From Hydrogenophilales bacterium 16-64-46 (GTDB lineage: Bacteria > Pseudomonadota > Gammaproteobacteria > Burkholderiales > Thiobacillaceae), in contig NCGY01000006.1 of the NCBI GenBank assembly GCA_002281775.1, positions 62,001 to 126,000 of the forward strand: a DNA stretch of 64,000 nucleotides, read 5' to 3'. Within the stretch, counting starts at the first letter, position 1. Each line of letters begins with the position of its first letter. This document shows positions 1 to 64,000 of the stretch, piece after piece. The notes beneath the pieces are model-generated. The model was not told the DNA's origin, did not search any database, and saw only the letters and a list, made by a program, of their open reading frames with translations. The position numbers and the translations under genes were made by a program.

Positions 1-2214
1 CTGGATTACGCCATTCCCTACGACACCACGCGCTTCGTCGAAGTGTCGATCCGCGAGGTGCTGAAAACCCTGGGAGAGGCCATCCTGCTGGTCGTGCTGG
101 TGGTGTTCGTCTTTCTTCAAAACTGGCGCGCGACGCTGATTCCGATCCTCGCCGTGCCGGTGTCGCTGCTGGGCACCTTCGTCGGCCTGTTGCTGCTCGG
201 CTACTCGATCAATACCTTGACGCTCTTCGGCATGGTGCTGTCGATCGGCATCGTCGTCGACGACGCCATCGTGGTGCTGGAAAACATCGAGCGCATCATC
301 CATGAAGAGAAGAAATCACCGCGTGAGGCCGCGTTGAAAGCCATGCGCGAGGTCACCGGGCCGGTCATCGCCATCGTGCTGGTGCTGTGCGCGGTGTTCA
401 TTCCCATCGCCTTCCTGGGCGGCCTCACCGGCGAGCTGTATCGCCAGTTTGCCGTCACCATTTCCATCGCCGTCGTCATCTCGGGCCTGGTCGCGCTGAC
501 GCTCACGCCGGCGCTTTGCGTGGCGCTGCTCAAGGGCGAAAAGCCGCACGAACCGGGTCGTTTCTTCCGCGCCTTCAACGCCGGCTTCGCGCGCTTCACC
601 CACGGCTATCTCGGCGGTGTCACGTTCCTGATGCGGCGCTCGCTGATCGCACTCGTCATCTATGGCCTGATGATTGCCGCTGCGCTCGTGCTGTGGACGA
701 AAACGCCGGGCAGCCTCGTACCCAACGAAGACCAGGGCTACTACATCAGCGCGGCGTACCTGCCAGACGGCGCAACGCTCGCCCGCACCACCGACGTGGT
801 GAAGCAGATTGATGCCATAGCCCGCAAGGATCCGGCGGTCGAACACGTGGTGGCGTTTGCCGGGCTCGACTTCCTCGGCGGCGGTTTCCGCAACAGCGCG
901 GCGACCATCTTCGTCGCCGCGCGCCACTGGGACGAACGCGACAAGACCATCGACCAGATGGTCGGCGAAATCTCCGGCGCGACCGCCCATATCAAGGAAG
1001 CGCTGGTGCTCGCGTTCGCGCCGCCGCCGATCTTTGGCCTGGGCAACGCGGGTGGCTTCGAGTTCTACATCCAGAACAAGGGCGAGGGCGACCCGAAGAA
1101 GCTTGCACAGGTTGCCGACACCTTCCTCGCCGCTGCGCGTGCGGACAAGCGCCTGGCCCAGGTGCTCACGCTGTGGCGGCCGCACGTGCCGCAGCTCTAT
1201 GTCGATGTCGACCGCGAAAAGGCCAAGATGCTCGGCGTGAAAATCGACGACGTGTTCAACACGCTGTCGGCCACGCTGGGCAGCTATTACGTCAACGACT
1301 TCAACAAATACGGCCGCACCTGGCAGGTGCTGATGAGCGCCGAACCCGGCGCGCGCAAGACGCCGCAGGACGTGTCCGCACTGTATGTGCCGAACGCCAG
1401 CGGCGACATGGTGCCGATGTCGGCACTGGCGCGTGTGAGCTTCTCGTCCGGCCCGGAAACGCTCGACCGCTACAACAACTACCAGGCGGTGAAGATCCTG
1501 GGCAGTGCGGTGCCGGGTATCAGCTCGGGGCAGGCGCTCGCCATCGTCGACGAAATCGCGAAGAAGACCCTGCCGCCGGATTTCAGCTACGAGTGGACGT
1601 CCGCGTCATTCCAGGAAAAACGCTCGGGCGGCACAGCCGGCTTTGCGCTGGCGCTGGCGGTGTTGATGGTGTTCCTCATCCTTGCCGCGCTTTACGAGAA
1701 ATGGTCGCTGCCGTTCGCTGTGCTGATGGCGCTTCCCTTCGGTACCTTCGGCGCGCTCGCGGCGGTATGGCTGCGCGGACTCACCAACGACGTGTATTTC
1801 CAGATCGGTCTCGTGACGCTCCTGGGACTGGCAGCCAAGAACGCAATCCTCATCGTCGAATACGCGGTGATGAAAAAGGACGAAGGCTATTCCAGCGTCG
1901 CGGCGGCGCTCGAAGCTGCGCGCCTGCGCTTCCGCCCGATCCTGATGACCTCGCTGGCGTTCATCCTGGGCGTCGTGCCGTTGGCGATCTCAAGCGGCGC
2001 GGGGGCGGGCGCGCGTCACGCGGTCGGCACAGGGGTGGTCGGCGGGATGCTCGCCGCGACCTTCCTCGCCGTGTTCTTCATTCCGCTGTTCTACCACTGG
2101 GTGGTCGACCGGCGGCTGCAGGCGCACCAGGCCGACATCGACGCCGTGCCGCGTCATGGCACGAACGCGCACCTGCCGACGCATCATCCCGCGCCGCCCA
2201 GCTCCCAGGCCTGA
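1..2214 (+). CDS. RND multidrug efflux permease, HAE1/AcrB family (3' part)
   Basis: Inner-membrane, proton-driven drug exporter of the AcrB/MexB family, working with a membrane-fusion protein and an outer-membrane channel. The frame is open from the first base, so the gene begins outside the window; 737 C-terminal residues are present of roughly 1040 usual. The first visible residues (LDYAIPYDTTRFVE) match the porter segment before TM2. The proton-relay aspartate pair of TM4 is seen in GIVVDDAIVV (D87, D88 of the visible part), and the TM10 lysine in LGLAAKNAILIVEY. A GTG at 43 is internal, not the start. The C-terminus after the last helix is a Pro/His-rich tail. The 3' end overlaps the converging AraC/methyltransferase gene by 31 bp. 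Family assignment is firm; substrate is unknown. Confidence 0.95.
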   Translation: MDYAIPYDTTRFVEVSIREVLKTLGEAILLVVLVVFVFLQNWRATLIPILAVPVSLLGTFVGLLLLGYSINTLTLFGMVLSIGIVVDDAIVVLENIERIIHEEKKSPREAALKAMREVTGPVIAIVLVLCAVFIPIAFLGGLTGELYRQFAVTISIAVVISGLVALTLTPALCVALLKGEKPHEPGRFFRAFNAGFARFTHGYLGGVTFLMRRSLIALVIYGLMIAAALVLWTKTPGSLVPNEDQGYYISAAYLPDGATLARTTDVVKQIDAIARKDPAVEHVVAFAGLDFLGGGFRNSAATIFVAARHWDERDKTIDQMVGEISGATAHIKEALVLAFAPPPIFGLGNAGGFEFYIQNKGEGDPKKLAQVADTFLAAARADKRLAQVLTLWRPHVPQLYVDVDREKAKMLGVKIDDVFNTLSATLGSYYVNDFNKYGRTWQVLMSAEPGARKTPQDVSALYVPNASGDMVPMSALARVSFSSGPETLDRYNNYQAVKILGSAVPGISSGQALAIVDEIAKKTLPPDFSYEWTSASFQEKRSGGTAGFALALAVLMVFLILAALYEKWSLPFAVLMALPFGTFGALAAVWLRGLTNDVYFQIGLVTLLGLAAKNAILIVEYAVMKKDEGYSSVAAALEAARLRFRPILMTSLAFILGVVPLAISSGAGAGARHAVGTGVVGGMLAATFLAVFFIPLFYHWVVDRRLQAHQADIDAVPRHGTNAHLPTHHPAPPSSQA

Positions 2215-3017
2215 ATCGCCGCCTTGCGCGCCTCGCCCCAGCGATACGCGCTGGGCAGGCCGGAGGCGCGGATGATCCGGTGACACGGGATGACGACTGC
2301 AAGCGGGTTGGCCGCGACGGCGTGCCCCACGGCGCGCGCGGCGCTCGGCCGGCCCAGTGCCGAGGCGAGCGCGCCGTAACTCGTGAGCCGCCCGGCTGGA
2401 ATGGCGAGCAGAGCACGCCAGACCTGTAACTGGAAATTGCTGCCCTTGAGCCACAGGGCCAGCGGAGCCGGGCGTGCGGCGTGGAACAGTGCCGAAGCCG
2501 TCGCTGTCGTGGTGTCCGGGCGGTGTTCCAGACGCGCATTCGGCCAGTCGTTCTGCAGCCGCGCCGTGGGCGCTTCCCCTTCGGCCAGGAAATGCAAGGC
2601 GCAGACGCCGCGCGCGCTGGTGGCGACCAGCGCCTCGCCAAAAGGCGTGGCATGCACGCCCCAGTGCAGCACCTGCCCCGCGCCGCCGCTGCGCGCCTCG
2701 CCCGGCGACATGGCCTCGAAGGTCACGAACAGGTCATGCAGCCGGCCAGGACCTGAGAGGCCGAGATCGCCGCTGATCGAGAGCAGGTCTGCCGGTCCCA
2801 GCAGGCGCTCGCGCGCGGACGCCAGGGTGAGGCTTTGCAGGAAACGCTTGGGGCTGATGCCCGCCCAGCGCGTGAACAGGCGTTGCAGGTGTGCTTCGGA
2901 AAGTTGCATATGCCGCGCCAGCTCGGCGAGCGTCGGTTGCGCGTGGCGGTGCGTGCGCAGCCAGTGGATGGCGTCGGCGACGCGCGAGTAGTCGGTGGCG
3001 GGGGCGGTGGCGGGCAT
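2184..3017 (-). CDS. AraC-type HTH / methylated-DNA-protein cysteine methyltransferase fusion (Ada-like)
   Basis: Cytosolic DNA-repair protein that transfers the methyl group from O6-methylguanine to its own cysteine, fused to a DNA-binding regulator domain. Residues about 10-105 form an AraC double helix-turn-helix (LAELARHMQLSEAHLQRLF, then SPKRFLQ). Residues about 115-275 form the methyltransferase with VWRALLAIPAGRLTSYG, the acceptor motif PCHRII (C245) and the YRWGEARK substrate-loop signature. At 277 aa it lacks the N-terminal zinc/phosphotriester domain of full Ada (about 350 aa), so it may repair bases without methyl-phosphotriester sensing. It is transcribed alone, convergent with and overlapping the RND pump. 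No strong ribosome-binding site is visible before the ATG. Confidence 0.92.
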   Translation of the reverse strand: MPATAPATDYSRVADAIHWLRTHRHAQPTLAELARHMQLSEAHLQRLFTRWAGISPKRFLQSLTLASARERLLGPADLLSISGDLGLSGPGRLHDLFVTFEAMSPGEARSGGAGQVLHWGVHATPFGEALVATSARGVCALHFLAEGEAPTARLQNDWPNARLEHRPDTTTATASALFHAARPAPLALWLKGSNFQLQVWRALLAIPAGRLTSYGALASALGRPSAARAVGHAVAANPLAVVIPCHRIIRASGLPSAYRWGEARKAAIQAWELGGAG

Positions 3018-3108
3018 GGGGGGACTCTACTGCGACGGCGGGCCTGATTGCCACCCGATTGTTGCGCAATAGAGGGCGCGACAACGAGCAAGGTTAAAAT
3101 CCCTCGCC

Positions 3109-6405
<3,297 letters not shown>

Positions 6406-6440
6406 GATCGCCGGGACACCGCAGGGCAGACGCGGACAAG

Positions 6441-6469
6441 AAAAAAGCCGGGACTCGCCCGGCTTTTTT
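6441..6469. terminator. Bidirectional rho-independent terminator
   Basis: Perfect 12-bp inverted repeat (AAAAAAGCCGGG at 6441-6452 and CCCGGCTTTTTT at 6458-6469) around a 5-base loop. GC stem plus T-tract in both directions. It sits between the converging SNF2 and fbp genes and can end both transcripts. Confidence 0.93.
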
Positions 6470-6488
6470 CGGTGCGGCGGGATGAGGC

Positions 6489-7502
6489 TTACGCCGCCTG
6501 TTCGTGGTGGTAGCCGGTGACGGTATCCACTTCGGTCTTCGAACCCAGAATCACCGGCACACGCTGGTGCAGGCCTTCCGGGGAAAGATCGAGGATACGT
6601 TGACGGCCCGTGGTCGCCGCACCGCCGGCCTGCTCGACGATGAAGGCCATGGGGTTGGCCTCGTACATCAGGCGCAGCTTGCCGGCCTTGGACGGATCCT
6701 TGGTGTCCTTGGGGTACATGAAGATGCCGCCCCGGGTGAGGATGCGGTGCACTTCGGCGACCATGGAGGCGACCCAGCGCATGTTGAAATCCTTGCCGCG
6801 CGGACCAGTCTTGCCAGCCAGACACTCTTCGACGTAACGCTGCACCGGCTTCTCCCAGAAACGCTGGTTCGACGCGTTGATCGCGAATTCCTTGGTTTCG
6901 GTGGGGATGGTCATGTTGGGGTGGGTGAGCACGAATTCGCCGACGTCACGATCCAGCGTGAAGCCGTTGGTGCCGTGGCCGAAGGTCAGCACCAGCATGG
7001 TCGACGAGCCGTAGATCGCGTAGCCGGCGCAGACCTGCTGCGTGCCGGACTGAAGGAAGTCTTCTGCCTTGGCGGCGCGGCCGGCAACCGGTGCCTTCAG
7101 GATCGAGAAGATGGTGCCGACCGAGATGTTCACGTCCACGTTCGACGAGCCGTCGAGCGGATCGAACACCAGCAGGTATTTGCCCAGCGGGTACTGGTTG
7201 GGAATGGGGTAGACGTCGTCCATCTCTTCCGATGCCATGCCGGCGAGATGCCCCGCCCACTCGTTCGAGCGGATCATGATGTCGTTGGTGATGACGTCGA
7301 GCTTCTTCTGGGTTTCGCCCTGCACGTTTTCCGAATCCAGCGCGCCCATCACGCCGAGCAATGCGCCCTTGTTCACGGCGTTGGAAATAGCCTTGCAGGC
7401 GGTGACGACGTCGTTCAGCAGCGAGGTGAAATCGCCGGTGGCGCCGGCGGTGCGGCGCTGTTCTTCGATGATGAACTGGGTAAGCGTGGTACCGGTGTGC
7501 AT
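6489..7502 (-). CDS. fbp: Fructose-1,6-bisphosphatase, class I
   Basis: Hydrolyses fructose 1,6-bisphosphate to fructose 6-phosphate in gluconeogenesis and, in autotrophs, in the Calvin cycle. The class I metal-site motif [12 protein letters not shown] is intact, followed by SVGTIFSI, and the sugar-binding end contains [20 protein letters not shown]. The protein is 337 aa, the usual length. The frame stays open upstream to 7550, but I choose the ATG at 7502 because GGAG lies 8 bases before it and [11 protein letters not shown] is the family N-terminus. The upstream space has two GAATATTC palindromes and a possible -10 box, so fbp probably has its own promoter and is not driven only from the TonB-like gene upstream. 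Confidence 0.96.
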
Positions 7503-7536
7503 GGTGGACTCCAGGGTAAGGGCGTTGAATTGAATG

Positions 7537-7562
7537 GAATATTCGAACAATTGAATATTCTA
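7537..7562 (-). promoter_or_regulatory. Possible fbp promoter/operator with twin GAATATTC palindromes
   Basis: Two identical 8-bp palindromes GAATATTC at 7537-7544 and 7553-7560, 16 bp centre to centre. The distal copy overlaps a -10-like TAGAAT on the minus strand (7557-7562), 55 bp before the fbp ATG. No clear -35 box is seen. The 16-bp spacing places both copies on nearly the same helix face, as expected for a dimeric regulator, but none is identified. Confidence 0.35.
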
Positions 7563-7586
7563 TCACGCCATAAACCCGCTGAATTC

Positions 7587-8483
7587 CTAGTCCGTGCCCA
7601 CCAGCTGGTCCGACCGGGTGAAGGTCCAGGTGCGCGTGATCGACAGGATGTCTGCCTTCTGGCGCATGTCTTCCGGAAACGCCGCGTACGGTGCGGCCAG
7701 TTCCACGATGCGGATGGCGGCGGCGTCGAGCACGCGCGAGCCGGATGAGCGGTCTACGTCCACCGCCTCGATGCGACCATCGGAATGGATCGATACCGTG
7801 AGCTTGAGGCTGCCGTAGATGCCCTGCCGGCGCGCGGCTTCGGGATAGTTGACGTTGCCCACGCGCTCGACCTTGGCGACCCAGTCTTCCACGTAACGCG
7901 CGAAGGCGTATTCGCGCACGTTGGCCCCGACGAAAGCGCGTTTGGGGCGCTTCTGGTATTCGTCCCATTGCTGCGAGATGCGTGCCTGCAATTGCGCCAT
8001 TTCGCGGGCTTCCGACGTGAGCTGGCTGACGTCGACGGCGGGCGGCGCGGGCACAGGGGGTGCGGATTGCGGTCGCTTGAGCGCGGGGGCGTCGGGCGTA
8101 AGCTGGCTGAGCAGGGTCTTGGCCTGCTGTTCGAGTTCGGTCACGCGCGCCTGCAGCGCCGCCTCGGCACCGCTGCCGGACTGGCTGGCCGGGCTTGCGG
8201 GCAGAGGGCTCTTGGCTCGACGGTCCTCATCGGTGTTGCCGCCGCCGGCCAGGTTCACTTGCGCCAGCGCATCCGGATTGAGTGGCGCGTCGGTGCTGCG
8301 GGCATTGACCAGCACCACTTCCATCGGCAGGTTGGGGTCTTCGAATAGGCGCGGGTTGACCTTCACGAACTGGGTCGAGAGCACCATGCCGTGAATCGCG
8401 GCGGAGGCCAGCAGGGCCAGCGCCATGCGGGTGCCCTGGCGCGAGGGCTCGGCGAGAGGAAGAGGGGCGGTAGCGTTCGCCAT
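7587..8483 (-). CDS. TonB-like energy-transducer family protein
   Basis: Predicted inner-membrane anchored, periplasm-spanning protein. A single hydrophobic segment near residues 20-38 (MALALLASAAIHGMVLS) is followed by a linker with coiled-coil character (ALQARVTELEQQAKTLLSQL). A C-terminal TonB/TolA-type domain has YPEAARRQGIYGSLKLTVSI and the SSGSRVLDAAA repeat. The frame is open to 8585, but that part overlaps the end of the upstream RNase gene; the ATG at 8483 gives MANATAPL and 298 aa. It follows the RNase gene with a 31-bp gap. No exbB/exbD or receptor gene is adjacent, so its partner is unknown; TonB, TolA or a divergent relative are all possible. Confidence 0.8.
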   Translation of the reverse strand: MANATAPLPLAEPSRQGTRMALALLASAAIHGMVLSTQFVKVNPRLFEDPNLPMEVVLVNARSTDAPLNPDALAQVNLAGGGNTDEDRRAKSPLPASPASQSGSGAEAALQARVTELEQQAKTLLSQLTPDAPALKRPQSAPPVPAPPAVDVSQLTSEAREMAQLQARISQQWDEYQKRPKRAFVGANVREYAFARYVEDWVAKVERVGNVNYPEAARRQGIYGSLKLTVSIHSDGRIEAVDVDRSSGSRVLDAAAIRIVELAAPYAAFPEDMRQKADILSITRTWTFTRSDQLVGTD

Positions 8484-8514
8484 GGTCAGGTCGAAGTGAA
8501 ACGCCCGCTTGATT

Positions 8515-10383
8515 CTACGGAAGTGCTGCCGCGCTGTCAGGCGCTTCAGCCACCGTCTCGACATATTCCGCGTGGAAGCTGACATCCAGCAGATCGATCG
8601 CCGAGATTGCCAGCCTCACCTTCGCACCCGCCGCCACGCCCATCACGGAGGGCGCGCGCGTCACCAGCGGCAGGCTGTCGAAGCGCACCAGGTCGTCGCG
8701 GATCACGTTCGCCGTCACCTCGCTCACGTTTTCCTGGATCAGCCAGCGCAGCATCCAGTAGCGCTCCATCCGCCGCTGGTAGTCGGCGTAGGCGTCGTAG
8801 GCCAGCTCGAAATCGCGCACCGTGGCAAACAGCGCTTCGCTCCTCGGCAGATACACCGGGTCGGTTGCCTGCACCAGGCTGATGAGCTGGCGCTGGTTCA
8901 CCAGATCGACATAGCGTCGCAGCGGCGAGGTGGACCAGGCGTACTGGTCGACGCCCAGGCCGACGTGTGGATCGGGTGAAGTCGTCATGCGCGTCTTGCC
9001 GCCCGCCTGTGCGCGGTAGATGCCGGGCACGCGGTTTTCCGCGAGCCAGCCGCCCCAGTGCGCATTGGCAAAGATCATCAGCTCGGACACCACCTTGTCG
9101 ATGGGGCTGCCGCGCTTGCGCGGTTCGATGCGGACGTGTTCGCCGTCGACCTTGAAGTTGTAGTCCACGCGGTCGACCGTGTCGGCCTTGCCGCGTCCCG
9201 CTTCCAGCACGGCAGCAAAATCGCGCAGCCATTCCAGTTCGCGGCGGTAGGGGTAGTCGGGAAAGTCAGGGTTCTTCAGCGAGGCGTCGTTGAACTGCGT
9301 TTCCAGCGTTTCGTGGCGCAGGTTGTCGGCGATGTGCACCTGCTCCAGTTTGGTTTCGGTGCCGAGCACGCGCAGGTCGGATGCCACGTCGACATACAGC
9401 GACAGCGCCGGGCAATCGTGAGACTCGCCCAGCGTGTAGTGGTGAATCAGCGCCTCCGGCAGCATGGTGATCTTGTCGCCGGGGAAATACACCGTCGACA
9501 GCCGCTCGCGCGCCACGCGGTCGAGTTCCGAGCCCGGCGCGATGCCCAGCGCGGGCGCGGCGATGTGGATGCCCACGCGCACGCTGCCGTCGTCGCGCCA
9601 TTGCACCGACAGCGCGTCGTCGATTTCGGTCGTCGCCTCGTCGTCCATGGAAAACGCGCGCACGCTGCTCTTCGGCAGTTCCGGCGGATCGACGGGTTCG
9701 GTGACAGGCGCGAACTCGGTGCCGCGCGGAAACCATTCCAGCGTGAAGCTCATGCGGTGGAAATCCAGCGTCGAGGGAATCGCGCCGCAGCGGTCCAGCA
9801 GGCGCAATTGCGACAGTCCGGTCGTCGCCGCCGCCTCTTCCAGCGCCTTGTATTCCAGCGTGTTCTTGTCCGGTGCAATCAGGATGCGCGGCACCAGCGG
9901 CACATATTCCGGGGGCAAACGGAAGGCGGACAATTCGGCCGCAAGGGTCGCCTGCCTCTCGGCCGCGAGCCGTTTCTTTTCCTGCCCGGCCTTGGCTGCC
10001 GCCAGCGTCTCAGCGGGTGCGGGCCGGTAGCGGCCCTTGCCCTTTTTGTGGAAGTAGATCGGCGAGCCGTGCAGCTTCAGCAAAAGTGCCGCCGACTCCG
10101 CCGGGCGCGGTGCGTGGCCGTAATATTCCTGCGCCAACTGCTCGAAGCCGAACTCGTCGCTGCCTGCCGCCTCCCACAGAAAATCGGCGTCCAGTTCTGC
10201 TGACAGTGTTTCGGCTTCCGTCATTACCTCGCTGGGCGCGGGCGCGGCAAAGCGCAGCAGGATGTTCGCCGCCTTCACCTTGCTGCGTTTGCCCGAGGCT
10301 GCTTCCACCTGCGCCGTGGCCTCCGTTTCGGACAGGATGGAACCGGCCTTGAAGTGGCCGTCTTCTTCAAAGATGACGTGCAT
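8515..10383 (-). CDS. RNB-domain exoribonuclease (RNase II family)
   Basis: Processive 3'-5' exoribonuclease of the RNase II/RNase R family, degrading RNA to nucleotides in the cytosol. The catalytic RNB domain occupies about residues 240-560, with the metal-binding signature FSMDDEATTEIDDALS carrying the conserved aspartates, then GIHIAAPA and STVYFPGDKITMLPE. The C-terminal part has the typical SPLRRYVDLVNQRQL. At 622 aa it is RNase II-sized; the N-terminal cold-shock-like region is divergent and a C-terminal S1 domain is not obvious. It starts 5 bp after the YqiA-like gene, so the two are probably co-transcribed. Confidence 0.92.
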   Translation of the reverse strand: MHVIFEEDGHFKAGSILSETEATAQVEAASGKRSKVKAANILLRFAAPAPSEVMTEAETLSAELDADFLWEAAGSDEFGFEQLAQEYYGHAPRPAESAALLLKLHGSPIYFHKKGKGRYRPAPAETLAAAKAGQEKKRLAAERQATLAAELSAFRLPPEYVPLVPRILIAPDKNTLEYKALEEAAATTGLSQLRLLDRCGAIPSTLDFHRMSFTLEWFPRGTEFAPVTEPVDPPELPKSSVRAFSMDDEATTEIDDALSVQWRDDGSVRVGIHIAAPALGIAPGSELDRVARERLSTVYFPGDKITMLPEALIHHYTLGESHDCPALSLYVDVASDLRVLGTETKLEQVHIADNLRHETLETQFNDASLKNPDFPDYPYRRELEWLRDFAAVLEAGRGKADTVDRVDYNFKVDGEHVRIEPRKRGSPIDKVVSELMIFANAHWGGWLAENRVPGIYRAQAGGKTRMTTSPDPHVGLGVDQYAWSTSPLRRYVDLVNQRQLISLVQATDPVYLPRSEALFATVRDFELAYDAYADYQRRMERYWMLRWLIQENVSEVTANVIRDDLVRFDSLPLVTRAPSVMGVAAGAKVRLAISAIDLLDVSFHAEYVETVAEAPDSAAALP

Positions 10384-10388
10384 GAAAC

Positions 10389-10946
10389 TCAGAAATCCAG
10401 AATGGTTTGGAAGTGGCGCTCGAAGCCGGCAAAGCCATGGTCGCCGCCGTCTTCCACGATCTGCCGTGCGCCGGCGTAATACGCCACCGCATCGCGATGG
10501 TCGAGCACCTCGTCGCCGGTCTGCGCCAGCAGCAGATAGCGTTCAGGCTGCGTGATTCTCGGCACGTCCAGCGCGGCGAGTTCCGCGATGTGCGCTTCCG
10601 TCAGTACCCACTTCTCGCCCGTGTGCCAGTTGGTCTGGGTGCCGAGTGCGCTACGCAGTAATTTGTGCGCACGCACCGCCGGATTCACCAGCACCGCCTT
10701 CCAGCCATGCTTCTCGGCAAGAAAGGTCGCGTAGAACCCGCCCAGCGAACTGCCCACCAGCGTCACGCCGCCGGCCCCGGCGCGCGCCAGATGCGCCTCG
10801 ACCTTGGCGATGGCCTCGCGCGGACTGTTGGGCAGCGCCGGGCAGTAATAGTCGGCCAGCCGCCCCAACCCGGCCAGATGGTCGCCGAGTTGCCTGGCCT
10901 TGCCGGAAGCGGGGGAGGAATTGAAGCCGTGGAGATAGACGATCAT
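10389..10946 (-). CDS. YqiA/YcfP family alpha/beta-hydrolase
   Basis: Small cytosolic alpha/beta-hydrolase of the YqiA esterase group (185 aa, usual size). It begins with the oxyanion-region motif YLHGFNSSP, has the nucleophile elbow GSSLGG, a late acid in TGDEVLDHRD and the catalytic histidine in GGDHGF. YqiA from E. coli hydrolyses short-chain acyl esters; the natural substrate is unclear. It is the first gene of a likely minus-strand unit with the RNase II-like gene 5 bp downstream. Confidence 0.87.
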   Translation of the reverse strand: MIVYLHGFNSSPASGKARQLGDHLAGLGRLADYYCPALPNSPREAIAKVEAHLARAGAGGVTLVGSSLGGFYATFLAEKHGWKAVLVNPAVRAHKLLRSALGTQTNWHTGEKWVLTEAHIAELAALDVPRITQPERYLLLAQTGDEVLDHRDAVAYYAGARQIVEDGGDHGFAGFERHFQTILDF

Positions 10947-11274
10947 GGCGGCCGATTGTACCGGCGGGGGGGGATTTGCCGAAGCGCGCGCCGGGATTCG
11001 GTGGCCGCGGGTGGTCAGGGCGGATATCGCTGCGAGGAGGCACTGGCTGACCGGACGGAATGGCGTCGGATTTTTTTACGTGCCGGGAGAGATACGAGAC
11101 AGGGGGTGTTCAATACCCTTGATTCAATTGGCGTTATTCGGCCATGGGTTCTGGTTCGGAAATTGCTAGTGGTCAGATGTTGGCAGATGTGCTGGCGTCT
11201 GTTGAATGCGTCCTGATCACCAGGTTGCTGCATCACACGCGACAAATACTAACCATTATTGAAAGGGAAACATC
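10947..11274. other. Divergent intergenic region, 328 bp
   Basis: Lies between the divergent YqiA-like and cytochrome peroxidase genes and should hold both promoters. I see no open frame with coding character, no tRNA and no strong hairpin. The half nearest the peroxidase is AT-richer than the surroundings. Confidence 0.6.
11225..11252 (+). promoter_or_regulatory. Weak candidate promoter of the cytochrome c peroxidase gene
   Basis: TTGCTG (11225-11230) and TACTAA (11247-11252) are 16 bp apart and 22 bp before the ATG, which is preceded by the purine-rich GAAAGGGA. The -10 match is poor, so this is a suggestion only. Confidence 0.25.
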
Positions 11275-12648
11275 ATGTCTCGCTTGTCTGTTTATCGGGC
11301 TTGCCTGCGCTGGCCGCTTGTCCTCTTGCTGGTCGGTACAGGGGCCGCCCTGGCCTCTGAGTTGCCTTCGCCGGTTGTGGCGACGGATTACTATGACGAT
11401 GGACGCCCGAGCGTCGCCAAACAGCGGCTCGGGAATTTCCTGTTTTTCGACAAGGTATTGAGCGGCAACAAGAATATTTCCTGTGCAACCTGCCATCATC
11501 CCCAGCATTTTGGCGGAGACGGCCTGTCGCTGCCGATCGGCGAAGGCGGCGAAGGCCTGGGCACGCTGCGCACCACGGGGTCGGGCGACAATGCCATCCT
11601 GGAACGGGTGGGGCGGAATGCGCCGCCGCTGTTCAACCTGGGGGCGAAGGAATTCGTGCACCTCAACTGGCAGGGACGGCATCAGAACAAGGGCACGCGC
11701 CTGAGTCTTCCCTGTGCCACGAAAGACTTCAATGCCTGCCCCGATGGCCTCGACAACGTTCTTGCAGGGCAAAACCTGTTCCCCATGGTGAATACGCCGG
11801 AAATGCTCGGCCATCCCTTCGAAAACGACGTGTCGACCAGCACGCTGAGGGGGGTGGCGCGTTTCCCGGTGATGTGGGAAACCTATGTGACGCGCCTGGG
11901 CGAGGTGGACGAATACGTCGAGCTTTTCCGGTCGGCTTATCCGGACATCCAGAGCGCGGCGGATATGAAAATCCATCATGTGGTGAACGCCCTGGCCGCG
12001 TTCCAGACAGTGGCTTTCCGTTCCGACCAGAGCGCATTCGATCGTTACCTGCGTGGCAATCCGGGGGCGCTCACGGCGGTGCAGAAACGCGGCATGGAGT
12101 TGTTCTACGGCAAGGCCAATTGCGCATCCTGCCATTCGGGTAAATTCCAGACCGATCACGCCTTCTACGCCATTGCTATGCCGCAGGCCGGTCCGGGCGC
12201 ATTCGTCAACGGCAGAAGCGAAAAGGCCGAGGACATCGGCCGTTACGAAGTGACGGGAAAAATCGAGGATCGCTACAAGTTCCGCACGCCTTCGCTGCGC
12301 AACGTCGCCCTGACCGCGCCCTATGGACATGACGGTGCCTTCGCCACCCTGGAAGGCATTGTCCGGCACCATCTGAATCCGGTGGAGTCCTTTGCCAACT
12401 GGGATGCCACGCAGATGGTGCTGCCCTCGCGGTCTGACCTGGACGAACTCGATGTCTTCATCATGAACGACCCGGCGAGCGCGGAACGCATCGTGGCGGC
12501 CAACCAGCTTGCCGCCGTTGAACTGGCTGACACGGAAGTCCAGGATCTACTGGCCTTCCTCGATACCCTGACGGATCCCACGGTGGCGACCAGGCTGAAC
12601 CGGGTGATTCCGATCCGCGTACCCAGCGGCCTGCCGGTGGAGGACTGA
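11275..12648 (+). CDS. Di-haem cytochrome c peroxidase, CCP/MauG family
   Basis: Periplasmic enzyme expected to reduce hydrogen peroxide with electrons from cytochromes, or a MauG-like relative that oxidises another substrate. An N-terminal signal peptide (about residues 1-28, hydrophobic WPLVLLLVGTGAALA) precedes two haem-c sites: CATCH (C70-H74) and CASCH (C283-H287). The family C-terminal motif FRTPSLRNVALTAPYGHDG is present. The length (457 aa) is above the roughly 330-350 aa of classical CcpA because of an insert between the haem domains (about residues 85-185) that contains two further cysteines. It is transcribed alone toward mpl. Confidence 0.92.
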   Translation: MSRLSVYRACLRWPLVLLLVGTGAALASELPSPVVATDYYDDGRPSVAKQRLGNFLFFDKVLSGNKNISCATCHHPQHFGGDGLSLPIGEGGEGLGTLRTTGSGDNAILERVGRNAPPLFNLGAKEFVHLNWQGRHQNKGTRLSLPCATKDFNACPDGLDNVLAGQNLFPMVNTPEMLGHPFENDVSTSTLRGVARFPVMWETYVTRLGEVDEYVELFRSAYPDIQSAADMKIHHVVNALAAFQTVAFRSDQSAFDRYLRGNPGALTAVQKRGMELFYGKANCASCHSGKFQTDHAFYAIAMPQAGPGAFVNGRSEKAEDIGRYEVTGKIEDRYKFRTPSLRNVALTAPYGHDGAFATLEGIVRHHLNPVESFANWDATQMVLPSRSDLDELDVFIMNDPASAERIVAANQLAAVELADTEVQDLLAFLDTLTDPTVATRLNRVIPIRVPSGLPVED

Positions 12649-12698
12649 AGGACCAAGCCTGAGCCAGTGGATTTGATCGTCAGCTTTTGCGCCGACAC

Positions 12699-12712
12699 GC
12701 TGAAATTTCAGC
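12699..12712. repeat. 14-bp perfect palindrome
   Basis: GCTGAAATTTCAGC lies between the converging peroxidase and mpl genes, about 50 bp past the peroxidase stop codon. Function unknown. Confidence 0.4.
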
Positions 12713-12745
12713 AGTTCGACTTCCGGGCAAGGCAGGCAGGTTTGA

Positions 12746-12801
12746 CAAAATGACGCCGTCCCGCCAAGTGCTCGCGCGCTTGGCGGGACGGCGTCATTTT
12801 G
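12746..12801. terminator. Long perfect hairpin between converging genes, probable bidirectional terminator
   Basis: Two 23-base arms, 12746-12768 and 12779-12801, are exact reverse complements around a 10-base loop. The arms begin CAAAATGACGCC and end GGCGTCATTTTG, so a short A-run and T-run flank a GC-rich core on both sides. It lies between the converging peroxidase and mpl genes, as expected for a shared terminator. The stem is much longer than usual and the T-run only four bases, so a palindromic repeat element is an alternative. Confidence 0.7.
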
Positions 12802-12892
12802 CGACTACGATCGATCTCAGGGGTGTCGGCGCTGCCGGGGTCGTCTTATTGTTGGGTGATTTGCCCTGGGCGCGGCAAAAGCAAGTGAGACA

Positions 12893-14293
12893 TTACGCAT
12901 ACCCCCCGTAGCGATGCATCGGCGTCAGCACGATCTCCTCGTGATAGTGCTGATGCAGCGCGTCCAGCAGCCTGGCGTGGATGCCGCCGAACCCGCCGTT
13001 GCTCATCATCAGCACGTGATCGCCGGGCCGTCCGTCGGCGACGAGTTGCGCGACGAGCTTGTCGAGGTTGTCGTAGACGCGGGCTTTCTCGCCCAGGGGG
13101 GCCAAGGCCTCGGCGGCGTTCCAGCCGAGCTGGGCACCGTAGCAGTAGACCACGTCGGCGGCAGCGAGGCTGTCGGGTAGCTGCGCTTTCATGACGCCGA
13201 GTTTCATGGTGTTGGAACGCGGTTCGAGTACGGCGAGGATGCGCGCGCTGCCGATTTTTGCGCGCAGGCCCGCGACGGTGGTGGCGATCGCGGTGGGGTG
13301 GTGAGCGAAGTCATCGTAGACGGTGATGCCGTGTACCGATCCCCGCACTTCCATGCGGCGTTTCACATTTTCGAAGCGGGACAGCGCCTCGATCGCGGCG
13401 GCGGCAGGCACGCCGGCGTGGCGCGCGGCGGCTATCGCCGCGAGCGCGTTCATGCGGTTGTGTTCACCGATGAGTTCCCAGTTGACGCGGCCCTGCGGGC
13501 TGTTGTTGAAGAAGACGTCGAAGCTGCCGCTGGCGTCGGGTGCGCCGGCCGTCCAGCCGCCGACGCTATCGAAGCGCTCCACCGGCGTCCACAGGCCGCG
13601 TTCGAGCACGCGGTCGAGCGCGGCGTCCGAACCGTTGGCGACGACGAGGCCGTTGCCGGGGACGGTGCGCACCAGATGGTGAAACTGGGTTTCGATGGCG
13701 GCGAGGTCGGCAAAGATGTCGGCGTGGTCGTATTCGAGGTTGTTCAGGATCGCGGTGCGTGGCCGGTAGTGGACGAACTTGGAGCGCTTGTCGAAGAAGG
13801 CGGTGTCGTATTCGTCGGCCTCGATGACGAAGAAGGGGCTGTCGGTGAGACGTGCGGACACCTTGAAATTCTGCGGCACGCCGCCAATGAGGAAACCGGG
13901 ATCGAGCTTCGCGTCTTCGAGGATCCACGCCAGCATGGCGGAGGTGGTGGTCTTGCCGTGGGTGCCGGCCACCGCGAGCACCCATTTGTCCCTCAGCATG
14001 GTGTCGGCGAGCCACTGCGGGCCGGAGGTATAGGGCAGGCCGCGGTCGAGGATGGCTTCCATCAGCAGGTTGCCGCGGCTGACGACGTTGCCGACGACGA
14101 AGATGTCGGCTTTCAGATCGGCCTGGCTGGCGTCATAGCCTTCGATGAGCTCGATACCCAGCTTACGCAACTGGTCGGACATGGGCGGGTAGACGTTGGC
14201 GTCGCAGCCGGTGACGCTGTGACCGGCCGCGTGCGCGAGGGCGGCGATACCGCCCATGAAGGTGCCGCAGATGCCGAGAATGTGGATGTGCAT
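12893..14293 (-). CDS. mpl: UDP-N-acetylmuramate:L-alanyl-gamma-D-glutamyl-meso-diaminopimelate ligase
   Basis: Cytosolic Mur-family ligase that joins recovered murein tripeptide to UDP-MurNAc, bypassing the MurC-D-E steps in peptidoglycan recycling. The N-terminus MHIHILGICGTFMGG is diagnostic of Mpl, with the nucleotide-fold glycines. The ATP P-loop is AGTHGKTTTSAML, followed by IEADEYDTAFFDKRSKF and the linker HNRMNALAAIAAARHAG. It is 466 aa, normal for Mpl. It is transcribed alone; a heptad-repeat palindrome lies just upstream, between mpl and the histidine kinase gene. Confidence 0.95.
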   Translation of the reverse strand: MHIHILGICGTFMGGIAALAHAAGHSVTGCDANVYPPMSDQLRKLGIELIEGYDASQADLKADIFVVGNVVSRGNLLMEAILDRGLPYTSGPQWLADTMLRDKWVLAVAGTHGKTTTSAMLAWILEDAKLDPGFLIGGVPQNFKVSARLTDSPFFVIEADEYDTAFFDKRSKFVHYRPRTAILNNLEYDHADIFADLAAIETQFHHLVRTVPGNGLVVANGSDAALDRVLERGLWTPVERFDSVGGWTAGAPDASGSFDVFFNNSPQGRVNWELIGEHNRMNALAAIAAARHAGVPAAAAIEALSRFENVKRRMEVRGSVHGITVYDDFAHHPTAIATTVAGLRAKIGSARILAVLEPRSNTMKLGVMKAQLPDSLAAADVVYCYGAQLGWNAAEALAPLGEKARVYDNLDKLVAQLVADGRPGDHVLMMSNGGFGGIHARLLDALHQHYHEEIVLTPMHRYGGYA

Positions 14294-14318
14294 GGGGGTT
14301 ATGGGTGAGCAGTGTAGC

Positions 14319-14407
14319 GGTAAGTGGTAAGTGGTAAGTGGTAAGTGATGGGCGGTGAGCGGTAAGCGGTAAGCGGTTCAAGGCCGTTCACCGTTCACCG
14401 CTCACCC
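14319..14407. repeat. Heptad-repeat palindromic element upstream of mpl
   Basis: Four head-to-tail copies of the heptamer GGTAAGT (14319-14346) are followed after one irregular heptad by GGTGAGC, GGTAAGC, GGTAAGC (14354-14374). The inverted heptads CCGTTCA, CCGTTCA, CCGCTCA follow, ending in CCC (14384-14407). The second and third blocks can fold together imperfectly. The element fills almost the whole 124-bp space between the histidine kinase stop codon and the mpl start. Its design matches the element between hslV and hslU, although the heptamer sequence differs. Confidence 0.8.
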
Positions 14408-14417
14408 AAAAGCAAAA

Positions 14418-16319
14418 TTATCCCACAGCATCCGCCCGTGATTGCTGGATGAGATGGGTGAGCAGGGCGCGCAACTTGGCGGGGCGCAGGGGTTTGTGCA
14501 GCAGGGGGAGCCCGGCTTTCGTGATGCGTTGCAGGGTTTCTGGTGCGGTGTCCCCGGTGACGAGGATGGCAGGGATGTTGTGGCCGAAGTGGGTGCGCAG
14601 CCGGGCGATGACGGCCAGTCCGTCGTCATCCGGCAGGCGGTAGTCGGAGACGATCACGTCGGGTATGCGCTCGATGCTGGCCAGCCATTGTTCGGCCTCG
14701 CCCGCGCTGTGCGCCGTGACCAGGTCGATGTTCCAGTTGTCGAACAATTCGGCCATGCCGCGCAGGATGGCGGATTCATCGTCGATCAGCAGTACCAGCG
14801 CATCGGCCGGCATCTTGCCGGGTGAGGCGGGCGGGGATGCGGCCTGGATCAGCGTGGGATCACCCAGCGGCACGTCGATGCTGAACACCGAGCCGTGGCC
14901 GGGCCGTGAACGCAACAGCACTCGGTGTCCCAGCAGGCGGCCGAGGCGGGAGACGATGGCGAGCCCGAGTCCCAGCCCCTTGCTGCGGTCGCGCGCGGCG
15001 TTGTGCAACTGCACGAATTCCTGGAACACGCTTTCCTGCTGGTCTACAGGGATGCCGCGCCCCGTGTCGTAGACCGCCAGCCGCACCGTGCATCCGCGCC
15101 GCCGGCAGGTGACCAGCACGCCGCCGTCATCGGTGTAGCGAATGGCATTGGCGATCAGGTTCACGAGTATCCGTTCCAGCAGCAGCGGATCACTGTAGAG
15201 CGCCGGTGCGCTGCCGCGAAAGCGCAGGCTCAACTGCTTGTCAGTCGCCAGCGCGGAAAACTGTTTGTCGAGATCGGCAAACAGCCGGTCGAGCGAAAAA
15301 TGCACCGGGTGCGGTTCGATGGCCCCGGCGTCCAGACGGGAAATGTCGAGCAAGGCGTTGAAGAGCAACTCCATCGCCGCGGTCGAAGCTTCGATGTTGT
15401 CGATGAGGGGCTGCGTTTCCGACTGGCGGTTGCGCGCCTTGAGGGTGGCCACGAACAGCGAGAGCGCGTGCAAGGGCTGCCGCAGGTCGTGGCTGGCGGC
15501 GGCAAAAAAACGCGACTTGGCCATGTTGGCGCGTTCGGCCATGTCTTTTTTTGCGGCCAGATCGGCCGTGGCGGCCTGGATGCGCGCCTCCATCTGACTG
15601 CGTTGGGCCTGCAGGGCATTGGCCATCAGGTTCACCCCCGCAGCAAGCTGGCCCACCTCACCCCGTACCGGCAGATGCGTGCGCACGCTCAGATCGTCCC
15701 GCGCCAAGCGCGCGACCACGCGACTGACATGGTTCAACTGGCTCGCCAGGCGGCCAGAAAGATGCCAGGCGACCATGCCGGTCAGCGTCAGGGCCGCCAG
15801 CATCAGCATCGCTGCCCTGAGCAAGGCACCCCGGGTGAAAGACTCGACAGCATCCCGCGTCACGCTCACCTCGACCTGCCCCAGCACGGAAGGAATCGCC
15901 GGGCCTGCGCTCGCGTACAGCGCGTCCTCCGCGAGCTCGGTGCGCGGCAGGCTGACCGACATGCGCCGCACCACATGATTACCGGCAGGCCGCTGCCCCT
16001 GGCCAGCAAACACGCTGCCACTGCGATCGACGACACGCGCATGGGCCAGCTGGCTGTTGCGTACCTCCGCTGCCAGCAGCGACTGGGCAAGCGAGGTATC
16101 ACCGCTGACGAGCGCATAGGTGAGCGCATCCCCCAGATGATTGGCCGCATTGTCGGCCCGCGCCAGCAAGGCGCGCTCGGCTGTATCCAGACTTTGCGTG
16201 GTGAAGTAGGCCACCAGGCCGAATTCGGTGAACAGGGCCGGCAGCAGGGCGATCAGCAGCATGCGGCTGCGGATGCTGTGGTAGGGCAGGCGACTGACCA
16301 GCGTACGCAACCGGCTCAC
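14418..16319 (-). CDS. Hybrid sensor histidine kinase with C-terminal receiver
   Basis: Membrane-bound two-component sensor. A first transmembrane helix (about residues 20-42) and a second (about 165-190) bracket a periplasmic sensor region. A HAMP segment and a short coiled coil follow (QMEARIQAATADLAAKKDMAERAN), then a HisKA domain with acceptor H277 in AASHDLRQPLHAL. The ATPase domain has the N-box ILVNLIANAIRYT and the G-boxes DTGRGIP and GLGLGLAIV. A receiver domain from about residue 505 has LLIDDE and the acceptor in IVSDYRLPDD. Its start overlaps the stop of the upstream NarL-type regulator (ATGA), so the two genes form one operon. The signal is unknown. Confidence 0.92.
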   Translation of the reverse strand: MSRLRTLVSRLPYHSIRSRMLLIALLPALFTEFGLVAYFTTQSLDTAERALLARADNAANHLGDALTYALVSGDTSLAQSLLAAEVRNSQLAHARVVDRSGSVFAGQGQRPAGNHVVRRMSVSLPRTELAEDALYASAGPAIPSVLGQVEVSVTRDAVESFTRGALLRAAMLMLAALTLTGMVAWHLSGRLASQLNHVSRVVARLARDDLSVRTHLPVRGEVGQLAAGVNLMANALQAQRSQMEARIQAATADLAAKKDMAERANMAKSRFFAAASHDLRQPLHALSLFVATLKARNRQSETQPLIDNIEASTAAMELLFNALLDISRLDAGAIEPHPVHFSLDRLFADLDKQFSALATDKQLSLRFRGSAPALYSDPLLLERILVNLIANAIRYTDDGGVLVTCRRRGCTVRLAVYDTGRGIPVDQQESVFQEFVQLHNAARDRSKGLGLGLAIVSRLGRLLGHRVLLRSRPGHGSVFSIDVPLGDPTLIQAASPPASPGKMPADALVLLIDDESAILRGMAELFDNWNIDLVTAHSAGEAEQWLASIERIPDVIVSDYRLPDDDGLAVIARLRTHFGHNIPAILVTGDTAPETLQRITKAGLPLLHKPLRPAKLRALLTHLIQQSRADAVG

Positions 16320-16945
16320 AACGGCGTGATTCTTTGCATGGCCAGAACGGCTTCGGTGCGGTTGGTGACGCCGAGTGCGCGGAAGATCGCGGCAACGTGG
16401 ACCTTCACCGTGTTTTCCGTCATGCCGAGCATGCTGCCGATGGCCTTGTTGGTGAAACCATGGCCGAGCAGGCGCGCCACTTCGCGCTGGCGGCCGGTGA
16501 GGCCGTTGAGCACGGTGGCGGGCACGACGGGCGCACTGGCGCGCTCGTCCGTGCTGTTCAGGCAGGCGGGCACGTAGATGTCTCCGGCCAGTACCTGCCG
16601 CAGGGCGTCGAGCATGAGGTGCGTACTGGCGGCCTTGGGGATGTAGCCCAGCGCCCCGGCTTCGAGGGCGTTGCGGATGTCGTGCGGCGATTCGGACGCG
16701 GACAGCACCACCAGGGGAATGTCCGGGAAGAGTTGCCGGAACTGGGTGATGCCCTGCATGCCGACCAGGCCCGGCATGTTGAGGTCGACCAGCGCCAGAT
16801 CGAGATCGGCGTGGAGCGCGGTCTGGGCAAACAGGCTGGGGTAATCGTGGGCGTCGATAATCTCGACCGAGGCTTCGAGTTGCGCCAGCACCTGCCGCAC
16901 GCCTTCGCGCATCAGCGGGTGGTCATCGGCCAGCAGGGCTTTCAT
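16316..16945 (-). CDS. NarL/LuxR-family response regulator
   Basis: DNA-binding response regulator. The receiver domain (residues 1-115) has the acidic pair in LLADDHP, acceptor D54 in LVDLNMPG and the conserved lysine in GYIPKAAS. A LuxR-type helix-turn-helix at about 145-205 reads LTGRQREVARLLGHGFTNKAIG, then MTENTVKVHVAAIFRALG. Length 209 aa is typical. It precedes and overlaps the hybrid kinase gene, which is therefore its probable partner. Target genes cannot be inferred from the window. Confidence 0.93.
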   Translation of the reverse strand: MKALLADDHPLMREGVRQVLAQLEASVEIIDAHDYPSLFAQTALHADLDLALVDLNMPGLVGMQGITQFRQLFPDIPLVVLSASESPHDIRNALEAGALGYIPKAASTHLMLDALRQVLAGDIYVPACLNSTDERASAPVVPATVLNGLTGRQREVARLLGHGFTNKAIGSMLGMTENTVKVHVAAIFRALGVTNRTEAVLAMQRITPL

Positions 16946-16999
16946 GCGGGGGCTCCCATGACGCGGATTCTACCGTCACGGGCGTCCCCGGGGCAGTGT

Positions 17000-17482
17000 T
17001 CAGGGTTTGCGTACCTTGCCCAGGCCTTCGTCGATGGCGGCTTCGAGATAGCCGAAGTAATAGTCAGCGGTGAGCAGCCCCACGATGGGCTCGGCGGCAT
17101 CCTGTCCCTTGAGGTCGAGCACTTTCACCGTCGGCACCATGAACACCTTGTGCGCCGCCGCGAAAGCCCCTTCGGTGGTTTTGCTGCCGTCAAAATCGGT
17201 GAGCGGCGTGCTCGCGCCCACCGTCACTTCGCGGATGACGACCCTGTTGCGGTAGGCCTTGTCCTTGTGCATGGGAATGAGGTAATCGTGCTTCACCCGC
17301 TCGCAGTAATGGCAGCCGGGGCTAGTGAAAATCACCATGATGGGCGTCTTGCGGCCGGCCGCCGTGCGCGCGTCTGCCTTGAAGTTTGTGGCGTGGACGA
17401 GCCCGTCCGCCGCCCGGGCCGGGCTGGGGGCCAGCACGCCCCATGTTAGAATCGTTGCCCAGATTGCGATCGATCGCAGCAT
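17000..17482 (-). CDS. Periplasmic thioredoxin-fold protein (SoxW-like)
   Basis: Exported thiol-disulfide protein of 160 aa. A signal peptide (cleavage near PARA-ADG, residue 24) is followed by a thioredoxin fold with the active site CHYC (C57, C60) in FTSPGCHYC and the cis-proline segment VFMVPTVKVLD. The group includes SoxW-type thioredoxins that keep periplasmic sulfur-oxidation or cytochrome proteins reduced; the partner is unknown. The gene is divergent from hemC with 89 bp between the start codons, so the promoters may overlap. Confidence 0.82.
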   Translation of the reverse strand: MLRSIAIWATILTWGVLAPSPARAADGLVHATNFKADARTAAGRKTPIMVIFTSPGCHYCERVKHDYLIPMHKDKAYRNRVVIREVTVGASTPLTDFDGSKTTEGAFAAAHKVFMVPTVKVLDLKGQDAAEPIVGLLTADYYFGYLEAAIDEGLGKVRKP

Positions 17483-17571
17483 ATTGATCCCGTTTCTCCG
17501 ACAGGTGCGCGCACCGTTTTACCCAGTGTCGCGTCACCGCATTAGGTTTCAAAGAGTCCATTCCTACCGCC

Positions 17572-18492
17572 ATGCAGACCCTGACCATCGCCTCCCGTGA
17601 AAGTGCCCTTGCCATGTGGCAGGCGGAGCATATCCGTGATCGCCTGCGCGCACTGCATCCCGGCATCACGGTCGAGATTCTGGGCATGACCACGCGCGGC
17701 GACCAGATCCTCGACGTGACGCTCTCCAAAATCGGCGGCAAGGGCCTGTTTGTCAAGGAACTCGAAGTCGCGCTCGAAGCCGGGCAGGCCGATCTGGCCG
17801 TACATTCGATGAAGGACGTGCCGATGCAACTGCCCCCCGGCTTCGAGCTGGCGGTGATCGGTGAGCGCGAAGACCCGCGTGACGCCTTCGTCTCCATCCA
17901 GTACGACAAACTCTCCGACCTGCCACCCGGCGCGGTGGTCGGCACCTCCAGCCTGCGCCGCGAAGCGCAACTGCGCGCGCGCTATCCGCACCTGGTGGTG
18001 AAGCCTTTGCGCGGCAACGTCGGCACGCGGTTGAAGAAGCTCGACGAAGGTCAGTTCGACGCCATCCTGCTCGCGGCCGCCGGCTTGAAGCGCCTGGGGT
18101 TGGGCAACCGCATCAAGAGCCTGCTGTCGGTGGAAGACAGCATTCCCGCCGCCGGCCAGGGCGCGCTCGGTATCGAAATCCGCAGCGACAGGCCCGATGT
18201 GGCGGCTCTGCTCGCCGACCTCAATCACCCCCGCACCGCCGCCTGCGTGCGCGCCGAACGCCAGGTCAGCCGGGTACTCGGCGGCAGCTGCCAGGTGCCA
18301 CTGGGGGCGCACGCCACGATGGAAAACGGTAGCCTGCACCTCGCCGGCTTCGTCGCCCACCCGGACGGCAGCGGCTTCATCCACGATGTCACCGTGGGCG
18401 ACGCCGCCGACCCCGAAGCCGTCGGCCAGGCACTCGCCGACAAACTCCTCGCCCAGGGCGCGCGCACGATCCTAGACGCCCTGCCGCAATGA
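17572..18492 (+). CDS. hemC: Hydroxymethylbilane synthase (porphobilinogen deaminase)
   Basis: Polymerises four porphobilinogen units into hydroxymethylbilane in haem and sirohaem synthesis. N-terminal motif [17 protein letters not shown], substrate-binding [14 protein letters not shown] and VHSMKDVP, and [13 protein letters not shown] are all conserved. The dipyrromethane cofactor cysteine is C240 in [12 protein letters not shown]. It is 306 aa, the normal length. It is the first gene of a tight hemC-hemD-hemX-hemY operon; its stop overlaps the hemD start by 4 bp. Confidence 0.97.
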
Positions 18493-19253
18493 CCGCATCG
18501 CTCGCCGGCCGCGCGGTGCTGGTGACGCGGCCGGCGCATCAGGCGGCTTCGCTGGCGCAGGCCATCGAAGCGGCGGGCGGCGAAGCGATCCGGTTCCCGG
18601 CACTGGCCATTGACGCCATGCCGGCCGCAGAACTGGCTGCAGCGCTCGCCTGGTTACGCGAAGCCGATGCCGTGATTTTCATCAGCCCCAATGCCGCCCA
18701 ATTCGGCATGGCGGCGATCGGGCTGCTGCCCGCCGGGGCGAAGGTGTTCGCGGTCGGCCCGGGTACGGCCCGTGAACTCGCCCATTCGGGTCAGCACACG
18801 GTCATCGTGCCGGATGGCCAGGACAGCGAAGCGTTGCTGGCCCTGCCCGAACTGGCCCATGTGGGTGGTCAGCGCATCGTCATCGTGCGCGGCGTGGGTG
18901 GCCGGCCATTTCTTGCCGACACGCTGAAGGCGCGTGGGGCGGAGGTACGCTTTATGGAGTGCTACCGTCGCGTGCGCCCACAGGCTGACGCCGCGCCCCT
19001 GCTGGCGCGCTGGCAGGCAGGCGGCGTCGACGCGGTGACGGTGGCCAGTGCCGAAACGCTCGCCAACCTGCTGGCGATGCTGGGCGAGGCGGGTGGGCCC
19101 CTGCTCGCCGCCACCCCGCTTTTCGCGCCGCATGAGAAAATCGTCGCGTCGGCCCGCAGCCTGGGGCTGGCCCACGCCCAGGCCACCGCCGGCGGTGACG
19201 CCGGCCTGGTCGACGGCATGATTCGCTGGTTCAACACACGCACAAACACATGA
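18489..19253 (+). CDS. hemD: Uroporphyrinogen-III synthase
   Basis: Closes and rearranges hydroxymethylbilane to uroporphyrinogen III. The sequence is poorly conserved in this family, but it shows the expected [10 protein letters not shown] start, the domain hinge, [16 protein letters not shown], the [17 protein letters not shown] segment and a [11 protein letters not shown] motif. It is 254 aa. Position between hemC and hemX, overlapping each by 4 bp (ATGA), supports the call. Confidence 0.93.
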
Positions 19254-20275
19254 ACGACACGCCCGAATCCACCCCCGCAACGCCTGTTCAGCCCGCGCAT
19301 CCACCCCGCGCGCCGCTGTCCGTCCTGGCTCTGGTCGCCGTCGTGCTCGCGGTCATCGCGCTCATCATGGCGGCGTGGTCGTGGTCGGACAGCCGCGAGC
19401 GCGTGCGCGACCTCAAGTCGGAGCTCGGTCGCAAGCTCGCCGAATCCGGGCAGCAGGCGAGCGAGACCCGGCTCTTGGCGAAGAACGCCGACGACATGAT
19501 GCGGCAGATCAGTGAGCGTGTCGGCCATATCGAAGGCCAGATGGCCACCTCGCAACAGCAGCAGCTCGCGCTGGAGGCGTTGTACAAGGATCTGGCGCAG
19601 GGACGCGACGAATGGACGCTGGCCGAAATTGAACAGGTACTGCTCACCGCCGCCCAGCAGTTGCAGCTGGCGGGCAACGTCAAGGCCGCGATCATCGCGC
19701 TGGAAGGGGCGGATACCCGCCTGCAGCGCCTGAACAAGCCGCAGTTTACCGCCCTGCGCCGCGCCATTGCGACCGACCTCGCCAACCTGCGCGCCGCGCC
19801 CTCTCTCGACGAAGTGGGGGCCAGCGCCCGTATCGAGGCGCTGGTGGCGCGTCACGCGAGCTGGCCGCTGGCGAGCGCGCAGGGTTCCGAAGCCACGCCG
19901 GCACCGCGCGCCGTCAGCGCCGCCAGCCTCGGCCAGGAGCTCTGGGACGAACTGAAGCGGCTGGTGCAGATCCGCCGCGTCGAGGGCAACGAGGCGGTGT
20001 TGCTGCCGCCGGACCAGGCCTATTTCCTGCGTGAGAACCTGCGCCTGCGCCTGCTCTCGGCGCGGCTCGCGCTGATGGCGCAGGACGAGGCAGCCTTCCA
20101 CGCCGACCTCAAGGCCGCCTCCGATACCCTCGCCCGCTACTTCAACACCCGCGACGCCGGCGTGGCTGCCGCGACGAAGGAAATCCGCCGACTCGCCAGC
20201 CTCAAGATCGCCATCAAGCTGCCGGGGATCGACGCCAGCCTCGCGGCGCTCGACGCCTACAAGGGGGCGCACTGA
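19250..20275 (+). CDS. hemX: HemX family membrane protein (haem operon)
   Basis: Single-pass inner-membrane protein of the HemX family, often labelled uroporphyrin-III C-methyltransferase although no methyltransferase domain is present. A Pro-rich cytosolic head is followed by one helix at about residues 24-46 (LALVAVVLAVIALIMAAWSW). A long coiled-coil/helical periplasmic part follows, with EWTLAEIEQVLLTAAQQLQL, the family signature. It is 341 aa. Its stop shares one base with the hemY start. The exact role is unknown; it may organise haem-synthesis proteins. Confidence 0.88.
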   Translation: MNDTPESTPATPVQPAHPPRAPLSVLALVAVVLAVIALIMAAWSWSDSRERVRDLKSELGRKLAESGQQASETRLLAKNADDMMRQISERVGHIEGQMATSQQQQLALEALYKDLAQGRDEWTLAEIEQVLLTAAQQLQLAGNVKAAIIALEGADTRLQRLNKPQFTALRRAIATDLANLRAAPSLDEVGASARIEALVARHASWPLASAQGSEATPAPRAVSAASLGQELWDELKRLVQIRRVEGNEAVLLPPDQAYFLRENLRLRLLSARLALMAQDEAAFHADLKAASDTLARYFNTRDAGVAAATKEIRRLASLKIAIKLPGIDASLAALDAYKGAH

Positions 20276-21453
20276 TGCGCTGGCTCGTCTCGCTCGTCAT
20301 CGTTGCGGTGCTGGCCATTGCGCTGGCCATGGCGGGCCGCTACGACCCCGGCTACGTCGTGCTGGTCTACCCGCCCTGGCGGCTCGAAATCTCCTTCATC
20401 AGCTTTGTCCTGCTGATTGCCGCACTCGTCGTCAGCGGTGTGCTGCTGCTGCGGCTGGCCAGCCTGACGCTGAACCTGCCGCGCATCGTGCGTGAGCTGC
20501 GCGCCCGCCGGGCCGCCGGAAAACGCGACGAAAACTTTGTCGGCGGCCTGCGTGCCTTTGCCGAATGCCGCCACAAGGACGCCGAACAGGCCCTGGGTAG
20601 CTGGCAAGGCGAGGCAGGCGACGCCCGCACCGGTCTGGCTCGGGTGCTCGCGGCGCGCGCCGCGCAGGACATGCGCGCGCCGGCGCAACGCGAACGCCAC
20701 GTGCGCGAAGCGGCCGAACACGGGGCCGAACTCGCCGCGCAGCTGCTCGAAGCCGAAGCCCGACTCGACGCCGAGGATGCGACCGGCGCGCTGGCAGCGA
20801 TCCAGTCCGCCAGGGAAATCGCGCCGCATCACACCGCCCTGCTGCGTCTGGAACTGAAAGCCCGCCAGCGCACCGGGCAGTGGGACGAGGTCGAGCGCCT
20901 GCTCGATATCCTTGCGCGCAGCAATGCCCTGGAGCCTGTACTGGCGACACAGCTGCGCCGTGCAACCTATGCCGAGAACCTCAAGCGTCGCGCCCAGGAC
21001 GATCGCGCCCTGCTCGAATACTGGAAGAAACTGCCGGGCGAATTCAAGACCGACCCCCAGGTTGCGCAGGCCGCTGCCCGCGCCTTCATGGAACGCGGCG
21101 GGGCCGACACGGCGCTCGACGTGATCGAAGCCGCGCTCGGCAAAAGCTGGGATGAAGACCTGGTCGCGCTCTATGGCCAGGTCGCTGGCACAAGCCCGAC
21201 CCGGCAGATCGAGCAGGCCGAGAAATGGCTGCACAGTCAACCGCGCGACGCCAGACTGCTGCTCACGCTGGCGCAACTGTGCAGCGCCCAGCAATTGTGG
21301 GGCAAGGCGCAGAGCTATCTGGAAGCCAGCCTGGCGCTCGCGCCCAGCACCGAAGCCCACGTGCGCATGGCCGAACTGAAAACGCAGAGCGGTCTGCCGA
21401 CCGAGGCCTGCCAGCACTATCAGAAAGCGCTGGACCTGTGCCGGCAGGCATAG
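20275..21453 (+). CDS. hemY: HemY family TPR membrane protein
   Basis: Inner-membrane protein of the proteobacterial HemY family, unrelated to Bacillus HemY. Two N-terminal hydrophobic segments (residues 1-20 and 43-65) precede tetratricopeptide repeats through the remaining 320 residues, including LLTLAQLCSAQQLWGKAQSY. It is 392 aa, normal. It is the last gene of the hem operon; a TGATG junction couples it to hemX. It is thought to work with HemX in haem metabolism, without a defined reaction. Confidence 0.9.
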   Translation: MRWLVSLVIVAVLAIALAMAGRYDPGYVVLVYPPWRLEISFISFVLLIAALVVSGVLLLRLASLTLNLPRIVRELRARRAAGKRDENFVGGLRAFAECRHKDAEQALGSWQGEAGDARTGLARVLAARAAQDMRAPAQRERHVREAAEHGAELAAQLLEAEARLDAEDATGALAAIQSAREIAPHHTALLRLELKARQRTGQWDEVERLLDILARSNALEPVLATQLRRATYAENLKRRAQDDRALLEYWKKLPGEFKTDPQVAQAAARAFMERGGADTALDVIEAALGKSWDEDLVALYGQVAGTSPTRQIEQAEKWLHSQPRDARLLLTLAQLCSAQQLWGKAQSYLEASLALAPSTEAHVRMAELKTQSGLPTEACQHYQKALDLCRQA

Positions 21454-21559
21454 GCGGATTCGATGGAAAAATGCGCTTATCGCCCGTTTCGTGAATGCAC
21501 AAATCCGGTCAGGGGATATACCATCAGCAATTGCTAATATTGTTTGAAGGTTGATCCCC

Positions 21560-22060
21560 ATGCGATTCCCGACCCTGGCCGCCTGCTTTGCCCTGCTGGG
21601 CCTGCTTGCCGCCCCCGCCATTGAGGCTGCCCCCAAGGCCGCTGCAACCGACGTCTACAAGGTCGCCATCGACCGTTCCGTGTCGCTCACCGACGCCGCC
21701 GACTCGATGCGCCTGCGCGCCAACGCGCTCAATCTCAAGCTGGTGGCCGAAATGCCGCTGTCGAAGCAGGTCGAGGTGATGACCGGCACGACCGAGCGCA
21801 CGATCACCATCTTCCAGTTCTGCGATGCCGTCACCGCCCGCGACCTGATCGTGCTGAACCTCGATTTCTCGGTCTACATGCCGTGCCGGATCGCGCTGAT
21901 CGAGGACGCCGACGGTCGCGGCTGGCTGGTGATGATGGACGTCAACGTCGACGCGGTGGCGAAGGAAAAGCGCCTGCCGCAGGCGCTCAAGGTGCGGATC
22001 GAGGCGGTGCGTCAGGCGCTGGTCGAGATCATGCAGGCGGGTGCCAGCGGCGCGCTGTAA
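21560..22060 (+). CDS. Secreted DUF302 domain protein
   Basis: Exported 166-aa protein. A signal peptide (cleavage near residue 23 in APAIEA-APK) is followed by a single DUF302 domain, recognised by IFQFCDAVTARDLI and the signature FSVYMPCRIALIEDADG. DUF302 proteins are small periplasmic or cytosolic proteins common in sulfur and metal-oxidising bacteria, of unknown function. I start at the ATG at 21560, with GAAGG 9 bases upstream; an in-frame TTG at 21551 has no space for a ribosome-binding site. It follows hemY by about 100 bp and converges on the PAS kinase with only 6 bp between stop codons. Confidence 0.8.
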   Translation: MRFPTLAACFALLGLLAAPAIEAAPKAAATDVYKVAIDRSVSLTDAADSMRLRANALNLKLVAEMPLSKQVEVMTGTTERTITIFQFCDAVTARDLIVLNLDFSVYMPCRIALIEDADGRGWLVMMDVNVDAVAKEKRLPQALKVRIEAVRQALVEIMQAGASGAL

Positions 22061-22066
22061 GTCGCG

Positions 22067-25000
22067 TCACGCCTGCGGCGGCGGGCCGGCGACGGCTTCG
22101 TCCAGCACCCGCCGCACCTTGGCCGCCATGTCCTGGCGGCGATAGGGTTTGCTCAGCAGATGCACGCCGCGGTCGAGACGGCCGTGGTGGACGATGGCGT
22201 TCTCGGTGTAGCCCGAGGTGAACAGCACCTTCAACCCCGGCCGCGCCGCGCGCGCGGCGTCGGCCAGCACGCGCCCGCTCATGCCGCCGGGCATCACCAC
22301 GTCGGTGAACAGGAGGTCGAAGTCGGCGGTCGCCTGGATCAGCGCCAGCGCCTGCGGACCGTTTTCCGCCGCGGTGACGCGGTAGCCCAGACCCTCGAGC
22401 TGCCCGACCAGCGAGGTGCGCACCAGCGCGTTGTCCTCGACCACCAGGATGTGTTCGCTGCCGCCCGCAGCGCGCGGCGCGGGCGGGGGCGGGGCGCCGG
22501 CCTGGCTGGCGGCGGCGCGGGGAAAATACAGCTTGACGGTGGTGCCGTGGCCCGGTTCCGAGTAGAGCTTGATGTGGCCGCGCGACTGCTTGACGAAGCC
22601 GTACACCATGCTGAGGCCGAGGCCGCTGCCCTTGCCGACGTCCTTGGTGGTGAAGAACGGCTCGATCGCGCGCGCCGCGATCTCCGGCGTCATGCCGGTG
22701 CCGGTGTCGGAGACCGAGACCAGCACGTACTGCCCCGGCGTGACTTCCTGGTGAGCGTCGGCGTAGCTGTCGTCGAGGGTGGCGTTCGCCGTCTCGATCG
22801 TCAGGCTGCCGCCGCCGGGCATCGCGTCGCGGGCGTTGATGGTCAGGTTGAGCAGCGCCACCTCGAGCTGGCCGGGGTCGACGTCGGCCAGCCACAGCCC
22901 GCCGGCGCGCGTGATCTCGAGGTCGATGTCGGCGGCGAGCGTGCGCCGCAGCATCGCGTCGATGCCGGCGACCAGCCGGTTGAGGTCGACCGCCTGCGGT
23001 TCCAGCGCCTGCCGCCGGGCGAAGGCGAGCAGGCGATGCGTCAGCTCGGCGCCGCGGCTGGCGGCGGTCATGGTCATGTCCGCCAGGCGCCGCAGCGCCG
23101 GCTGGCCGGCGACCTGTTCGCCCAGCAGTTCGGCGTTGCCGAGGATCACCGTCAGCAGGTTGTTGAAGTCGTGGGCGACGCCGCCGGTCAGCTGGCCGAC
23201 CGCCTCGAGTTTCTGCGACTGCCGCAGCCGCTCTTCGAGTTCGCGCCGCTCGCTGAGGTCGAGCATGCTGCCGACCATGCGCACCGCGCGGCCGGCGTCG
23301 TCGCGGATGATGAAACCGCGGTCGACGACGATCGCGGCGCGGCCGTCGGCATGGAGGAAACGGTACTCGTCGCTCCAGTCGGTGGCGTTGCCGTCGATCG
23401 CGGCGTGGATGCCTGCCAGCACGCGCTCGCGGTCGTCGGCATGGATGCGCTTGATCCACGATTCCGGTCCCGGCTCGACGCTCGACGGCGGGTAGCCGAA
23501 CCGGGTCAGGAGCCCGGCGTTCCACCACAGCGTGTCTTGCACCAGATCCCAGTCCCAGATCACGTCGTTGGTCGCCAGCGTCACCAGCTGGAAGCGTTCG
23601 TCGCTGACCCGCAGGGTTTCGAGCGTGCGCTTGCGCTCGCTGATGTCGCGTGCGATCGCCACCCAGTGGGTGTAGCGGCCGTCGTCGTCGGCGAGCGGCA
23701 CGATGTCGAGTTCGAGCCAGAACGCCTCGCCGGCCTTGGTGTAGTTGATCAGTTCGGCGCGCACCGGCTGCCAGCGTTCGAGCGCGGCGCGGATGCGGTC
23801 GAGCTCGTCGCGCTGGGTGCGCGGCCCCTGCAGCAGGCGCGGGGTGCTGCCGATCGCCTCCTCGCGGTCATAGCCGGTCAGGCGGGTGAAGGCGTCGTTG
23901 ACGTAGACGATCTTCGGGTCGTCCGCCGTCGGCTGCGCCCCGGCTTCGGTGATCAGCACGATGTCGTTGAGCCGCGACACCGCCGAGCGCAGCAGCAGCA
24001 GTTCCTGCCGCTCCTCGCGGGCCCGGGTGATGTCCTGGAAATAGACCGCGAGGCCGCGCGCCGACGGGTAGATACGCACGTCCAGCCAGCGGCCGCGCGG
24101 CGCGAACCAGTCCTGGAACTGCGCCGGCGTCTGCGACGCCAGCACCTGCCGGTAGCGATCGACGAACGGACAGTGCTCGTCGAGCCCGCAGCTGTCCCAG
24201 ATCTTGCGGCCGCGCATCGTCGCCTGGGTCTGCCCCAGCAGCGCCGCCGCCCGCGCGTTGACGTAGGTCACGCGGTAATCGGTGTCGAGGGTGAAAAACG
24301 CGTCGGTGATGCTCTCGACGGTTTCCTGCAGGCGCTCGGCCAGATCCTCGGTCTGGCTGCGCAGTTGCCGCAGGTGCTCGATGTCGATCGACGAGCCGAA
24401 CCAGCGCGTGACCCGGCCGTCGGCGTCGCGTTCCGGCACCGCGCGCGCCAGGTGCCAGACGTAGCCGCCGTCCGGCGTGCGCAGCCGGAACTCGACCTCG
24501 TAGGGCTCGCCGCTGGCGACCGAGTGCTGCCAGCGTTCGACCGTCGGCGCGCGGTCGTCCGGGTGCAGCAGGTCCAGCCAGTTCGCCAGCGCCTCCGCCC
24601 GCGACACGCCGGTGATCGTCTCGATCCGGGAGCCGGCGAAATCGACGACGCCGGCCGGCGTCGCGGTCCAGACGTGCAGCGGCAGACTCTCGGCCAGCGC
24701 CTCGAAATTCAGCTGGCGCGCGCGCTCGTTCTCGTGCGCCAGCCGCTCGCGCAGCACCAGGCCGAAGTACTGGCGATAGACCAGATACACCGCCAGCAGC
24801 GCGAGGCTCGCGCCGGCGCGGTTGCCGACCACGTAGCCGAAGGGAAATCCCGTCGGCGGCGGCGGCGAGGTGGCGAGCCCGACCCAGGTGCCGGCGATGG
24901 CGAGCACGGTGATCGCGCGGATGAAGCCGCGGCGGGACTGGAACATCGCCAGCAGCAGCACCGGCAGGTAGAGAAAGCCGTGGGCGAAACCGAGCAGGGT

Positions 25001-25096
25001 GAAAAAGTCGGTGGCGAACACCAGCAGCAGGCCGAGGCCGGCGGCCCAGCGGATGGCGTGTTCCGGGATGCGGGAAAGCAGGTGTGGGGCGTTCAC
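22067..25096 (-). CDS. Multi-PAS hybrid sensor histidine kinase with receiver
   Basis: Large signalling kinase (1009 aa). Three or four hydrophobic segments occupy residues about 15-110, followed by four PAS domains (about 145-255, 268-370, 385-505, 510-630). HisKA carries H642 in GGVAHDFNNLLTVI. The ATPase domain shows NLTINARDAMPGGG and the G-box KGSGLGLSMVYGF, and a C-terminal receiver has HILVVEDNA and LFTDVVMPGG. The frame is open far upstream, but that stretch lies inside the EAL gene; I start at GTG 25096 (MNAPHLLSRI), with AGGA upstream. It follows the EAL regulator by 56 bp. The PAS domains suggest redox, gas or small-molecule sensing. Confidence 0.9.
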   Translation of the reverse strand: MNAPHLLSRIPEHAIRWAAGLGLLLVFATDFFTLLGFAHGFLYLPVLLLAMFQSRRGFIRAITVLAIAGTWVGLATSPPPPTGFPFGYVVGNRAGASLALLAVYLVYRQYFGLVLRERLAHENERARQLNFEALAESLPLHVWTATPAGVVDFAGSRIETITGVSRAEALANWLDLLHPDDRAPTVERWQHSVASGEPYEVEFRLRTPDGGYVWHLARAVPERDADGRVTRWFGSSIDIEHLRQLRSQTEDLAERLQETVESITDAFFTLDTDYRVTYVNARAAALLGQTQATMRGRKIWDSCGLDEHCPFVDRYRQVLASQTPAQFQDWFAPRGRWLDVRIYPSARGLAVYFQDITRAREERQELLLLRSAVSRLNDIVLITEAGAQPTADDPKIVYVNDAFTRLTGYDREEAIGSTPRLLQGPRTQRDELDRIRAALERWQPVRAELINYTKAGEAFWLELDIVPLADDDGRYTHWVAIARDISERKRTLETLRVSDERFQLVTLATNDVIWDWDLVQDTLWWNAGLLTRFGYPPSSVEPGPESWIKRIHADDRERVLAGIHAAIDGNATDWSDEYRFLHADGRAAIVVDRGFIIRDDAGRAVRMVGSMLDLSERRELEERLRQSQKLEAVGQLTGGVAHDFNNLLTVILGNAELLGEQVAGQPALRRLADMTMTAASRGAELTHRLLAFARRQALEPQAVDLNRLVAGIDAMLRRTLAADIDLEITRAGGLWLADVDPGQLEVALLNLTINARDAMPGGGSLTIETANATLDDSYADAHQEVTPGQYVLVSVSDTGTGMTPEIAARAIEPFFTTKDVGKGSGLGLSMVYGFVKQSRGHIKLYSEPGHGTTVKLYFPRAAASQAGAPPPPAPRAAGGSEHILVVEDNALVRTSLVGQLEGLGYRVTAAENGPQALALIQATADFDLLFTDVVMPGGMSGRVLADAARAARPGLKVLFTSGYTENAIVHHGRLDRGVHLLSKPYRRQDMAAKVRRVLDEAVAGPPPQA

Positions 25097-25152
25097 GGCA
25101 GGCGTCCTGGGGCAGGTGTCCGGCCGGCGTCGGGGGCGCGGATCATGGCGGT

Positions 25153-27363
25153 TCACGCCCCGACGATGACGGCGGGCGCCAGCGGGTGCGCCCGCAGCAT
25201 CTGGTCGAGGGTGCCGTCGGCGGTGGCCGGGATATGAGCGCACGTGATTTCGCAGACCATCCGCGGCGTCGTGTCCGCCTGCGCCGCGTTCCGGCCCTCG
25301 ACGGCCAGGCGCAGGGCTTCGCACAAGGCGAGGATGTCGAGGTCCTCGGGGTCGATGAAGAGGGCCGCGATCTCGCTGCCGCGGCGGCGCCCGACCACGT
25401 CGGCGCCGCTGGCGAGGCCGTTGACCAGCACGCCGAGGTCGCGGATCAAGGCGTCGCCCGCCGCGGTGCCGTGCTGCTGGTTGAGCCGCGGCAGGTCGAG
25501 CAGGTGGATGCGGACCAGCGCGGTATCCAGCGCCAGCGTGCGCGACAGGTCGATCGCGGCGGCCGCCTGGCGCTGGAAGACGTCGCGGTCGAGCAGCCAT
25601 GCCGGGTCGTCGGCGTCGGCGTCCCCCGACCGTGCGAATTCCTGCGTCACCGACTCGGCCAGCCGGGCGAGACGCGCGGCATCCAGGTCCGAGAAGCGCT
25701 GCGGCCCGGTGTCGAGCAGGCACAGCGCGCCGAGCTTGTCGCCCTGCGCCGAATAGACCGGCTGGCCGGCGTAGAAGCGGATGAACGGCGGTCCGGTCAC
25801 CAGCGGGTTGTCGCGGAAGCCCGGGTCGGTGCGCGCGTCGGCGACCACCCGCGCGCCGTCGGTCTCGATCGTCGCGTCGCAGAAGCCGGCGCTGCGCGGG
25901 ATCGCGGCGAAGCCGTCGAGCATCGGCCCCTGCCGCGACTTGAACCAGAGACGGTCGTGGTCGATCAGCGAAATCGCCGCGGTCGCGACCGAAAACAGCC
26001 GCCGCGCCAGCCGGGTGACGCGGTCGAAGCGCGCTTCGGGCGGGGTGTCGAGCTGGCCCAGGGCATGCACCGCGGCGAGCCGCCGGGCCTCGCGTTCGCG
26101 CTCGCGCCCGACGAACCAGGGGACGACTTCGTCGGCGGCGAGCGGCCGGGCGATGCCGTAGCCCTGCACGTGATCGCAGCCGAGGTCGTTGAGGTAGGCG
26201 AGCGCGGCCGCGTCCTCGACCCCTTCGGCCGTGGTCGACAGCCGCAGGCTGCGGCCGAGCTCGATGATCGAGCGCACCACGGCGCGCGACTCCTCCGATT
26301 CGGCGGCGGTCATGACGAAGCTCTTGTCGACCTTGATCTCGGTGAACGGCAGCTTGACCAGCTGCACCATCGACGAATAGCCGGTGCCGAAATCGTCGAT
26401 CGACAGCTGGAAGCCCTGCAGGCGCAGGTGGGTGAGGTTGTCGAGGGCGCGGTGGGGGTCCTGCATGGCGCTGGTCTCGGTGAGTTCGAGCACCACCCGC
26501 TGCGGCGCGATGCCGAGCGCGCGGCAGTGGTCGGCGATCGCCGCGAACAGCGCCTGGTTGCCGAGCGAGGCGGCCGACACGTTGAGCGACAGCTGCGCGC
26601 CGGCGAGTCTGTGGCGGCCGCAGGGGGTGGCGTCCGCGCCGGAGAGCGTCGCCAGCCAGGCGAGCGCCTGCTCGCTGACCTGGCAGGTGAGATCGTCGAT
26701 CAGGCCGTTGGCCTCGGCCAGCGGCACGAACACGTCCGGCGCGACCGGCCCGTAGCGCGGGTGGCGCCAGCGCGCCAGGCCCTCGAAGCCGACCAGGGTG
26801 CCGGTGCGGCAGTGGACCTTGGGCTGGTAGGCCACGCTGATCTCGTTGCGCGCGAGCGCCTCGCGCAGGTCGTCGACGGTCGGCGCCGGGGCCGGCTGGG
26901 GCGCCGGTTCGGCGATGTCGAACGCAGGCGGGGTCGACGGCAGGCGCTGTCTTGCCTCGTCGAGCAGTTGCCGCAGGGCGGTGGCGGTGAACGGCTTGGG
27001 CAGCAGGCCGACGATGTCGAGGCCGTGGGCGCGCGCCGAGCGTTCGGCGGCGTCCATCACCCGCTCGCCGATGCCGCTGGTGATGATGAGGCCGACCGGA
27101 CGCCGCTGTTCGCCGAGCTGGCGGATCACCTCGACGCCGTCCATCCCCGGCATCACCAGGTCGACGGCGACGATATGCGGCGCCCAGCTCTCGAGCAGGG
27201 CGAAGAATTCGCCGGCGGCGGTGACGAAGCGCGCCTCGAGGCCGCAGAAGTCGGCCATGTGCTGGAGGGTCTCGCCGATCAGGGCGTCGTCGTCGAGGAT
27301 CAGCAGACGGTGCGGGACGCCGTCCGGAGGGGGATCGTTGTTGTTGTCAGAAATGTGGTCCAC
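25153..27363 (-). CDS. Response regulator with EAL phosphodiesterase, GAF and degenerate GGDEF domains
   Basis: Cyclic di-GMP signalling protein of about 736 aa. An N-terminal receiver (HRLLILDDDALIGE, acceptor in IVAVDLVMPGMDG) is followed by an EAL domain that keeps its catalytic set: EGL in place of EAL, LNVSAAS, ELTETSAM, IDDFGTGYSS, KVDKSFV, AEGVED and QGYGIARP. A GAF domain and a C-terminal GGDEF-like domain follow; in the latter the signature is replaced by RRRGSEI, so it should not make c-di-GMP. It is expected to degrade c-di-GMP under phospho-control. The GTG at 27363 has GGAAGGAAAG just upstream; an ATG at 27441 is the alternative. The neighbouring kinase gene is the likely partner. 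Confidence 0.88.
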   Translation of the reverse strand: MDHISDNNNDPPPDGVPHRLLILDDDALIGETLQHMADFCGLEARFVTAAGEFFALLESWAPHIVAVDLVMPGMDGVEVIRQLGEQRRPVGLIITSGIGERVMDAAERSARAHGLDIVGLLPKPFTATALRQLLDEARQRLPSTPPAFDIAEPAPQPAPAPTVDDLREALARNEISVAYQPKVHCRTGTLVGFEGLARWRHPRYGPVAPDVFVPLAEANGLIDDLTCQVSEQALAWLATLSGADATPCGRHRLAGAQLSLNVSAASLGNQALFAAIADHCRALGIAPQRVVLELTETSAMQDPHRALDNLTHLRLQGFQLSIDDFGTGYSSMVQLVKLPFTEIKVDKSFVMTAAESEESRAVVRSIIELGRSLRLSTTAEGVEDAAALAYLNDLGCDHVQGYGIARPLAADEVVPWFVGREREREARRLAAVHALGQLDTPPEARFDRVTRLARRLFSVATAAISLIDHDRLWFKSRQGPMLDGFAAIPRSAGFCDATIETDGARVVADARTDPGFRDNPLVTGPPFIRFYAGQPVYSAQGDKLGALCLLDTGPQRFSDLDAARLARLAESVTQEFARSGDADADDPAWLLDRDVFQRQAAAAIDLSRTLALDTALVRIHLLDLPRLNQQHGTAAGDALIRDLGVLVNGLASGADVVGRRRGSEIAALFIDPEDLDILALCEALRLAVEGRNAAQADTTPRMVCEITCAHIPATADGTLDQMLRAHPLAPAVIVGA

Positions 27364-27492
27364 ACCTTTCCTTCCGCTGGGGCGCGCCTGTTGCGCCGGT
27401 CGCCGGGCGCTTTTGCAGGAAACCCGCGCCGGCCCCGTCATCCTCGCCTAGCGTAGCCCAAGGACCGGCTTCGGGCAATCGCAGCCGCGGGT

Positions 27493-28530
27493 TCAGCCGG
27501 CCGGCGCGGTCTCCGCGTCCGCCGCGTAGACGAAGGCATCGGCGAAGAATTCGTCTTCCGGCAGGCCGCGGCTGCCGGTGAACGCCGCGCGCGCGCTGTC
27601 GACCATGATGGGCGCGCCGCAGGCGTAGACCTGGTAGCCCGACAGGTCGGCGAAGTCGGCGAGCACGGCTTCGTGGACCAGGCCGGTGCGGCCCTGCCAG
27701 CGATCTTCGGGCAGGGGATCGGACAACACCGGGATGAAGCTGAAATTGGGCTTTTCTACCAGCCACTGCTGCGGCAGTTCGGCCATGTACAGATCCTTCG
27801 CCGAACGCACGCCCCAGTAGAGCACTAGCTCACGGTCGGTGTGCTCGGCGAAGGCGTGTTCGAGCATCCCCTTGATCGGCGCAAAGCCGGTGCCGCCGGC
27901 GATGAAGATCATCGGCTTGTCGGACTCCTCGCGGATGAAGAAGCTGCCGAGCGGGCCCTTCAAGCGCAGGATGTCGCGTTCCTTCAATGTGGAAAACACC
28001 TGGTCGGTGAACAGGCCGCCCGGCACGTGGCGGATGTGCAGTTCGAGCAGCGCATCGTCGTGCGGCGGGTTCGCCAGCGAGTAGCTGCGCGCGCGGCCGC
28101 CCTTCAACTGGAAGTCGATGTACTGGCCGGCGAGGAATTGCAGGCGCTCGCTCGCCGGCAGCTTGATCTTCACCACCATCACGTCGTCCGCGCGCTTCTC
28201 CAGTTTTTCCACCCGGCACGGCAGGGTCTTCACGACGATGTCCTTGGCCGCACCGATTTCCTTGGCCTCGATCACCAGGTCGGAGAGCGGTTTCGCGCGG
28301 CAGAACAGCGCACGGCCCTGGGATTTTTCCTCGTCCTTGAGCGCGGTGGGTGAATGTTGACCGTAATCGAGCGTGCCCGACAGCACCTTACCCTTGCACG
28401 CGCCGCAGGCCCCATTGCGGCAGCCATAGGGCAGCGCAAAGCCTTCGCGCAGCGCGGCTTCAAGCACGGTTTCGTCGTCGCCGACGGTGAATTGGTGTCC
28501 GCTGGGCTGGATGGTGACCTGATACGGCAT
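27493..28530 (-). CDS. 2Fe-2S ferredoxin / FAD-NAD(P) oxidoreductase (CDP-6-deoxy-delta-3,4-glucoseen reductase-like)
   Basis: Electron-transfer flavoprotein of 345 aa. An N-terminal plant-type 2Fe-2S ferredoxin domain (C-x4-C-x2-C in CRNGACGACKG, fourth cysteine in LFCRAKP) is fused to a ferredoxin-NADP reductase module. The FAD motif is RARSYSLANPP, and the NAD(P) part shows FIAGGTGFAPIKGMLEHA and YACGAPIMV. Homologues are annotated as glucoseen reductase, phenol hydroxylase reductase or NAD(P)H-flavin reductase. Nothing nearby suggests a deoxysugar pathway, so that name should be read as a family label. The gene is divergent from the SDR epimerase. Confidence 0.85.
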   Translation of the reverse strand: MPYQVTIQPSGHQFTVGDDETVLEAALREGFALPYGCRNGACGACKGKVLSGTLDYGQHSPTALKDEEKSQGRALFCRAKPLSDLVIEAKEIGAAKDIVVKTLPCRVEKLEKRADDVMVVKIKLPASERLQFLAGQYIDFQLKGGRARSYSLANPPHDDALLELHIRHVPGGLFTDQVFSTLKERDILRLKGPLGSFFIREESDKPMIFIAGGTGFAPIKGMLEHAFAEHTDRELVLYWGVRSAKDLYMAELPQQWLVEKPNFSFIPVLSDPLPEDRWQGRTGLVHEAVLADFADLSGYQVYACGAPIMVDSARAAFTGSRGLPEDEFFADAFVYAADAETAPAG

Positions 28531-28620
28531 GGCGCGCGCTTACAATGCAAAAAATGAAGGGGCGCATTATCGCCCGGCACGGGCCGGTTTTCACCCTTGC
28601 GAACAAAAGGTTATGACGTG

Positions 28621-29505
28621 ATGAAAAAAATCCTGATCGTGGGGTTTGGCGATGTGGCCGAACGGTTGGTGCACACCTACGCCGGTCAGGCTGAATTCAT
28701 TGGCCTGGTGCGCCGACCCGAACGGGTGGCCGACCTGCGTGCGTTGGGCGTCACGCCCTATCTGGGCGATCTCGACGACGCGGCCTCGCTGGCCCGCCTG
28801 CCCCGGGTCGACGCCGTGTTCCACTTCGCCCCGCCGCCCAACGCCGGCGCCACCGACCCGCGCACCGCCCGCTTGCTCGCCGCACTGGGCCGTCGCCTGC
28901 CGGGCGCGCTGGTCTACATCAGCACCAGCGGTGTCTACGGCGACTGTGGCGGCGACTGGGTGGCCGAGACGCGCCCGGTGGCGCCGGTCAACGGCCGTGC
29001 GGTGCGGCGGGTGGCGGCCGAACGCCAGCTGCGGCTATGGGGCAGGCAGCATCGCGTGCAGGTCAGCATTCTGCGCGCGCCCGGCATCTACGCGGCCGAC
29101 CGCCTGCCGCTCGATCGCATCAAGCGCGGCACCCCGGCGCTGGTGGCCGAGGACGACAGCTACACCAATCACATCCACGCCGACGATCTGGCACGGCTGG
29201 CCTGGGCCGCTCTGTTTCGCGGACGCGGCCAGCGGCTCTACCACGCCGTCGACGCCCACCCGCTGAAAATGGCCGACTGGTTCGACAGCTGCGCCGACGC
29301 CTTCGAGCTGCCGCGCCCCCCGCGCGTCAAGCGCGCCGAGGCGGAAAACGTCCTGTCGGAAGCGTTGCTGTCGTTTCTGCGCGAATCGCGCCAGCTCTCC
29401 AACGCCCGCACAGTGCGCGAACTGAAGCTGAAATACCGCTACCCCACGTCCGACGATTTGCTGCGCGAAGTAAGACGCACGCGGGGACAGATGGACCTGT
29501 TCTGA
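28621..29505 (+). CDS. NAD(P)-dependent SDR family epimerase/dehydratase (YeeZ-like)
   Basis: Extended short-chain dehydrogenase-type protein (294 aa). An N-terminal Rossmann motif ILIVGFGDVAERL is followed by VFHFAPPP and YISTSGVYGDCGG, and then IYAADRLPLDRI. The serine and tyrosine of the SDR active site are suggested by STSGVY, but the usual YxxxK is not clear; VRRVAAERQLR takes its place. Substrate is unknown. I choose the ATG at 28621 with AAAAGG 10 bases upstream; the preceding GTG (28618) is possible. The gene converges with fxsA, 12 bp apart. Confidence 0.82.
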   Translation: MKKILIVGFGDVAERLVHTYAGQAEFIGLVRRPERVADLRALGVTPYLGDLDDAASLARLPRVDAVFHFAPPPNAGATDPRTARLLAALGRRLPGALVYISTSGVYGDCGGDWVAETRPVAPVNGRAVRRVAAERQLRLWGRQHRVQVSILRAPGIYAADRLPLDRIKRGTPALVAEDDSYTNHIHADDLARLAWAALFRGRGQRLYHAVDAHPLKMADWFDSCADAFELPRPPRVKRAEAENVLSEALLSFLRESRQLSNARTVRELKLKYRYPTSDDLLREVRRTRGQMDLF

Positions 29506-29517
29506 ACCGCGCCGGAT

Positions 29518-29925
29518 TCAGCGCAGCAGATCGTCCGGTTCGCGCCGATATTCGCCCTGGATCACCTCGTCGTTGGCGGCGCGCGTCGGGTCGGCACGGC
29601 GGCGTGCCCAAGTACTGGGAATCAGCAGCAGGACCAGCGCCAGCGCATCGCTGATGAAGCCCGGGAAGACAAATAGGCCGCCGGCGAGCAGAATACGGCC
29701 GCTGGCGAAGAGCGCGGAAAACGGCTGCTGGCCCGACTGGATGGAAAACAGCAGGCGCGCGCCCCAGGCCACGCGCTCGAAGCGGATCAGCATCACGCCC
29801 AGGACGACGTCAACCAGCAGCCACGGCAGCACCCAGGCCCCGATTTCGTCCGCCATCCAGAAAATGCCGACCGCCTCCAGCACGGGAAACGACAGCAGCA
29901 GTAGAACAATCCAACCAAAGCGCAT
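29518..29925 (-). CDS. fxsA: FxsA family membrane protein
   Basis: Small cytoplasmic-membrane protein (135 aa). It has an N-terminal FPVLEAVGIFWMADEIG motif, three or four hydrophobic stretches, and the typical LAGGLFVFPGFISDALAL followed by a charged tail. E. coli FxsA relieves phage T7 exclusion when overproduced; its normal role is unknown. Its start codon is only 3 bp from that of divergent cutA, so its promoter must lie within cutA or it is read with a minimal leader. Confidence 0.87.
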   Translation of the reverse strand: MRFGWIVLLLLSFPVLEAVGIFWMADEIGAWVLPWLLVDVVLGVMLIRFERVAWGARLLFSIQSGQQPFSALFASGRILLAGGLFVFPGFISDALALVLLLIPSTWARRRADPTRAANDEVIQGEYRREPDDLLR

Positions 29926-29928
29926 GTG

Positions 29929-30255
29929 ATGGAACCTTTGTTAGTCTTGACCAATGTACCCGATCGGGCGCTTGCCGAAAAACTCGCACATGCCCTGGTC
30001 GAGGCACGCGTGGCGGCGTGTGTGAACGTTTTGGCGCCGTGCCGCTCCATTTACCGGTGGCAGGATGCGGTGGAATCGGCGGAGGAATCGCCGCTCATGA
30101 TCAAGACCACCGTCACGCACTATACCGCCGTGGAAAAACTGATCCGGGATCACCACCCCTACGCGGTGCCGGAAGTGATTGCCATACCGATAACCCAGGG
30201 CCTGCCGGCGTATCTTGACTGGCTGACCCAGGAAACAGAATCACCTGGAGACTGA
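29929..30255 (+). CDS. cutA: Divalent-cation tolerance protein CutA
   Basis: Cytosolic trimeric PII-like protein of 108 aa, linked to copper and other divalent-metal tolerance. The family core is clear: VLTNVPDRALAEKLAHALVE, ACVNVLAPCRSIYRWQ, MIKTT, and HHPYAVPEVIAIP. The ATG at 29929 is preferred over the GTG at 29926. It lies 3 bp from the divergent fxsA start and 5 bp before dsbD, with which it forms the common cutA-dsbD pair. Confidence 0.93.
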   Translation: MEPLLVLTNVPDRALAEKLAHALVEARVAACVNVLAPCRSIYRWQDAVESAEESPLMIKTTVTHYTAVEKLIRDHHPYAVPEVIAIPITQGLPAYLDWLTQETESPGD

Positions 30256-30260
30256 ACGAC

Positions 30261-32552
30261 ATGACCAAACATTGGTTCCGCTGGCTGGCTGGCTTGCCCT
30301 TACTTTGGGGCGCAATGGCTGTTTCTCAAGCAGTGCACGCCCAGGAGGAACCGCTCGACCCGGAGGCGGCGTTCAGCCTGAGTGCACGCGCGATCGACGC
30401 CAATACGCTGGAGGCGCGCTGGAAGATTGCCGAGGGCTACTACATGTACCGCGACAAGTTCAAGTTCGAACTGGCCGGCGGCACGCTCGGAAAAACCACC
30501 CTGCCGCCCGGCAAGATGAAGGACGACGAAACCTTCGGTAAGGTCGAAACCTACCGCAAGGACGTGCGCATCATCCTGCCGATCCAGCGCACCCCCGGCA
30601 CCACCTCGGTCACGCTGAAGGCCACTTCGCAGGGCTGCTGGGACGGCGGGCTGTGCTACATGCCGCAGACCGTCTCGCTGTCGATCAAGCTGCCGGCCCT
30701 GGTTGCGTCTGCCGCAGCGGCTGACCTCCCACCCGCCGCCGCCCCGGCCACACCCGCCGTATCGGTCGCTTCGTCAGCCCTCGACAGCCTGCGCAGCCTG
30801 GGCGGCATGGACATGCCCAAGGTGCTGCCACCGGACGAAGCCTTTGTCGTGGCCGCTGCCATGCCCGACGCGCAAACCGTGCGCGTCGACTACACGCTCA
30901 CACCCGACACCTATCTCTATCGGGACAAGCTGGCGTGGAAAGTGAAATCGCCCGCCGGCGTGAGCGTCGCCCGCGCCGACACACCGGCAGGCGACATGAA
31001 GGACGACCCCACCTTTGGCAAGACCGAGGTCTATCACCAGAACTTTGCCGCCACCCTGCAATTGTCGCGCGCCCTTGCCGCCGGCGAAACGCTGATACTC
31101 GAAGCCGGCTGGCAGGGCTGCAACGACGCCGTCGGCATCTGCTACCCGCCGATCAATCGCGATTTCACCCTGACCGCGTCCGGTGCAGCGTCGGCCGGCA
31201 ACTCGGCCGCCGTACCCGCCGCCGGCAACGAATCCGACACCTCGCGCATCGAGCGCGTGCTCAAGGACGGCAGCTTCTGGGCCGTGGTCGCCACCTTCTT
31301 CGGCTTTGGCCTGCTGCTCGCGCTCACCCCCTGCGTGTTCCCCATGATTCCCATCCTCTCGGGCATCATCGCCGGCCAGAGCCACGACGTGCCGCTCACC
31401 AAGTCGCGCGGCTTCCTGCTGTCGCTCGCCTACGTGCTCGGCATGGCGATCACGTATGCGATGGCCGGCGTGGCCGCTGCGCTGTCGGGCACGCTGCTGT
31501 CGAACGCGCTGCAGAACCCCTGGGCGCTGGGCATCGGCGCAGGCGTGTTCGTGCTGCTCGCGCTGTCGATGTTCGGTTTCTTCGAAATCCAGCTGCCCAG
31601 CGCGCTCCAGAGCAAGTTCAACGACGCCTCCAACAAGATGAAGGGTGGCAACTTCGTCGGTGTGTTCATCATGGGCGCGCTGTCCGCCGTCATCGTCGGC
31701 CCCTGCGTCGCGCCGCCGCTGGCCGCCGCGCTGGCCTTCATCGCACAAACGGGCAACACCGTGCTCGGCGGCGTGGCACTATTTGTGCTGGCGCTGGGCA
31801 TGGGTGTGCCCTTGCTGCTGGTGGGCTTGTCGGCCGGCGCACTGTTGCCCCGAGCGGGTGGCTGGATGAACGCGGTGAAGTATTTCTTCGGCGTGCTCAT
31901 GCTGGCCATCGCCATCTACCTCATCTCGCCCATCATTCCCGACTGGGTGAACATGCTGCTGTGGGCGCTGCTGCTGATCGTTTCGGCCACCTACCTCTCC
32001 GCCCTCGACCCGCTGCCGGAAAAAGCCTCGGGCTGGAAGCGCCTGTGGAAAGGCCTCGGCGTGGTGCTGATGATCGGCGGCCTCGCGCTCATTGTCGGCA
32101 TGCTCGCCGGCAGCCGCGACCTGCTGCAACCGCTTGACGTCTTCAAGGGCGGCGCAGGCAGTGGCGCAGTGGCGACGGAACAGAAGGGCCTGCCCTTCGA
32201 GAAAGTGAAGGACGTGGCCGAACTCGACGCCCGGCTGGCTGCTGCCCAGGCCGACGGCAAAACCGTGATGCTCGACTTCTACGCCGACTGGTGCGTGTCG
32301 TGCAAGGAAATGGAACGCTTCACCTTCAGCGACGCCCGGGTCCAGGCCCGGCTGAAAGACACCGTGCTGCTCAAGGCCGACGTCACCGCCAACAGCGACG
32401 CCGACAAGGCGCTGCTCAAGCGCTTTGGCCTGTTCGGCCCGCCCGGCCTCATCTTCTGGACGGCGGACGGTGCCGAGTCCGGCTTCAAGGTGATCGGCTT
32501 CGAAAAACCGGAGAAATTCCTCGCCAGCATCGATTCGGCGCTCGGCAAGTAA
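30261..32552 (+). CDS. dsbD: Thiol:disulfide interchange protein DsbD with duplicated N-terminal domain
   Basis: Transfers electrons from cytosolic thioredoxin across the inner membrane to periplasmic DsbC/DsbG and cytochrome c maturation. After a signal peptide (about residues 1-27) come two tandem nDsbD-type domains: one with C126/C132 in QGCWDGGLC, the other with C287/C294 in QGCNDAVGIC. The eight-helix core carries C358 (LTPCVFPMIP) and C482 (VGPCVAPPL), and the C-terminal thioredoxin domain has CVSC (C678, C681). At 763 aa it is about 200 residues longer than E. coli DsbD because of the extra N-terminal domain. It follows cutA and ends at a strong terminator. Confidence 0.95.
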   Translation: MTKHWFRWLAGLPLLWGAMAVSQAVHAQEEPLDPEAAFSLSARAIDANTLEARWKIAEGYYMYRDKFKFELAGGTLGKTTLPPGKMKDDETFGKVETYRKDVRIILPIQRTPGTTSVTLKATSQGCWDGGLCYMPQTVSLSIKLPALVASAAAADLPPAAAPATPAVSVASSALDSLRSLGGMDMPKVLPPDEAFVVAAAMPDAQTVRVDYTLTPDTYLYRDKLAWKVKSPAGVSVARADTPAGDMKDDPTFGKTEVYHQNFAATLQLSRALAAGETLILEAGWQGCNDAVGICYPPINRDFTLTASGAASAGNSAAVPAAGNESDTSRIERVLKDGSFWAVVATFFGFGLLLALTPCVFPMIPILSGIIAGQSHDVPLTKSRGFLLSLAYVLGMAITYAMAGVAAALSGTLLSNALQNPWALGIGAGVFVLLALSMFGFFEIQLPSALQSKFNDASNKMKGGNFVGVFIMGALSAVIVGPCVAPPLAAALAFIAQTGNTVLGGVALFVLALGMGVPLLLVGLSAGALLPRAGGWMNAVKYFFGVLMLAIAIYLISPIIPDWVNMLLWALLLIVSATYLSALDPLPEKASGWKRLWKGLGVVLMIGGLALIVGMLAGSRDLLQPLDVFKGGAGSGAVATEQKGLPFEKVKDVAELDARLAAAQADGKTVMLDFYADWCVSCKEMERFTFSDARVQARLKDTVLLKADVTANSDADKALLKRFGLFGPPGLIFWTADGAESGFKVIGFEKPEKFLASIDSALGK

Positions 32553-32566
32553 GTTTGTAAAAAGAG

Positions 32567-32607
32567 ACACGGCCCCGCTGGTGCAAATCAGCGGGGCCGT
32601 GTTTTTT
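32567..32607 (+). terminator. Rho-independent terminator after dsbD
   Basis: A 14-bp perfect stem (ACACGGCCCCGCTG at 32567-32580 with 32589-32602) and an 8-base loop are followed by a T-run. It ends the cutA-dsbD transcript and, with the upstream A-run, may also act on the converging gene. Confidence 0.93.
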
Positions 32608-32624
32608 GCGAGATCAGTCTACGC

Positions 32625-33692
32625 TTAGGACGCGCTGCGCAGCACGCTGATCGCATCCATCAGCGGCGTGACGATGGGCTGGATCTTGCGGCGCATGAGC
32701 GAGCCGATGGCGGTGGTCTTGAGGAAGATGGGGCGCACGGTGTCGGCGTCGGCGGCGGCCAGCGTATCGAGTGCCGCGCAGTCGGATTCGAATTGCGGTG
32801 CGGCGGCGAGCAGGGCGGCACGCGCAGTCTCGCGGGTGGCGGCGTCTGCCTGGCGCAAGGGCGCGCACCAGTTCGCCAGCGCGTTCAGGGTGTGGTTCAC
32901 CACCTCCTGCACTTCGGGGCGGTCGAGAATCAGCGCGGTGGTGTAGATAAAAGTTTGCCCCTGGTCGGACAGGGCCTTGGCGAGCATCTGGCTGTAGGGG
33001 TTGTTGGCGAGCGCCGGCACGCTGGCGTGGTCGGCGCGCGCCGCGCGCAGCACGGGCAGCGCGTTCGGGCGCAGCTCAAGGAAGGCCACGTAATACGAAT
33101 TGCGGGCCACGCCGCGCTTCCAGATCGCCGCGCATTCCGCGTCGGTGAGCACGCCGGAATACAACATCACGGCGACGGTATCGAGTATGCCGACGTCGTC
33201 CTCATGCAAAAACGCCAGATGCTCGACGAGGAATTCCGCCAGGGTGCGCCCCATGCTGCCGTTGCACACCACGTCACGCATCAGCATCAGTCGCGCGTTT
33301 TCGATAGTGGGCATGCACCACCAGGCGTAGCGCGCGATCTCGTCGGTGAGCGCGGGCGAATGCACGACGGCGACGACAGCTTCTTCTTCCGCAATCAATA
33401 ACAGCTGCCCCAGATGCTGGGTCGAGAGCCCCGCCTGCGACTGCCGCGTCCAGCGCGTGAGGTGCACCGGATACCCGCCCGGCGAGCCCAGCGCGTGACC
33501 CGACAGCAGTTCGCGCACGCGCTTGAGATAACGATCCGGGCGGTCATTGGGCTTCAGAGGCACGCTGGCTTCGCCCTTGGGCGTGAGCGCCCACAGCGTC
33601 ATGTTCGATTCGTCGATGCGCACGGCCTTCAACTCGGTGTTGAAGAGCACGTTGAGCCGCAGTTCGTCTTCGGGGGAGAGTTCGTCGTTCAT
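32625..33692 (-). CDS. Conserved protein, DsrS-like (tentative)
   Basis: Soluble 355-aa protein with no signal peptide or membrane segment. The N-terminus (LSPEDELRLNVLF, then VRIDESNMTLWALTPKGEA) and the segment YLKRVRELLSGHALGSPGGYPV recall DsrS, encoded at the end of the dsr sulfur-oxidation cluster in purple sulfur bacteria and thiobacilli. That match is from memory, not from an alignment. The middle carries AWWCMPTIENARLMLMRDVV and a mainly helical C-terminal half. No other dsr genes are nearby. It is transcribed after the Fic gene with 43 bp between them. If the DsrS link is wrong it is simply a conserved hypothetical protein. Confidence 0.6.
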   Translation of the reverse strand: MNDELSPEDELRLNVLFNTELKAVRIDESNMTLWALTPKGEASVPLKPNDRPDRYLKRVRELLSGHALGSPGGYPVHLTRWTRQSQAGLSTQHLGQLLLIAEEEAVVAVVHSPALTDEIARYAWWCMPTIENARLMLMRDVVCNGSMGRTLAEFLVEHLAFLHEDDVGILDTVAVMLYSGVLTDAECAAIWKRGVARNSYYVAFLELRPNALPVLRAARADHASVPALANNPYSQMLAKALSDQGQTFIYTTALILDRPEVQEVVNHTLNALANWCAPLRQADAATRETARAALLAAAPQFESDCAALDTLAAADADTVRPIFLKTTAIGSLMRRKIQPIVTPLMDAISVLRSAS

Positions 33693-33735
33693 GGAATTGC
33701 TTCAGGTGAATGGCGGATATCGCTCGGACATGTCT

Positions 33736-34824
33736 CTACAGCGTCATGTCCGGCGGCGCTTCGCCCGCTAGAATGCGATATAGCGGCGGGTTGACGTAGT
33801 AGTTCGCGCGCCCGATTTTGCGTTTGAACAGGAATCCATCTTCTGCCAGCTTGTCGAGGTAGCGTGTAGCAGTGACGCGCGATACACCCAGATCGCGCTC
33901 GATGAATTCGATGCGGGTGTAGGGGTGCGAAAAAAGATTGTTGATGAGGTCCTGGCTGTAGAAGTGGTGCTTGGCACGAATGCGGTGTTTGTAATCGAGC
34001 AATTGCGCTTTGATGGCCTGGATGGTAGCGATACCGTCTTGCGCAGTGCGCTCGACGGCGACGAGCATGTAGCACACCCAGTCTTCCCAGGCGTCGCGCT
34101 CTCGTACGTCTTGCAGCAGGCGGTAGTACTCGGCCTTGGTGCGCACGATATGGCGGCTCAGGTAGAGCACAGGGCTGTCGAGCAAACCCTGTTTGACGAG
34201 GTAGAGCACGTTGATGATGCGACCGGTGCGGCCGTTGCCGTCGTAGAACGGGTGGATACTTTCGAACTGGTGGTGGGCAAGCGCCATTTTCACCAACGGG
34301 TCGGCATCGAAGGGCGCGTCTTCGTTGATGAATCGCTCCAGATCGCGCATGAGTTCAACGATGTCGTCAGGATTTTGCGGCGGGGTGTAAACCGTTTCGC
34401 CGTCGTCACGTTTGAGCGCCGTGCCCGGCAACACACGAAATCCGGCCCGGTTTTTTTCGAGTGTGGCCTGGATGTCGAGGATGTGGTTGTTGGTCAGCAG
34501 TCCGGTATCGCGGACAGCGCCAAACCCCACGCCCAGGGCTTGGCGACAGCGGGCAACCTCTTTTGCCGCCGCACTCTCGGGCGCATCGGCCAGATCGGCA
34601 TCGCGAAATAATTCGTCATGCGTGGTGACGATATTCTCGATTTCAGAACTGTCCTTGGCTTCCTGCAAGGCCAGTGTGCCAATCAGGATGCCCTGGTTGG
34701 GCATGGATGCTGCCACGCCTTTCAATTCAGCCAATCGCCGACTGGCGACATTGAGCTGCTTCAGCAAATCCGGCCTGTCAAAGCGCGCGGGATCCAAGTC
34801 TGTCAGTGGGTGTAAGCGTGTCAT
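33736..34824 (-). CDS. Fic family protein with inhibitory helix and C-terminal winged helix
   Basis: Probable AMP-transferase (or related nucleotidyl-transferase) that modifies target hydroxyl groups using ATP. The catalytic Fic motif is complete, HPFYDGNGRTGR (H191). The inhibitory motif is S59-x3-E63-N64 in SSEIEN at the N-terminal side, the class II self-inhibited arrangement. A winged-helix DNA-binding domain follows at the C-terminus (IEFIERDLGVSRVTATRYL). The ATG at 34824 is chosen; a GTG at 34842 is in frame but abuts the upstream palindrome. 362 aa. The operator-like repeats just upstream suggest autoregulation through the winged helix, which is an inference. Confidence 0.9.
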   Translation of the reverse strand: MTRLHPLTDLDPARFDRPDLLKQLNVASRRLAELKGVAASMPNQGILIGTLALQEAKDSSEIENIVTTHDELFRDADLADAPESAAAKEVARCRQALGVGFGAVRDTGLLTNNHILDIQATLEKNRAGFRVLPGTALKRDDGETVYTPPQNPDDIVELMRDLERFINEDAPFDADPLVKMALAHHQFESIHPFYDGNGRTGRIINVLYLVKQGLLDSPVLYLSRHIVRTKAEYYRLLQDVRERDAWEDWVCYMLVAVERTAQDGIATIQAIKAQLLDYKHRIRAKHHFYSQDLINNLFSHPYTRIEFIERDLGVSRVTATRYLDKLAEDGFLFKRKIGRANYYVNPPLYRILAGEAPPDMTL

Positions 34825-34843
34825 GGCCGAAGCAGTGTACACC

Positions 34844-34896
34844 CGACATGTATAGAAAAAACGATTTTCTATACATGTCGCAAGCGATATGTATAG
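34844..34896. promoter_or_regulatory. Three-copy operator-like repeat upstream of the Fic gene
   Basis: The 12-mer CGACATGTATAG occurs at 34844-34855, inverted at 34869-34880, and again direct with one change (CGATATGTATAG) at 34885-34896. The first two copies are part of a perfect 16-bp inverted repeat (34844-34859 / 34865-34880) with a 5-base loop. On the minus strand the motif contains -10-like TATACA boxes. The region is strikingly AT-rich for this genome and lies 20-70 bp upstream of the chosen Fic start codon. Confidence 0.7.
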
Positions 34897-34967
34897 GCTT
34901 GCCTATTTTTTGGAGCACAACGCTCAGTAACAACGCACGAAACACGCCCGATCTGCGATGCCCCACA

Positions 34968-36245
34968 TTACAGGGACTTAAACACCTCACGCGCCGCTGC
35001 CACGGTCGCGGCGATATCGTCGTCGGTGTGCGCGGCCGACACAAACCCGGCTTCGAAGGCGGAGGGCGCGAGGTAAAAACCCTTGTCCAGCATGGCGTGG
35101 AAAAATCGGTTGAACATCTCGCGGTTGCTGGCCATGACTTCGGCGAAGGTTTCGGGCGGGTTGTCGGCGAAATAGAGGCCGAACATGCCGCCCTGGCAAT
35201 CGGCGCAGAAGGTCACGCCGGCGTCTTTCGCGGCTAGGTTCAGGCCTTCGCACAGGGCGAGGGTTTTCGCCCCGAGTGCTTCGTAGAAGCCGGGTTGCGA
35301 GACGGCGTTGAGCGTGGCCAGGCCGGCGGCGACGGAGACCGGGTTGCCGGAGAGCGTGCCGGCCTGATAGACGGGACCGACGGGGGCGAGCGCGTCCATC
35401 ACGTCCGCGCGGCCGCCGAAGGCACCGACGGGCATGCCGCCACCGATGACCTTGCCGAGCGTGGTCAGATCCGGCTTGATGCCCAACACGCTTTGTGCGC
35501 CGCCCAGCGCAACGCGGAAGCCGGTCATTACTTCGTCGAAGATGAGCAAAGCGCCGTGGGCGTCGCACAGTCGGCGCATCGCGGCCATGAATTCGGGCGT
35601 CGGTTTGACGAGGTTCATGTTGCCGACAAACGGCTCGACGATGATGCAGGCGATTTCGTTGCCGATCTCGGCAAAGGTGCGCTCCAGCCCCGCGACGTCG
35701 TTGTAGTCGAGCACCAGTGTTTCGGCGGCGACCGCGGCGGGCACGCCGGCGGACGTGGGGTTGCCGAAGGTGAGCGCGCCGGAGCCGGCTTTCACCAGCA
35801 GGAAATCGGCGTGGCCGTGGTAGCAGCCTTCGAACTTGATGAACTTGCTGCGACCGGTGAAGCCGCGTGCCAGCCGGATGGCGCTCATCGTTGCTTCGGT
35901 GCCGGATGACACCAGCCGTACTTTTTCAATGGAGGGCACGAGTTCGCGGATCTTGTACGCGATGGTGAGTTCGGGCTCTGACGGCGCGCCGAACGACAGG
36001 CCGTTCGCGGCGGCGTCCTGCACCGCCTTGACCGTGCCGGGGTGGGCGTGGCCGAGGATGGCCGGGCCCCAGGAACCGACGTAATCGGTATACCGCTTGC
36101 CGTCGGCATCCCACACGTAGGCACCGTTGGCGCGGGCAAAAAACACCGGTGTGCCACCAACGCTCCTGAACGCGCGGACGGGCGAATTCACCCCGCCGGG
36201 GATGACGGCTTGCGATTGTTCGAAGAGGGTTTCGTTGCGGCTCAT
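34968..36245 (-). CDS. hemL: Glutamate-1-semialdehyde 2,1-aminomutase
   Basis: PLP enzyme that converts glutamate-1-semialdehyde to 5-aminolevulinate, the tetrapyrrole precursor (C5 pathway). The N-terminal [48 protein letters not shown] and the PLP lysine in [17 protein letters not shown] are all conserved. The ATG at 36245 gives 425 aa and the family N-terminus. An ATG at 36257, overlapping the thiE stop as ATGA, would add four residues. It is co-transcribed after thiD and thiE. Confidence 0.96.
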
Positions 36246-36253
36246 GGCTGGTT

Positions 36254-36898
36254 TCATTCTTCGGGTTCGGTTGCGAAAAGTTGATTGAGATCGTGCGCGG
36301 CGGCGCGGACGTCGGGCGCGTTGAACAGCGCCGACAGCACGGCGAGGCTGTCTGCCCCGGCATCCAGCAGCGTCGCGGCGTTGCCGGAGGTGATGCCGCC
36401 GATGGCGACCAGCGGCACGCAGATGGCCTCGCGCGCCGAACGCAGCACATCCAGCGACGCACGCGGCGCATCGGGTTTGGTCGGCGAAGGAAAGAAGCTG
36501 CCAAACGCCACGTAGTCAGCGCCCGCGTCCAAGGCGGCTTTGGCCAGATCGAGGCTCTGGTAGCAGCTGGCACCGACGAATTTCTTCGGTCCAAGGATGA
36601 TGCGGGCTTCACGCAGGCTGCCGTCGTCGCGTCCCAGATGCACGCCGTCGGCGTCGGCCAGATCCGCCAGCCGCAGGTCGTCGTTAACGATCAGCGGCAC
36701 GCCAAAGCGCCGGCACAAGGCCACCAGTTCGCTCGCCTGCTCGTAGCGACGGGCCACGTCGGCAGATTTGTCGCGGTACTGCACGGCGGCCACGCCACCT
36801 GCCAGGGCGGCTTCGACCAGCGTCAGCAGGCGCGCGGTGTCGGCTGTTTCAGGGGTGAGGGCGTAAATGCCGCCGGGAAACGGGCGCGACGGGTTCAT
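36254..36898 (-). CDS. thiE: Thiamine-phosphate synthase
   Basis: TIM-barrel enzyme that joins hydroxymethylpyrimidine pyrophosphate and thiazole phosphate to thiamine phosphate. Key segments are [58 protein letters not shown] and the phosphate-binding AIGGITSGN. It is 214 aa, normal. Its start overlaps the thiD stop by 4 bp and its stop meets the start of hemL. Confidence 0.95.
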
Positions 36899-37737
36899 GC
36901 GTTGCCTTCGGTCTGCCCATCCTGCGCCCAGAAGAAGCGTTCGGGAATGTACTGGCCCATGCCAGGACGGAACGCGGCCTTGAGCGTTTCGTAGGTGAAG
37001 TTCTGTGCTTCGCGCACGGCTGTGGGCATATCCTGGCCGTAAGCCAGGGCGGCGGCGATAGCCGACGCAAGGGTGCAGCCCGAGCCGTGGTAGCTACCGG
37101 GCAGCCGGTCCCAGGCGTCGGTCTGCACGTGGCCTTTGGTGTCGTACAGGCTGTTCAGCACGCGCGGGGTGTTCTCATGGGTGCCGGTGATGAGGACGTA
37201 CTCACAGCCCAGTTCGGTGAGCCGCGCCGCACAGGCGGCAAGATCAAGATCCTCCTCGTCCGACTCGAACAGCGCCAGCCGGCGCGCTTCGTGGCTGTTG
37301 GGCGTGAGGATGGTGGTCTGCGGAATGAGCATGTCGCGCATCGCGGCGATCATGTCTTCGCTGGCGAATTCGTCGCCGCGCCCCGACGCCAGAACGGGGT
37401 CGAGCACCACCGGGATGTCGGGGTAGTCTGAGAGGATCTCGGCAATGACGGCGATGGCCTCCGGGCTGCCGAGCATCCCCAGCTTGAAGGCCGAAACCGG
37501 CACGTCTTCCAGCAGCATGCGCGCCTGGTCGAGCACCCAGTCGGCGTCGATGGCGAGGATGCTGTCCACGCCCGCGGTGTCCTGCACCGTCAGTGCGGTC
37601 ACCACCGTCAACGGGTGGCAGCCCATGCTGGCCAGGGTCAGCAGATCGGCCTGGATACCCGCTCCGCCCGTGGGATCGGACGCGGCAAAGCTCAGCACCA
37701 GAGGCGGCGTGGGCTTGGGAGAGAAAATAGGCGGCAT
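36895..37737 (-). CDS. thiD: Hydroxymethylpyrimidine/phosphomethylpyrimidine kinase
   Basis: Ribokinase-fold enzyme that phosphorylates HMP and HMP-phosphate for thiamine synthesis. The substrate motif SFAASDPTGGAGIQADL, FKLGMLG, DPVLASGRGDE, LTPNSHEA and the anion-hole/catalytic motif HGSGCTLASAIAA are present. It is 280 aa. First gene of the thiD-thiE-hemL unit, divergent from the rubredoxin gene with 52 bp between starts. No thiamine riboswitch is recognisable in that space. Confidence 0.94.
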   Translation of the reverse strand: MPPIFSPKPTPPLVLSFAASDPTGGAGIQADLLTLASMGCHPLTVVTALTVQDTAGVDSILAIDADWVLDQARMLLEDVPVSAFKLGMLGSPEAIAVIAEILSDYPDIPVVLDPVLASGRGDEFASEDMIAAMRDMLIPQTTILTPNSHEARRLALFESDEEDLDLAACAARLTELGCEYVLITGTHENTPRVLNSLYDTKGHVQTDAWDRLPGSYHGSGCTLASAIAAALAYGQDMPTAVREAQNFTYETLKAAFRPGMGQYIPERFFWAQDGQTEGNA

Positions 37738-37789
37738 GGGGTCACTGCTTTAGAATAAGCAGCGATTTTAGCCGATTCGACCCCCACCC

Positions 37790-37972
37790 ATGACCGAGAC
37801 GACCGAATACCGCAGCTGGATGTGCCTGATCTGCGGCTGGATCTACCACGAGGAAACCGGCGCGCCGGACGACGGCATCCCCCCCGGCACCCGCTGGGAA
37901 GATGTGCCAGTGAACTGGACCTGCCCGGATTGCGGTGCGCGCAAAGACGATTTCGAGATGGTCGCGTTCTGA
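37790..37972 (+). CDS. Rubredoxin
   Basis: Small one-iron electron carrier of 60 aa. The two CxxC knuckles are C12/C15 (CLICGW) and C45/C48 (CPDCGA), with the aromatic residues typical of the fold (IYHEETG, NWTCPDCG). In many betaproteobacteria a rubredoxin gene sits beside thiD, as here. The partner enzyme is unknown. The short AT-rich spacer to thiD must hold both promoters. Confidence 0.95.
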   Translation: MTETTEYRSWMCLICGWIYHEETGAPDDGIPPGTRWEDVPVNWTCPDCGARKDDFEMVAF

Positions 37973-38084
37973 GCTTCCTTCGTCTGCATATAGTAGGAAC
38001 CGCTCAAGATTCCCCCAATACCAGCGATAATCGGGGTAGACCGCCTTCAAGGCGGCGAAAAAGACAATATCGAGGAGACACATC

Positions 38085-38987
38085 ATGCTGTTACGCTGGA
38101 TTTCTGGTTGCACGCTGTTCATCTGGTCCGCGGTGGTCTGGGCCATTTCCCCTTATATTCAGGGCGAGTCGGTCGCAGGTGGCAGCGTCCAGGCCGTCGC
38201 TTCCGCCGTCGAAGGCAAACTCAAGAACGGCGGCTTCAAGGTTGTCGGAAAATATTTCCCCAAAGGACTCAACGGCATGGGGATCGTGGTGGCCACAGAC
38301 GACGCCATGCTCGACGAGGTCGGCACGGTCGGCGGCCATGCCATCCTGGGCGCGACTATTCGCGTGGGTGTCAAGGCCGACGGCAGTGTGGGCTACACCA
38401 ACCCCGACTACTGGTATCGCGCCTATTTCCGCCGGGGCTTCGACAAGCGTGAAGGCGCGGTCAAGGCCCTGCAAGCCAGGCTGGAAAGAACACTGGGTGC
38501 TGGCAAGGGTATGGGCGGTGACGAAACGGCATCGACCCTGACAAATTACCGCTACATGATCGGCATGGAACGTCTCGATGCCTCGAAAAGCCTGCTGAGG
38601 GAATTCGACAGCTTCAAGGATGCCCTCAAGACCGTGCGCGACAATCTGGCCAAGGGCACCGGCAAGACCAGCAAAATCTACGAAGTGGTGATGCCCGACC
38701 GCAAGCTGGCTGTCTTTGGCGTGGCGATGCACGAAGTCTCCCAGGGCGACGGCGAATGGCTGAAGAAGATCGAGATGACCCAGAGCCTCGCGGGACTGCC
38801 TTACGAGATCTACATCGTCGACAAGGACGTGCGCGCGCCGCACGCGCGTTTCCGCGTCGCCCTGGCCTTCCCCGACGTGGGCATGGGACAGTTCATGCGC
38901 ATCTCCGCCCTGCCCAACCAGGTGATCGAAACCCTGGGGTCGGTCGCCGGGGTGGAAAAGAAAGAAGTCGAATCCGCCTGGCAATGA
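38085..38987 (+). CDS. Secreted protein of unknown function
   Basis: Exported 300-aa protein I cannot assign. A signal peptide (residues about 1-20, FIWSAVVWA) is followed by a mixed alpha/beta body. Segments such as VASAVEGKLKNGGFKVVGKY and MGIVVATDD recall DUF302-like domains, and a second similar half begins near residue 185 (YEVVMPDRKLAVFGVAMHEV, FRVALAFPDVGMG). This resemblance is visual only. It is preceded by GAGGAGA 7 bases before the ATG, and ends at a strong terminator separating it from the pil cluster. No cysteines or obvious metal-binding motifs are seen in the mature part. Confidence 0.7.
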   Translation: MLLRWISGCTLFIWSAVVWAISPYIQGESVAGGSVQAVASAVEGKLKNGGFKVVGKYFPKGLNGMGIVVATDDAMLDEVGTVGGHAILGATIRVGVKADGSVGYTNPDYWYRAYFRRGFDKREGAVKALQARLERTLGAGKGMGGDETASTLTNYRYMIGMERLDASKSLLREFDSFKDALKTVRDNLAKGTGKTSKIYEVVMPDRKLAVFGVAMHEVSQGDGEWLKKIEMTQSLAGLPYEIYIVDKDVRAPHARFRVALAFPDVGMGQFMRISALPNQVIETLGSVAGVEKKEVESAWQ

Positions 38988-39002
38988 GTCCGGGTCGGAC
39001 CG

Positions 39003-39031
39003 AAAAGCACTGCTCTGGCAGTGCTTTTTTT
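39003..39031 (+). terminator. Rho-independent terminator before the pil cluster
   Basis: Stem GCACTGC (39007-39013) / GCAGTGC (39018-39024), extended by A/T pairs, with a 4-base loop and seven T residues. It ends transcription of the unknown secreted gene 16 bp after its stop. Confidence 0.93.
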
Positions 39032-39129
39032 ACGTCGGCGTGTCGGCTAAAGAAGCGCGCCAGCCTGCCGTAATTCAAGCACGCAGGGGCGGCAAATGCC
39101 GTCCGTCAACGATCCCCTGGAGACGACGA

Positions 39130-39522
39130 GTGGACAACGAAGCCTTGAAGGGCGTGAAGGTGATGGTCATCGACGACAGCAACACCATCCGCCGCAGCGC
39201 CGAGATTTTTCTCAATCAGGCCGGATGCGAGGTCATCCTGGCGCAGGACGGTTTCGACGCCCTGTCGAAGATTACCGACCACGAACCCGACGTGGTGTTC
39301 GTCGACATCATGATGCCGCGTCTCGACGGCTACCAGACCTGTTCGCTGATCAAGCGCAACGCCAAATACCGCGCCACGCCGGTGATCATGCTGTCGTCCA
39401 AGGACGGCCTGTTCGACCGCGCACGCGGCCGCATGGTGGGCTCGGACGAATATCTGACCAAGCCCTTCACCAAGGACACGCTGCTGTCGGCCGTGCGCGA
39501 GCACGCCCACGCCGGCGTCTGA
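39130..39522 (+). CDS. pilG: Twitching motility response regulator PilG
   Basis: Single-domain CheY-like receiver (130 aa) of the Pil-Chp chemosensory system that controls type IV pilus extension. KVMVIDDSNTIRR at the start, acceptor D59 in VFVDIMMPRLDGYQ, VIMLSSKDGLFD and the lysine in YLTKPFT are near-identical in style to Pseudomonas PilG. I choose GTG 39130 with GGAG 7 bases upstream; the frame is open earlier but without a family-like N-terminus. First gene of a five-gene plus-strand operon. Confidence 0.94.
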   Translation: MDNEALKGVKVMVIDDSNTIRRSAEIFLNQAGCEVILAQDGFDALSKITDHEPDVVFVDIMMPRLDGYQTCSLIKRNAKYRATPVIMLSSKDGLFDRARGRMVGSDEYLTKPFTKDTLLSAVREHAHAGV

Positions 39523-39544
39523 CATTTCCCAGGGAGACAACGAC

Positions 39545-39910
39545 ATGGCAATCAGCCGGATCCTGGTTGTGGACGATTCCCCGACCGAACGCTTTTTCCT
39601 CTCCGAACTGCTGGTGAAGAACGGCTACCTCGTGAGCATGGCCGAAAGCGGCGAGGAAGCCGTCGCGCAGGCCAAGCAGACTTTGCCCGACCTCATCGTA
39701 ATGGACGTGGTGATGCCCGGCATGAACGGCTACCAGGCCACCCGCATGATCACCAAGGAAGAAGCGACCAAGAACATCCCCGTGATCATGTGCACCACCA
39801 AGGGCCAGGAAACCGACAAGGTCTGGGGCATGCGCCAGGGCGCGAAGGCCTATCTCGTCAAGCCGGTGAAACCGGACGACCTGCTCGAGCAGATCAAGGC
39901 GCTGGGCTGA
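39545..39910 (+). CDS. pilH: Twitching motility response regulator PilH
   Basis: Second CheY-like receiver (121 aa) of the Pil-Chp system, thought to favour pilus retraction or act as a phosphate sink. ILVVDDSPTERFFLSELL, acceptor D54 in IVMDVVMPGMNGYQATR, IMCTTKGQETDKVWG and KAYLVKPVKP match PilH. It starts 22 bp after pilG with GGGAGA upstream of the ATG, and is followed 10 bp later by pilI. Confidence 0.95.
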   Translation: MAISRILVVDDSPTERFFLSELLVKNGYLVSMAESGEEAVAQAKQTLPDLIVMDVVMPGMNGYQATRMITKEEATKNIPVIMCTTKGQETDKVWGMRQGAKAYLVKPVKPDDLLEQIKALG

Positions 39911-39920
39911 GCGAGGCACC

Positions 39921-40442
39921 ATGTCGAAGAAATTCAACCTGCGCGAATTCCAGACTCGTCTCTCGCAACAGCTGCAGGCGGCGGCAAATCGCGACACGTC
40001 GGGTTCGCGGCTGGGCTTTCGCGTAGGCGAGGCCAACTGGCTGGTGAGCCTTGCCGATACCGAGGAAGTGCTGCCGGTTCCCCCCATCGTCAAGGTGCCG
40101 GGTGCATGCCGCTGGTTTCGCGGCCTGGCCAACATACGCGGCAACCTTTACGCCGTGAGCGATTTTGCCGATTTCATGGGGATGGGGACGACCCCGGAGC
40201 ACAGCGAGTGTCGGCTCCTGATCCCGCATCGTGATTTTGGCGTGAATGCCGCCCTGCTGATTCGCGGCACCCTCGGCCTGCGCAACATCTCGCGCTACAC
40301 GGCGCGTGACGATGCCCCTGGCCATCCCTGGATCGCCCGGCACTATGCCGATGAAAGCGGCGCGGCATGGCGCGATCTGGATTTTGCCCAGTTGTTGGGC
40401 ACGCCGGCCTTCCTCATGGTGGAAGCCCGCGCAAGCGCTTGA
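39921..40442 (+). CDS. pilI: CheW-like adaptor PilI
   Basis: Adaptor that couples the PilJ receptor to the PilL kinase (173 aa). A CheW-type fold is shown by [45 protein letters not shown] and [17 protein letters not shown]. The N-terminal 20 residues form a charged helix. It is in the correct pilG-pilH-pilI-pilJ order with short spacers. Confidence 0.93.
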
Positions 40443-40503
40443 TTTCCCCCACGAACAGTACAGACAACACGCACGGCGTGAACCCAATGGAGACAGTGGA
40501 GCG

Positions 40504-42627
40504 ATGAACATGGCAATCACGATGAACGGCCTCAAGGGCCTGGCAGGCCGCATGAGCGGCAAGGTGCGCGGTAACGGACGGGGCGCGGAACATACCACCC
40601 TGATCATGCAGACCGTGCGCAAACTGGCCGACAAGGAGCCTGGCAAGGCCCCGCTCATCGGCAACTTGCCCGTCGAGAAACAGTATCTCTACACCGGCGG
40701 CACGCTTCTGGTGTCGTTGTTGCTGGCCGCCGGTTTCACCGTCTACGGGTCTGCCCAGCTCAGCGATCGCGCCGCCTACGAAAGCCGTGCCGGCGATCTC
40801 AAGGTGCTGTCGCAGCGCCTGCCGCTGACAGCCCAGCAATCCGTGCTCGGTAACAAGGAGGCCTTCAAGAAACTCGCGGAAGGCAAGGCAGCATTCGAAA
40901 CCACGCTGACCGGTCTTGTCGAGGGCGATAACGACGTGCCGGCAACCAGCGGGGTCGCAGAAGACACCCTGGCCAAGATTCGCGCCCAATGGCAGAAAGC
41001 CAACCCGCAAATCGGCCAGATCCTCGCGCAGCAGCAGAACCTGATCGCGCTGAATGAAAGCGTTAAGAAGATCAACACGCTCAGTATCGACCTGCAGGAA
41101 GTGGCCGAACAGCTCACCACCCAGCTGGCCGATTCGGGCGCGGGCGTACGCGAAGTGTCGCGTGCCAACCGCCTGGTGATGCTGTCGCAGCGTCTGCCGA
41201 AAAACGCCAACCTGCTGCTCTCGTCCGACCTGATCGATCCCGAAGTCGTGCTACAACTGGAAAAGGACACCACCCTGTTCCGCGACACCGTGCAATCGCT
41301 GATGGAAGGCACTGCCGGCCGCAGCGAAAACAGCATGCTCACGCTGGAAGACCTGGGCACCAACATGGGAGACATGGTCGAGGTGGTGGGTTCGGTGCTC
41401 GCCAACACCCAGTCGCTGCTGCAATCGAAACTCGCGGCCAGCAGCCTGTTTGCCACCAGCGACACCCTGCTCGCCGATACCAACCAGCTCTCCGACGACT
41501 ACCAGTCTGTGGGCGGCACGGGGTATCTGTTCGCCGCGCTGTTCGGTCTGCTGGCGGTGGGCTCGCTGGTGCTGCTGGGCCTGGTGAACATCAACGAAAC
41601 CAAGTCCCGTGCCCGCAAGAGCGAAGAAGAAAACGCCCGCAACCAGGAAGCCATTCTGCGGTTGATGGACGAACTCGGCGAACTCGCCGAAGGCAACCTC
41701 ACCATCAACGCCAGCGTCACCGAAGACATCACCGGCGCGGTCGCCGACTCGATCAACTACACGGTCGAAGAACTGCGCAGCCTGGTGCGCGGCATCAACA
41801 ACGCCGCCCAGCACATGGACCAGGCCGCCGGTGAAGCCGGCCAGGTGTCCGAATCGCTGCAACAGGCCACCCGTCGGCAGGTGGACGAAATCGAAACCAC
41901 CTCGGTCGCGGTCGTGCGGCTGGCGCAATCCGTGCAGCAGGTGTCCGGCAACGCCGCCGAATCCGCGCGCGTCGCGGAACAGTCGCTCGCCGCCGCCGAA
42001 AAAGGCCAGCAGGCAGTGGCCAACGCCATTGCCAGCATGAACGGCCTGCGTGAGCAGATCCAGGAAACCTCCAAGCGGATCAAGCGGCTTGGCGAATCCT
42101 CGCAGGAGATCGGCGAAATCGTCGAACTGATTTCCGACATTACCGAACAGACCAACGTGCTGGCGCTCAACGCTGCCATTCAGGCTGCGTCCGCCGGCGA
42201 AGCGGGACGCGGCTTCTCGGTGGTGGCGGAAGAAGTGCAGCGGCTGGCGGAACGTTCGGCCGACGCGACCAAGCAGATCGCCGCGATCGTCAAGACCATT
42301 CAGTCCGACACCCAGGACACCGTGGCCGCTATGGAAGTGTCGACCCAGGGCGTGGTCGAGGGCGCCAAGCTGTCCGACGCCGCCGGCCAGACGCTGGCCG
42401 AGATCGGCGACGTGTCGAAACAGCTCGCCAGCCTGATCGCCGACATTTCCTCAGCGACGCAGAACCAGGCCGAATCAACCGCGCTGGTCGCGGAAACCAT
42501 GCAGGACATCAAGGCCATTTCGGCGCAGACCGCCAGCGGCACGCAGCAGACCGCCGAATCGATCGGCGGCATGAAGCAGCTCGCGCAGGATCTGAAGAGC
42601 TCGGTCGCCGGCTTCAAGCTCGCCTGA
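40504..42627 (+). CDS. pilJ: Twitching motility methyl-accepting chemotaxis protein PilJ
   Basis: Membrane chemoreceptor of the Pil-Chp system (707 aa). One helix is near residues 60-82 ([19 protein letters not shown]), followed by a periplasmic part with two type IV pili methyl-accepting (PilJ) repeats. A second helix near 340-362 precedes HAMP and a long signalling domain with the hairpin tip [28 protein letters not shown] sequences lie upstream of both the ATG at 40504 and the ATG at 40510; I use the first. No methyltransferase (pilK) or methylesterase gene follows. Confidence 0.94.
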
Positions 42628-42665
42628 CCCCCGGACCGCCCGCAACCCATCTGGAATTCGACACC

Positions 42666-45600
42666 ATGAGCGCCTTACTCGACTACGACACCGGCCCCCT
42701 CAACTGGGTGCGCGGCGACATCGACGCCGCCCTGCAGGCGGCGCTGGGCCGCATTCAGGCCTACAGCGTCGACGCCGACCTGACCAATGCCCTGCGGCTG
42801 GCACGCGACGACGCGCACCAGGTGGCGGGTGCCCTGCGCATGGTCGGGCTCGAAGGCGCGGCGACGCTCGCCGGCACGCTGGAGTCCTGCCTCGCCGATG
42901 TCAACGAAAACCGCCTGAACCCGGATGACGTTTTGCTGCGCGCAATGCGCAACGCCATCGAAGGCCTGCAGCGCTGGGTCAAGGACCTGGCCGATGGACG
43001 CGGCAGCGGCGAACTCGCGCTGTTTCCGCTCTACAGGCATCTGCGTGAACTGCAAGGTGCGGAACGCGTGTTCGAAGGCGAGCTGTTCTTCCCCGACCTG
43101 CGCGTGCGCAGCGCACGCAAGGCCGCCGCGAACGAACTGAGCCAGGACGCGCTGGCGGCCGAAGTGAAGACTGCGCGTGCAAGTTTCCAGCGTGGCCTGC
43201 TGGCCTTTCTCCGCAACGCCGATGCCGAGCAGGGGCTGGTCAGGATGCGGGAGGCGCTGCTGGCGATCGAGCGTGTTGCGCCCTCGCAGGCCTCGCAGAC
43301 CTTCTGGTGGGCCTCGGTCGGGTTCGTAGACAGCCTGATCGCGCATGGTGTGGAAGCCGATTTCAACGTGAAGCAACTGCTCGCCCGCATCGACCTGCAG
43401 ATGCGCCGCCTGATGGAGGGCTCGCCGCAGGTGGCCGAGCGCCTGCTGCGTGACGCCCTGTTCTTCGTCGCCAAGAGCGAAGCCCTTGACGGCCGCGCCG
43501 CCGAAGTACGCGACGCGCTGGGCCTGGATCGCTACCTGCCTGGCCGCGGCCTGCTCGACCCCGAGACCCTGGCGCGGATGCGGCCGGTGCTCGACACCCT
43601 GCTGGGCGGCCTCAAGGCCGCGCGCGACAGCTGGCATGGCGCGGTCGAAGGCCAGGCGGGCCAGCTCGACCAGTTCAAGAGCCAGCTTGCGCACATGCAA
43701 CCGCAGGTTTCGATGTTTGCAGATAGCGGCCTCGCCGCCCTGCTCGACGCCCTGGGTGCGGCGGCTGATGCCAGTACACAGCGCAGCCATGACGCGCGCG
43801 AACAGGCCAACCTGGAAGTGGCTGCCACGCTGCTCTTCATCCAGAACGCCGTCGAGCGCGAAGACGTGCTGCACGATGATTTCGCCCCGCGTGCCGCCAA
43901 CCAGCGCGCGCGTCTGCTGGCGCTCATCGAGGGCCGCGAGCTGCCAGCTGCAGAAGTCGAATCCACCAGCGTGCGTGAGGCCGAACGCGACATGCTGATC
44001 CACATGGCGCAGGAAGTCGGACAGAACCTCAGACAGATGGAGGAAGCGCTCGACGCCTTCTTCCGCGACAGCTTCGCCCGCGAAGGTCTGGCCGATCTGC
44101 CCGCGCTCGCCCAGCAGGCGCAGGGCGCGCTCACCATGCTGGAGCAGCCGGAAGCCGCACGCTTGCTGGGTGCCGCCACAGAACTGGCCGGCAGCTACGC
44201 GCAGGACGGTTATCCCGACGCAGCCACCCAGCAGCGTCTGGCCGATGCCTACTCCAGCCTGGGCCTGTACATCGAGGCCTATTGCGCCGGCCGCGGCGAC
44301 GCTGGCCGCATCCTGCATCCCATGCTGATCGATTTCGGCGTGGTCGAAGCGGATCCGACGGACGGCGACGCATTCGCCGACACGGTCGAATCCGGCCTGC
44401 CTGCGCGCAAGGCCGTGGTGCAGTCTGCCTACCTGGACTGGCGCGACTCGCCCGGCGACGCTGACGCAAAAAAAAAATTCCTTGATGCCCTGACCGAACT
44501 TGCGCGCGACGCCGAGCTGATCGACGACGCGACGCTGAGGCAACAGACGCGCGCCGCGCTTGAGCGCACGCACGATGCAGTCGACGCGCCGCTTGCGCTC
44601 GATCCGGCCATTGAAGCCCTCACCGGGCTGGCGCTGCCGGCGCGCCCGCAGGTCCCCCAAGACCTCGCGTTCCCCCTGCCGGATGACCTCACCGCAGACG
44701 CGCCGGCGACTGCCGACCCGGAGAACGGTCTGATCGCCGTCGAGGCGTTCTCGGAGCTACAAGAAGCTGCCGCGAATGGCAGCCTCGACATCGTCATCGA
44801 CACGGTTGCGCCAGCCGACGCGGCTGCGCTGCCCGTTCCGTCCCGGCCGGACGGCCTGCTCACCACGCTGCCCGAAGGCGTCGAACCCGAACTGCTGGAA
44901 ATCTTCCTCGAAGAAGCCAACGAAGTGCTGGCCACCCTGGGTGATGCCGCCGAAAGCTGCCGCGCCAACCCGGACGACTCCGAGGCCCTCACCGTGCTCC
45001 GCCGGGGCTTCCATACCCTCAAGGGCAGCGGCCGCATGGTCAGCCTGGAGGATCTGGGCGAGACGGCCTGGCAGCACGAGCAGTTGCTGAATGGCTGGCT
45101 GGCCGAACACAAACCGGCCAGCGCCGACCTGCTGGTGCTGATCGCGCGTTCGCGCGGCGTCTTCCAGGACTGGGTGAATGCCCTCCAGGGCGGAGAAGTC
45201 GTGAGTCTGCCCGTGGCCGCCCTGCTTGCCGCCGTGGCGCGCGTGGGCGCAGGCCAGCCGCTCGACCTGCCGGAGGTCGCGGCCGAAATCGACACGCCGG
45301 CTGTGGACATGCCGGGCGCAAGCGAGCCCGTCCTGACACTGGCCGAACCCGCTGTACACATCGAAATCAATGCCGAGCCCGAACCTGATATCGAGATCGC
45401 CGCCGTCACCGAAATACCGCCGACCGCAGAGACTTTCACAGCCTTGATCGAGGTGGCGATGCCATCGCTGCGGCTCGACGCCGTCAGCGACGACGCAGCA
45501 GATGCAGGCGTATGGGCGAGCGACGCAACATTCTCCGCCCTGATCGAATACGCGCGCCCGCCTGCCGCCGACAGCGAATCTGCCGCGCCGGTCGAAGTCG

Positions 45601-48600
45601 AACCTGCTGCCGAGCCGGCACAGGTTCAAGCTGCCCCCCTCTGTGGTGCGGTGGTGGAGTATGCCCAGCCGGCCGCGCCCACCGAGGCCGTCGAAGTGGT
45701 CGAAGTGGTCGAGGCCGCGGCAAACGACGAAGTCGCCGCCCCCCTCGACGACATCCCGATGACGGCCTACGTGCCCGACGAGGTCTGCATCGGCTCCATC
45801 TGTCTGTCGCCGGGGCTGTACGACATCTTCATGGCCGAAGCAAAGCAGCGCCTGGAAGTGCTCGACGAGGAAGTCGAACGCCAGGTCGAGATGCAGGGCA
45901 GCCCGGTCGTCGAACACGCCCGCCGCGCCGTCCACACCCTGGGCGGCATTGCCGGTACCGCCGGCATCGTCGCGCTGGCCGACCTCGCGCACGCCTTCGA
46001 GCAGTATCTGAACCCCTACGCCCATGCGCCCCTGCCCGCCGCCCACCTGCCGCTGATGCAGGATGTGGCCGCGCGATTCGGCGAGATGCTCGCCGCACTC
46101 GACCAGCGTGCCCTGCCTGAACCGGCGAGCGACCTGATCGCCACGCTGGCGGAGCTCGAAGGCACGCATGCCGCGCCGGTGGAGCCGGCCGCGCCCACTT
46201 CGCAACCGGCCGACACGGCCGACAGCATCGCCCCGCCGGATGTGTCCTTGCCCGAGGCGGTCAGCCTGCCCGAGCTGGGCGCACTCGTTCCCGGCATCAA
46301 GCCCGCTGCGCCGGCACCGGTGTTCGAACGCCGCGAAGTGGCCGACGAAATCGATGCGCAGTTGCTACCGATCTTCCTCGAAGAAGCCGAAACCCTGGTG
46401 CCGGACACCAGCGCGCAGCTGCGGGGCTGGCGCACCGCGCCGGAAAGCGCCGGCGCGCGCGATGCCTTGCGCCGCAATCTGCACACCATCAAGGGTAGCG
46501 CGCGCATGGTCGGCGCGATGCGTCTGGGCGAGCTTACCCACGTCATGGAATCGCGCGTCATCGCCGTGATCGAAGGCCATCTGGCCGCCGGCGACGAGGT
46601 GTTCGACACCCTCGAAGCCCAGTTCGACCGCCTGGCAGACGCAGTGGAACGCTTGCGTCTGGGCGAGGCCGCGCCGGCAGACACCCCGGCCGAAGCGATG
46701 GTCGATGCCCCCGCCGATCCGCTGGTGGCGGCCCCGAGCCCGGCGGCGGCGGTGATTCCCGCCGATCCGCTCGCCCTGCCCGCGCAACCCGCCACGCGCG
46801 ACGCCAACGCCCTCACCCTGCGCGTGCGCGCCGACTGGGTCGACCGCATGGTCAACCAGGCCGGTGAAGTCGCCATCGCGCGTTCGCGGATCGAAAGCGA
46901 AGTCTTCGCCTTCAAGCGCCACGTCGCCGAGCTATCGGACGCACTGGTGCGCCTGCGCGGGCATATCCGCGAAGTCGAGATCCAGGCCGAATCGCAGATG
47001 CAGGCGACCTTCCAGACCCAGGGCGCGGCCGAGGAATTCGATCCGCTGGAATTCGACCGCTTCACCCGCTTCCAGGAGGTCACGCGCTTTCTCGCCGAGA
47101 GCGTCAACGATATCTCCACCGTGCAGCACATCCTGCTCGCGCGTCTGGGCGAAGCCGACGCCGCGCTGATCCAGCAGACGCGTCTGAACCGCGAACTGCA
47201 ACAGGATCTGCTCAGGGTGCGCATGGTGCCGCTGTATTCGGTGGCCGAACGCCTGTACCGCACGGTGCGGCAAACCTCGCGCGACGTCGACAAGCGTGCG
47301 CAGCTCGACATCCAAGGCGGTGAACTGGAGATCGACCGCTCGGTGCTGGAAAAAGTCACCGCGCCGCTCGAACACCTGCTGCGCAACGCGCTGGCGCACG
47401 GCATCGAAGACACGGATACCCGCCGTGGTGCCGGCAAGGCCGAATTCGGCGAGATCGTGCTCACCGCCAAGCAGACCGGCAATGAAATGCTCCTCACCGT
47501 GCAGGACGACGGCGCGGGTCTCAACTACGCCCGCATCCGCGAAAAGGCCGAGGCGCAGGGCCTTCTGCTGCCCGGCGTGGAGCCGACCGACTCGCTCCTG
47601 GCGCAGATGATCTTCGCAGCCGGTTTCTCCACCGCCGAAGCGGTCACCGAAGTCTCTGGTCGCGGCGTTGGCATGGATGTGGTGAAGAGCGAAATCTCCG
47701 CACTCGGCGGACGGATCGAAATCAGCTCCACGCCCGGCAGCGGCACCCGCTTCGACATCTACCTGCCGCTGACGCTGGCAGTGACGCAAGCCGTGATGGT
47801 GCAGGTCGCCAAACACGATTACGCCCTGCCCGCGCCGCTGGTGCAGCAGGTCATCGAGCTCAAGCCCGACGAACTCGCCCAGGCCATGGCGCGTGGCGAA
47901 ATCGACTGGCGCGGCGCACGCTACCCGTTCTCCTACCTGCCGCACCTGCTCGGTGATGTCGAGGCGGTACACGAGGTGCAGCGCTACAACCCGGTGGTGC
48001 TATTGCACAGCGGGGCCAGCCTCGCCGCCGTGCTGGTCGATGCCATCGAAGGCACGCGCGAGATCGTGGTCAAGAACATCGGCCCGCAGATGGCGCGCAT
48101 CACCGGCGTGGCGGGTGCCACCGTGCGCGGTGACGGCCGCGTGATCCTTATCCTCAACCCCGTGCCGCTGGCGCTGCGCTGGGCGAGCCAGCCACGCGCG
48201 GCAGTCGAGCGCCGCACCCCGGCGGAAACAGTGGAAGTGAGCGCCGCCCTGCAGGCCCCGATGGTGCTGGTGGTCGACGACTCGCTCACCGTGCGCAAGA
48301 TCACCACGCGCCTTCTGATCCGCGAAGGCTTCCGCGTCGACAGCGCGAAGGACGGCGTCGACGCGCTGGAAAAGATGCACGACCTGGTGCCCGACGTGGT
48401 GCTGCTCGACGTGGAAATGCCGCGCATGGACGGCTTCGAACTCGCGCGCGTGATGCGGGCCGACCCGCGCCTGAAGACGGTGCCGATCATCATGATCACC
48501 TCGCGCACGGCGGACAAGCACCGCAACCACGCGCTGGAAATCGGCGTCAGCGTCTATCTCGGCAAGCCCTACCAAGAACAGCAGCTGCTCGACCACATTG

Positions 48601-48638
48601 CCGAACAGCTGGGTGACAAGGCCCTGCAGCCGGCCTGA
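42666..48638 (+). CDS. pilL: Pil-Chp hybrid chemotaxis histidine kinase (ChpA/PilL)
   Basis: Giant CheA-type kinase (1990 aa) that phosphorylates PilG and PilH. Four histidine-phosphotransfer-like sites are visible: H51 (DDAHQVAGALRMVG), H783 (FHTLKGSGRM), H1090 (HTLGGIAG) and H1273 (LHTIKGSARM). Long Ala/Pro/Glu-rich linkers separate them. A CheA dimerisation and ATPase core (HLLRNALAHGIED, DDGAGLNYARI, GRGVGMDVVKSEI), a CheW-like domain and a C-terminal receiver with D1915 (VLLDVEMPRMDG) follow. H1090 has a glycine where the usual lysine stands and may be weak. An A10 run at 44468-44477 encodes part of DADAKKKFLD. Last gene of the pil operon. Confidence 0.94.
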   Translation: MSALLDYDTGPLNWVRGDIDAALQAALGRIQAYSVDADLTNALRLARDDAHQVAGALRMVGLEGAATLAGTLESCLADVNENRLNPDDVLLRAMRNAIEGLQRWVKDLADGRGSGELALFPLYRHLRELQGAERVFEGELFFPDLRVRSARKAAANELSQDALAAEVKTARASFQRGLLAFLRNADAEQGLVRMREALLAIERVAPSQASQTFWWASVGFVDSLIAHGVEADFNVKQLLARIDLQMRRLMEGSPQVAERLLRDALFFVAKSEALDGRAAEVRDALGLDRYLPGRGLLDPETLARMRPVLDTLLGGLKAARDSWHGAVEGQAGQLDQFKSQLAHMQPQVSMFADSGLAALLDALGAAADASTQRSHDAREQANLEVAATLLFIQNAVEREDVLHDDFAPRAANQRARLLALIEGRELPAAEVESTSVREAERDMLIHMAQEVGQNLRQMEEALDAFFRDSFAREGLADLPALAQQAQGALTMLEQPEAARLLGAATELAGSYAQDGYPDAATQQRLADAYSSLGLYIEAYCAGRGDAGRILHPMLIDFGVVEADPTDGDAFADTVESGLPARKAVVQSAYLDWRDSPGDADAKKKFLDALTELARDAELIDDATLRQQTRAALERTHDAVDAPLALDPAIEALTGLALPARPQVPQDLAFPLPDDLTADAPATADPENGLIAVEAFSELQEAAANGSLDIVIDTVAPADAAALPVPSRPDGLLTTLPEGVEPELLEIFLEEANEVLATLGDAAESCRANPDDSEALTVLRRGFHTLKGSGRMVSLEDLGETAWQHEQLLNGWLAEHKPASADLLVLIARSRGVFQDWVNALQGGEVVSLPVAALLAAVARVGAGQPLDLPEVAAEIDTPAVDMPGASEPVLTLAEPAVHIEINAEPEPDIEIAAVTEIPPTAETFTALIEVAMPSLRLDAVSDDAADAGVWASDATFSALIEYARPPAADSESAAPVEVEPAAEPAQVQAAPLCGAVVEYAQPAAPTEAVEVVEVVEAAANDEVAAPLDDIPMTAYVPDEVCIGSICLSPGLYDIFMAEAKQRLEVLDEEVERQVEMQGSPVVEHARRAVHTLGGIAGTAGIVALADLAHAFEQYLNPYAHAPLPAAHLPLMQDVAARFGEMLAALDQRALPEPASDLIATLAELEGTHAAPVEPAAPTSQPADTADSIAPPDVSLPEAVSLPELGALVPGIKPAAPAPVFERREVADEIDAQLLPIFLEEAETLVPDTSAQLRGWRTAPESAGARDALRRNLHTIKGSARMVGAMRLGELTHVMESRVIAVIEGHLAAGDEVFDTLEAQFDRLADAVERLRLGEAAPADTPAEAMVDAPADPLVAAPSPAAAVIPADPLALPAQPATRDANALTLRVRADWVDRMVNQAGEVAIARSRIESEVFAFKRHVAELSDALVRLRGHIREVEIQAESQMQATFQTQGAAEEFDPLEFDRFTRFQEVTRFLAESVNDISTVQHILLARLGEADAALIQQTRLNRELQQDLLRVRMVPLYSVAERLYRTVRQTSRDVDKRAQLDIQGGELEIDRSVLEKVTAPLEHLLRNALAHGIEDTDTRRGAGKAEFGEIVLTAKQTGNEMLLTVQDDGAGLNYARIREKAEAQGLLLPGVEPTDSLLAQMIFAAGFSTAEAVTEVSGRGVGMDVVKSEISALGGRIEISSTPGSGTRFDIYLPLTLAVTQAVMVQVAKHDYALPAPLVQQVIELKPDELAQAMARGEIDWRGARYPFSYLPHLLGDVEAVHEVQRYNPVVLLHSGASLAAVLVDAIEGTREIVVKNIGPQMARITGVAGATVRGDGRVILILNPVPLALRWASQPRAAVERRTPAETVEVSAALQAPMVLVVDDSLTVRKITTRLLIREGFRVDSAKDGVDALEKMHDLVPDVVLLDVEMPRMDGFELARVMRADPRLKTVPIIMITSRTADKHRNHALEIGVSVYLGKPYQEQQLLDHIAEQLGDKALQPA
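44468..44477 (+). repeat. A10 homopolymer inside pilL
   Basis: Ten consecutive adenines in a GC-rich coding sequence, encoding Lys-Lys-Lys near residue 602. Synonymous AAG codons are common elsewhere in the gene. Loss or gain of one base would truncate the kinase upstream of three of its four phosphotransfer sites and the catalytic core. Confidence 0.9.
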
Positions 48639-48668
48639 TCGGCCGAAGCCGGCCGGCGGGGCCGCGCC

Positions 48669-49448
48669 TCAGCGGCCCCAGCGCCACTGGTCCATCTGGC
48701 GCGCGAATTCCTGTTCTTCTTCCTCGATCGTGGCTGCGGTGCCGTCAGGCGGACAGCCCTCCGGCGGGTCGGGGCGATGCGCGCGTGGCGACACGTCGCC
48801 CTGGGGCGCGCCGCCATTCCAGGCGAAGGGATTCTTGAATGTCGCCGGTTCCGGCAGGCAATCCAGCCGGTAGCTGGGCGGCCAGCCCGTCTCGTAGGGC
48901 ATGAACGCGATGGTCTGTTCGAACACCAGCGGCTTGCCGCCCGGCGAGGGCGGCAGGGGCGGCAGTTTTGCAATCGCCTCGCGCGCTCGCCGCGACACCG
49001 CCTCGGACGTGCTCCACAATTCCTTTACCTGGGCAAGACTGCCATCGGCAGCGATCTCGACGCGAAAGCGCACCTGCCCCGTACCTTGTCCCTCGACTGC
49101 GGTGCCCATCAGGCTGCGCACCTGCCGTCCCCAGTTGTAGCGATAGCGCTTGCCGTTTCTGAGGGTGTAGGTCGAGGCGAGCGCCCATTCCTCGGCGCTG
49201 GGCGCGGGCGGGGCCGCCATCGACGCCAGGCGGGCGGGGGCGGGGCGGGCCGCGGGTAAGCGCTTGGACGCTTGCATTGCACGCGCCTTGCGTGGGGCCG
49301 GGGGCGTGGGCACGGCGGCCGCCGGCCGGGCCACGATGCGCAGCTCCAGCGGCGGCTCGTCCGGCGGTAGCGGCGTGCGCCCCGGCCAGAATGCCAGCAG
49401 ACCGGCATGGAGCGCCAGCGAGAGCAGGGTCGCAACGAGAAATTTCAT
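48669..49448 (-). CDS. TonB C-terminal domain protein
   Basis: Predicted inner-membrane anchored periplasmic protein (259 aa). An N-terminal helix (residues about 3-22, FLVATLLSLALHAGLLAFW) is followed by a Pro/Ala-rich linker. A TonB-like domain (about 115-185) reads VRFRVEIAADGSLAQVKELW, then SRRAREAIAKLPPLPP. A C-terminal tail has two cysteines and an acidic end. The ATG at 49448 is preferred over a TTG six bases upstream. It converges on pilL with 30 bp between stops. No exbB/exbD is adjacent, so a classical energy-transducer role is unproven. Confidence 0.75.
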   Translation of the reverse strand: MKFLVATLLSLALHAGLLAFWPGRTPLPPDEPPLELRIVARPAAAVPTPPAPRKARAMQASKRLPAARPAPARLASMAAPPAPSAEEWALASTYTLRNGKRYRYNWGRQVRSLMGTAVEGQGTGQVRFRVEIAADGSLAQVKELWSTSEAVSRRAREAIAKLPPLPPSPGGKPLVFEQTIAFMPYETGWPPSYRLDCLPEPATFKNPFAWNGGAPQGDVSPRAHRPDPPEGCPPDGTAATIEEEEQEFARQMDQWRWGR

Positions 49449-49837
49449 GTACAAGCGGTGCCTTCGTCGGCAGCGCGGGAGTGGAACAGGTGAGCGGGCA
49501 CATCCGCCGGGAGAGGTGCGGCAGCGCGTACCGGCGTGAGACGCGTGGTCGCCCGGGATACCGCGCGGCCAGAAGACGGGATTGCTCCGGCAGAAATTCT
49601 ACAGCCGCCACCGTCCGCCAGCTGTAGTGCCTCCGTACCGGGGCCGGGGCGTCTGTCGATTCAGCGGTTCGCGGCCATTGCCGAACTAGCCGCCTGCACC
49701 GCGGCGGGAAGGTGTTCCCGCCCACCGTCATCGCGCTTCACCCTAGGCCCGGTCCAGGAGCCGGTCGGATAGGAGTCTGATCTACTGTCCTCGCTCTCCG
49801 CCCGGCCGCTACGATCGTTCACAGGTCAGACAGGCAC
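49449..49837. other. Intergenic region of about 390 bp, nothing recognised
   Basis: Lies between the TonB-like gene and an unknown gene upstream on the same strand. A long minus-strand frame crosses it and runs into the TonB-like gene out of frame; I regard that as a GC-driven artefact. Only a 7-bp hairpin (CTACAGC 49599-49605 / GCTGTAG 49621-49627) and a -10-like TAGAAT on the minus strand are seen. No RNA family is recognised. Confidence 0.5.
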
Positions 49838-50911
49838 CTAGGCGTTCTGCACAACCGGATTCAGCCGGATCTCGGCGAGGTCGCCGGTTGCCAGCGCGTG
49901 CAGGCGGGCGTCGGCGGTGGTGGGATCGCGCGCCAGGTCAATCAGTCGATGCGCGGCCTGCAGCCAGTGCGCCTCGCCCTGCTTTGCCAGATCGTGCAGG
50001 GGCGCGGGATCGCCGGTTGCCAGCCAGCGTTCGTAGGCTTGCGGCAGCGCCGGGAACAGGGCGCGGCGCTGGCCCGACAGGTTGGCGAGGTAGAAATGCA
50101 GCGAGCCGGTGGCCTCGCGTTCGAGCAGGGTCGGCAGGGTCACCAGGCAGTCGGCGAGGTGGTCGCGTACCGCGCGCGCCAACAGTTCCGCATGACGGGC
50201 ATTGAGCCTGCCGAGCATTTCCGGCCACGCCGGTCCCAGGAGTTTTTCTGCGCGAGCCTCGCCCACTTCGTGCAGGATCATCGCTTCGGCTTCGGCTTCC
50301 GCCATGCGGTCGAGTCCGCGATCCACGTCACGCTCGAAATCGTAATGGGCAAAGGCCCGGCCCAGCGCCGAGTCGCGTTCCTTGTACGACCATTCCTCGT
50401 ACTTGTTCCAGAGAAAACGCCGCACCGCGTCCATGCGCAGAAAGATCGCACCGTCGCGCATCGCCGCCGGCGGCGCGATCAGGTCGCGCGCGTATTCGCA
50501 GCCCGCCACGAGTACCTGAACGCCTTCGCGCACCTCGGAGCGCTTGAGTTCGGCGAGCACGAAATGTGGCTTGCGGAAACGCCCCAGGCCGCTGCTGTAG
50601 ACCAGGCCCTGCGGCATCAGGGCGCGATTGATGTCGTCCGCTTCGAAGGGGTCGATGCTGCTTTCGTTGAGCGGTAGCGGCGCGAAATCCTCTTCCTCGA
50701 CCGCATTCCATTCGCTCTCGCGCGCATTCAGCCAGTCGCCAAGCTCGTCCTTGGGCAAGCGCGCGCCGTAGGGCAGTTCCATTTCCCAGCGGAAGTATTC
50801 GCGCATTTCGAGCAGGAAGGTACACATCGTCATGTCGCGCGCGTGGCGGGCGTCGGCGATCATGCAATTCTTCTGCACGGTGTCGATCAGGTCGGATAGG
50901 TTGCCGGACAT
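49838..50911 (-). CDS. Conserved hypothetical protein
   Basis: Soluble 357-aa protein without signal peptide or membrane helices, which I cannot assign with confidence. The N-terminus (LSDLIDTVQKNCMIADARHA, then MTMCTFLLEMREYFRWE) and the segment KPHFVLAELKRSEVREGVQV look like a well-conserved family. The C-terminal two thirds are helical and rich in Glu/Ala/Arg, with HEVGEARAEKLLG. It precedes the TonB-like gene by about 390 bp and follows the diguanylate cyclase by about 125 bp, so it may be transcribed alone. Confidence 0.7.
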   Translation of the reverse strand: MSGNLSDLIDTVQKNCMIADARHARDMTMCTFLLEMREYFRWEMELPYGARLPKDELGDWLNARESEWNAVEEEDFAPLPLNESSIDPFEADDINRALMPQGLVYSSGLGRFRKPHFVLAELKRSEVREGVQVLVAGCEYARDLIAPPAAMRDGAIFLRMDAVRRFLWNKYEEWSYKERDSALGRAFAHYDFERDVDRGLDRMAEAEAEAMILHEVGEARAEKLLGPAWPEMLGRLNARHAELLARAVRDHLADCLVTLPTLLEREATGSLHFYLANLSGQRRALFPALPQAYERWLATGDPAPLHDLAKQGEAHWLQAAHRLIDLARDPTTADARLHALATGDLAEIRLNPVVQNA

Positions 50912-51036
50912 GGATGCGCTCCTGCTGGGGACGTGCTTGCAGTGTACGAATAAAACCGGTCAGTTCCAACCATCCGGCCGGGGGCGCGGGTCGAGCCAGC
51001 GAACGCCGGCGGGCCCGCGCCAGCGGGGCGAAGTGT

Positions 51037-52059
51037 CTACCCTTGCCCCGCTGCCGCGAGGCTTACACGGTTGCGTCCGCCCTGCTTGGCGGCATATAGC
51101 GCACGGTCGGCGCGCTCGATGAACTGGGTCGGGGATTCGCCGGGCAGGTGGCGGGCGATGCCGAGGGAGAGAGTGATGCGGGCGGCGGTTTCGTCCTGGT
51201 TGCCGCGCTTGATGCGGCCACGCTCGATGGCCCCGCGGATTTGTTCGGCGAGGGTCTGAGCGCCCTGCAGCGAGGTTTCCGGCAGCAGGACGACGAATTC
51301 CTCGCCACCGTAGCGGGCGGCCGTATCGCGGCCCTTGATGTTCTGCTTGATGACGCTGGCGACGGCGTGGATGACCTTGTCGCCAAATACGTGACCATAG
51401 GTGTCGTTGATTTTCTTGAAATGGTCGATGTCGCACATCAGCAGGCAGGGGCCTTCCGGCGCGGTATCACGGCTGTGGGCGAGGCAGTCGGCGAGTGCCT
51501 GGTCAAATCCTCTCCGGTTGGCCAGGCCCGTGAGGCTGTCGGTCAGCGAAGCTTCCCGGGCGCGGGTGATTTCGGCGCGCAGGGTTTCGATTTCACTCTG
51601 GCTGGATTCCAGGCGCTTGTTCAGGGTGGCGACCGAGGCTTGCATGGATTGTGTGCCGGCCAGCAATTGTGCGAAATTTTCCGGGTTGCGCAGCGCGTCG
51701 CCCTGGGACATGCGCAGCAGGGTTTTGTTGAACACGCCTGCCGCCTGCGAGGCGACGCCGGTGGATTGCGAAATTTCGCCCAGTATTCGCTGGAATCCGC
51801 TGGCAAAGCTGCTGGCCGACTCGTCGCTGACATCGGCCACGTGGCATTCGAACAGCTTGACGATGTCGTGTTCGTCAAGTTTGCCTTTCCGTGCAAGCAG
51901 GTCGCCGAGTGTTTCGCTCAGGCGGGTATTCATGCCGGCTACGTACTCGTACCAGACGGCATAGCTCACCGGGTGGAACGCCGCATTCTGACCGGACATG
52001 AGTGGCAGTGCACGCCGCAGGTATTCGGCGCTTTCTTCCTTGCTGTGCTGGTACTTCAT
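51037..52059 (-). CDS. Diguanylate cyclase (GGDEF domain)
   Basis: Soluble enzyme that makes cyclic di-GMP from two GTP. The N-terminal 150 residues are a helical region without a named sensor domain (YAVWYEYVAGMNTRL). A coiled-coil linker (VATLNKRLESSQSEIETLRAEITRAREA, in two blocks) leads to a GGDEF domain with SLTDSLTGLANRRGFD, CDIDHFKKINDTYGH and the active site ARYGGEEF. The allosteric RxxD inhibition site is KGRD here, so product inhibition may be weakened. 340 aa. It could balance the EAL phosphodiesterase and the type IV pilus system in this window, but no direct link is seen. Confidence 0.92.
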   Translation of the reverse strand: MKYQHSKEESAEYLRRALPLMSGQNAAFHPVSYAVWYEYVAGMNTRLSETLGDLLARKGKLDEHDIVKLFECHVADVSDESASSFASGFQRILGEISQSTGVASQAAGVFNKTLLRMSQGDALRNPENFAQLLAGTQSMQASVATLNKRLESSQSEIETLRAEITRAREASLTDSLTGLANRRGFDQALADCLAHSRDTAPEGPCLLMCDIDHFKKINDTYGHVFGDKVIHAVASVIKQNIKGRDTAARYGGEEFVVLLPETSLQGAQTLAEQIRGAIERGRIKRGNQDETAARITLSLGIARHLPGESPTQFIERADRALYAAKQGGRNRVSLAAAGQG

Positions 52060-52108
52060 GAGACGTTCCCGCTTGTTGTGATGTCTGTCTCGAATGCCGC
52101 CTAGTGTT

Positions 52109-52642
52109 TCAGTGTTTCGCAGGGTGCGGCATCAGTTTGTCGATGTAGGCAATGGAAACCGCCGAAGCGATGAAGGCCATGTGGATGACGGTCTGCCAGA
52201 GCAGAACCTTGTCATCGAGGTTCGGCGCGTTGATGAAGGTCTTGAGCAGGTGGATCGACGAGATGCCGATGATGGCGGTGGCGAGCTTGACCTTGAGCAC
52301 GTTGGCGTTGACGTGCGACAGCCACTCGGGTTCGTCCGGGTGGCCTTCGAGGTTGAGCCGCGAGACAAAGGTTTCGTAGCCGCCGACGATGACCATGATG
52401 AGCAGGTTGGAGATCATCACCACGTCGATCAGCCCCAGCACGATGAGCATGATCTTCTCTTCGGTCAGCGTGAACGTGCCGACGACGAGGTGTTCGAGTT
52501 CGACCATGAAATGCACGACGTAGACCACCTGCGCCGCGATCAGGCCGAGATAGAGCGGCACCTGCAGCCAGCGGCTGCCGAACAGGATGGACGACAGCAG
52601 CTTGTTGCTTGCGGTGGGCGGACGGTCGAGCGGTGCTTTCAT
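52109..52642 (-). CDS. UPF0114 (YqhA) family membrane protein
   Basis: Inner-membrane protein of 177 aa with four hydrophobic segments. The family is recognised by FGSRWLQVPLYLGLIAAQVV, LIDVVMISNLLIMVIVGGYE, then KLATAIIGISSIHLLKTF and MAFIASAVSIAYIDKL. Function is unknown. It follows hslU by 48 bp on the same strand and may be the last gene of the hslVU unit. Confidence 0.9.
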   Translation of the reverse strand: MKAPLDRPPTASNKLLSSILFGSRWLQVPLYLGLIAAQVVYVVHFMVELEHLVVGTFTLTEEKIMLIVLGLIDVVMISNLLIMVIVGGYETFVSRLNLEGHPDEPEWLSHVNANVLKVKLATAIIGISSIHLLKTFINAPNLDDKVLLWQTVIHMAFIASAVSIAYIDKLMPHPAKH

Positions 52643-52690
52643 GGTGGCGGATGGGGTCGTTTGGAAAGTGAGCAGTATGCAGCTGTTGAT

Positions 52691-54013
52691 TTACAGGACG
52701 TAGCGGGCAAGGTCTTCGCGTGCCGCCAGGGCACCGAGCCGGACGCTCACCGCTTCGGCGTCGACGATGTGGTCGCCACCGACGTTGCCGGCATCGAAGG
52801 AAATGTCTTCCAGTAGTTTTTCCATCACCGTGTGCAGCCGGCGCGCGCCGATGTTCTCGGTGCGTTCGTTCACTTCGAAGGCGATTTCGGCGAGGCGGCG
52901 GATGCCGTCCGGGGTAAAGCTGAGCGCCACGCCTTCGGTGGCGAGCAGCGCTTCGTACTGGCGCACGAGGCAGGCGTCGGTGGCGGTGAGGATGCGCTCG
53001 AAATCTTCCACGGAGAGCGCCTGCAACTCGACGCGGATCGGCAGCCGGCCCTGCAGCTCGGGAATTAGGTCGGAGGGTTTGGAAAGATGGAACGCGCCGC
53101 TGGCGATGAAGAGGATGTGGTCGGTCTTCACCATGCCGTATTTGGTGCTGACGGTGGTGCCTTCGATCAGCGGCAGCAAATCGCGCTGCACGCCCTGTCG
53201 CGAGACGTCGCTGCCGTGGGCGTCGCTGCGGGTGGCGATCTTGTCGATCTCATCAAGGAATACGATGCCGTTCTGCTCCACCGCTTCCAGCGCCTGCTGC
53301 TTGATGTCCTCGTCGCCGACCAGGCGCGCGGCCTCTTCCTCGGTCAGCAGTTTGAAGGCGTCCTTCACCTTCAGCTTGCGCGTCTGGCGGCGGGTCTGGC
53401 CGAGGTTGGCGAACATGCCCTGCAACTGCTGCGACAGATCTTCCATGCCCGGCGGGGTGAAGATTTCCATGTTGGGGCTGACGGCCGCTAGGTCGATGTC
53501 GATTTCCTTGTCGGCAAGCGTGCCTTCGCGCAGCATCTTGCGGAAGCGCTGGCGCGCCGCGCCGTCTTCGCGCGGCGTGTCGGGCTCGTTGAAACCCACG
53601 CTGCGCGCCGGCGGCAGCAGGGCGTCGAGGATGCGCTCCTCGGCCGCTTCTTCGGCGCGGAATTTCACCTTCTGCGTGGCCTGTGCGCGCAGATCCTTGA
53701 TCGCGGTTTCCATCAGGTCGCGGATGATGGTGTCGACGTCGCGGCCGACGTAGCCGACCTCGGTGAACTTGGTCGCCTCGATCTTGATGAAGGGGGCGTT
53801 CGCCAGGCGGGCCAGGCGCCGAGCGATCTCGGTCTTGCCCACACCCGTGGGGCCGATCATCAGGATGTTCTTCGGCGTGATTTCGTGGCGCAGCGGCTCG
53901 GCGACCTGCTGGCGCCGCCAGCGGTTCCTGAGGGCGACGGCGACCGCGCGCTTGGCCGCGGCCTGGCCGACGATGTGCTTGTCGAGTTCGTGGACGATTT
54001 CTTTTGGGGTCAT
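52691..54013 (-). CDS. hslU: ATP-dependent protease ATPase subunit HslU (ClpY)
   Basis: AAA+ unfoldase that feeds proteins into the HslV peptidase. The N-terminus [16 protein letters not shown], Walker A in [16 protein letters not shown], the pore motif in [10 protein letters not shown], Walker B in [10 protein letters not shown] and the sensor region [17 protein letters not shown] are all present. It is 440 aa and ends in ARYVL, the C-terminal tail that docks into HslV. It lies after hslV, separated by a heptad-repeat palindrome. Confidence 0.97.
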
Positions 54014-54017
54014 CTTA

Positions 54018-54138
54018 GGGGCTAGGAGCTAGGAGCTAGGGGTTAGGAGCTAGGGATGTGGTCGCTTCGCGGTTCTAGAAAATAGGGCGCGGCCTAGGCC
54101 ACCTCTCCCCTGGTCCCTAGCTCCTAGCCCCTAGCTCC
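54018..54138. repeat. Heptad-repeat palindromic element between hslV and hslU
   Basis: Five 7-bp units (GGGGCTA, GGAGCTA, GGAGCTA, GGGGTTA, GGAGCTA) run from 54018 to 54052, ending in GGGA. Three inverted units (TAGCTCC, TAGCCCC, TAGCTCC) lie at 54118-54138. The arms 54032-54056 and 54114-54138 pair over 25 bp with a single mismatch around a 57-bp loop. The right arm enters the 3' end of hslV and the left arm begins 4 bp before the hslU start. Same architecture as the element upstream of mpl. Confidence 0.88.
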
Positions 54139-54662
54139 TCGATCACATGATTCTGGTTCGAATAGATGCAGATATCCCCCGCGATGATGAGGCTCTTCTT
54201 GACGATTTCAAGCGGGGGCAGCTCGGTATTTTGCAGCAGCGCGACCGCCGCCGACTGCGCGAAGGCACCGCCCGAGCCGATGGCGGCGATGCCGAGCTCG
54301 GGTTCGAGCACGTCGCCGTTGCCGGTGATGATGAGGGTGTGCTCGGTGTCGGCAACCGCGAGCATGGCTTCGAGCCGGCGCAGCATGCGGTCGGTGCGCC
54401 AGTCCTTGGCGAGTTCGACGGCGCTTCGGAGCAGGTGGCCCTGGTGCTTTTCCAGTTTGGCCTCGAAGCGCTCGAACAGGGTGAAGGCGTCGGCGGTGCC
54501 GCCGGCAAACCCGGCCAGCACGCGTTCCTGGTACAGCCGCCGCACCTTGCGCGCGGTGGCCTTGATGACGATGTTGCCAAGGGTGACCTGGCCGTCGCCG
54601 CCGAGTGCGACGTGGCTGCCCCGGCGGACCGAGAGGATGGTGGTGCCGCGATATTGTTCCAT
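54117..54662 (-). CDS. hslV: ATP-dependent protease peptidase subunit HslV (ClpQ)
   Basis: Threonine peptidase of the proteasome-like HslVU complex. The processed N-terminal threonine lies in [12 protein letters not shown], followed by [26 protein letters not shown] and GIAAIGSGG. The ATG at 54662 gives 181 aa and the family N-terminus; an upstream ATG in the open frame is not supported. The last residues (ELGARS) are encoded by the heptad-repeat element, which also supplies the stop codon. It lies 7 bp after the DUF4126 gene. Confidence 0.96.
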
Positions 54663-54669
54663 GCCGGGA

Positions 54670-55254
54670 TTATAAGGTCCGTGCCGGTCGCCGGGTGAGC
54701 CAGTGCCAGAGGCGGCGCAGCATCCAGAGTGTTGCGACAAGGAAAACGCCTAGCGCCCCGAGAAACGCCAGCGGGTGGACAAGGGCAAGCCAGAGCCCGG
54801 CTCCGAGCAGCGTTTCTTCACCCAGCGAGGCGGCCACGTTGCTCACCGGCTCGGGCGAGGTGTTGATCAGCGCGCGGCTGCCGGCCTTGGCGACATGGCT
54901 GGTGGCGGCGAACCCACCGCCGGCGAGCGCGGCCAGCGTTTGCATCGCGCCGCTGCTGTCGCCGAATACGGCGGCCGCGAGCGCGGCCCCTGCGGGAATG
55001 CGGATAAAGGTCTGGACGGTGTCGGAGAGACTGTCGACAAGGGGAATCTTGTCGCCGACGAATTCGGCCAGCGTGAGGACGCCGCTGCCGACGAGCACCA
55101 GCGGGTGCGAGAGCACGGCCAGCGATTCGGGCAGCTCGACCCCGCCGCTGCGCCCGAGCAGGCCCAGCGCGAACACTACGGCGTAGAGCCGCAGGCCGGC
55201 CCCCCACGCCAGGGCGGCGGCGAGCGCGGCCTGGGCGATGAAGGCGTCGGACAT
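54670..55254 (-). CDS. DUF4126 membrane protein
   Basis: Polytopic inner-membrane protein (194 aa) with about five hydrophobic stretches. The family is shown by [59 protein letters not shown] and [17 protein letters not shown]. Function unknown. ATG at 55254 is used; the frame extends upstream into the STAS gene without support. It sits between the STAS-repeat gene (5 bp) and hslV (7 bp), so it is translated from the same message. Confidence 0.88.
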
Positions 55255-55259
55255 CCGGA

Positions 55260-56384
55260 TTAAACGGGGTGGCGGGGCATCAGCTGGGCGAGCTGGTCGA
55301 TGCCCATGACGCGGAAAAGCTCGTGGATGAGCGCGTTGTGGCCGCGCAGGGTGATGCTCTTGCCGGTGCCCAGACATTGCATGAGCACGCTGATGAACTG
55401 GCTGACGCTGCCGTAGTCGACGCGAGTCACTTGCGACAGGTCGACCAGCACGCTGCTGTGGCTGGCGGCGTAGCCGCAGACCTGTTGCAGCGAACTGTCG
55501 TTGGCGGGGGTGATTTCCCCGGCCAGTTTGAAGGCGTCGTCCGGGGCGGGTTCGGGCGGCGGGGCCTGGATCACCTCGGCGGCGCGCACCTCGCTCCACG
55601 ACGGCGGCGACACCTCGAAGCGCACGGCATAGTCTACCGCCAGATCTTCAAAGGCTTCCATCTGCCCCAGCGTCTGGTAGATCTCCAGCAGCAGCAACCA
55701 GTGCACGGTGCGGCTGTGGGTGGCGCGGTTCAGGTCCTGGAGCAGGGCGATCAGGCGGTCGACGCCGCTGACCTGCAATTTGCGCTTGGCCTTGCGCGCC
55801 TGGGCAAGAATCTTGGCGCATTCGTCTGCCCCGGCTTCGTCGACCATTTCGATGCGCGAGAAATCGATACGCAGCGTCGCTTTCCGGTCGGCTTCGGCCA
55901 TGCCCAGGGCAAGGGCCTGGGCGGCCTTGCGGTCGAGGAGGCCGGGCAGGTCGAGGCTGGCCGCAGCGGCCTGGCCGGACGGCGTGGCCGGCGTGCCGCC
56001 GTCCTGGGGTTTCCAGACCGGCGGCGAGGTTTCAAAGCGCATGGCGTAATCGAGCCCCAGCTGCTCGAATTCCTTTTCGCGATTCTGCACCGCGTAGAGG
56101 TCGAACAGCATGTGCCAGGCCCGGCGGTCGGCGTTGCCCAGAATGTCCTTCAATTGCCGCTCGGCCATGTCGGGCTGGCCGCTGGCGTAGAGGATGGCGG
56201 CTTCGTCGAGCGGGGATTGCGGCGCGCCGCTGGTTTCCTCGACGACGATACCGGAGGACGGCCCGATCCCCACCCCGACCACGGTCTGGGTCAGCGGGTT
56301 ATCGTCGGGATCGGGCGCAACAGGCTGGGCCGGCGCGTGTGCCGGGGCCTTGTCTTTGCCTCTTTTGAAAAACGAGAGAGCCAC
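55260..56384 (-). CDS. STAS domain protein with duplicated helical/STAS modules
   Basis: Soluble 374-aa protein. Two modules follow one another, each with a helical TPR-like unit and a STAS-like domain. The related boundary sequences are LDYAMRFETSPPVW and VDYAVRFEVSPPSW. The first STAS part contains LRIDFSRIEMVDEAGADEC, the second VLVDLSQVTRVDYGSVSQF, resembling anti-sigma-factor antagonists. GTG at 56384 (MALSFFKRGKDK) is chosen because the longer frame would overlap the end of znuB. It heads the DUF4126-hslV-hslU unit. Partner and role are unknown; phospho-acceptor serines are not certain. Confidence 0.78.
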   Translation of the reverse strand: MALSFFKRGKDKAPAHAPAQPVAPDPDDNPLTQTVVGVGIGPSSGIVVEETSGAPQSPLDEAAILYASGQPDMAERQLKDILGNADRRAWHMLFDLYAVQNREKEFEQLGLDYAMRFETSPPVWKPQDGGTPATPSGQAAAASLDLPGLLDRKAAQALALGMAEADRKATLRIDFSRIEMVDEAGADECAKILAQARKAKRKLQVSGVDRLIALLQDLNRATHSRTVHWLLLLEIYQTLGQMEAFEDLAVDYAVRFEVSPPSWSEVRAAEVIQAPPPEPAPDDAFKLAGEITPANDSSLQQVCGYAASHSSVLVDLSQVTRVDYGSVSQFISVLMQCLGTGKSITLRGHNALIHELFRVMGIDQLAQLMPRHPV

Positions 56385-56427
56385 GGGTACTGAATCGGCC
56401 AGATGGCGGAAAAGTTGAATGTCGAGT

Positions 56428-57198
56428 CTAGCGCCCTCGCGTCCCCGCGACAACCTGAAGCGCCGTCGCCGCCAGTGCGGCGGCGGCCAGGGTGACGACG
56501 ATGGCGGGGCCGGTGGGCCAGTCGGTCAGCGCGGACAAGACCAGACCGCCTGCGTAACCCGAGACGCCGATCAGCGGCGCCACCAGCAGCCAAATCCTGT
56601 CGCGCGTCAGGGTGGCCAGCGCTGGCAGGATCAGACTGGCGAACACCAGATAGATGCCGACCAGCTGCACCGACGCGGTGATCGCCAGCGCGAACAGCGC
56701 GTAGAAACCCGCGCTGCCGGGGCGGCCGCGTGCCACCAGCGGCCGCCAGGCGAGGCCGATGACTACTGTAATCACGGCGGCCACGGCAAGCTGGGTGTCC
56801 GTCACCCAGAGGATCTGGCCGACCAGCAGGGTCTGCAGGGCTTCGCCGCCGTGCGGGTCGCTCGCCATCAGCAGCGTGGCGAGGCTCGCGACCACGACAA
56901 AGGCCGAGCCGATCAACGCTTCCTGGCGCGCCGGCCAGCGGCGGTCGCAGGCCGCCAGCAGCGTGGCACCCACCAACGCCGCCGCGAAGGCCGTGGCCTG
57001 CACCTGCCAGCCGGTTTCCCAGCCGGCCGCGTGGGCGGCGATGACCCCCAGACCGGCGAACTGTGCGATGGCGAGGTCGAGAAACACGATGCCGCGCTGC
57101 AGGACCCGCCGTCCCAGCGGAATGTGTGTCGCCAGCACCAGCAGGCCGGCCAGCAGCGGCGCGAGCAGGAGCGCCGGATCGAGTGCGGCGGTGTTCAT
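56428..57198 (-). CDS. znuB: Zinc/manganese ABC transporter permease (ZnuB-like)
   Basis: Membrane subunit of a metal-type ABC importer (ABC-3 family, 256 aa, about eight helices). Typical segments are VFLDLAIAQFAGLGVIAAHA, GSAFVVVASLATLLMAS and VGIYLVFASLILPALATL. Its start overlaps the znuA stop (ATGA). The ATPase gene normally found in such operons is missing from this region, so the transporter needs an ATPase encoded elsewhere. Zinc is preferred because of the neighbours, but manganese cannot be excluded. Confidence 0.88.
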   Translation of the reverse strand: MNTAALDPALLLAPLLAGLLVLATHIPLGRRVLQRGIVFLDLAIAQFAGLGVIAAHAAGWETGWQVQATAFAAALVGATLLAACDRRWPARQEALIGSAFVVVASLATLLMASDPHGGEALQTLLVGQILWVTDTQLAVAAVITVVIGLAWRPLVARGRPGSAGFYALFALAITASVQLVGIYLVFASLILPALATLTRDRIWLLVAPLIGVSGYAGGLVLSALTDWPTGPAIVVTLAAAALAATALQVVAGTRGR

Positions 57199-58127
57199 GG
57201 TTTCAGTCCGGCCAGCAGCCGGGCGACGGTCGAATCGAACAGGCCGAAGAGATCGGTGCTCTGCGCGTCGCCGCCCACGGTGAACGGCAGCACGACCTGC
57301 GCGAGCCTGGCCTGGTCGGCGATCCAGGCGCTCGGCCGGGCGGGCTGGTAGGCCGCCCGCAACACCATCCTGGCCGGGGTGGCGGTCAGCCTGGCCTTCA
57401 CCTCGGCAAGCTGACCCAGACTGGGCGCGACACCCGGCTTGGCTTCGAGCACGGCGACGCGCTTCAGCCCCAGCCAGCGTTCCAGATACGGAAATGCGTC
57501 GTGCTGCACCACCACCGGCACGCCTTTGAGTGGGGCGGCCTGCGCGTCCCAGCGGGCGATGGCGGCTTGCCAGCGCGCGGCAAAGTCGGCCCAGCGCGCG
57601 CGGTAGTGCGCGGCTTCGCCCGGGTCGAGCGCGGCCATGCGCGCCGCGAGTGCCGCGCCGACGCGGCTGAAATTGCGCGGGTCGGTCTGGATGTGCGGGT
57701 TGCCGGCGGCGTGCACGTCACCGGCCGAGCGGTCGAGCACGGTAGGCTTTTCCAGCAGCGTGACGAAATCGGCGGCGAGGAATTGCCCTGGCTGGCCGGT
57801 CTGGATGGCGCGGTTGCCGGCGTCGGCCAGAATCACCGGCAGCCAGCCGATTTCCAGTTCGGCGCCGGTGCAGACCAGCAGGTCGGCACCGCGCGCACGC
57901 GCGATCAGCGAGGGGCGTGCTTCGATACGGTGCGGATCCTGGTAGGCGGTGGTGGCGGAGTAAACGCTCACCTTGTCGCCGCCGATGGCGCTGGCGAGTG
58001 CCCCCCATTCGGGTTCGCAGGCAAAGACCTTGAGATCGGCGTGTGCGCCGCCGCTCAAGGCCAGCCCGAGCACGAGGCCCAGGCGAAGCAGGAAACCCTG
58101 GCGGACAAGGATGCGATGGGTTTTCAT
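57195..58127 (-). CDS. znuA: Zinc ABC transporter substrate-binding protein (ZnuA-like)
   Basis: Periplasmic metal-binding protein of the cluster A-I group (310 aa). A signal peptide ends near LSGGAHA (residue 30). Likely metal ligands are the histidines in YQDPHRIEARPSL, GNPHIQTDP and VVQHDAFPYLERW, with a late acidic ligand. The His-rich loop of E. coli ZnuA is absent. It starts 11 bp after the porin gene and overlaps znuB. Confidence 0.9.
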   Translation of the reverse strand: MKTHRILVRQGFLLRLGLVLGLALSGGAHADLKVFACEPEWGALASAIGGDKVSVYSATTAYQDPHRIEARPSLIARARGADLLVCTGAELEIGWLPVILADAGNRAIQTGQPGQFLAADFVTLLEKPTVLDRSAGDVHAAGNPHIQTDPRNFSRVGAALAARMAALDPGEAAHYRARWADFAARWQAAIARWDAQAAPLKGVPVVVQHDAFPYLERWLGLKRVAVLEAKPGVAPSLGQLAEVKARLTATPARMVLRAAYQPARPSAWIADQARLAQVVLPFTVGGDAQSTDLFGLFDSTVARLLAGLKP

Positions 58128-58138
58128 GGCGAGTCTCC

Positions 58139-59506
58139 TCAGAATTTGTGCGCGCCGTGGCTGCCCAGGCTCATGATGTACTGCACGTAGAACTGGTTCT
58201 CGTCGACGCCTTCCTGCGCTTCGTCGCGCGAATATTGCAGGCGCAAGCGTGAGAATTCCGAGGGGCTGTAGTCGAGCATCAGGCTATGGCGGCGCGGATC
58301 GTAGTCGGCCAGCGTCTCGAAGGTATTGCCGGCGTCGCTGCCGTTGAAGTCGACGTCGCCGCGCAGCAGCTGGTCGTAGCGATAGCCCACGCGCCATTGC
58401 GGCATGAACTGGTAGACCGCTTGGGTATAGAAACCAGACTGGTCGGCAGCGAAGGGGGCGGTGAGCCCGCCGGTGCAGGGGCTGCCAAGCTCGGTCGTAT
58501 TACAGAACAGATCGCCTGATTCCTTGCGCTGGAAGTATTCGGCGGCGAACTTGAGGTTTTGCTGCGTGGGGTTGCCGTTGGGTGCCCATTTCCAGACGAA
58601 ATCGGCGAGCCAGGTGCGGCTCTTGCCGGAAAAGTCACCGGCGACTTCGATGTCGTTCACGTCGTGCGATTCGAATTCGCGGCCGCCCGGACGGGCACGC
58701 AGCCACGACAGGCCGGCGCGCCAGCTGTTCGATGCGCCGACGTCGCCGCCGACGTGGCCGAACAGCGCCACGCTGTTGGCCCCGTTGCCGCCGTTGTTGG
58801 TGGCGGGGAAGGCGTTGCCGTTGCCCAGTTCCGCGCCCAGCTCCAGGAAGGTGTCGGTCGGGGCCAGCCATTTCAGCTGCACGCCGTCCTGGCCATAGCC
58901 TTCGCCAAACAGCACCTCGTACACGAGATTGTTGGTGGCGAAATCCCAGGCGTGCGGGTGCTGCTCGTTCTGGTAGCCGATGCCGGAGCGGAAACGTCCG
59001 CCCTTTACCGACAGGCCCTGGCCGAGACTCGATGTCTGGAACCAGGCTTCTTCGACTTCAACCTCGCCGTCGGCCAGCACGGCATTCAGGTAGCCCCGGA
59101 AGTATGGGTCCACGCTGGCCGACAGCACCAGTTCGCTGCCGTCGACCGAAAAACCGCGTTCGCTGCCGCCGTGAGCGTGCGCGTCTGCGCCGAGAAAACC
59201 GCTGACGAAGCGTTCGTCGCGATCCTCCAGATGCGCGTATTTGCCCTGCAGGATGAGCGAGATATCAGGGTTGAAGCTGCGCCGGGTGGTGGGCGTGTCG
59301 GCAGCCGCTTCTGCTTGCACGGCCTGCGCCGCCACGCTTTCGGTTCTGGCTTCGGCCTGTTGCAGGCGCACTTCCAGCGCCTGGATGCGCGCCTCGTAGG
59401 CGGTTTTCATGTCTTTGAGTTCGGCGCGCAGGGCGTCGAGATCGGAATCGGCGTAAGCCGGAAAGGCAGCCGCGAGCGCGGCCGCGAGCAAGGCGGGACG
59501 GTACAT
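58139..59506 (-). CDS. Outer-membrane porin-like protein of the zinc cluster
   Basis: Predicted outer-membrane beta-barrel (455 aa). A signal peptide (to about residue 19, FPAYA) is followed by a coiled coil (LRAELKDMKTAYEARIQALE, residues about 25-60) and a linker. The barrel has alternating hydrophobic strands and ends in FYVQYIMSLGSHGAHKF with terminal phenylalanine, as barrel proteins do. A His-rich patch (GADAHAHGG) could bind metal. Lying between the DUF2946 gene and znuA, it is likely a passive or gated entry route for zinc; it has no TonB plug domain. I infer this role from context. Confidence 0.78.
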   Translation of the reverse strand: MYRPALLAAALAAAFPAYADSDLDALRAELKDMKTAYEARIQALEVRLQQAEARTESVAAQAVQAEAAADTPTTRRSFNPDISLILQGKYAHLEDRDERFVSGFLGADAHAHGGSERGFSVDGSELVLSASVDPYFRGYLNAVLADGEVEVEEAWFQTSSLGQGLSVKGGRFRSGIGYQNEQHPHAWDFATNNLVYEVLFGEGYGQDGVQLKWLAPTDTFLELGAELGNGNAFPATNNGGNGANSVALFGHVGGDVGASNSWRAGLSWLRARPGGREFESHDVNDIEVAGDFSGKSRTWLADFVWKWAPNGNPTQQNLKFAAEYFQRKESGDLFCNTTELGSPCTGGLTAPFAADQSGFYTQAVYQFMPQWRVGYRYDQLLRGDVDFNGSDAGNTFETLADYDPRRHSLMLDYSPSEFSRLRLQYSRDEAQEGVDENQFYVQYIMSLGSHGAHKF

Positions 59507-59560
59507 GGTGAGACTCCGTAGAACGAACGAGAATAGCCGCGACGAATCGCGGCGGCGGGT

Positions 59561-59860
59561 TCAGACGGAGTGGGCGGGCGGCGCGCGGGCGCTGGGGGTG
59601 GGACCGCCAGTTTGCGGCGAATACGGCAGGCGAACGGCCTGCGGAGCCGGTAAGGTGGCGAGGGGCAAGTCGGGCAGCGCGGCAGCCGGCAGGCCTGCCC
59701 CCAGCGAGGCCTGCCCCACGCACAGTTCGCAGACGGTGCCCGGCGCGTGATCGGCGTCGTGTTCGCCCAGGTGCGCCAGCGCGTGCGCGAAGGCCGCCGA
59801 CTGACCCAGGAACAGGGTCAGGGCAACGAGCCAGGCAGCGAGGAGGCGACGGGCGGGCAT
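59561..59860 (-). CDS. DUF2946-like small exported His/Cys protein
   Basis: Exported 99-aa protein. A signal-like helix (residues about 6-24, LLAAWLVALTLFLGQSAAFA) is followed by HALAHLGEHDADHAPGTVCELC, a histidine and cysteine cluster that can bind metal, then a Pro-rich tail. This pattern fits DUF2946 family proteins found beside metal-transport genes. It would be the first gene of the porin-znuA-znuB unit. The MITE-like element ends 11 bp upstream of its ATG, and no ribosome-binding site is evident in the remaining spacer. Confidence 0.72.
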   Translation of the reverse strand: MPARRLLAAWLVALTLFLGQSAAFAHALAHLGEHDADHAPGTVCELCVGQASLGAGLPAAALPDLPLATLPAPQAVRLPYSPQTGGPTPSARAPPAHSV

Positions 59861-59871
59861 GGGCGGATTCT

Positions 59872-60099
59872 AGTACGACAACCCATAAGTTTCGCTATGT
59901 TCGACGCGCCCCGCATCGCCGATTGCTTTGTACCCGCGAGGGGTAGGCCGGATTCGTACAGCCGCTCAAGCGGCAACGACTCCGCTCTCGCTCATCCTCG
60001 CAACAGCTACGGCTACGGCTATGGCTGCGGTTCGCTTCGCGCACCCGGCGCGCGGATGCGCGTCTCGGCATGGTCGCAAACTTATGGGTTGTCGTACTA
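59872..60099. mobile_element. MITE-like element with 20-bp terminal inverted repeats and TA target duplication
   Basis: The left terminal repeat GTACGACAACCCATAAGTTT (59874-59893) is perfectly inverted at 60078-60097. The 224-bp element is flanked on both sides by TA (59872-59873 and 60098-60099). No transposase frame fits inside. The interior holds four near-identical hexamers (GCTACG, GCTACG, GCTATG, GCTGCG at 60006-60029). TA duplication is typical of IS630/Tc1-type elements, so this is probably a non-autonomous relative. It sits exactly at the yidD stop codon, which is rebuilt from TA plus the first base of the element. Confidence 0.85.
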
Positions 60100-60330
60100 G
60101 CGCTTCTCCACCGGCGGCACCGGGTCGTAGCCGTGGGCGCAGCCGGGCCGGCAGCGGCCTATGCGTTTGGCGGCCAGCCACGCGCCCCGGCGCGCACCGT
60201 GTTTTTCGATGGCTTCCTTGCCGTATTCCGAGCAGGTGGGCAGGTAGCGGCACTGCCGGCCCAGCCAGGGCGACAGCACCAGCTGATAGACGCGGATGGC
60301 CCCGATCAGCACGCGTTGCGCAAGATTCAT
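60097..60330 (-). CDS. yidD: Membrane protein insertion efficiency factor YidD
   Basis: Small inner-membrane-associated protein (77 aa) that helps YidC-dependent insertion. The family signature is complete: AIRVYQLVLSPWLGRQCRYL, PTCSEYGKEAIEKHG, WLAAKRIGRCRPGCAHGYDPVPP. Its start overlaps the cobW stop by 4 bp. Its stop codon is at the insertion point of the MITE-like element; deleting the element in silico leaves the same protein, so it is not truncated. Its place beside cobW and not next to rnpA/yidC is unusual. Confidence 0.93.
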   Translation of the reverse strand: MNLAQRVLIGAIRVYQLVLSPWLGRQCRYLPTCSEYGKEAIEKHGARRGAWLAAKRIGRCRPGCAHGYDPVPPVEKR

Positions 60331-61406
60331 TGCGGGGCCTCGTGTGAAGGCGGCGCAACGAGGCCGGCCGCGCCGGAAAAGTCGGCGAGCAGTTTCTCGA
60401 CAAAGGCCGGGTCGAGGTCGCGCGTGATGAAGACGAAGCGGCTTGCCCGGGGGTGACCAGACCCGGCATCGTCGTCGGGCCAGGCGTCAAGTTTCACCTC
60501 GGGGTAGAGCACGTGCTGCACGCCGTGCAGTACCACCGGCTGCGTTTCGCCGGCCAGGTTCACCAGCGCCTTGAAGCGCAGCAGGTTTTCGGCGCGAAAG
60601 CTGGTGAGCATGGACAGCGCCGCGTGCAGGCCATAGCGATCCAGCGGCGTGTCGATCACCACGGAAAACGCGCGGATGCGGCTGTCATGCGCAGGGACGC
60701 TCGGCCGTGCGCCCGGCAGGCCGGCACGCGCGGGCCGGTAGCGGCTGGCCTGCAGCCAGCGGGTGACGTCGGCCGATTTCGTCTCGGCGTTCCACAGCCC
60801 CAGGTTCTGGATGCGGGCCGGGTCGACTTCGCCGTTGACGACCGTGACGATGTCGGCTGCCGGGTTCAGCGTCGCCAGCCGGGCGGTCAGCGCGGCCACC
60901 GTGTCGGCCGGCGCAAGGTCGGTCTTGGTGAGCAACAGGCGGTCGGCCACCGCCACCTGCTTCACTGCCTCGAAGTGTTCGTCGAGCTGGCCCATGCCGA
61001 ACAGCGCGTCGACCGTGGTCACCACGCCGTCGAGGCGGAAGCGCGCACGCACCCAGCGGTCGTTGAGCAGGTTGTCGAGTATGGGGGCGGGGTCGGCGAT
61101 GCCGGTGGTTTCGATGATCACGCGCTCGAATGCCGGCACGTCGCCCTTCTGGCGTGCCATCCACAGGTTCTTCAGCGTGGGCGACAGCGTGCCGGAAATG
61201 GTGCAGCAGACGCAGCCGCCCGAGAGCAGCGCCATCGGACCGTCCATTTTTTCCAGCAACTGGTGGTCGAGCGCGACTTCGCCGAACTCGTTCATCAGGA
61301 TCGCGGTGCGCGGCAGCGTGCGCACGATGTGGTTGAGCACCGTGGTCTTGCCGCTGCCGAGAAAGCCGGTGAGCAGGGTGACGGGGAGGGGTGAATCGGT
61401 GGGCAT
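60327..61406 (-). CDS. COG0523 (CobW/ZigA) family GTPase metallochaperone
   Basis: G3E-family GTPase (359 aa) of the CobW/YjiA group, often a zinc chaperone under Zur control. The P-loop is GFLGSGKTTVLNH, switch region NEFGEVALDHQLLE, the metal-binding motif SGGCVCC, then IIETTGIADP and the guanine-specificity motif LTKTDLA. The C-terminal domain (from about residue 230) has VVLHGVQHVLYPE. There is no cobalamin operon nearby, and the znu, dksA and porin neighbours point to zinc. It starts 33 bp downstream of the palindromic element. Confidence 0.92.
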   Translation of the reverse strand: MPTDSPLPVTLLTGFLGSGKTTVLNHIVRTLPRTAILMNEFGEVALDHQLLEKMDGPMALLSGGCVCCTISGTLSPTLKNLWMARQKGDVPAFERVIIETTGIADPAPILDNLLNDRWVRARFRLDGVVTTVDALFGMGQLDEHFEAVKQVAVADRLLLTKTDLAPADTVAALTARLATLNPAADIVTVVNGEVDPARIQNLGLWNAETKSADVTRWLQASRYRPARAGLPGARPSVPAHDSRIRAFSVVIDTPLDRYGLHAALSMLTSFRAENLLRFKALVNLAGETQPVVLHGVQHVLYPEVKLDAWPDDDAGSGHPRASRFVFITRDLDPAFVEKLLADFSGAAGLVAPPSHEAPQ

Positions 61407-61438
61407 GGGGGCGGCGGGCGGGAATCGGGCATTCTAGG

Positions 61439-61546
61439 TGTGATCGCTCAATAGCGTGTTCACTCGGGACTTACCCGGAGAATTGGGGCTGCGAAAGCAA
61501 ACCAGTCCCGGAGCCCCTCTTGTGCACAAGCTATTGAGCGATCACA
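61439..61546. repeat. 108-bp palindromic element upstream of cobW
   Basis: Ends are perfect 17-bp inverted repeats (TGTGATCGCTCAATAGC at 61439-61455 and its complement at 61530-61546), continuing inward for about 10 bp with two mismatches. The core has nested inverted pairs such as GGGGCT/AGCCCC and GGGAC/GTCCC. No target duplication is visible. It abuts the truncated Fur-like frame on one side and is 33 bp from cobW on the other. It could be a MITE, the remains of a deleted insertion sequence, or a structured regulatory element. Confidence 0.72.
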
Positions 61547-61640
61547 GCTGGGCCAGCACCTGGACGCGCGCGGCCGTGGCAACAGCCCCGCGCGCCTCGA
61601 TGAGACGGGCGGCGGTGGCGGAGAGAGCGGAAAGGGCCAT
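61542..61640 (-). pseudogene. Fur/Zur-family regulator remnant (N-terminal fragment)
   Basis: A 32-codon frame starts at ATG 61640 and stops at a TGA formed by the edge of the palindromic element. The residues ARLIEARGAVATAARVQVLA look like the first helices of Fur-family regulators, which often read L-x-x-A-G-x-x-A-T-x-x-R-V-x-V-L. Full proteins are about 150 aa; the rest is not found on the far side of the element. A zur-type gene would fit this zinc locus. The fragment is short, so the assignment is an inference. Confidence 0.5.
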
Positions 61641-61664
61641 GGCCTAAGTGTAGGGGGGCGACAG

Positions 61665-61693
61665 CCGGCGATGCAACCCGGCTGCATCGCCGG
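61665..61693. repeat. 11-bp perfect hairpin between dksA terminator and Fur-like remnant
   Basis: CCGGCGATGCA (61665-61675) and TGCATCGCCGG (61683-61693) with a 7-base loop, no T-run on the minus strand. It may be an operator for the remnant gene or a structural extension of the adjacent terminator. Confidence 0.45.
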
Positions 61694-61697
61694 ACAT

Positions 61698-61723
61698 AAA
61701 AAACCCCTTCACCGGGGAAGGGG
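61698..61723 (-). terminator. Rho-independent terminator after dksA
   Basis: On the minus strand a 7-bp stem (CCCCTTC / GAAGGGG, 61704-61710 and 61717-61723) is followed by six T residues, 12 bp after the dksA stop. It separates dksA from the Fur-like remnant and cobW. Confidence 0.9.
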
Positions 61724-61734
61724 CTGGTGCGCGG

Positions 61735-62154
61735 TCAGGCGTGCAGTTTTTCCATTTTTTCGTGGCGTTCCTGCGCCTCGATCGAGTACTCGGCGGTGGG
61801 GCGGGCCAGCAGGCGCGGCAGGCCGATGGGGTCGCCGGTTTCGAGGCAGTAGCCGAACTCGCCGGATTCGATGCGCGCGAGCGCCTTGTTGATTTTCTTG
61901 AGCAGCTTGCGCTCGCGGTCGCGCACGCGCTGTTCCAGCATGTTTTCCTCTTCGACCGTGGCGCGATCGTTGGGGTCGGCGAAGTTCTCGTTTTCCTTCA
62001 GGTGCTCGCCGGTGTCGGCGGCATTGGCGAGCATCTCGTCGCGCAGGGTTTCGAGACGGGCACGAAAGAATTCCAGCTGCGCCTTGTTCATGTAATCCGA
62101 ATCCGGCATTTTCAGCAGGGCGGCTTCGGTCAGGGGTTTGGTTGATGCGGGCAT
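61735..62154 (-). CDS. dksA: RNA polymerase-binding transcription factor DksA (zinc-finger-degenerate)
   Basis: Acts with ppGpp in the RNA polymerase secondary channel to adjust transcription to nutrient state. The coiled coil carries the tip acids in FADPNDRATVEEE (D60, D63). The zinc finger is degenerate: C103-x2-T106-x17-S124-x2-A127 in place of four cysteines, as in zinc-independent DksA forms. 139 aa, otherwise normal. It precedes the Fur remnant and cobW on the minus strand but has its own terminator, and is divergent from the membrane-fusion gene. Whether a four-cysteine DksA exists elsewhere in the genome is unknown. Confidence 0.93.
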   Translation of the reverse strand: MPASTKPLTEAALLKMPDSDYMNKAQLEFFRARLETLRDEMLANAADTGEHLKENENFADPNDRATVEEENMLEQRVRDRERKLLKKINKALARIESGEFGYCLETGDPIGLPRLLARPTAEYSIEAQERHEKMEKLHA

Positions 62155-62312
62155 TGATCAGGCTCCAACAAGTCGTCCATATTCCAGCGCCGGATGCGCA
62201 CACGCAAATCGGCCAAGGCGGGAGTCTGAACGTCCTTGGCTGCGGATGCAAGCCCGTTACGATGACAGCCGCAGACCGTACGACCGGCGGCCGATTACGC
62301 CATAATCCGCGC

Positions 62313-63374
62313 ATGAACGCCTTGATCAAGCCTGCCCTGTTGTGTTTTTTGCTTGCAGCCTGCGGCAGTGATCCGCCGCCGCCCGTTGCCGACGTCCGTG
62401 CCGTTCGGGCGGAGCGGGTGTCGCTGGCGACAACGACCGATGACGTGCGTTACCCCGGCGAAATCCGCGCGCGCCACGAAACCGATCTGGCGTTTCGCGT
62501 GGCAGGGCGGGTGAATTCGCGTGCGGTGGATGCAGGCAGCGTGGTGCGCAGCGGCCAGCTCGTCGCCACCCTCGACGCCGACGATTACGCCCTCGTTGCG
62601 CGTGCGGCGCGTTCGCAACTGGCGGCGGCCGAGGCAGAGGCGCGGCTGGCCGAGGCCGATCTGCAGCGATTCAGCGAATTGCGGGCGAAGAATTTCATTG
62701 CCGAGGCCGAGCTCGACCGCCGCCGCGCCGCCGCCGAGGCCAGCCTGGCGCAGGTGCGGGCGCTGCGCGCCGACGCCGCGCGCCAGGGCAACCAGGCCAC
62801 CTACGCCCGGCTCACCGCGCCGGCAGCCGGGGTGGTGACGGCGGTGCTGGTCGAAGCCGGGCAGGTGGTGGCGGCCGGGCAGCCAGTGGTGCGGCTGGCG
62901 CTGGCGGGCGAACGCGAAGTGCGCATCGACGTGCCGGAAAACGCGCTCGACGCCCTGCGGCGCGCCCCGGCGCTGAAAGTGCGGCTGTGGTCCTCGCCCG
63001 ACCGGGTGTACGCGGCGCGCCTGCGCGAACTCGCACCGATGGCCGACCCGGCGACACGCACCTACGCTGCACGCGTGGCCCTCATCGATGCGGACGCGGC
63101 GGTCAGGCTCGGCATGACCGCCACGGTCGAGCAGGAGACGGCGGCAGCCGCGGTGCTGGCGGTTGCGGCGAGTGCGCTGTTCAAGATCAACGGCCGGCCG
63201 CAGGTGTGGGTGGTCGATCCCGCTAGCGGCGCGGTTGCCGCTCGTGCCGTGGAACTGGGCGCGCTGACGGGTGAGCGTGTGACGGTGCGCGCAGGCCTCG
63301 CCGCCGGTGAATGGGTGGTGACGGCCGGCGTGCACAAGCTCGCGCCGGGCCAGCGTGTCCGGTTGGTCAAATGA
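62313..63374 (+). CDS. RND efflux membrane-fusion (periplasmic adaptor) lipoprotein
   Basis: Periplasmic adaptor linking an RND pump to an outer-membrane channel (353 aa). A lipoprotein signal peptide ends in the lipobox LAAC (residues about 14-17). The barrel-sandwich hybrid is split by an alpha-hairpin (ARSQLAAAEAEARLAEADLQ), with GRVNSRAVDAGSVVRSGQLV before it and TAPAAGVVTAVLVEAGQVV after it. The frame is open to 62142, but the ATG at 62313 gives the lipoprotein N-terminus. Its stop overlaps the start of the next pump gene (ATGA). The 158-bp space to dksA holds the divergent promoters; a -10-like CATAAT lies at 62301-62306. Confidence 0.93.
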   Translation: MNALIKPALLCFLLAACGSDPPPPVADVRAVRAERVSLATTTDDVRYPGEIRARHETDLAFRVAGRVNSRAVDAGSVVRSGQLVATLDADDYALVARAARSQLAAAEAEARLAEADLQRFSELRAKNFIAEAELDRRRAAAEASLAQVRALRADAARQGNQATYARLTAPAAGVVTAVLVEAGQVVAAGQPVVRLALAGEREVRIDVPENALDALRRAPALKVRLWSSPDRVYAARLRELAPMADPATRTYAARVALIDADAAVRLGMTATVEQETAAAAVLAVAASALFKINGRPQVWVVDPASGAVAARAVELGALTGERVTVRAGLAAGEWVVTAGVHKLAPGQRVRLVK

Positions 63375-64000
63375 GCCCGGCACCGCGTTTTGTGCCGGGG
63401 CGCGGCAACCTGTCGCGCTGGGCGATCGAGCATCCCGCGCTGCTGCGCTTCTTCGTGGTGCTCATCGTCCTGCTGGGGCTGCGCTCGTATTTTCATCTTG
63501 GCCAAGCCGAGGACCCGCCCTTCACCTTCAAGACCATGCTGATCCAGGCGCAGTGGCCGGGGGCGACGGCGCAGGAGGTGTCGGAGCAGCTCACCGAGCG
63601 CATTGAAAAGAAGCTCCAGGAAATACCCGAGCTGGATTACGTGGCGAGCTACGCCAAACCCGGCGAAACCGCGCTCTTCGTCAACGTCAAGGAGACCGTG
63701 CGCGGCCGCGACATCGCCGCGGCCTGGTATCAGGTGCGCAAGAAGATCGGCGACCTCGCACCGCAGTTGCCGGCGGGGGTGCAGGGGCCATTCTTCAACG
63801 ACGAATTCGGCGACACCTTCGGCTCGATCTACGCCTTCACGGGTGACGGGTACACGCGCGCCGACCTGCGCCGCGCGGCAGAGGACGCGCAGCGCGCGGT
63901 GCGCCGCCTGGCCAATGTCGGCAAGGTCGAACTGTTCGGTGTGACGCCGGAAAAGATCTACATCGAGGTGACGCTGCAAAAGCTCGCCACGCTGGGGCTG
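63371..64000 (+). CDS. RND efflux permease, 5' part
   Basis: Inner-membrane proton-driven pump, partner of the adaptor encoded just upstream. The 210 residues visible are the N-terminal helix (LLRFFVVLIVLLGLRSYFHL) and the first porter domain (QAQWPGATAQEVSEQLTERI, then SYAKPGETALFVNVKE). The frame is open to the end of the window, so the gene continues outside. Unlike classical AcrB the N-terminus has a short cytosolic extension before the first helix. The substrate is unknown. Confidence 0.92.
   Translation, partial: MSPAPRFVPGRGNLSRWAIEHPALLRFFVVLIVLLGLRSYFHLGQAEDPPFTFKTMLIQAQWPGATAQEVSEQLTERIEKKLQEIPELDYVASYAKPGETALFVNVKETVRGRDIAAAWYQVRKKIGDLAPQLPAGVQGPFFNDEFGDTFGSIYAFTGDGYTRADLRRAAEDAQRAVRRLANVGKVELFGVTPEKIYIEVTLQKLATLGL

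Follow-up and report, generated by a model that had tools for sequence, protein, structure and literature searches.

The minus strand of the window (the whole 64,000-nucleotide stretch that was analysed) carries, in order, cobW, yidD, a mobile element, a DUF2946-like gene, a porin-like gene, a znuA-like gene and a permease gene (Table 1). The assignment of the last two to the znuA and znuB-type permease families holds, and their best NCBIfam models are those of the zinc proteins AztC and AztB, both scoring below their cut-offs. The names given to the two preceding genes proved weaker than stated: DUF2946 corresponds to a match of 15.2 bits against a cut-off of 23.7, and the porin-like protein has only sub-threshold matches. 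A single motif for a Zur-like box had no match in the 64-kb window. The DksA encoded at 61735-62154 apparently keeps, judged by eye, one of the four zinc-finger cysteines (FGYCLETGD...PTAEYSIEA); DksA variants of this kind are described as zinc-independent.

A second inverted-repeat mini-element, with 28-nt arms matching at 89%, lies directly upstream of cobW at 61436-61549. Stretches of 79 nt matching it are present in three other genomes (G018, G042 and G008), and those in G018 and G042 adjoin an IS481-type transposase (PF13011). Those ends of its relatives that were read have NCTAGN directly outside, and the window copy reads CCTAGAAT where it faces cobW. An interrupted native -10 box upstream of cobW as well was considered and dropped, as TANAAT is absent from the 70 nt before the start in all 28 relatives with enough sequence.

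Table 1. Features at the yidD/DUF2946 junction and in its neighbourhood (window coordinates).
Feature	Position	Strand	Remarks
ABC-3 metal permease, ZnuB/AztB-like	56428..57198	-	PF00950
ZnuA-like periplasmic metal-binding protein	57195..58127	-	PF01297
Porin-like gene	58139..59506	-	455 aa; no Pfam family at E<=0.001; name from the original prediction
DUF2946-like gene	59561..59860	-	99 aa; leaderless mRNA start predicted; ATG 59858-59860
Predicted -10 box TAGAAT	59867..59872	-	6 nt before ATG; intact via duplication
Left arm	59870..59892	+	perfect 23-nt inverted repeat, CTAG included
MITE copy plus flanking TA duplications	59871..60099	.	225 bp between duplications; CTAG at 59870-59873 and 60097-60100
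Best -35-like hexamer from element end, GCGAAA	59890..59895	-	3 of 6; 17-nt spacer; weak
57-bp module	59931..59987	+	absent from 28 other complete copies; genus-wide repeat
Right arm	60078..60100	+	perfect 23-nt inverted repeat
yidD	60097..60330	-	PF01809; TAG stop 60097-60099 inside CTAG target
CobW-family GTPase	60327..61406	-	upstream neighbour of yidD

The element is a non-coding MITE without a transposase gene, lying between two CTAG copies (59870-59873 and 60097-60100). Its two arms are 100% complementary and 185 nt apart. The original prediction had described a 224-bp element with perfect 20-bp terminal inverted repeats (TIRs) and a TA duplication, inserted exactly at the yidD stop codon. 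The placement at the stop, the perfection of the repeats and the CTAG/TA target are all borne out, while the arms extend to 23 nt with the CTAG included, and the element measures 225 bp (59873-60097) when TA is taken as the duplication. The duplicated target would be either the TA inside the CTAG or the CTAG itself, the same letters being compatible with a 4-bp CTAG duplication. As RNA, the element is predicted to form a long hairpin (-121 kcal/mol; fold z -7.2); the search for known RNA families returned one sub-threshold match, outside the element.

The terminal repeats recur in the same genome, where a second copy of the arms lies on contig C27 (172904-173063). Of 56 Thiobacillus genomes, 7 contain them, at 41 places in total when up to 3 mismatches are allowed. 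These places include one degenerate place (C37 of G000) and one copy split across contigs C19 and C75 of G040. Seven further places were located in other bacteria: five in G100, one of them a lone TIR, and one each in a Propionivibrio and a Betaproteobacteria record. The loci analysed numbered 41, namely the window and 40 others, which include two variant copies; two places at contig ends (G033 C76 and C77) lie outside this set. A degenerate single end (L097), the two variant copies without a TIR within 4 mismatches (L099 and L113) and a contig-end duplicate of L116 (L122) were excluded, leaving 37 copies, 29 of them with both ends, and, after the orthologous L131 and L132 were merged, 35 independent insertions. 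In the complete copies the TIRs of the two ends agree at 15-19 of 19 positions, and just inside the four target letters all 29 start with TAC and 28 end with GTA. CTAG is found on both sides in 19 of the 29 and not in the other 10. The family displays two attributes of a MITE, being short and non-coding with perfect or near-perfect terminal inverted repeats, and having several dispersed copies as well as empty sites that hold one target copy.

Two side observations concern the ends. All five complete copies of G006 (L100-L104) carry TACCTC in place of TACGAC at both ends, as if the ends tracked an altered transposase or all five went back to one founder copy. One insertion shared by two genomes (L108 and L131) is flanked by CCTAG/CTAGG in one and by CCTGG/CCAGG in the other, as if CTAG decayed toward CCWGG after insertion, a change that we take to be compatible with very-short-patch repair.

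The window copy is atypical in length, with 223 bp between TIR tips against 158-161 bp in the other 28 complete copies (231 against 166-169 bp with both CTAGs included), because it contains, in an alignment of the 29 copies, the 57-bp module and about 6 bp of short repeat. A query with the whole element matched 52 of the 56 genus genomes, many among the matches listed being to the 57-bp module. This module is also seen as tandem arrays and as part of a second inverted-repeat family. One such array, with a period of about 56 bp, lies at G024:C146:32574-32968, and in five loci (L035-L037, L039 and L040) the module is found, single or repeated, near what by eye is apparently the same gene. Members of the second TIR family (L018-L034 and L097) are about 281 bp long, have the ends CCTARAAACCGCAGTTG and often contain an open frame of about 90 codons that ends in SNCGF-stop or similar.

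Alignment with relatives identified the empty site. The DUF2946-like protein had matches in 49 of the 56 genomes, and yidD lies directly upstream of the DUF2946-like gene in all 30 loci analysed, one of which is the window's own; the junction is free of the element in all 29 relatives read. With further copies elsewhere and an empty site in relatives, the insertion itself stands as originally proposed. Two other insertions can be compared with sister loci that are 98% identical over the flank compared: L107 with L214 and L111 with L226, both sisters being empty and holding a single CTAG. L111 mirrors the layout of the window: its CTAG serves as the stop codon of a predicted gene, and the next start follows 9 nt later.

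The CTAG target is rare. In 445.6 kb it occurs 125 times, whereas base composition would predict about 1473 occurrences and trinucleotide frequencies 370, a shortfall of about 12-fold relative to base composition. With genes called by an in-house codon-score script, which was used for all CTAG and stop counts, 59 of these sites fall within genes, 52 in intergenic DNA and 14 on stops; removal of the window's own two CTAGs from the baseline gave 59, 51 and 13 of 123 for the test. Among the 35 independent insertions, 23 sit on a predicted in-frame TAG stop and 12 are intergenic, compared with 13 stops among the 64 non-interior CTAGs (Fisher p 1e-5). Among the 28 independent copies with both ends, 17 fell on a stop once the flanks were joined, 3 were crossed by a frame and 8 showed neither; the 17 of 28 again exceed 13 of 64 (p 2e-4). 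With flanking CTAGs of the same loci as the reference, 7 of 19 of which are on stops, the excess was borderline for 23/35 (p 0.05) and not significant for 17/28 (p 0.14). The excess on stop codons is therefore clear relative to CTAGs in general and not secure relative to CTAGs of the same loci. The three frame-crossed copies (L105, L115 and L130) lack CTAG at the left end, and a gene frame crosses their joined site if those letters are retained, so the stop in these copies may derive from the element. Opposite the stop of L103 stands CTGG. In L122 (the same copy as L116) and L128 the frame of the neighbouring gene extends 15 nt into the element, and with the flanks joined the L128 frame ends on CTAG. 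Outside the genus, 3 of 7 places are on a stop.

A CTAG target that is rare in this GC-rich genus would account for repeated landing on TAG stops, as the CTAGs outside gene interiors would be those of intergenic DNA and of TAG stops. The pattern may equally reflect survivorship, whereby insertion into CTAG is random and the copies that entered genes or promoters were lost, an explanation to which we give a nearly even chance. No predicted gene spans the element as it stands in any of the 35 insertions, yet 59 of 123 CTAGs lie inside genes, and the weak outcome of the same-locus comparison points in the same direction. Against survivorship as the whole explanation, intergenic CTAGs outnumber stop CTAGs by 51 to 13, yet they hold only 12 of the 35 insertions. 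Whatever shaped the pattern, most other copies examined also sit on predicted stops, so the neat position at yidD is probably a recurrent habit of the element, neither special to the zinc operon nor a zinc switch.

The insertion was originally thought to have moved the zinc genes away from their upstream signals. On the minus strand the downstream CTAG continues as CTAGAATCCGCCC-ATG, and both the yidD stop codon and the TAGAAT-N6-ATG string are intact after the insertion. The string is native: 27 of the 29 relatives read have TARAAT (TAGAAT or TAAAAT) followed by 6 or 7 nt and the ATG, the two without it being L057 and L063, and in 25 of the 27 its first three letters are the yidD stop. A -10 hexamer conserved at 6-9 nt before the start codon is the arrangement of a leaderless promoter. 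Consistent with this, TANAAT lies 6-9 nt upstream of 9 of 308 predicted ATG starts, 10-22 nt upstream of none and 23-34 nt upstream of 18, and the corresponding numbers for 2070 internal in-frame ATGs are 0, 1 and 0. In the part that we consulted of a transcript-mapping study on the betaproteobacterium Burkholderia cenocepacia, TAnAAT is the -10 and is present directly upstream of leaderless genes (PMC4603805). Because of the junction conservation, the profile of start and internal ATGs and this parallel, the TAGAAT at the junction is read as the putative -10 of a leaderless promoter. Another member of the family, L107, has also inserted into a TAGAAT-N7-ATG string; among its 12 loci compared, one being its own, 9 of the 11 relatives read have TARAAT-N7-ATG.

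The conserved hexamer could instead be a by-product of stop codon and spacing, the native gene being coupled to yidD translation and the insertion breaking that coupling. In 26 of 29 relatives 8-10 nt separate the yidD stop from the ATG, a spacing that would allow coupling. Nevertheless, in L052 and L065 the stop lies 18 and 23 nt from the ATG and the TAAAAT/TAGAAT stays 7 nt before it, which suggests that TARAAT has a function of its own, because its spacing to the ATG is retained though the stop lies further upstream. The presence of TANAAT at 6-9 nt in 9 of 308 starts against 0 of 2070 internal ATGs likewise argues against this alternative to a promoter box, and we regard this alternative as quite improbable. 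With the leaderless promoter as the preferred reading, the missing ribosome-binding site also falls into place: its absence from the native leader was correctly noted, and it is not a consequence of the insertion because the relatives' junction, too, is TARAAT-N6/7-ATG.

The insertion is predicted to have changed only the DNA upstream of the -10, with the hexamer, the discriminator and the ATG all surviving, so the proposed displacement from upstream signals is not supported for genes whose relatives have this box of their own in 27 of 29 cases. Matches to TTGACA upstream of the -10 number 1-3 of 6 in the native loci and 3 of 6 for the hexamer supplied by the element end, neither having a clear -35. 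That the element severed the zinc-like genes from an operon promoter and governs them now by means of a promoter or terminator that it carries appears unlikely. The element does separate yidD from the DUF2946-like gene, and a long hairpin is predicted for its RNA, yet the search of 59800-60200 for sites resembling a promoter or terminator found none, a consensus scan gave no sigma-70 site there, and the TARAAT-N6/7-ATG string of the element-free relatives implies that transcription of the downstream genes probably begins at a site of their own.

We thus favor, with a probability of roughly 0.7, a MITE inserted between two CTAGs at a site that held both the yidD stop and a predicted -10 box, the likely duplication of the target having left both intact. 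A transposase acting in trans would have moved the element into the CTAG of CTAGAAT, and duplication would have preserved both the hexamer at -10 and the stop of yidD, TAGAAT presumably serving as the -10 for the DUF2946-like gene and likely also for the genes behind it. The insertion would then swap only the spacer and the -35 region for the element's inverted repeat, and the long hairpin would enter any read-through transcript from cobW-yidD. As only the spacer and -35 region would be replaced and a hairpin added, internal initiation was likely kept at altered strength and read-through would be weakened. The signal loss first proposed would thereby be largely undone by the duplication, and the zinc context is probably incidental.

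The copies form a genuine MITE family whose landing sites follow an orderly pattern. More tentatively, and with the odds somewhat against it, CTAG may act as a self-healing dock: the family would settle on TAG stops and C-TAGAAT boxes, both kept whole, and so insert hairpins at gene ends and rewire the upstream half of leaderless promoters while breaking no protein, in the present case within a zinc-uptake-like cluster. What looks like a coincidence, an insertion exactly on a stop codon, would become a countable rule, in which a rare CTAG and an element that duplicates it yield harmless docking at stops and -10 boxes. If the promoter reading is right, L107 and L214, at 98% identity, and the window locus and its relatives form natural pairs in which the exchange is confined to DNA lying upstream of a leaderless -10, and the contribution of the -35 and spacer to leaderless promoters becomes testable.

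An IS630-type transposase with the same ends had been suggested as the source. PF13358 matches were confined to 2 of the 7 carrier genomes (draft assemblies), G000 being without any, and none was found with these ends. Around L136 and L137, the two loci read at full length, no pair of the present TIRs was found, L136 having another candidate TIR, ACACAATAATTACGAGACAT; L138 is short, apparently cut by a contig end. No autonomous parent emerged from the 44 stretches with exact TIR matches across the contig collection, from an order-wide pattern search with matches in 5 of 399 genomes or from a partner search around the TIRs in 10 loci, and PF13011 in 11 genomes, whose draft assemblies may miss a parent, included no transposase with the present TIRs. 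In the portions of the open-licence literature covered by our search, there was no description of the present MITE family or of stop-codon docking.

Among known systems, an IS630-associated composite transposon reportedly transposes preferentially to the TA in 5'-CTAG-3', to go by the title of one study. The present element is compatible with the IS630/Tc1-mariner pattern, in which IS630, ISY100 and related MITEs duplicate a TA target on insertion, according to the sections consulted of PMC2170065, although no DDE_3 transposase with the present TIRs was found in the 7 draft carrier genomes. MITEPsy1 of Pseudomonas syringae is IS5-like and 100 bp long, its TIR is unlike that of the present element by eye, and the accessible part of its description makes no mention of landing on stop codons or -10 boxes. 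IS481 elements duplicate NCTAGN with a variable inner base, a duplication that was rejected for the present family, in which all 29 copies have T as the left inner base and A as the right one and the TIR does not begin with TGTG. Nevertheless, they share with it a CTAG-centred target, and the transposase genes of ISLxc2 and ISLxx4, as presented in the excerpt consulted of PMC2516522, have their stop inside the NCTAGN host site.
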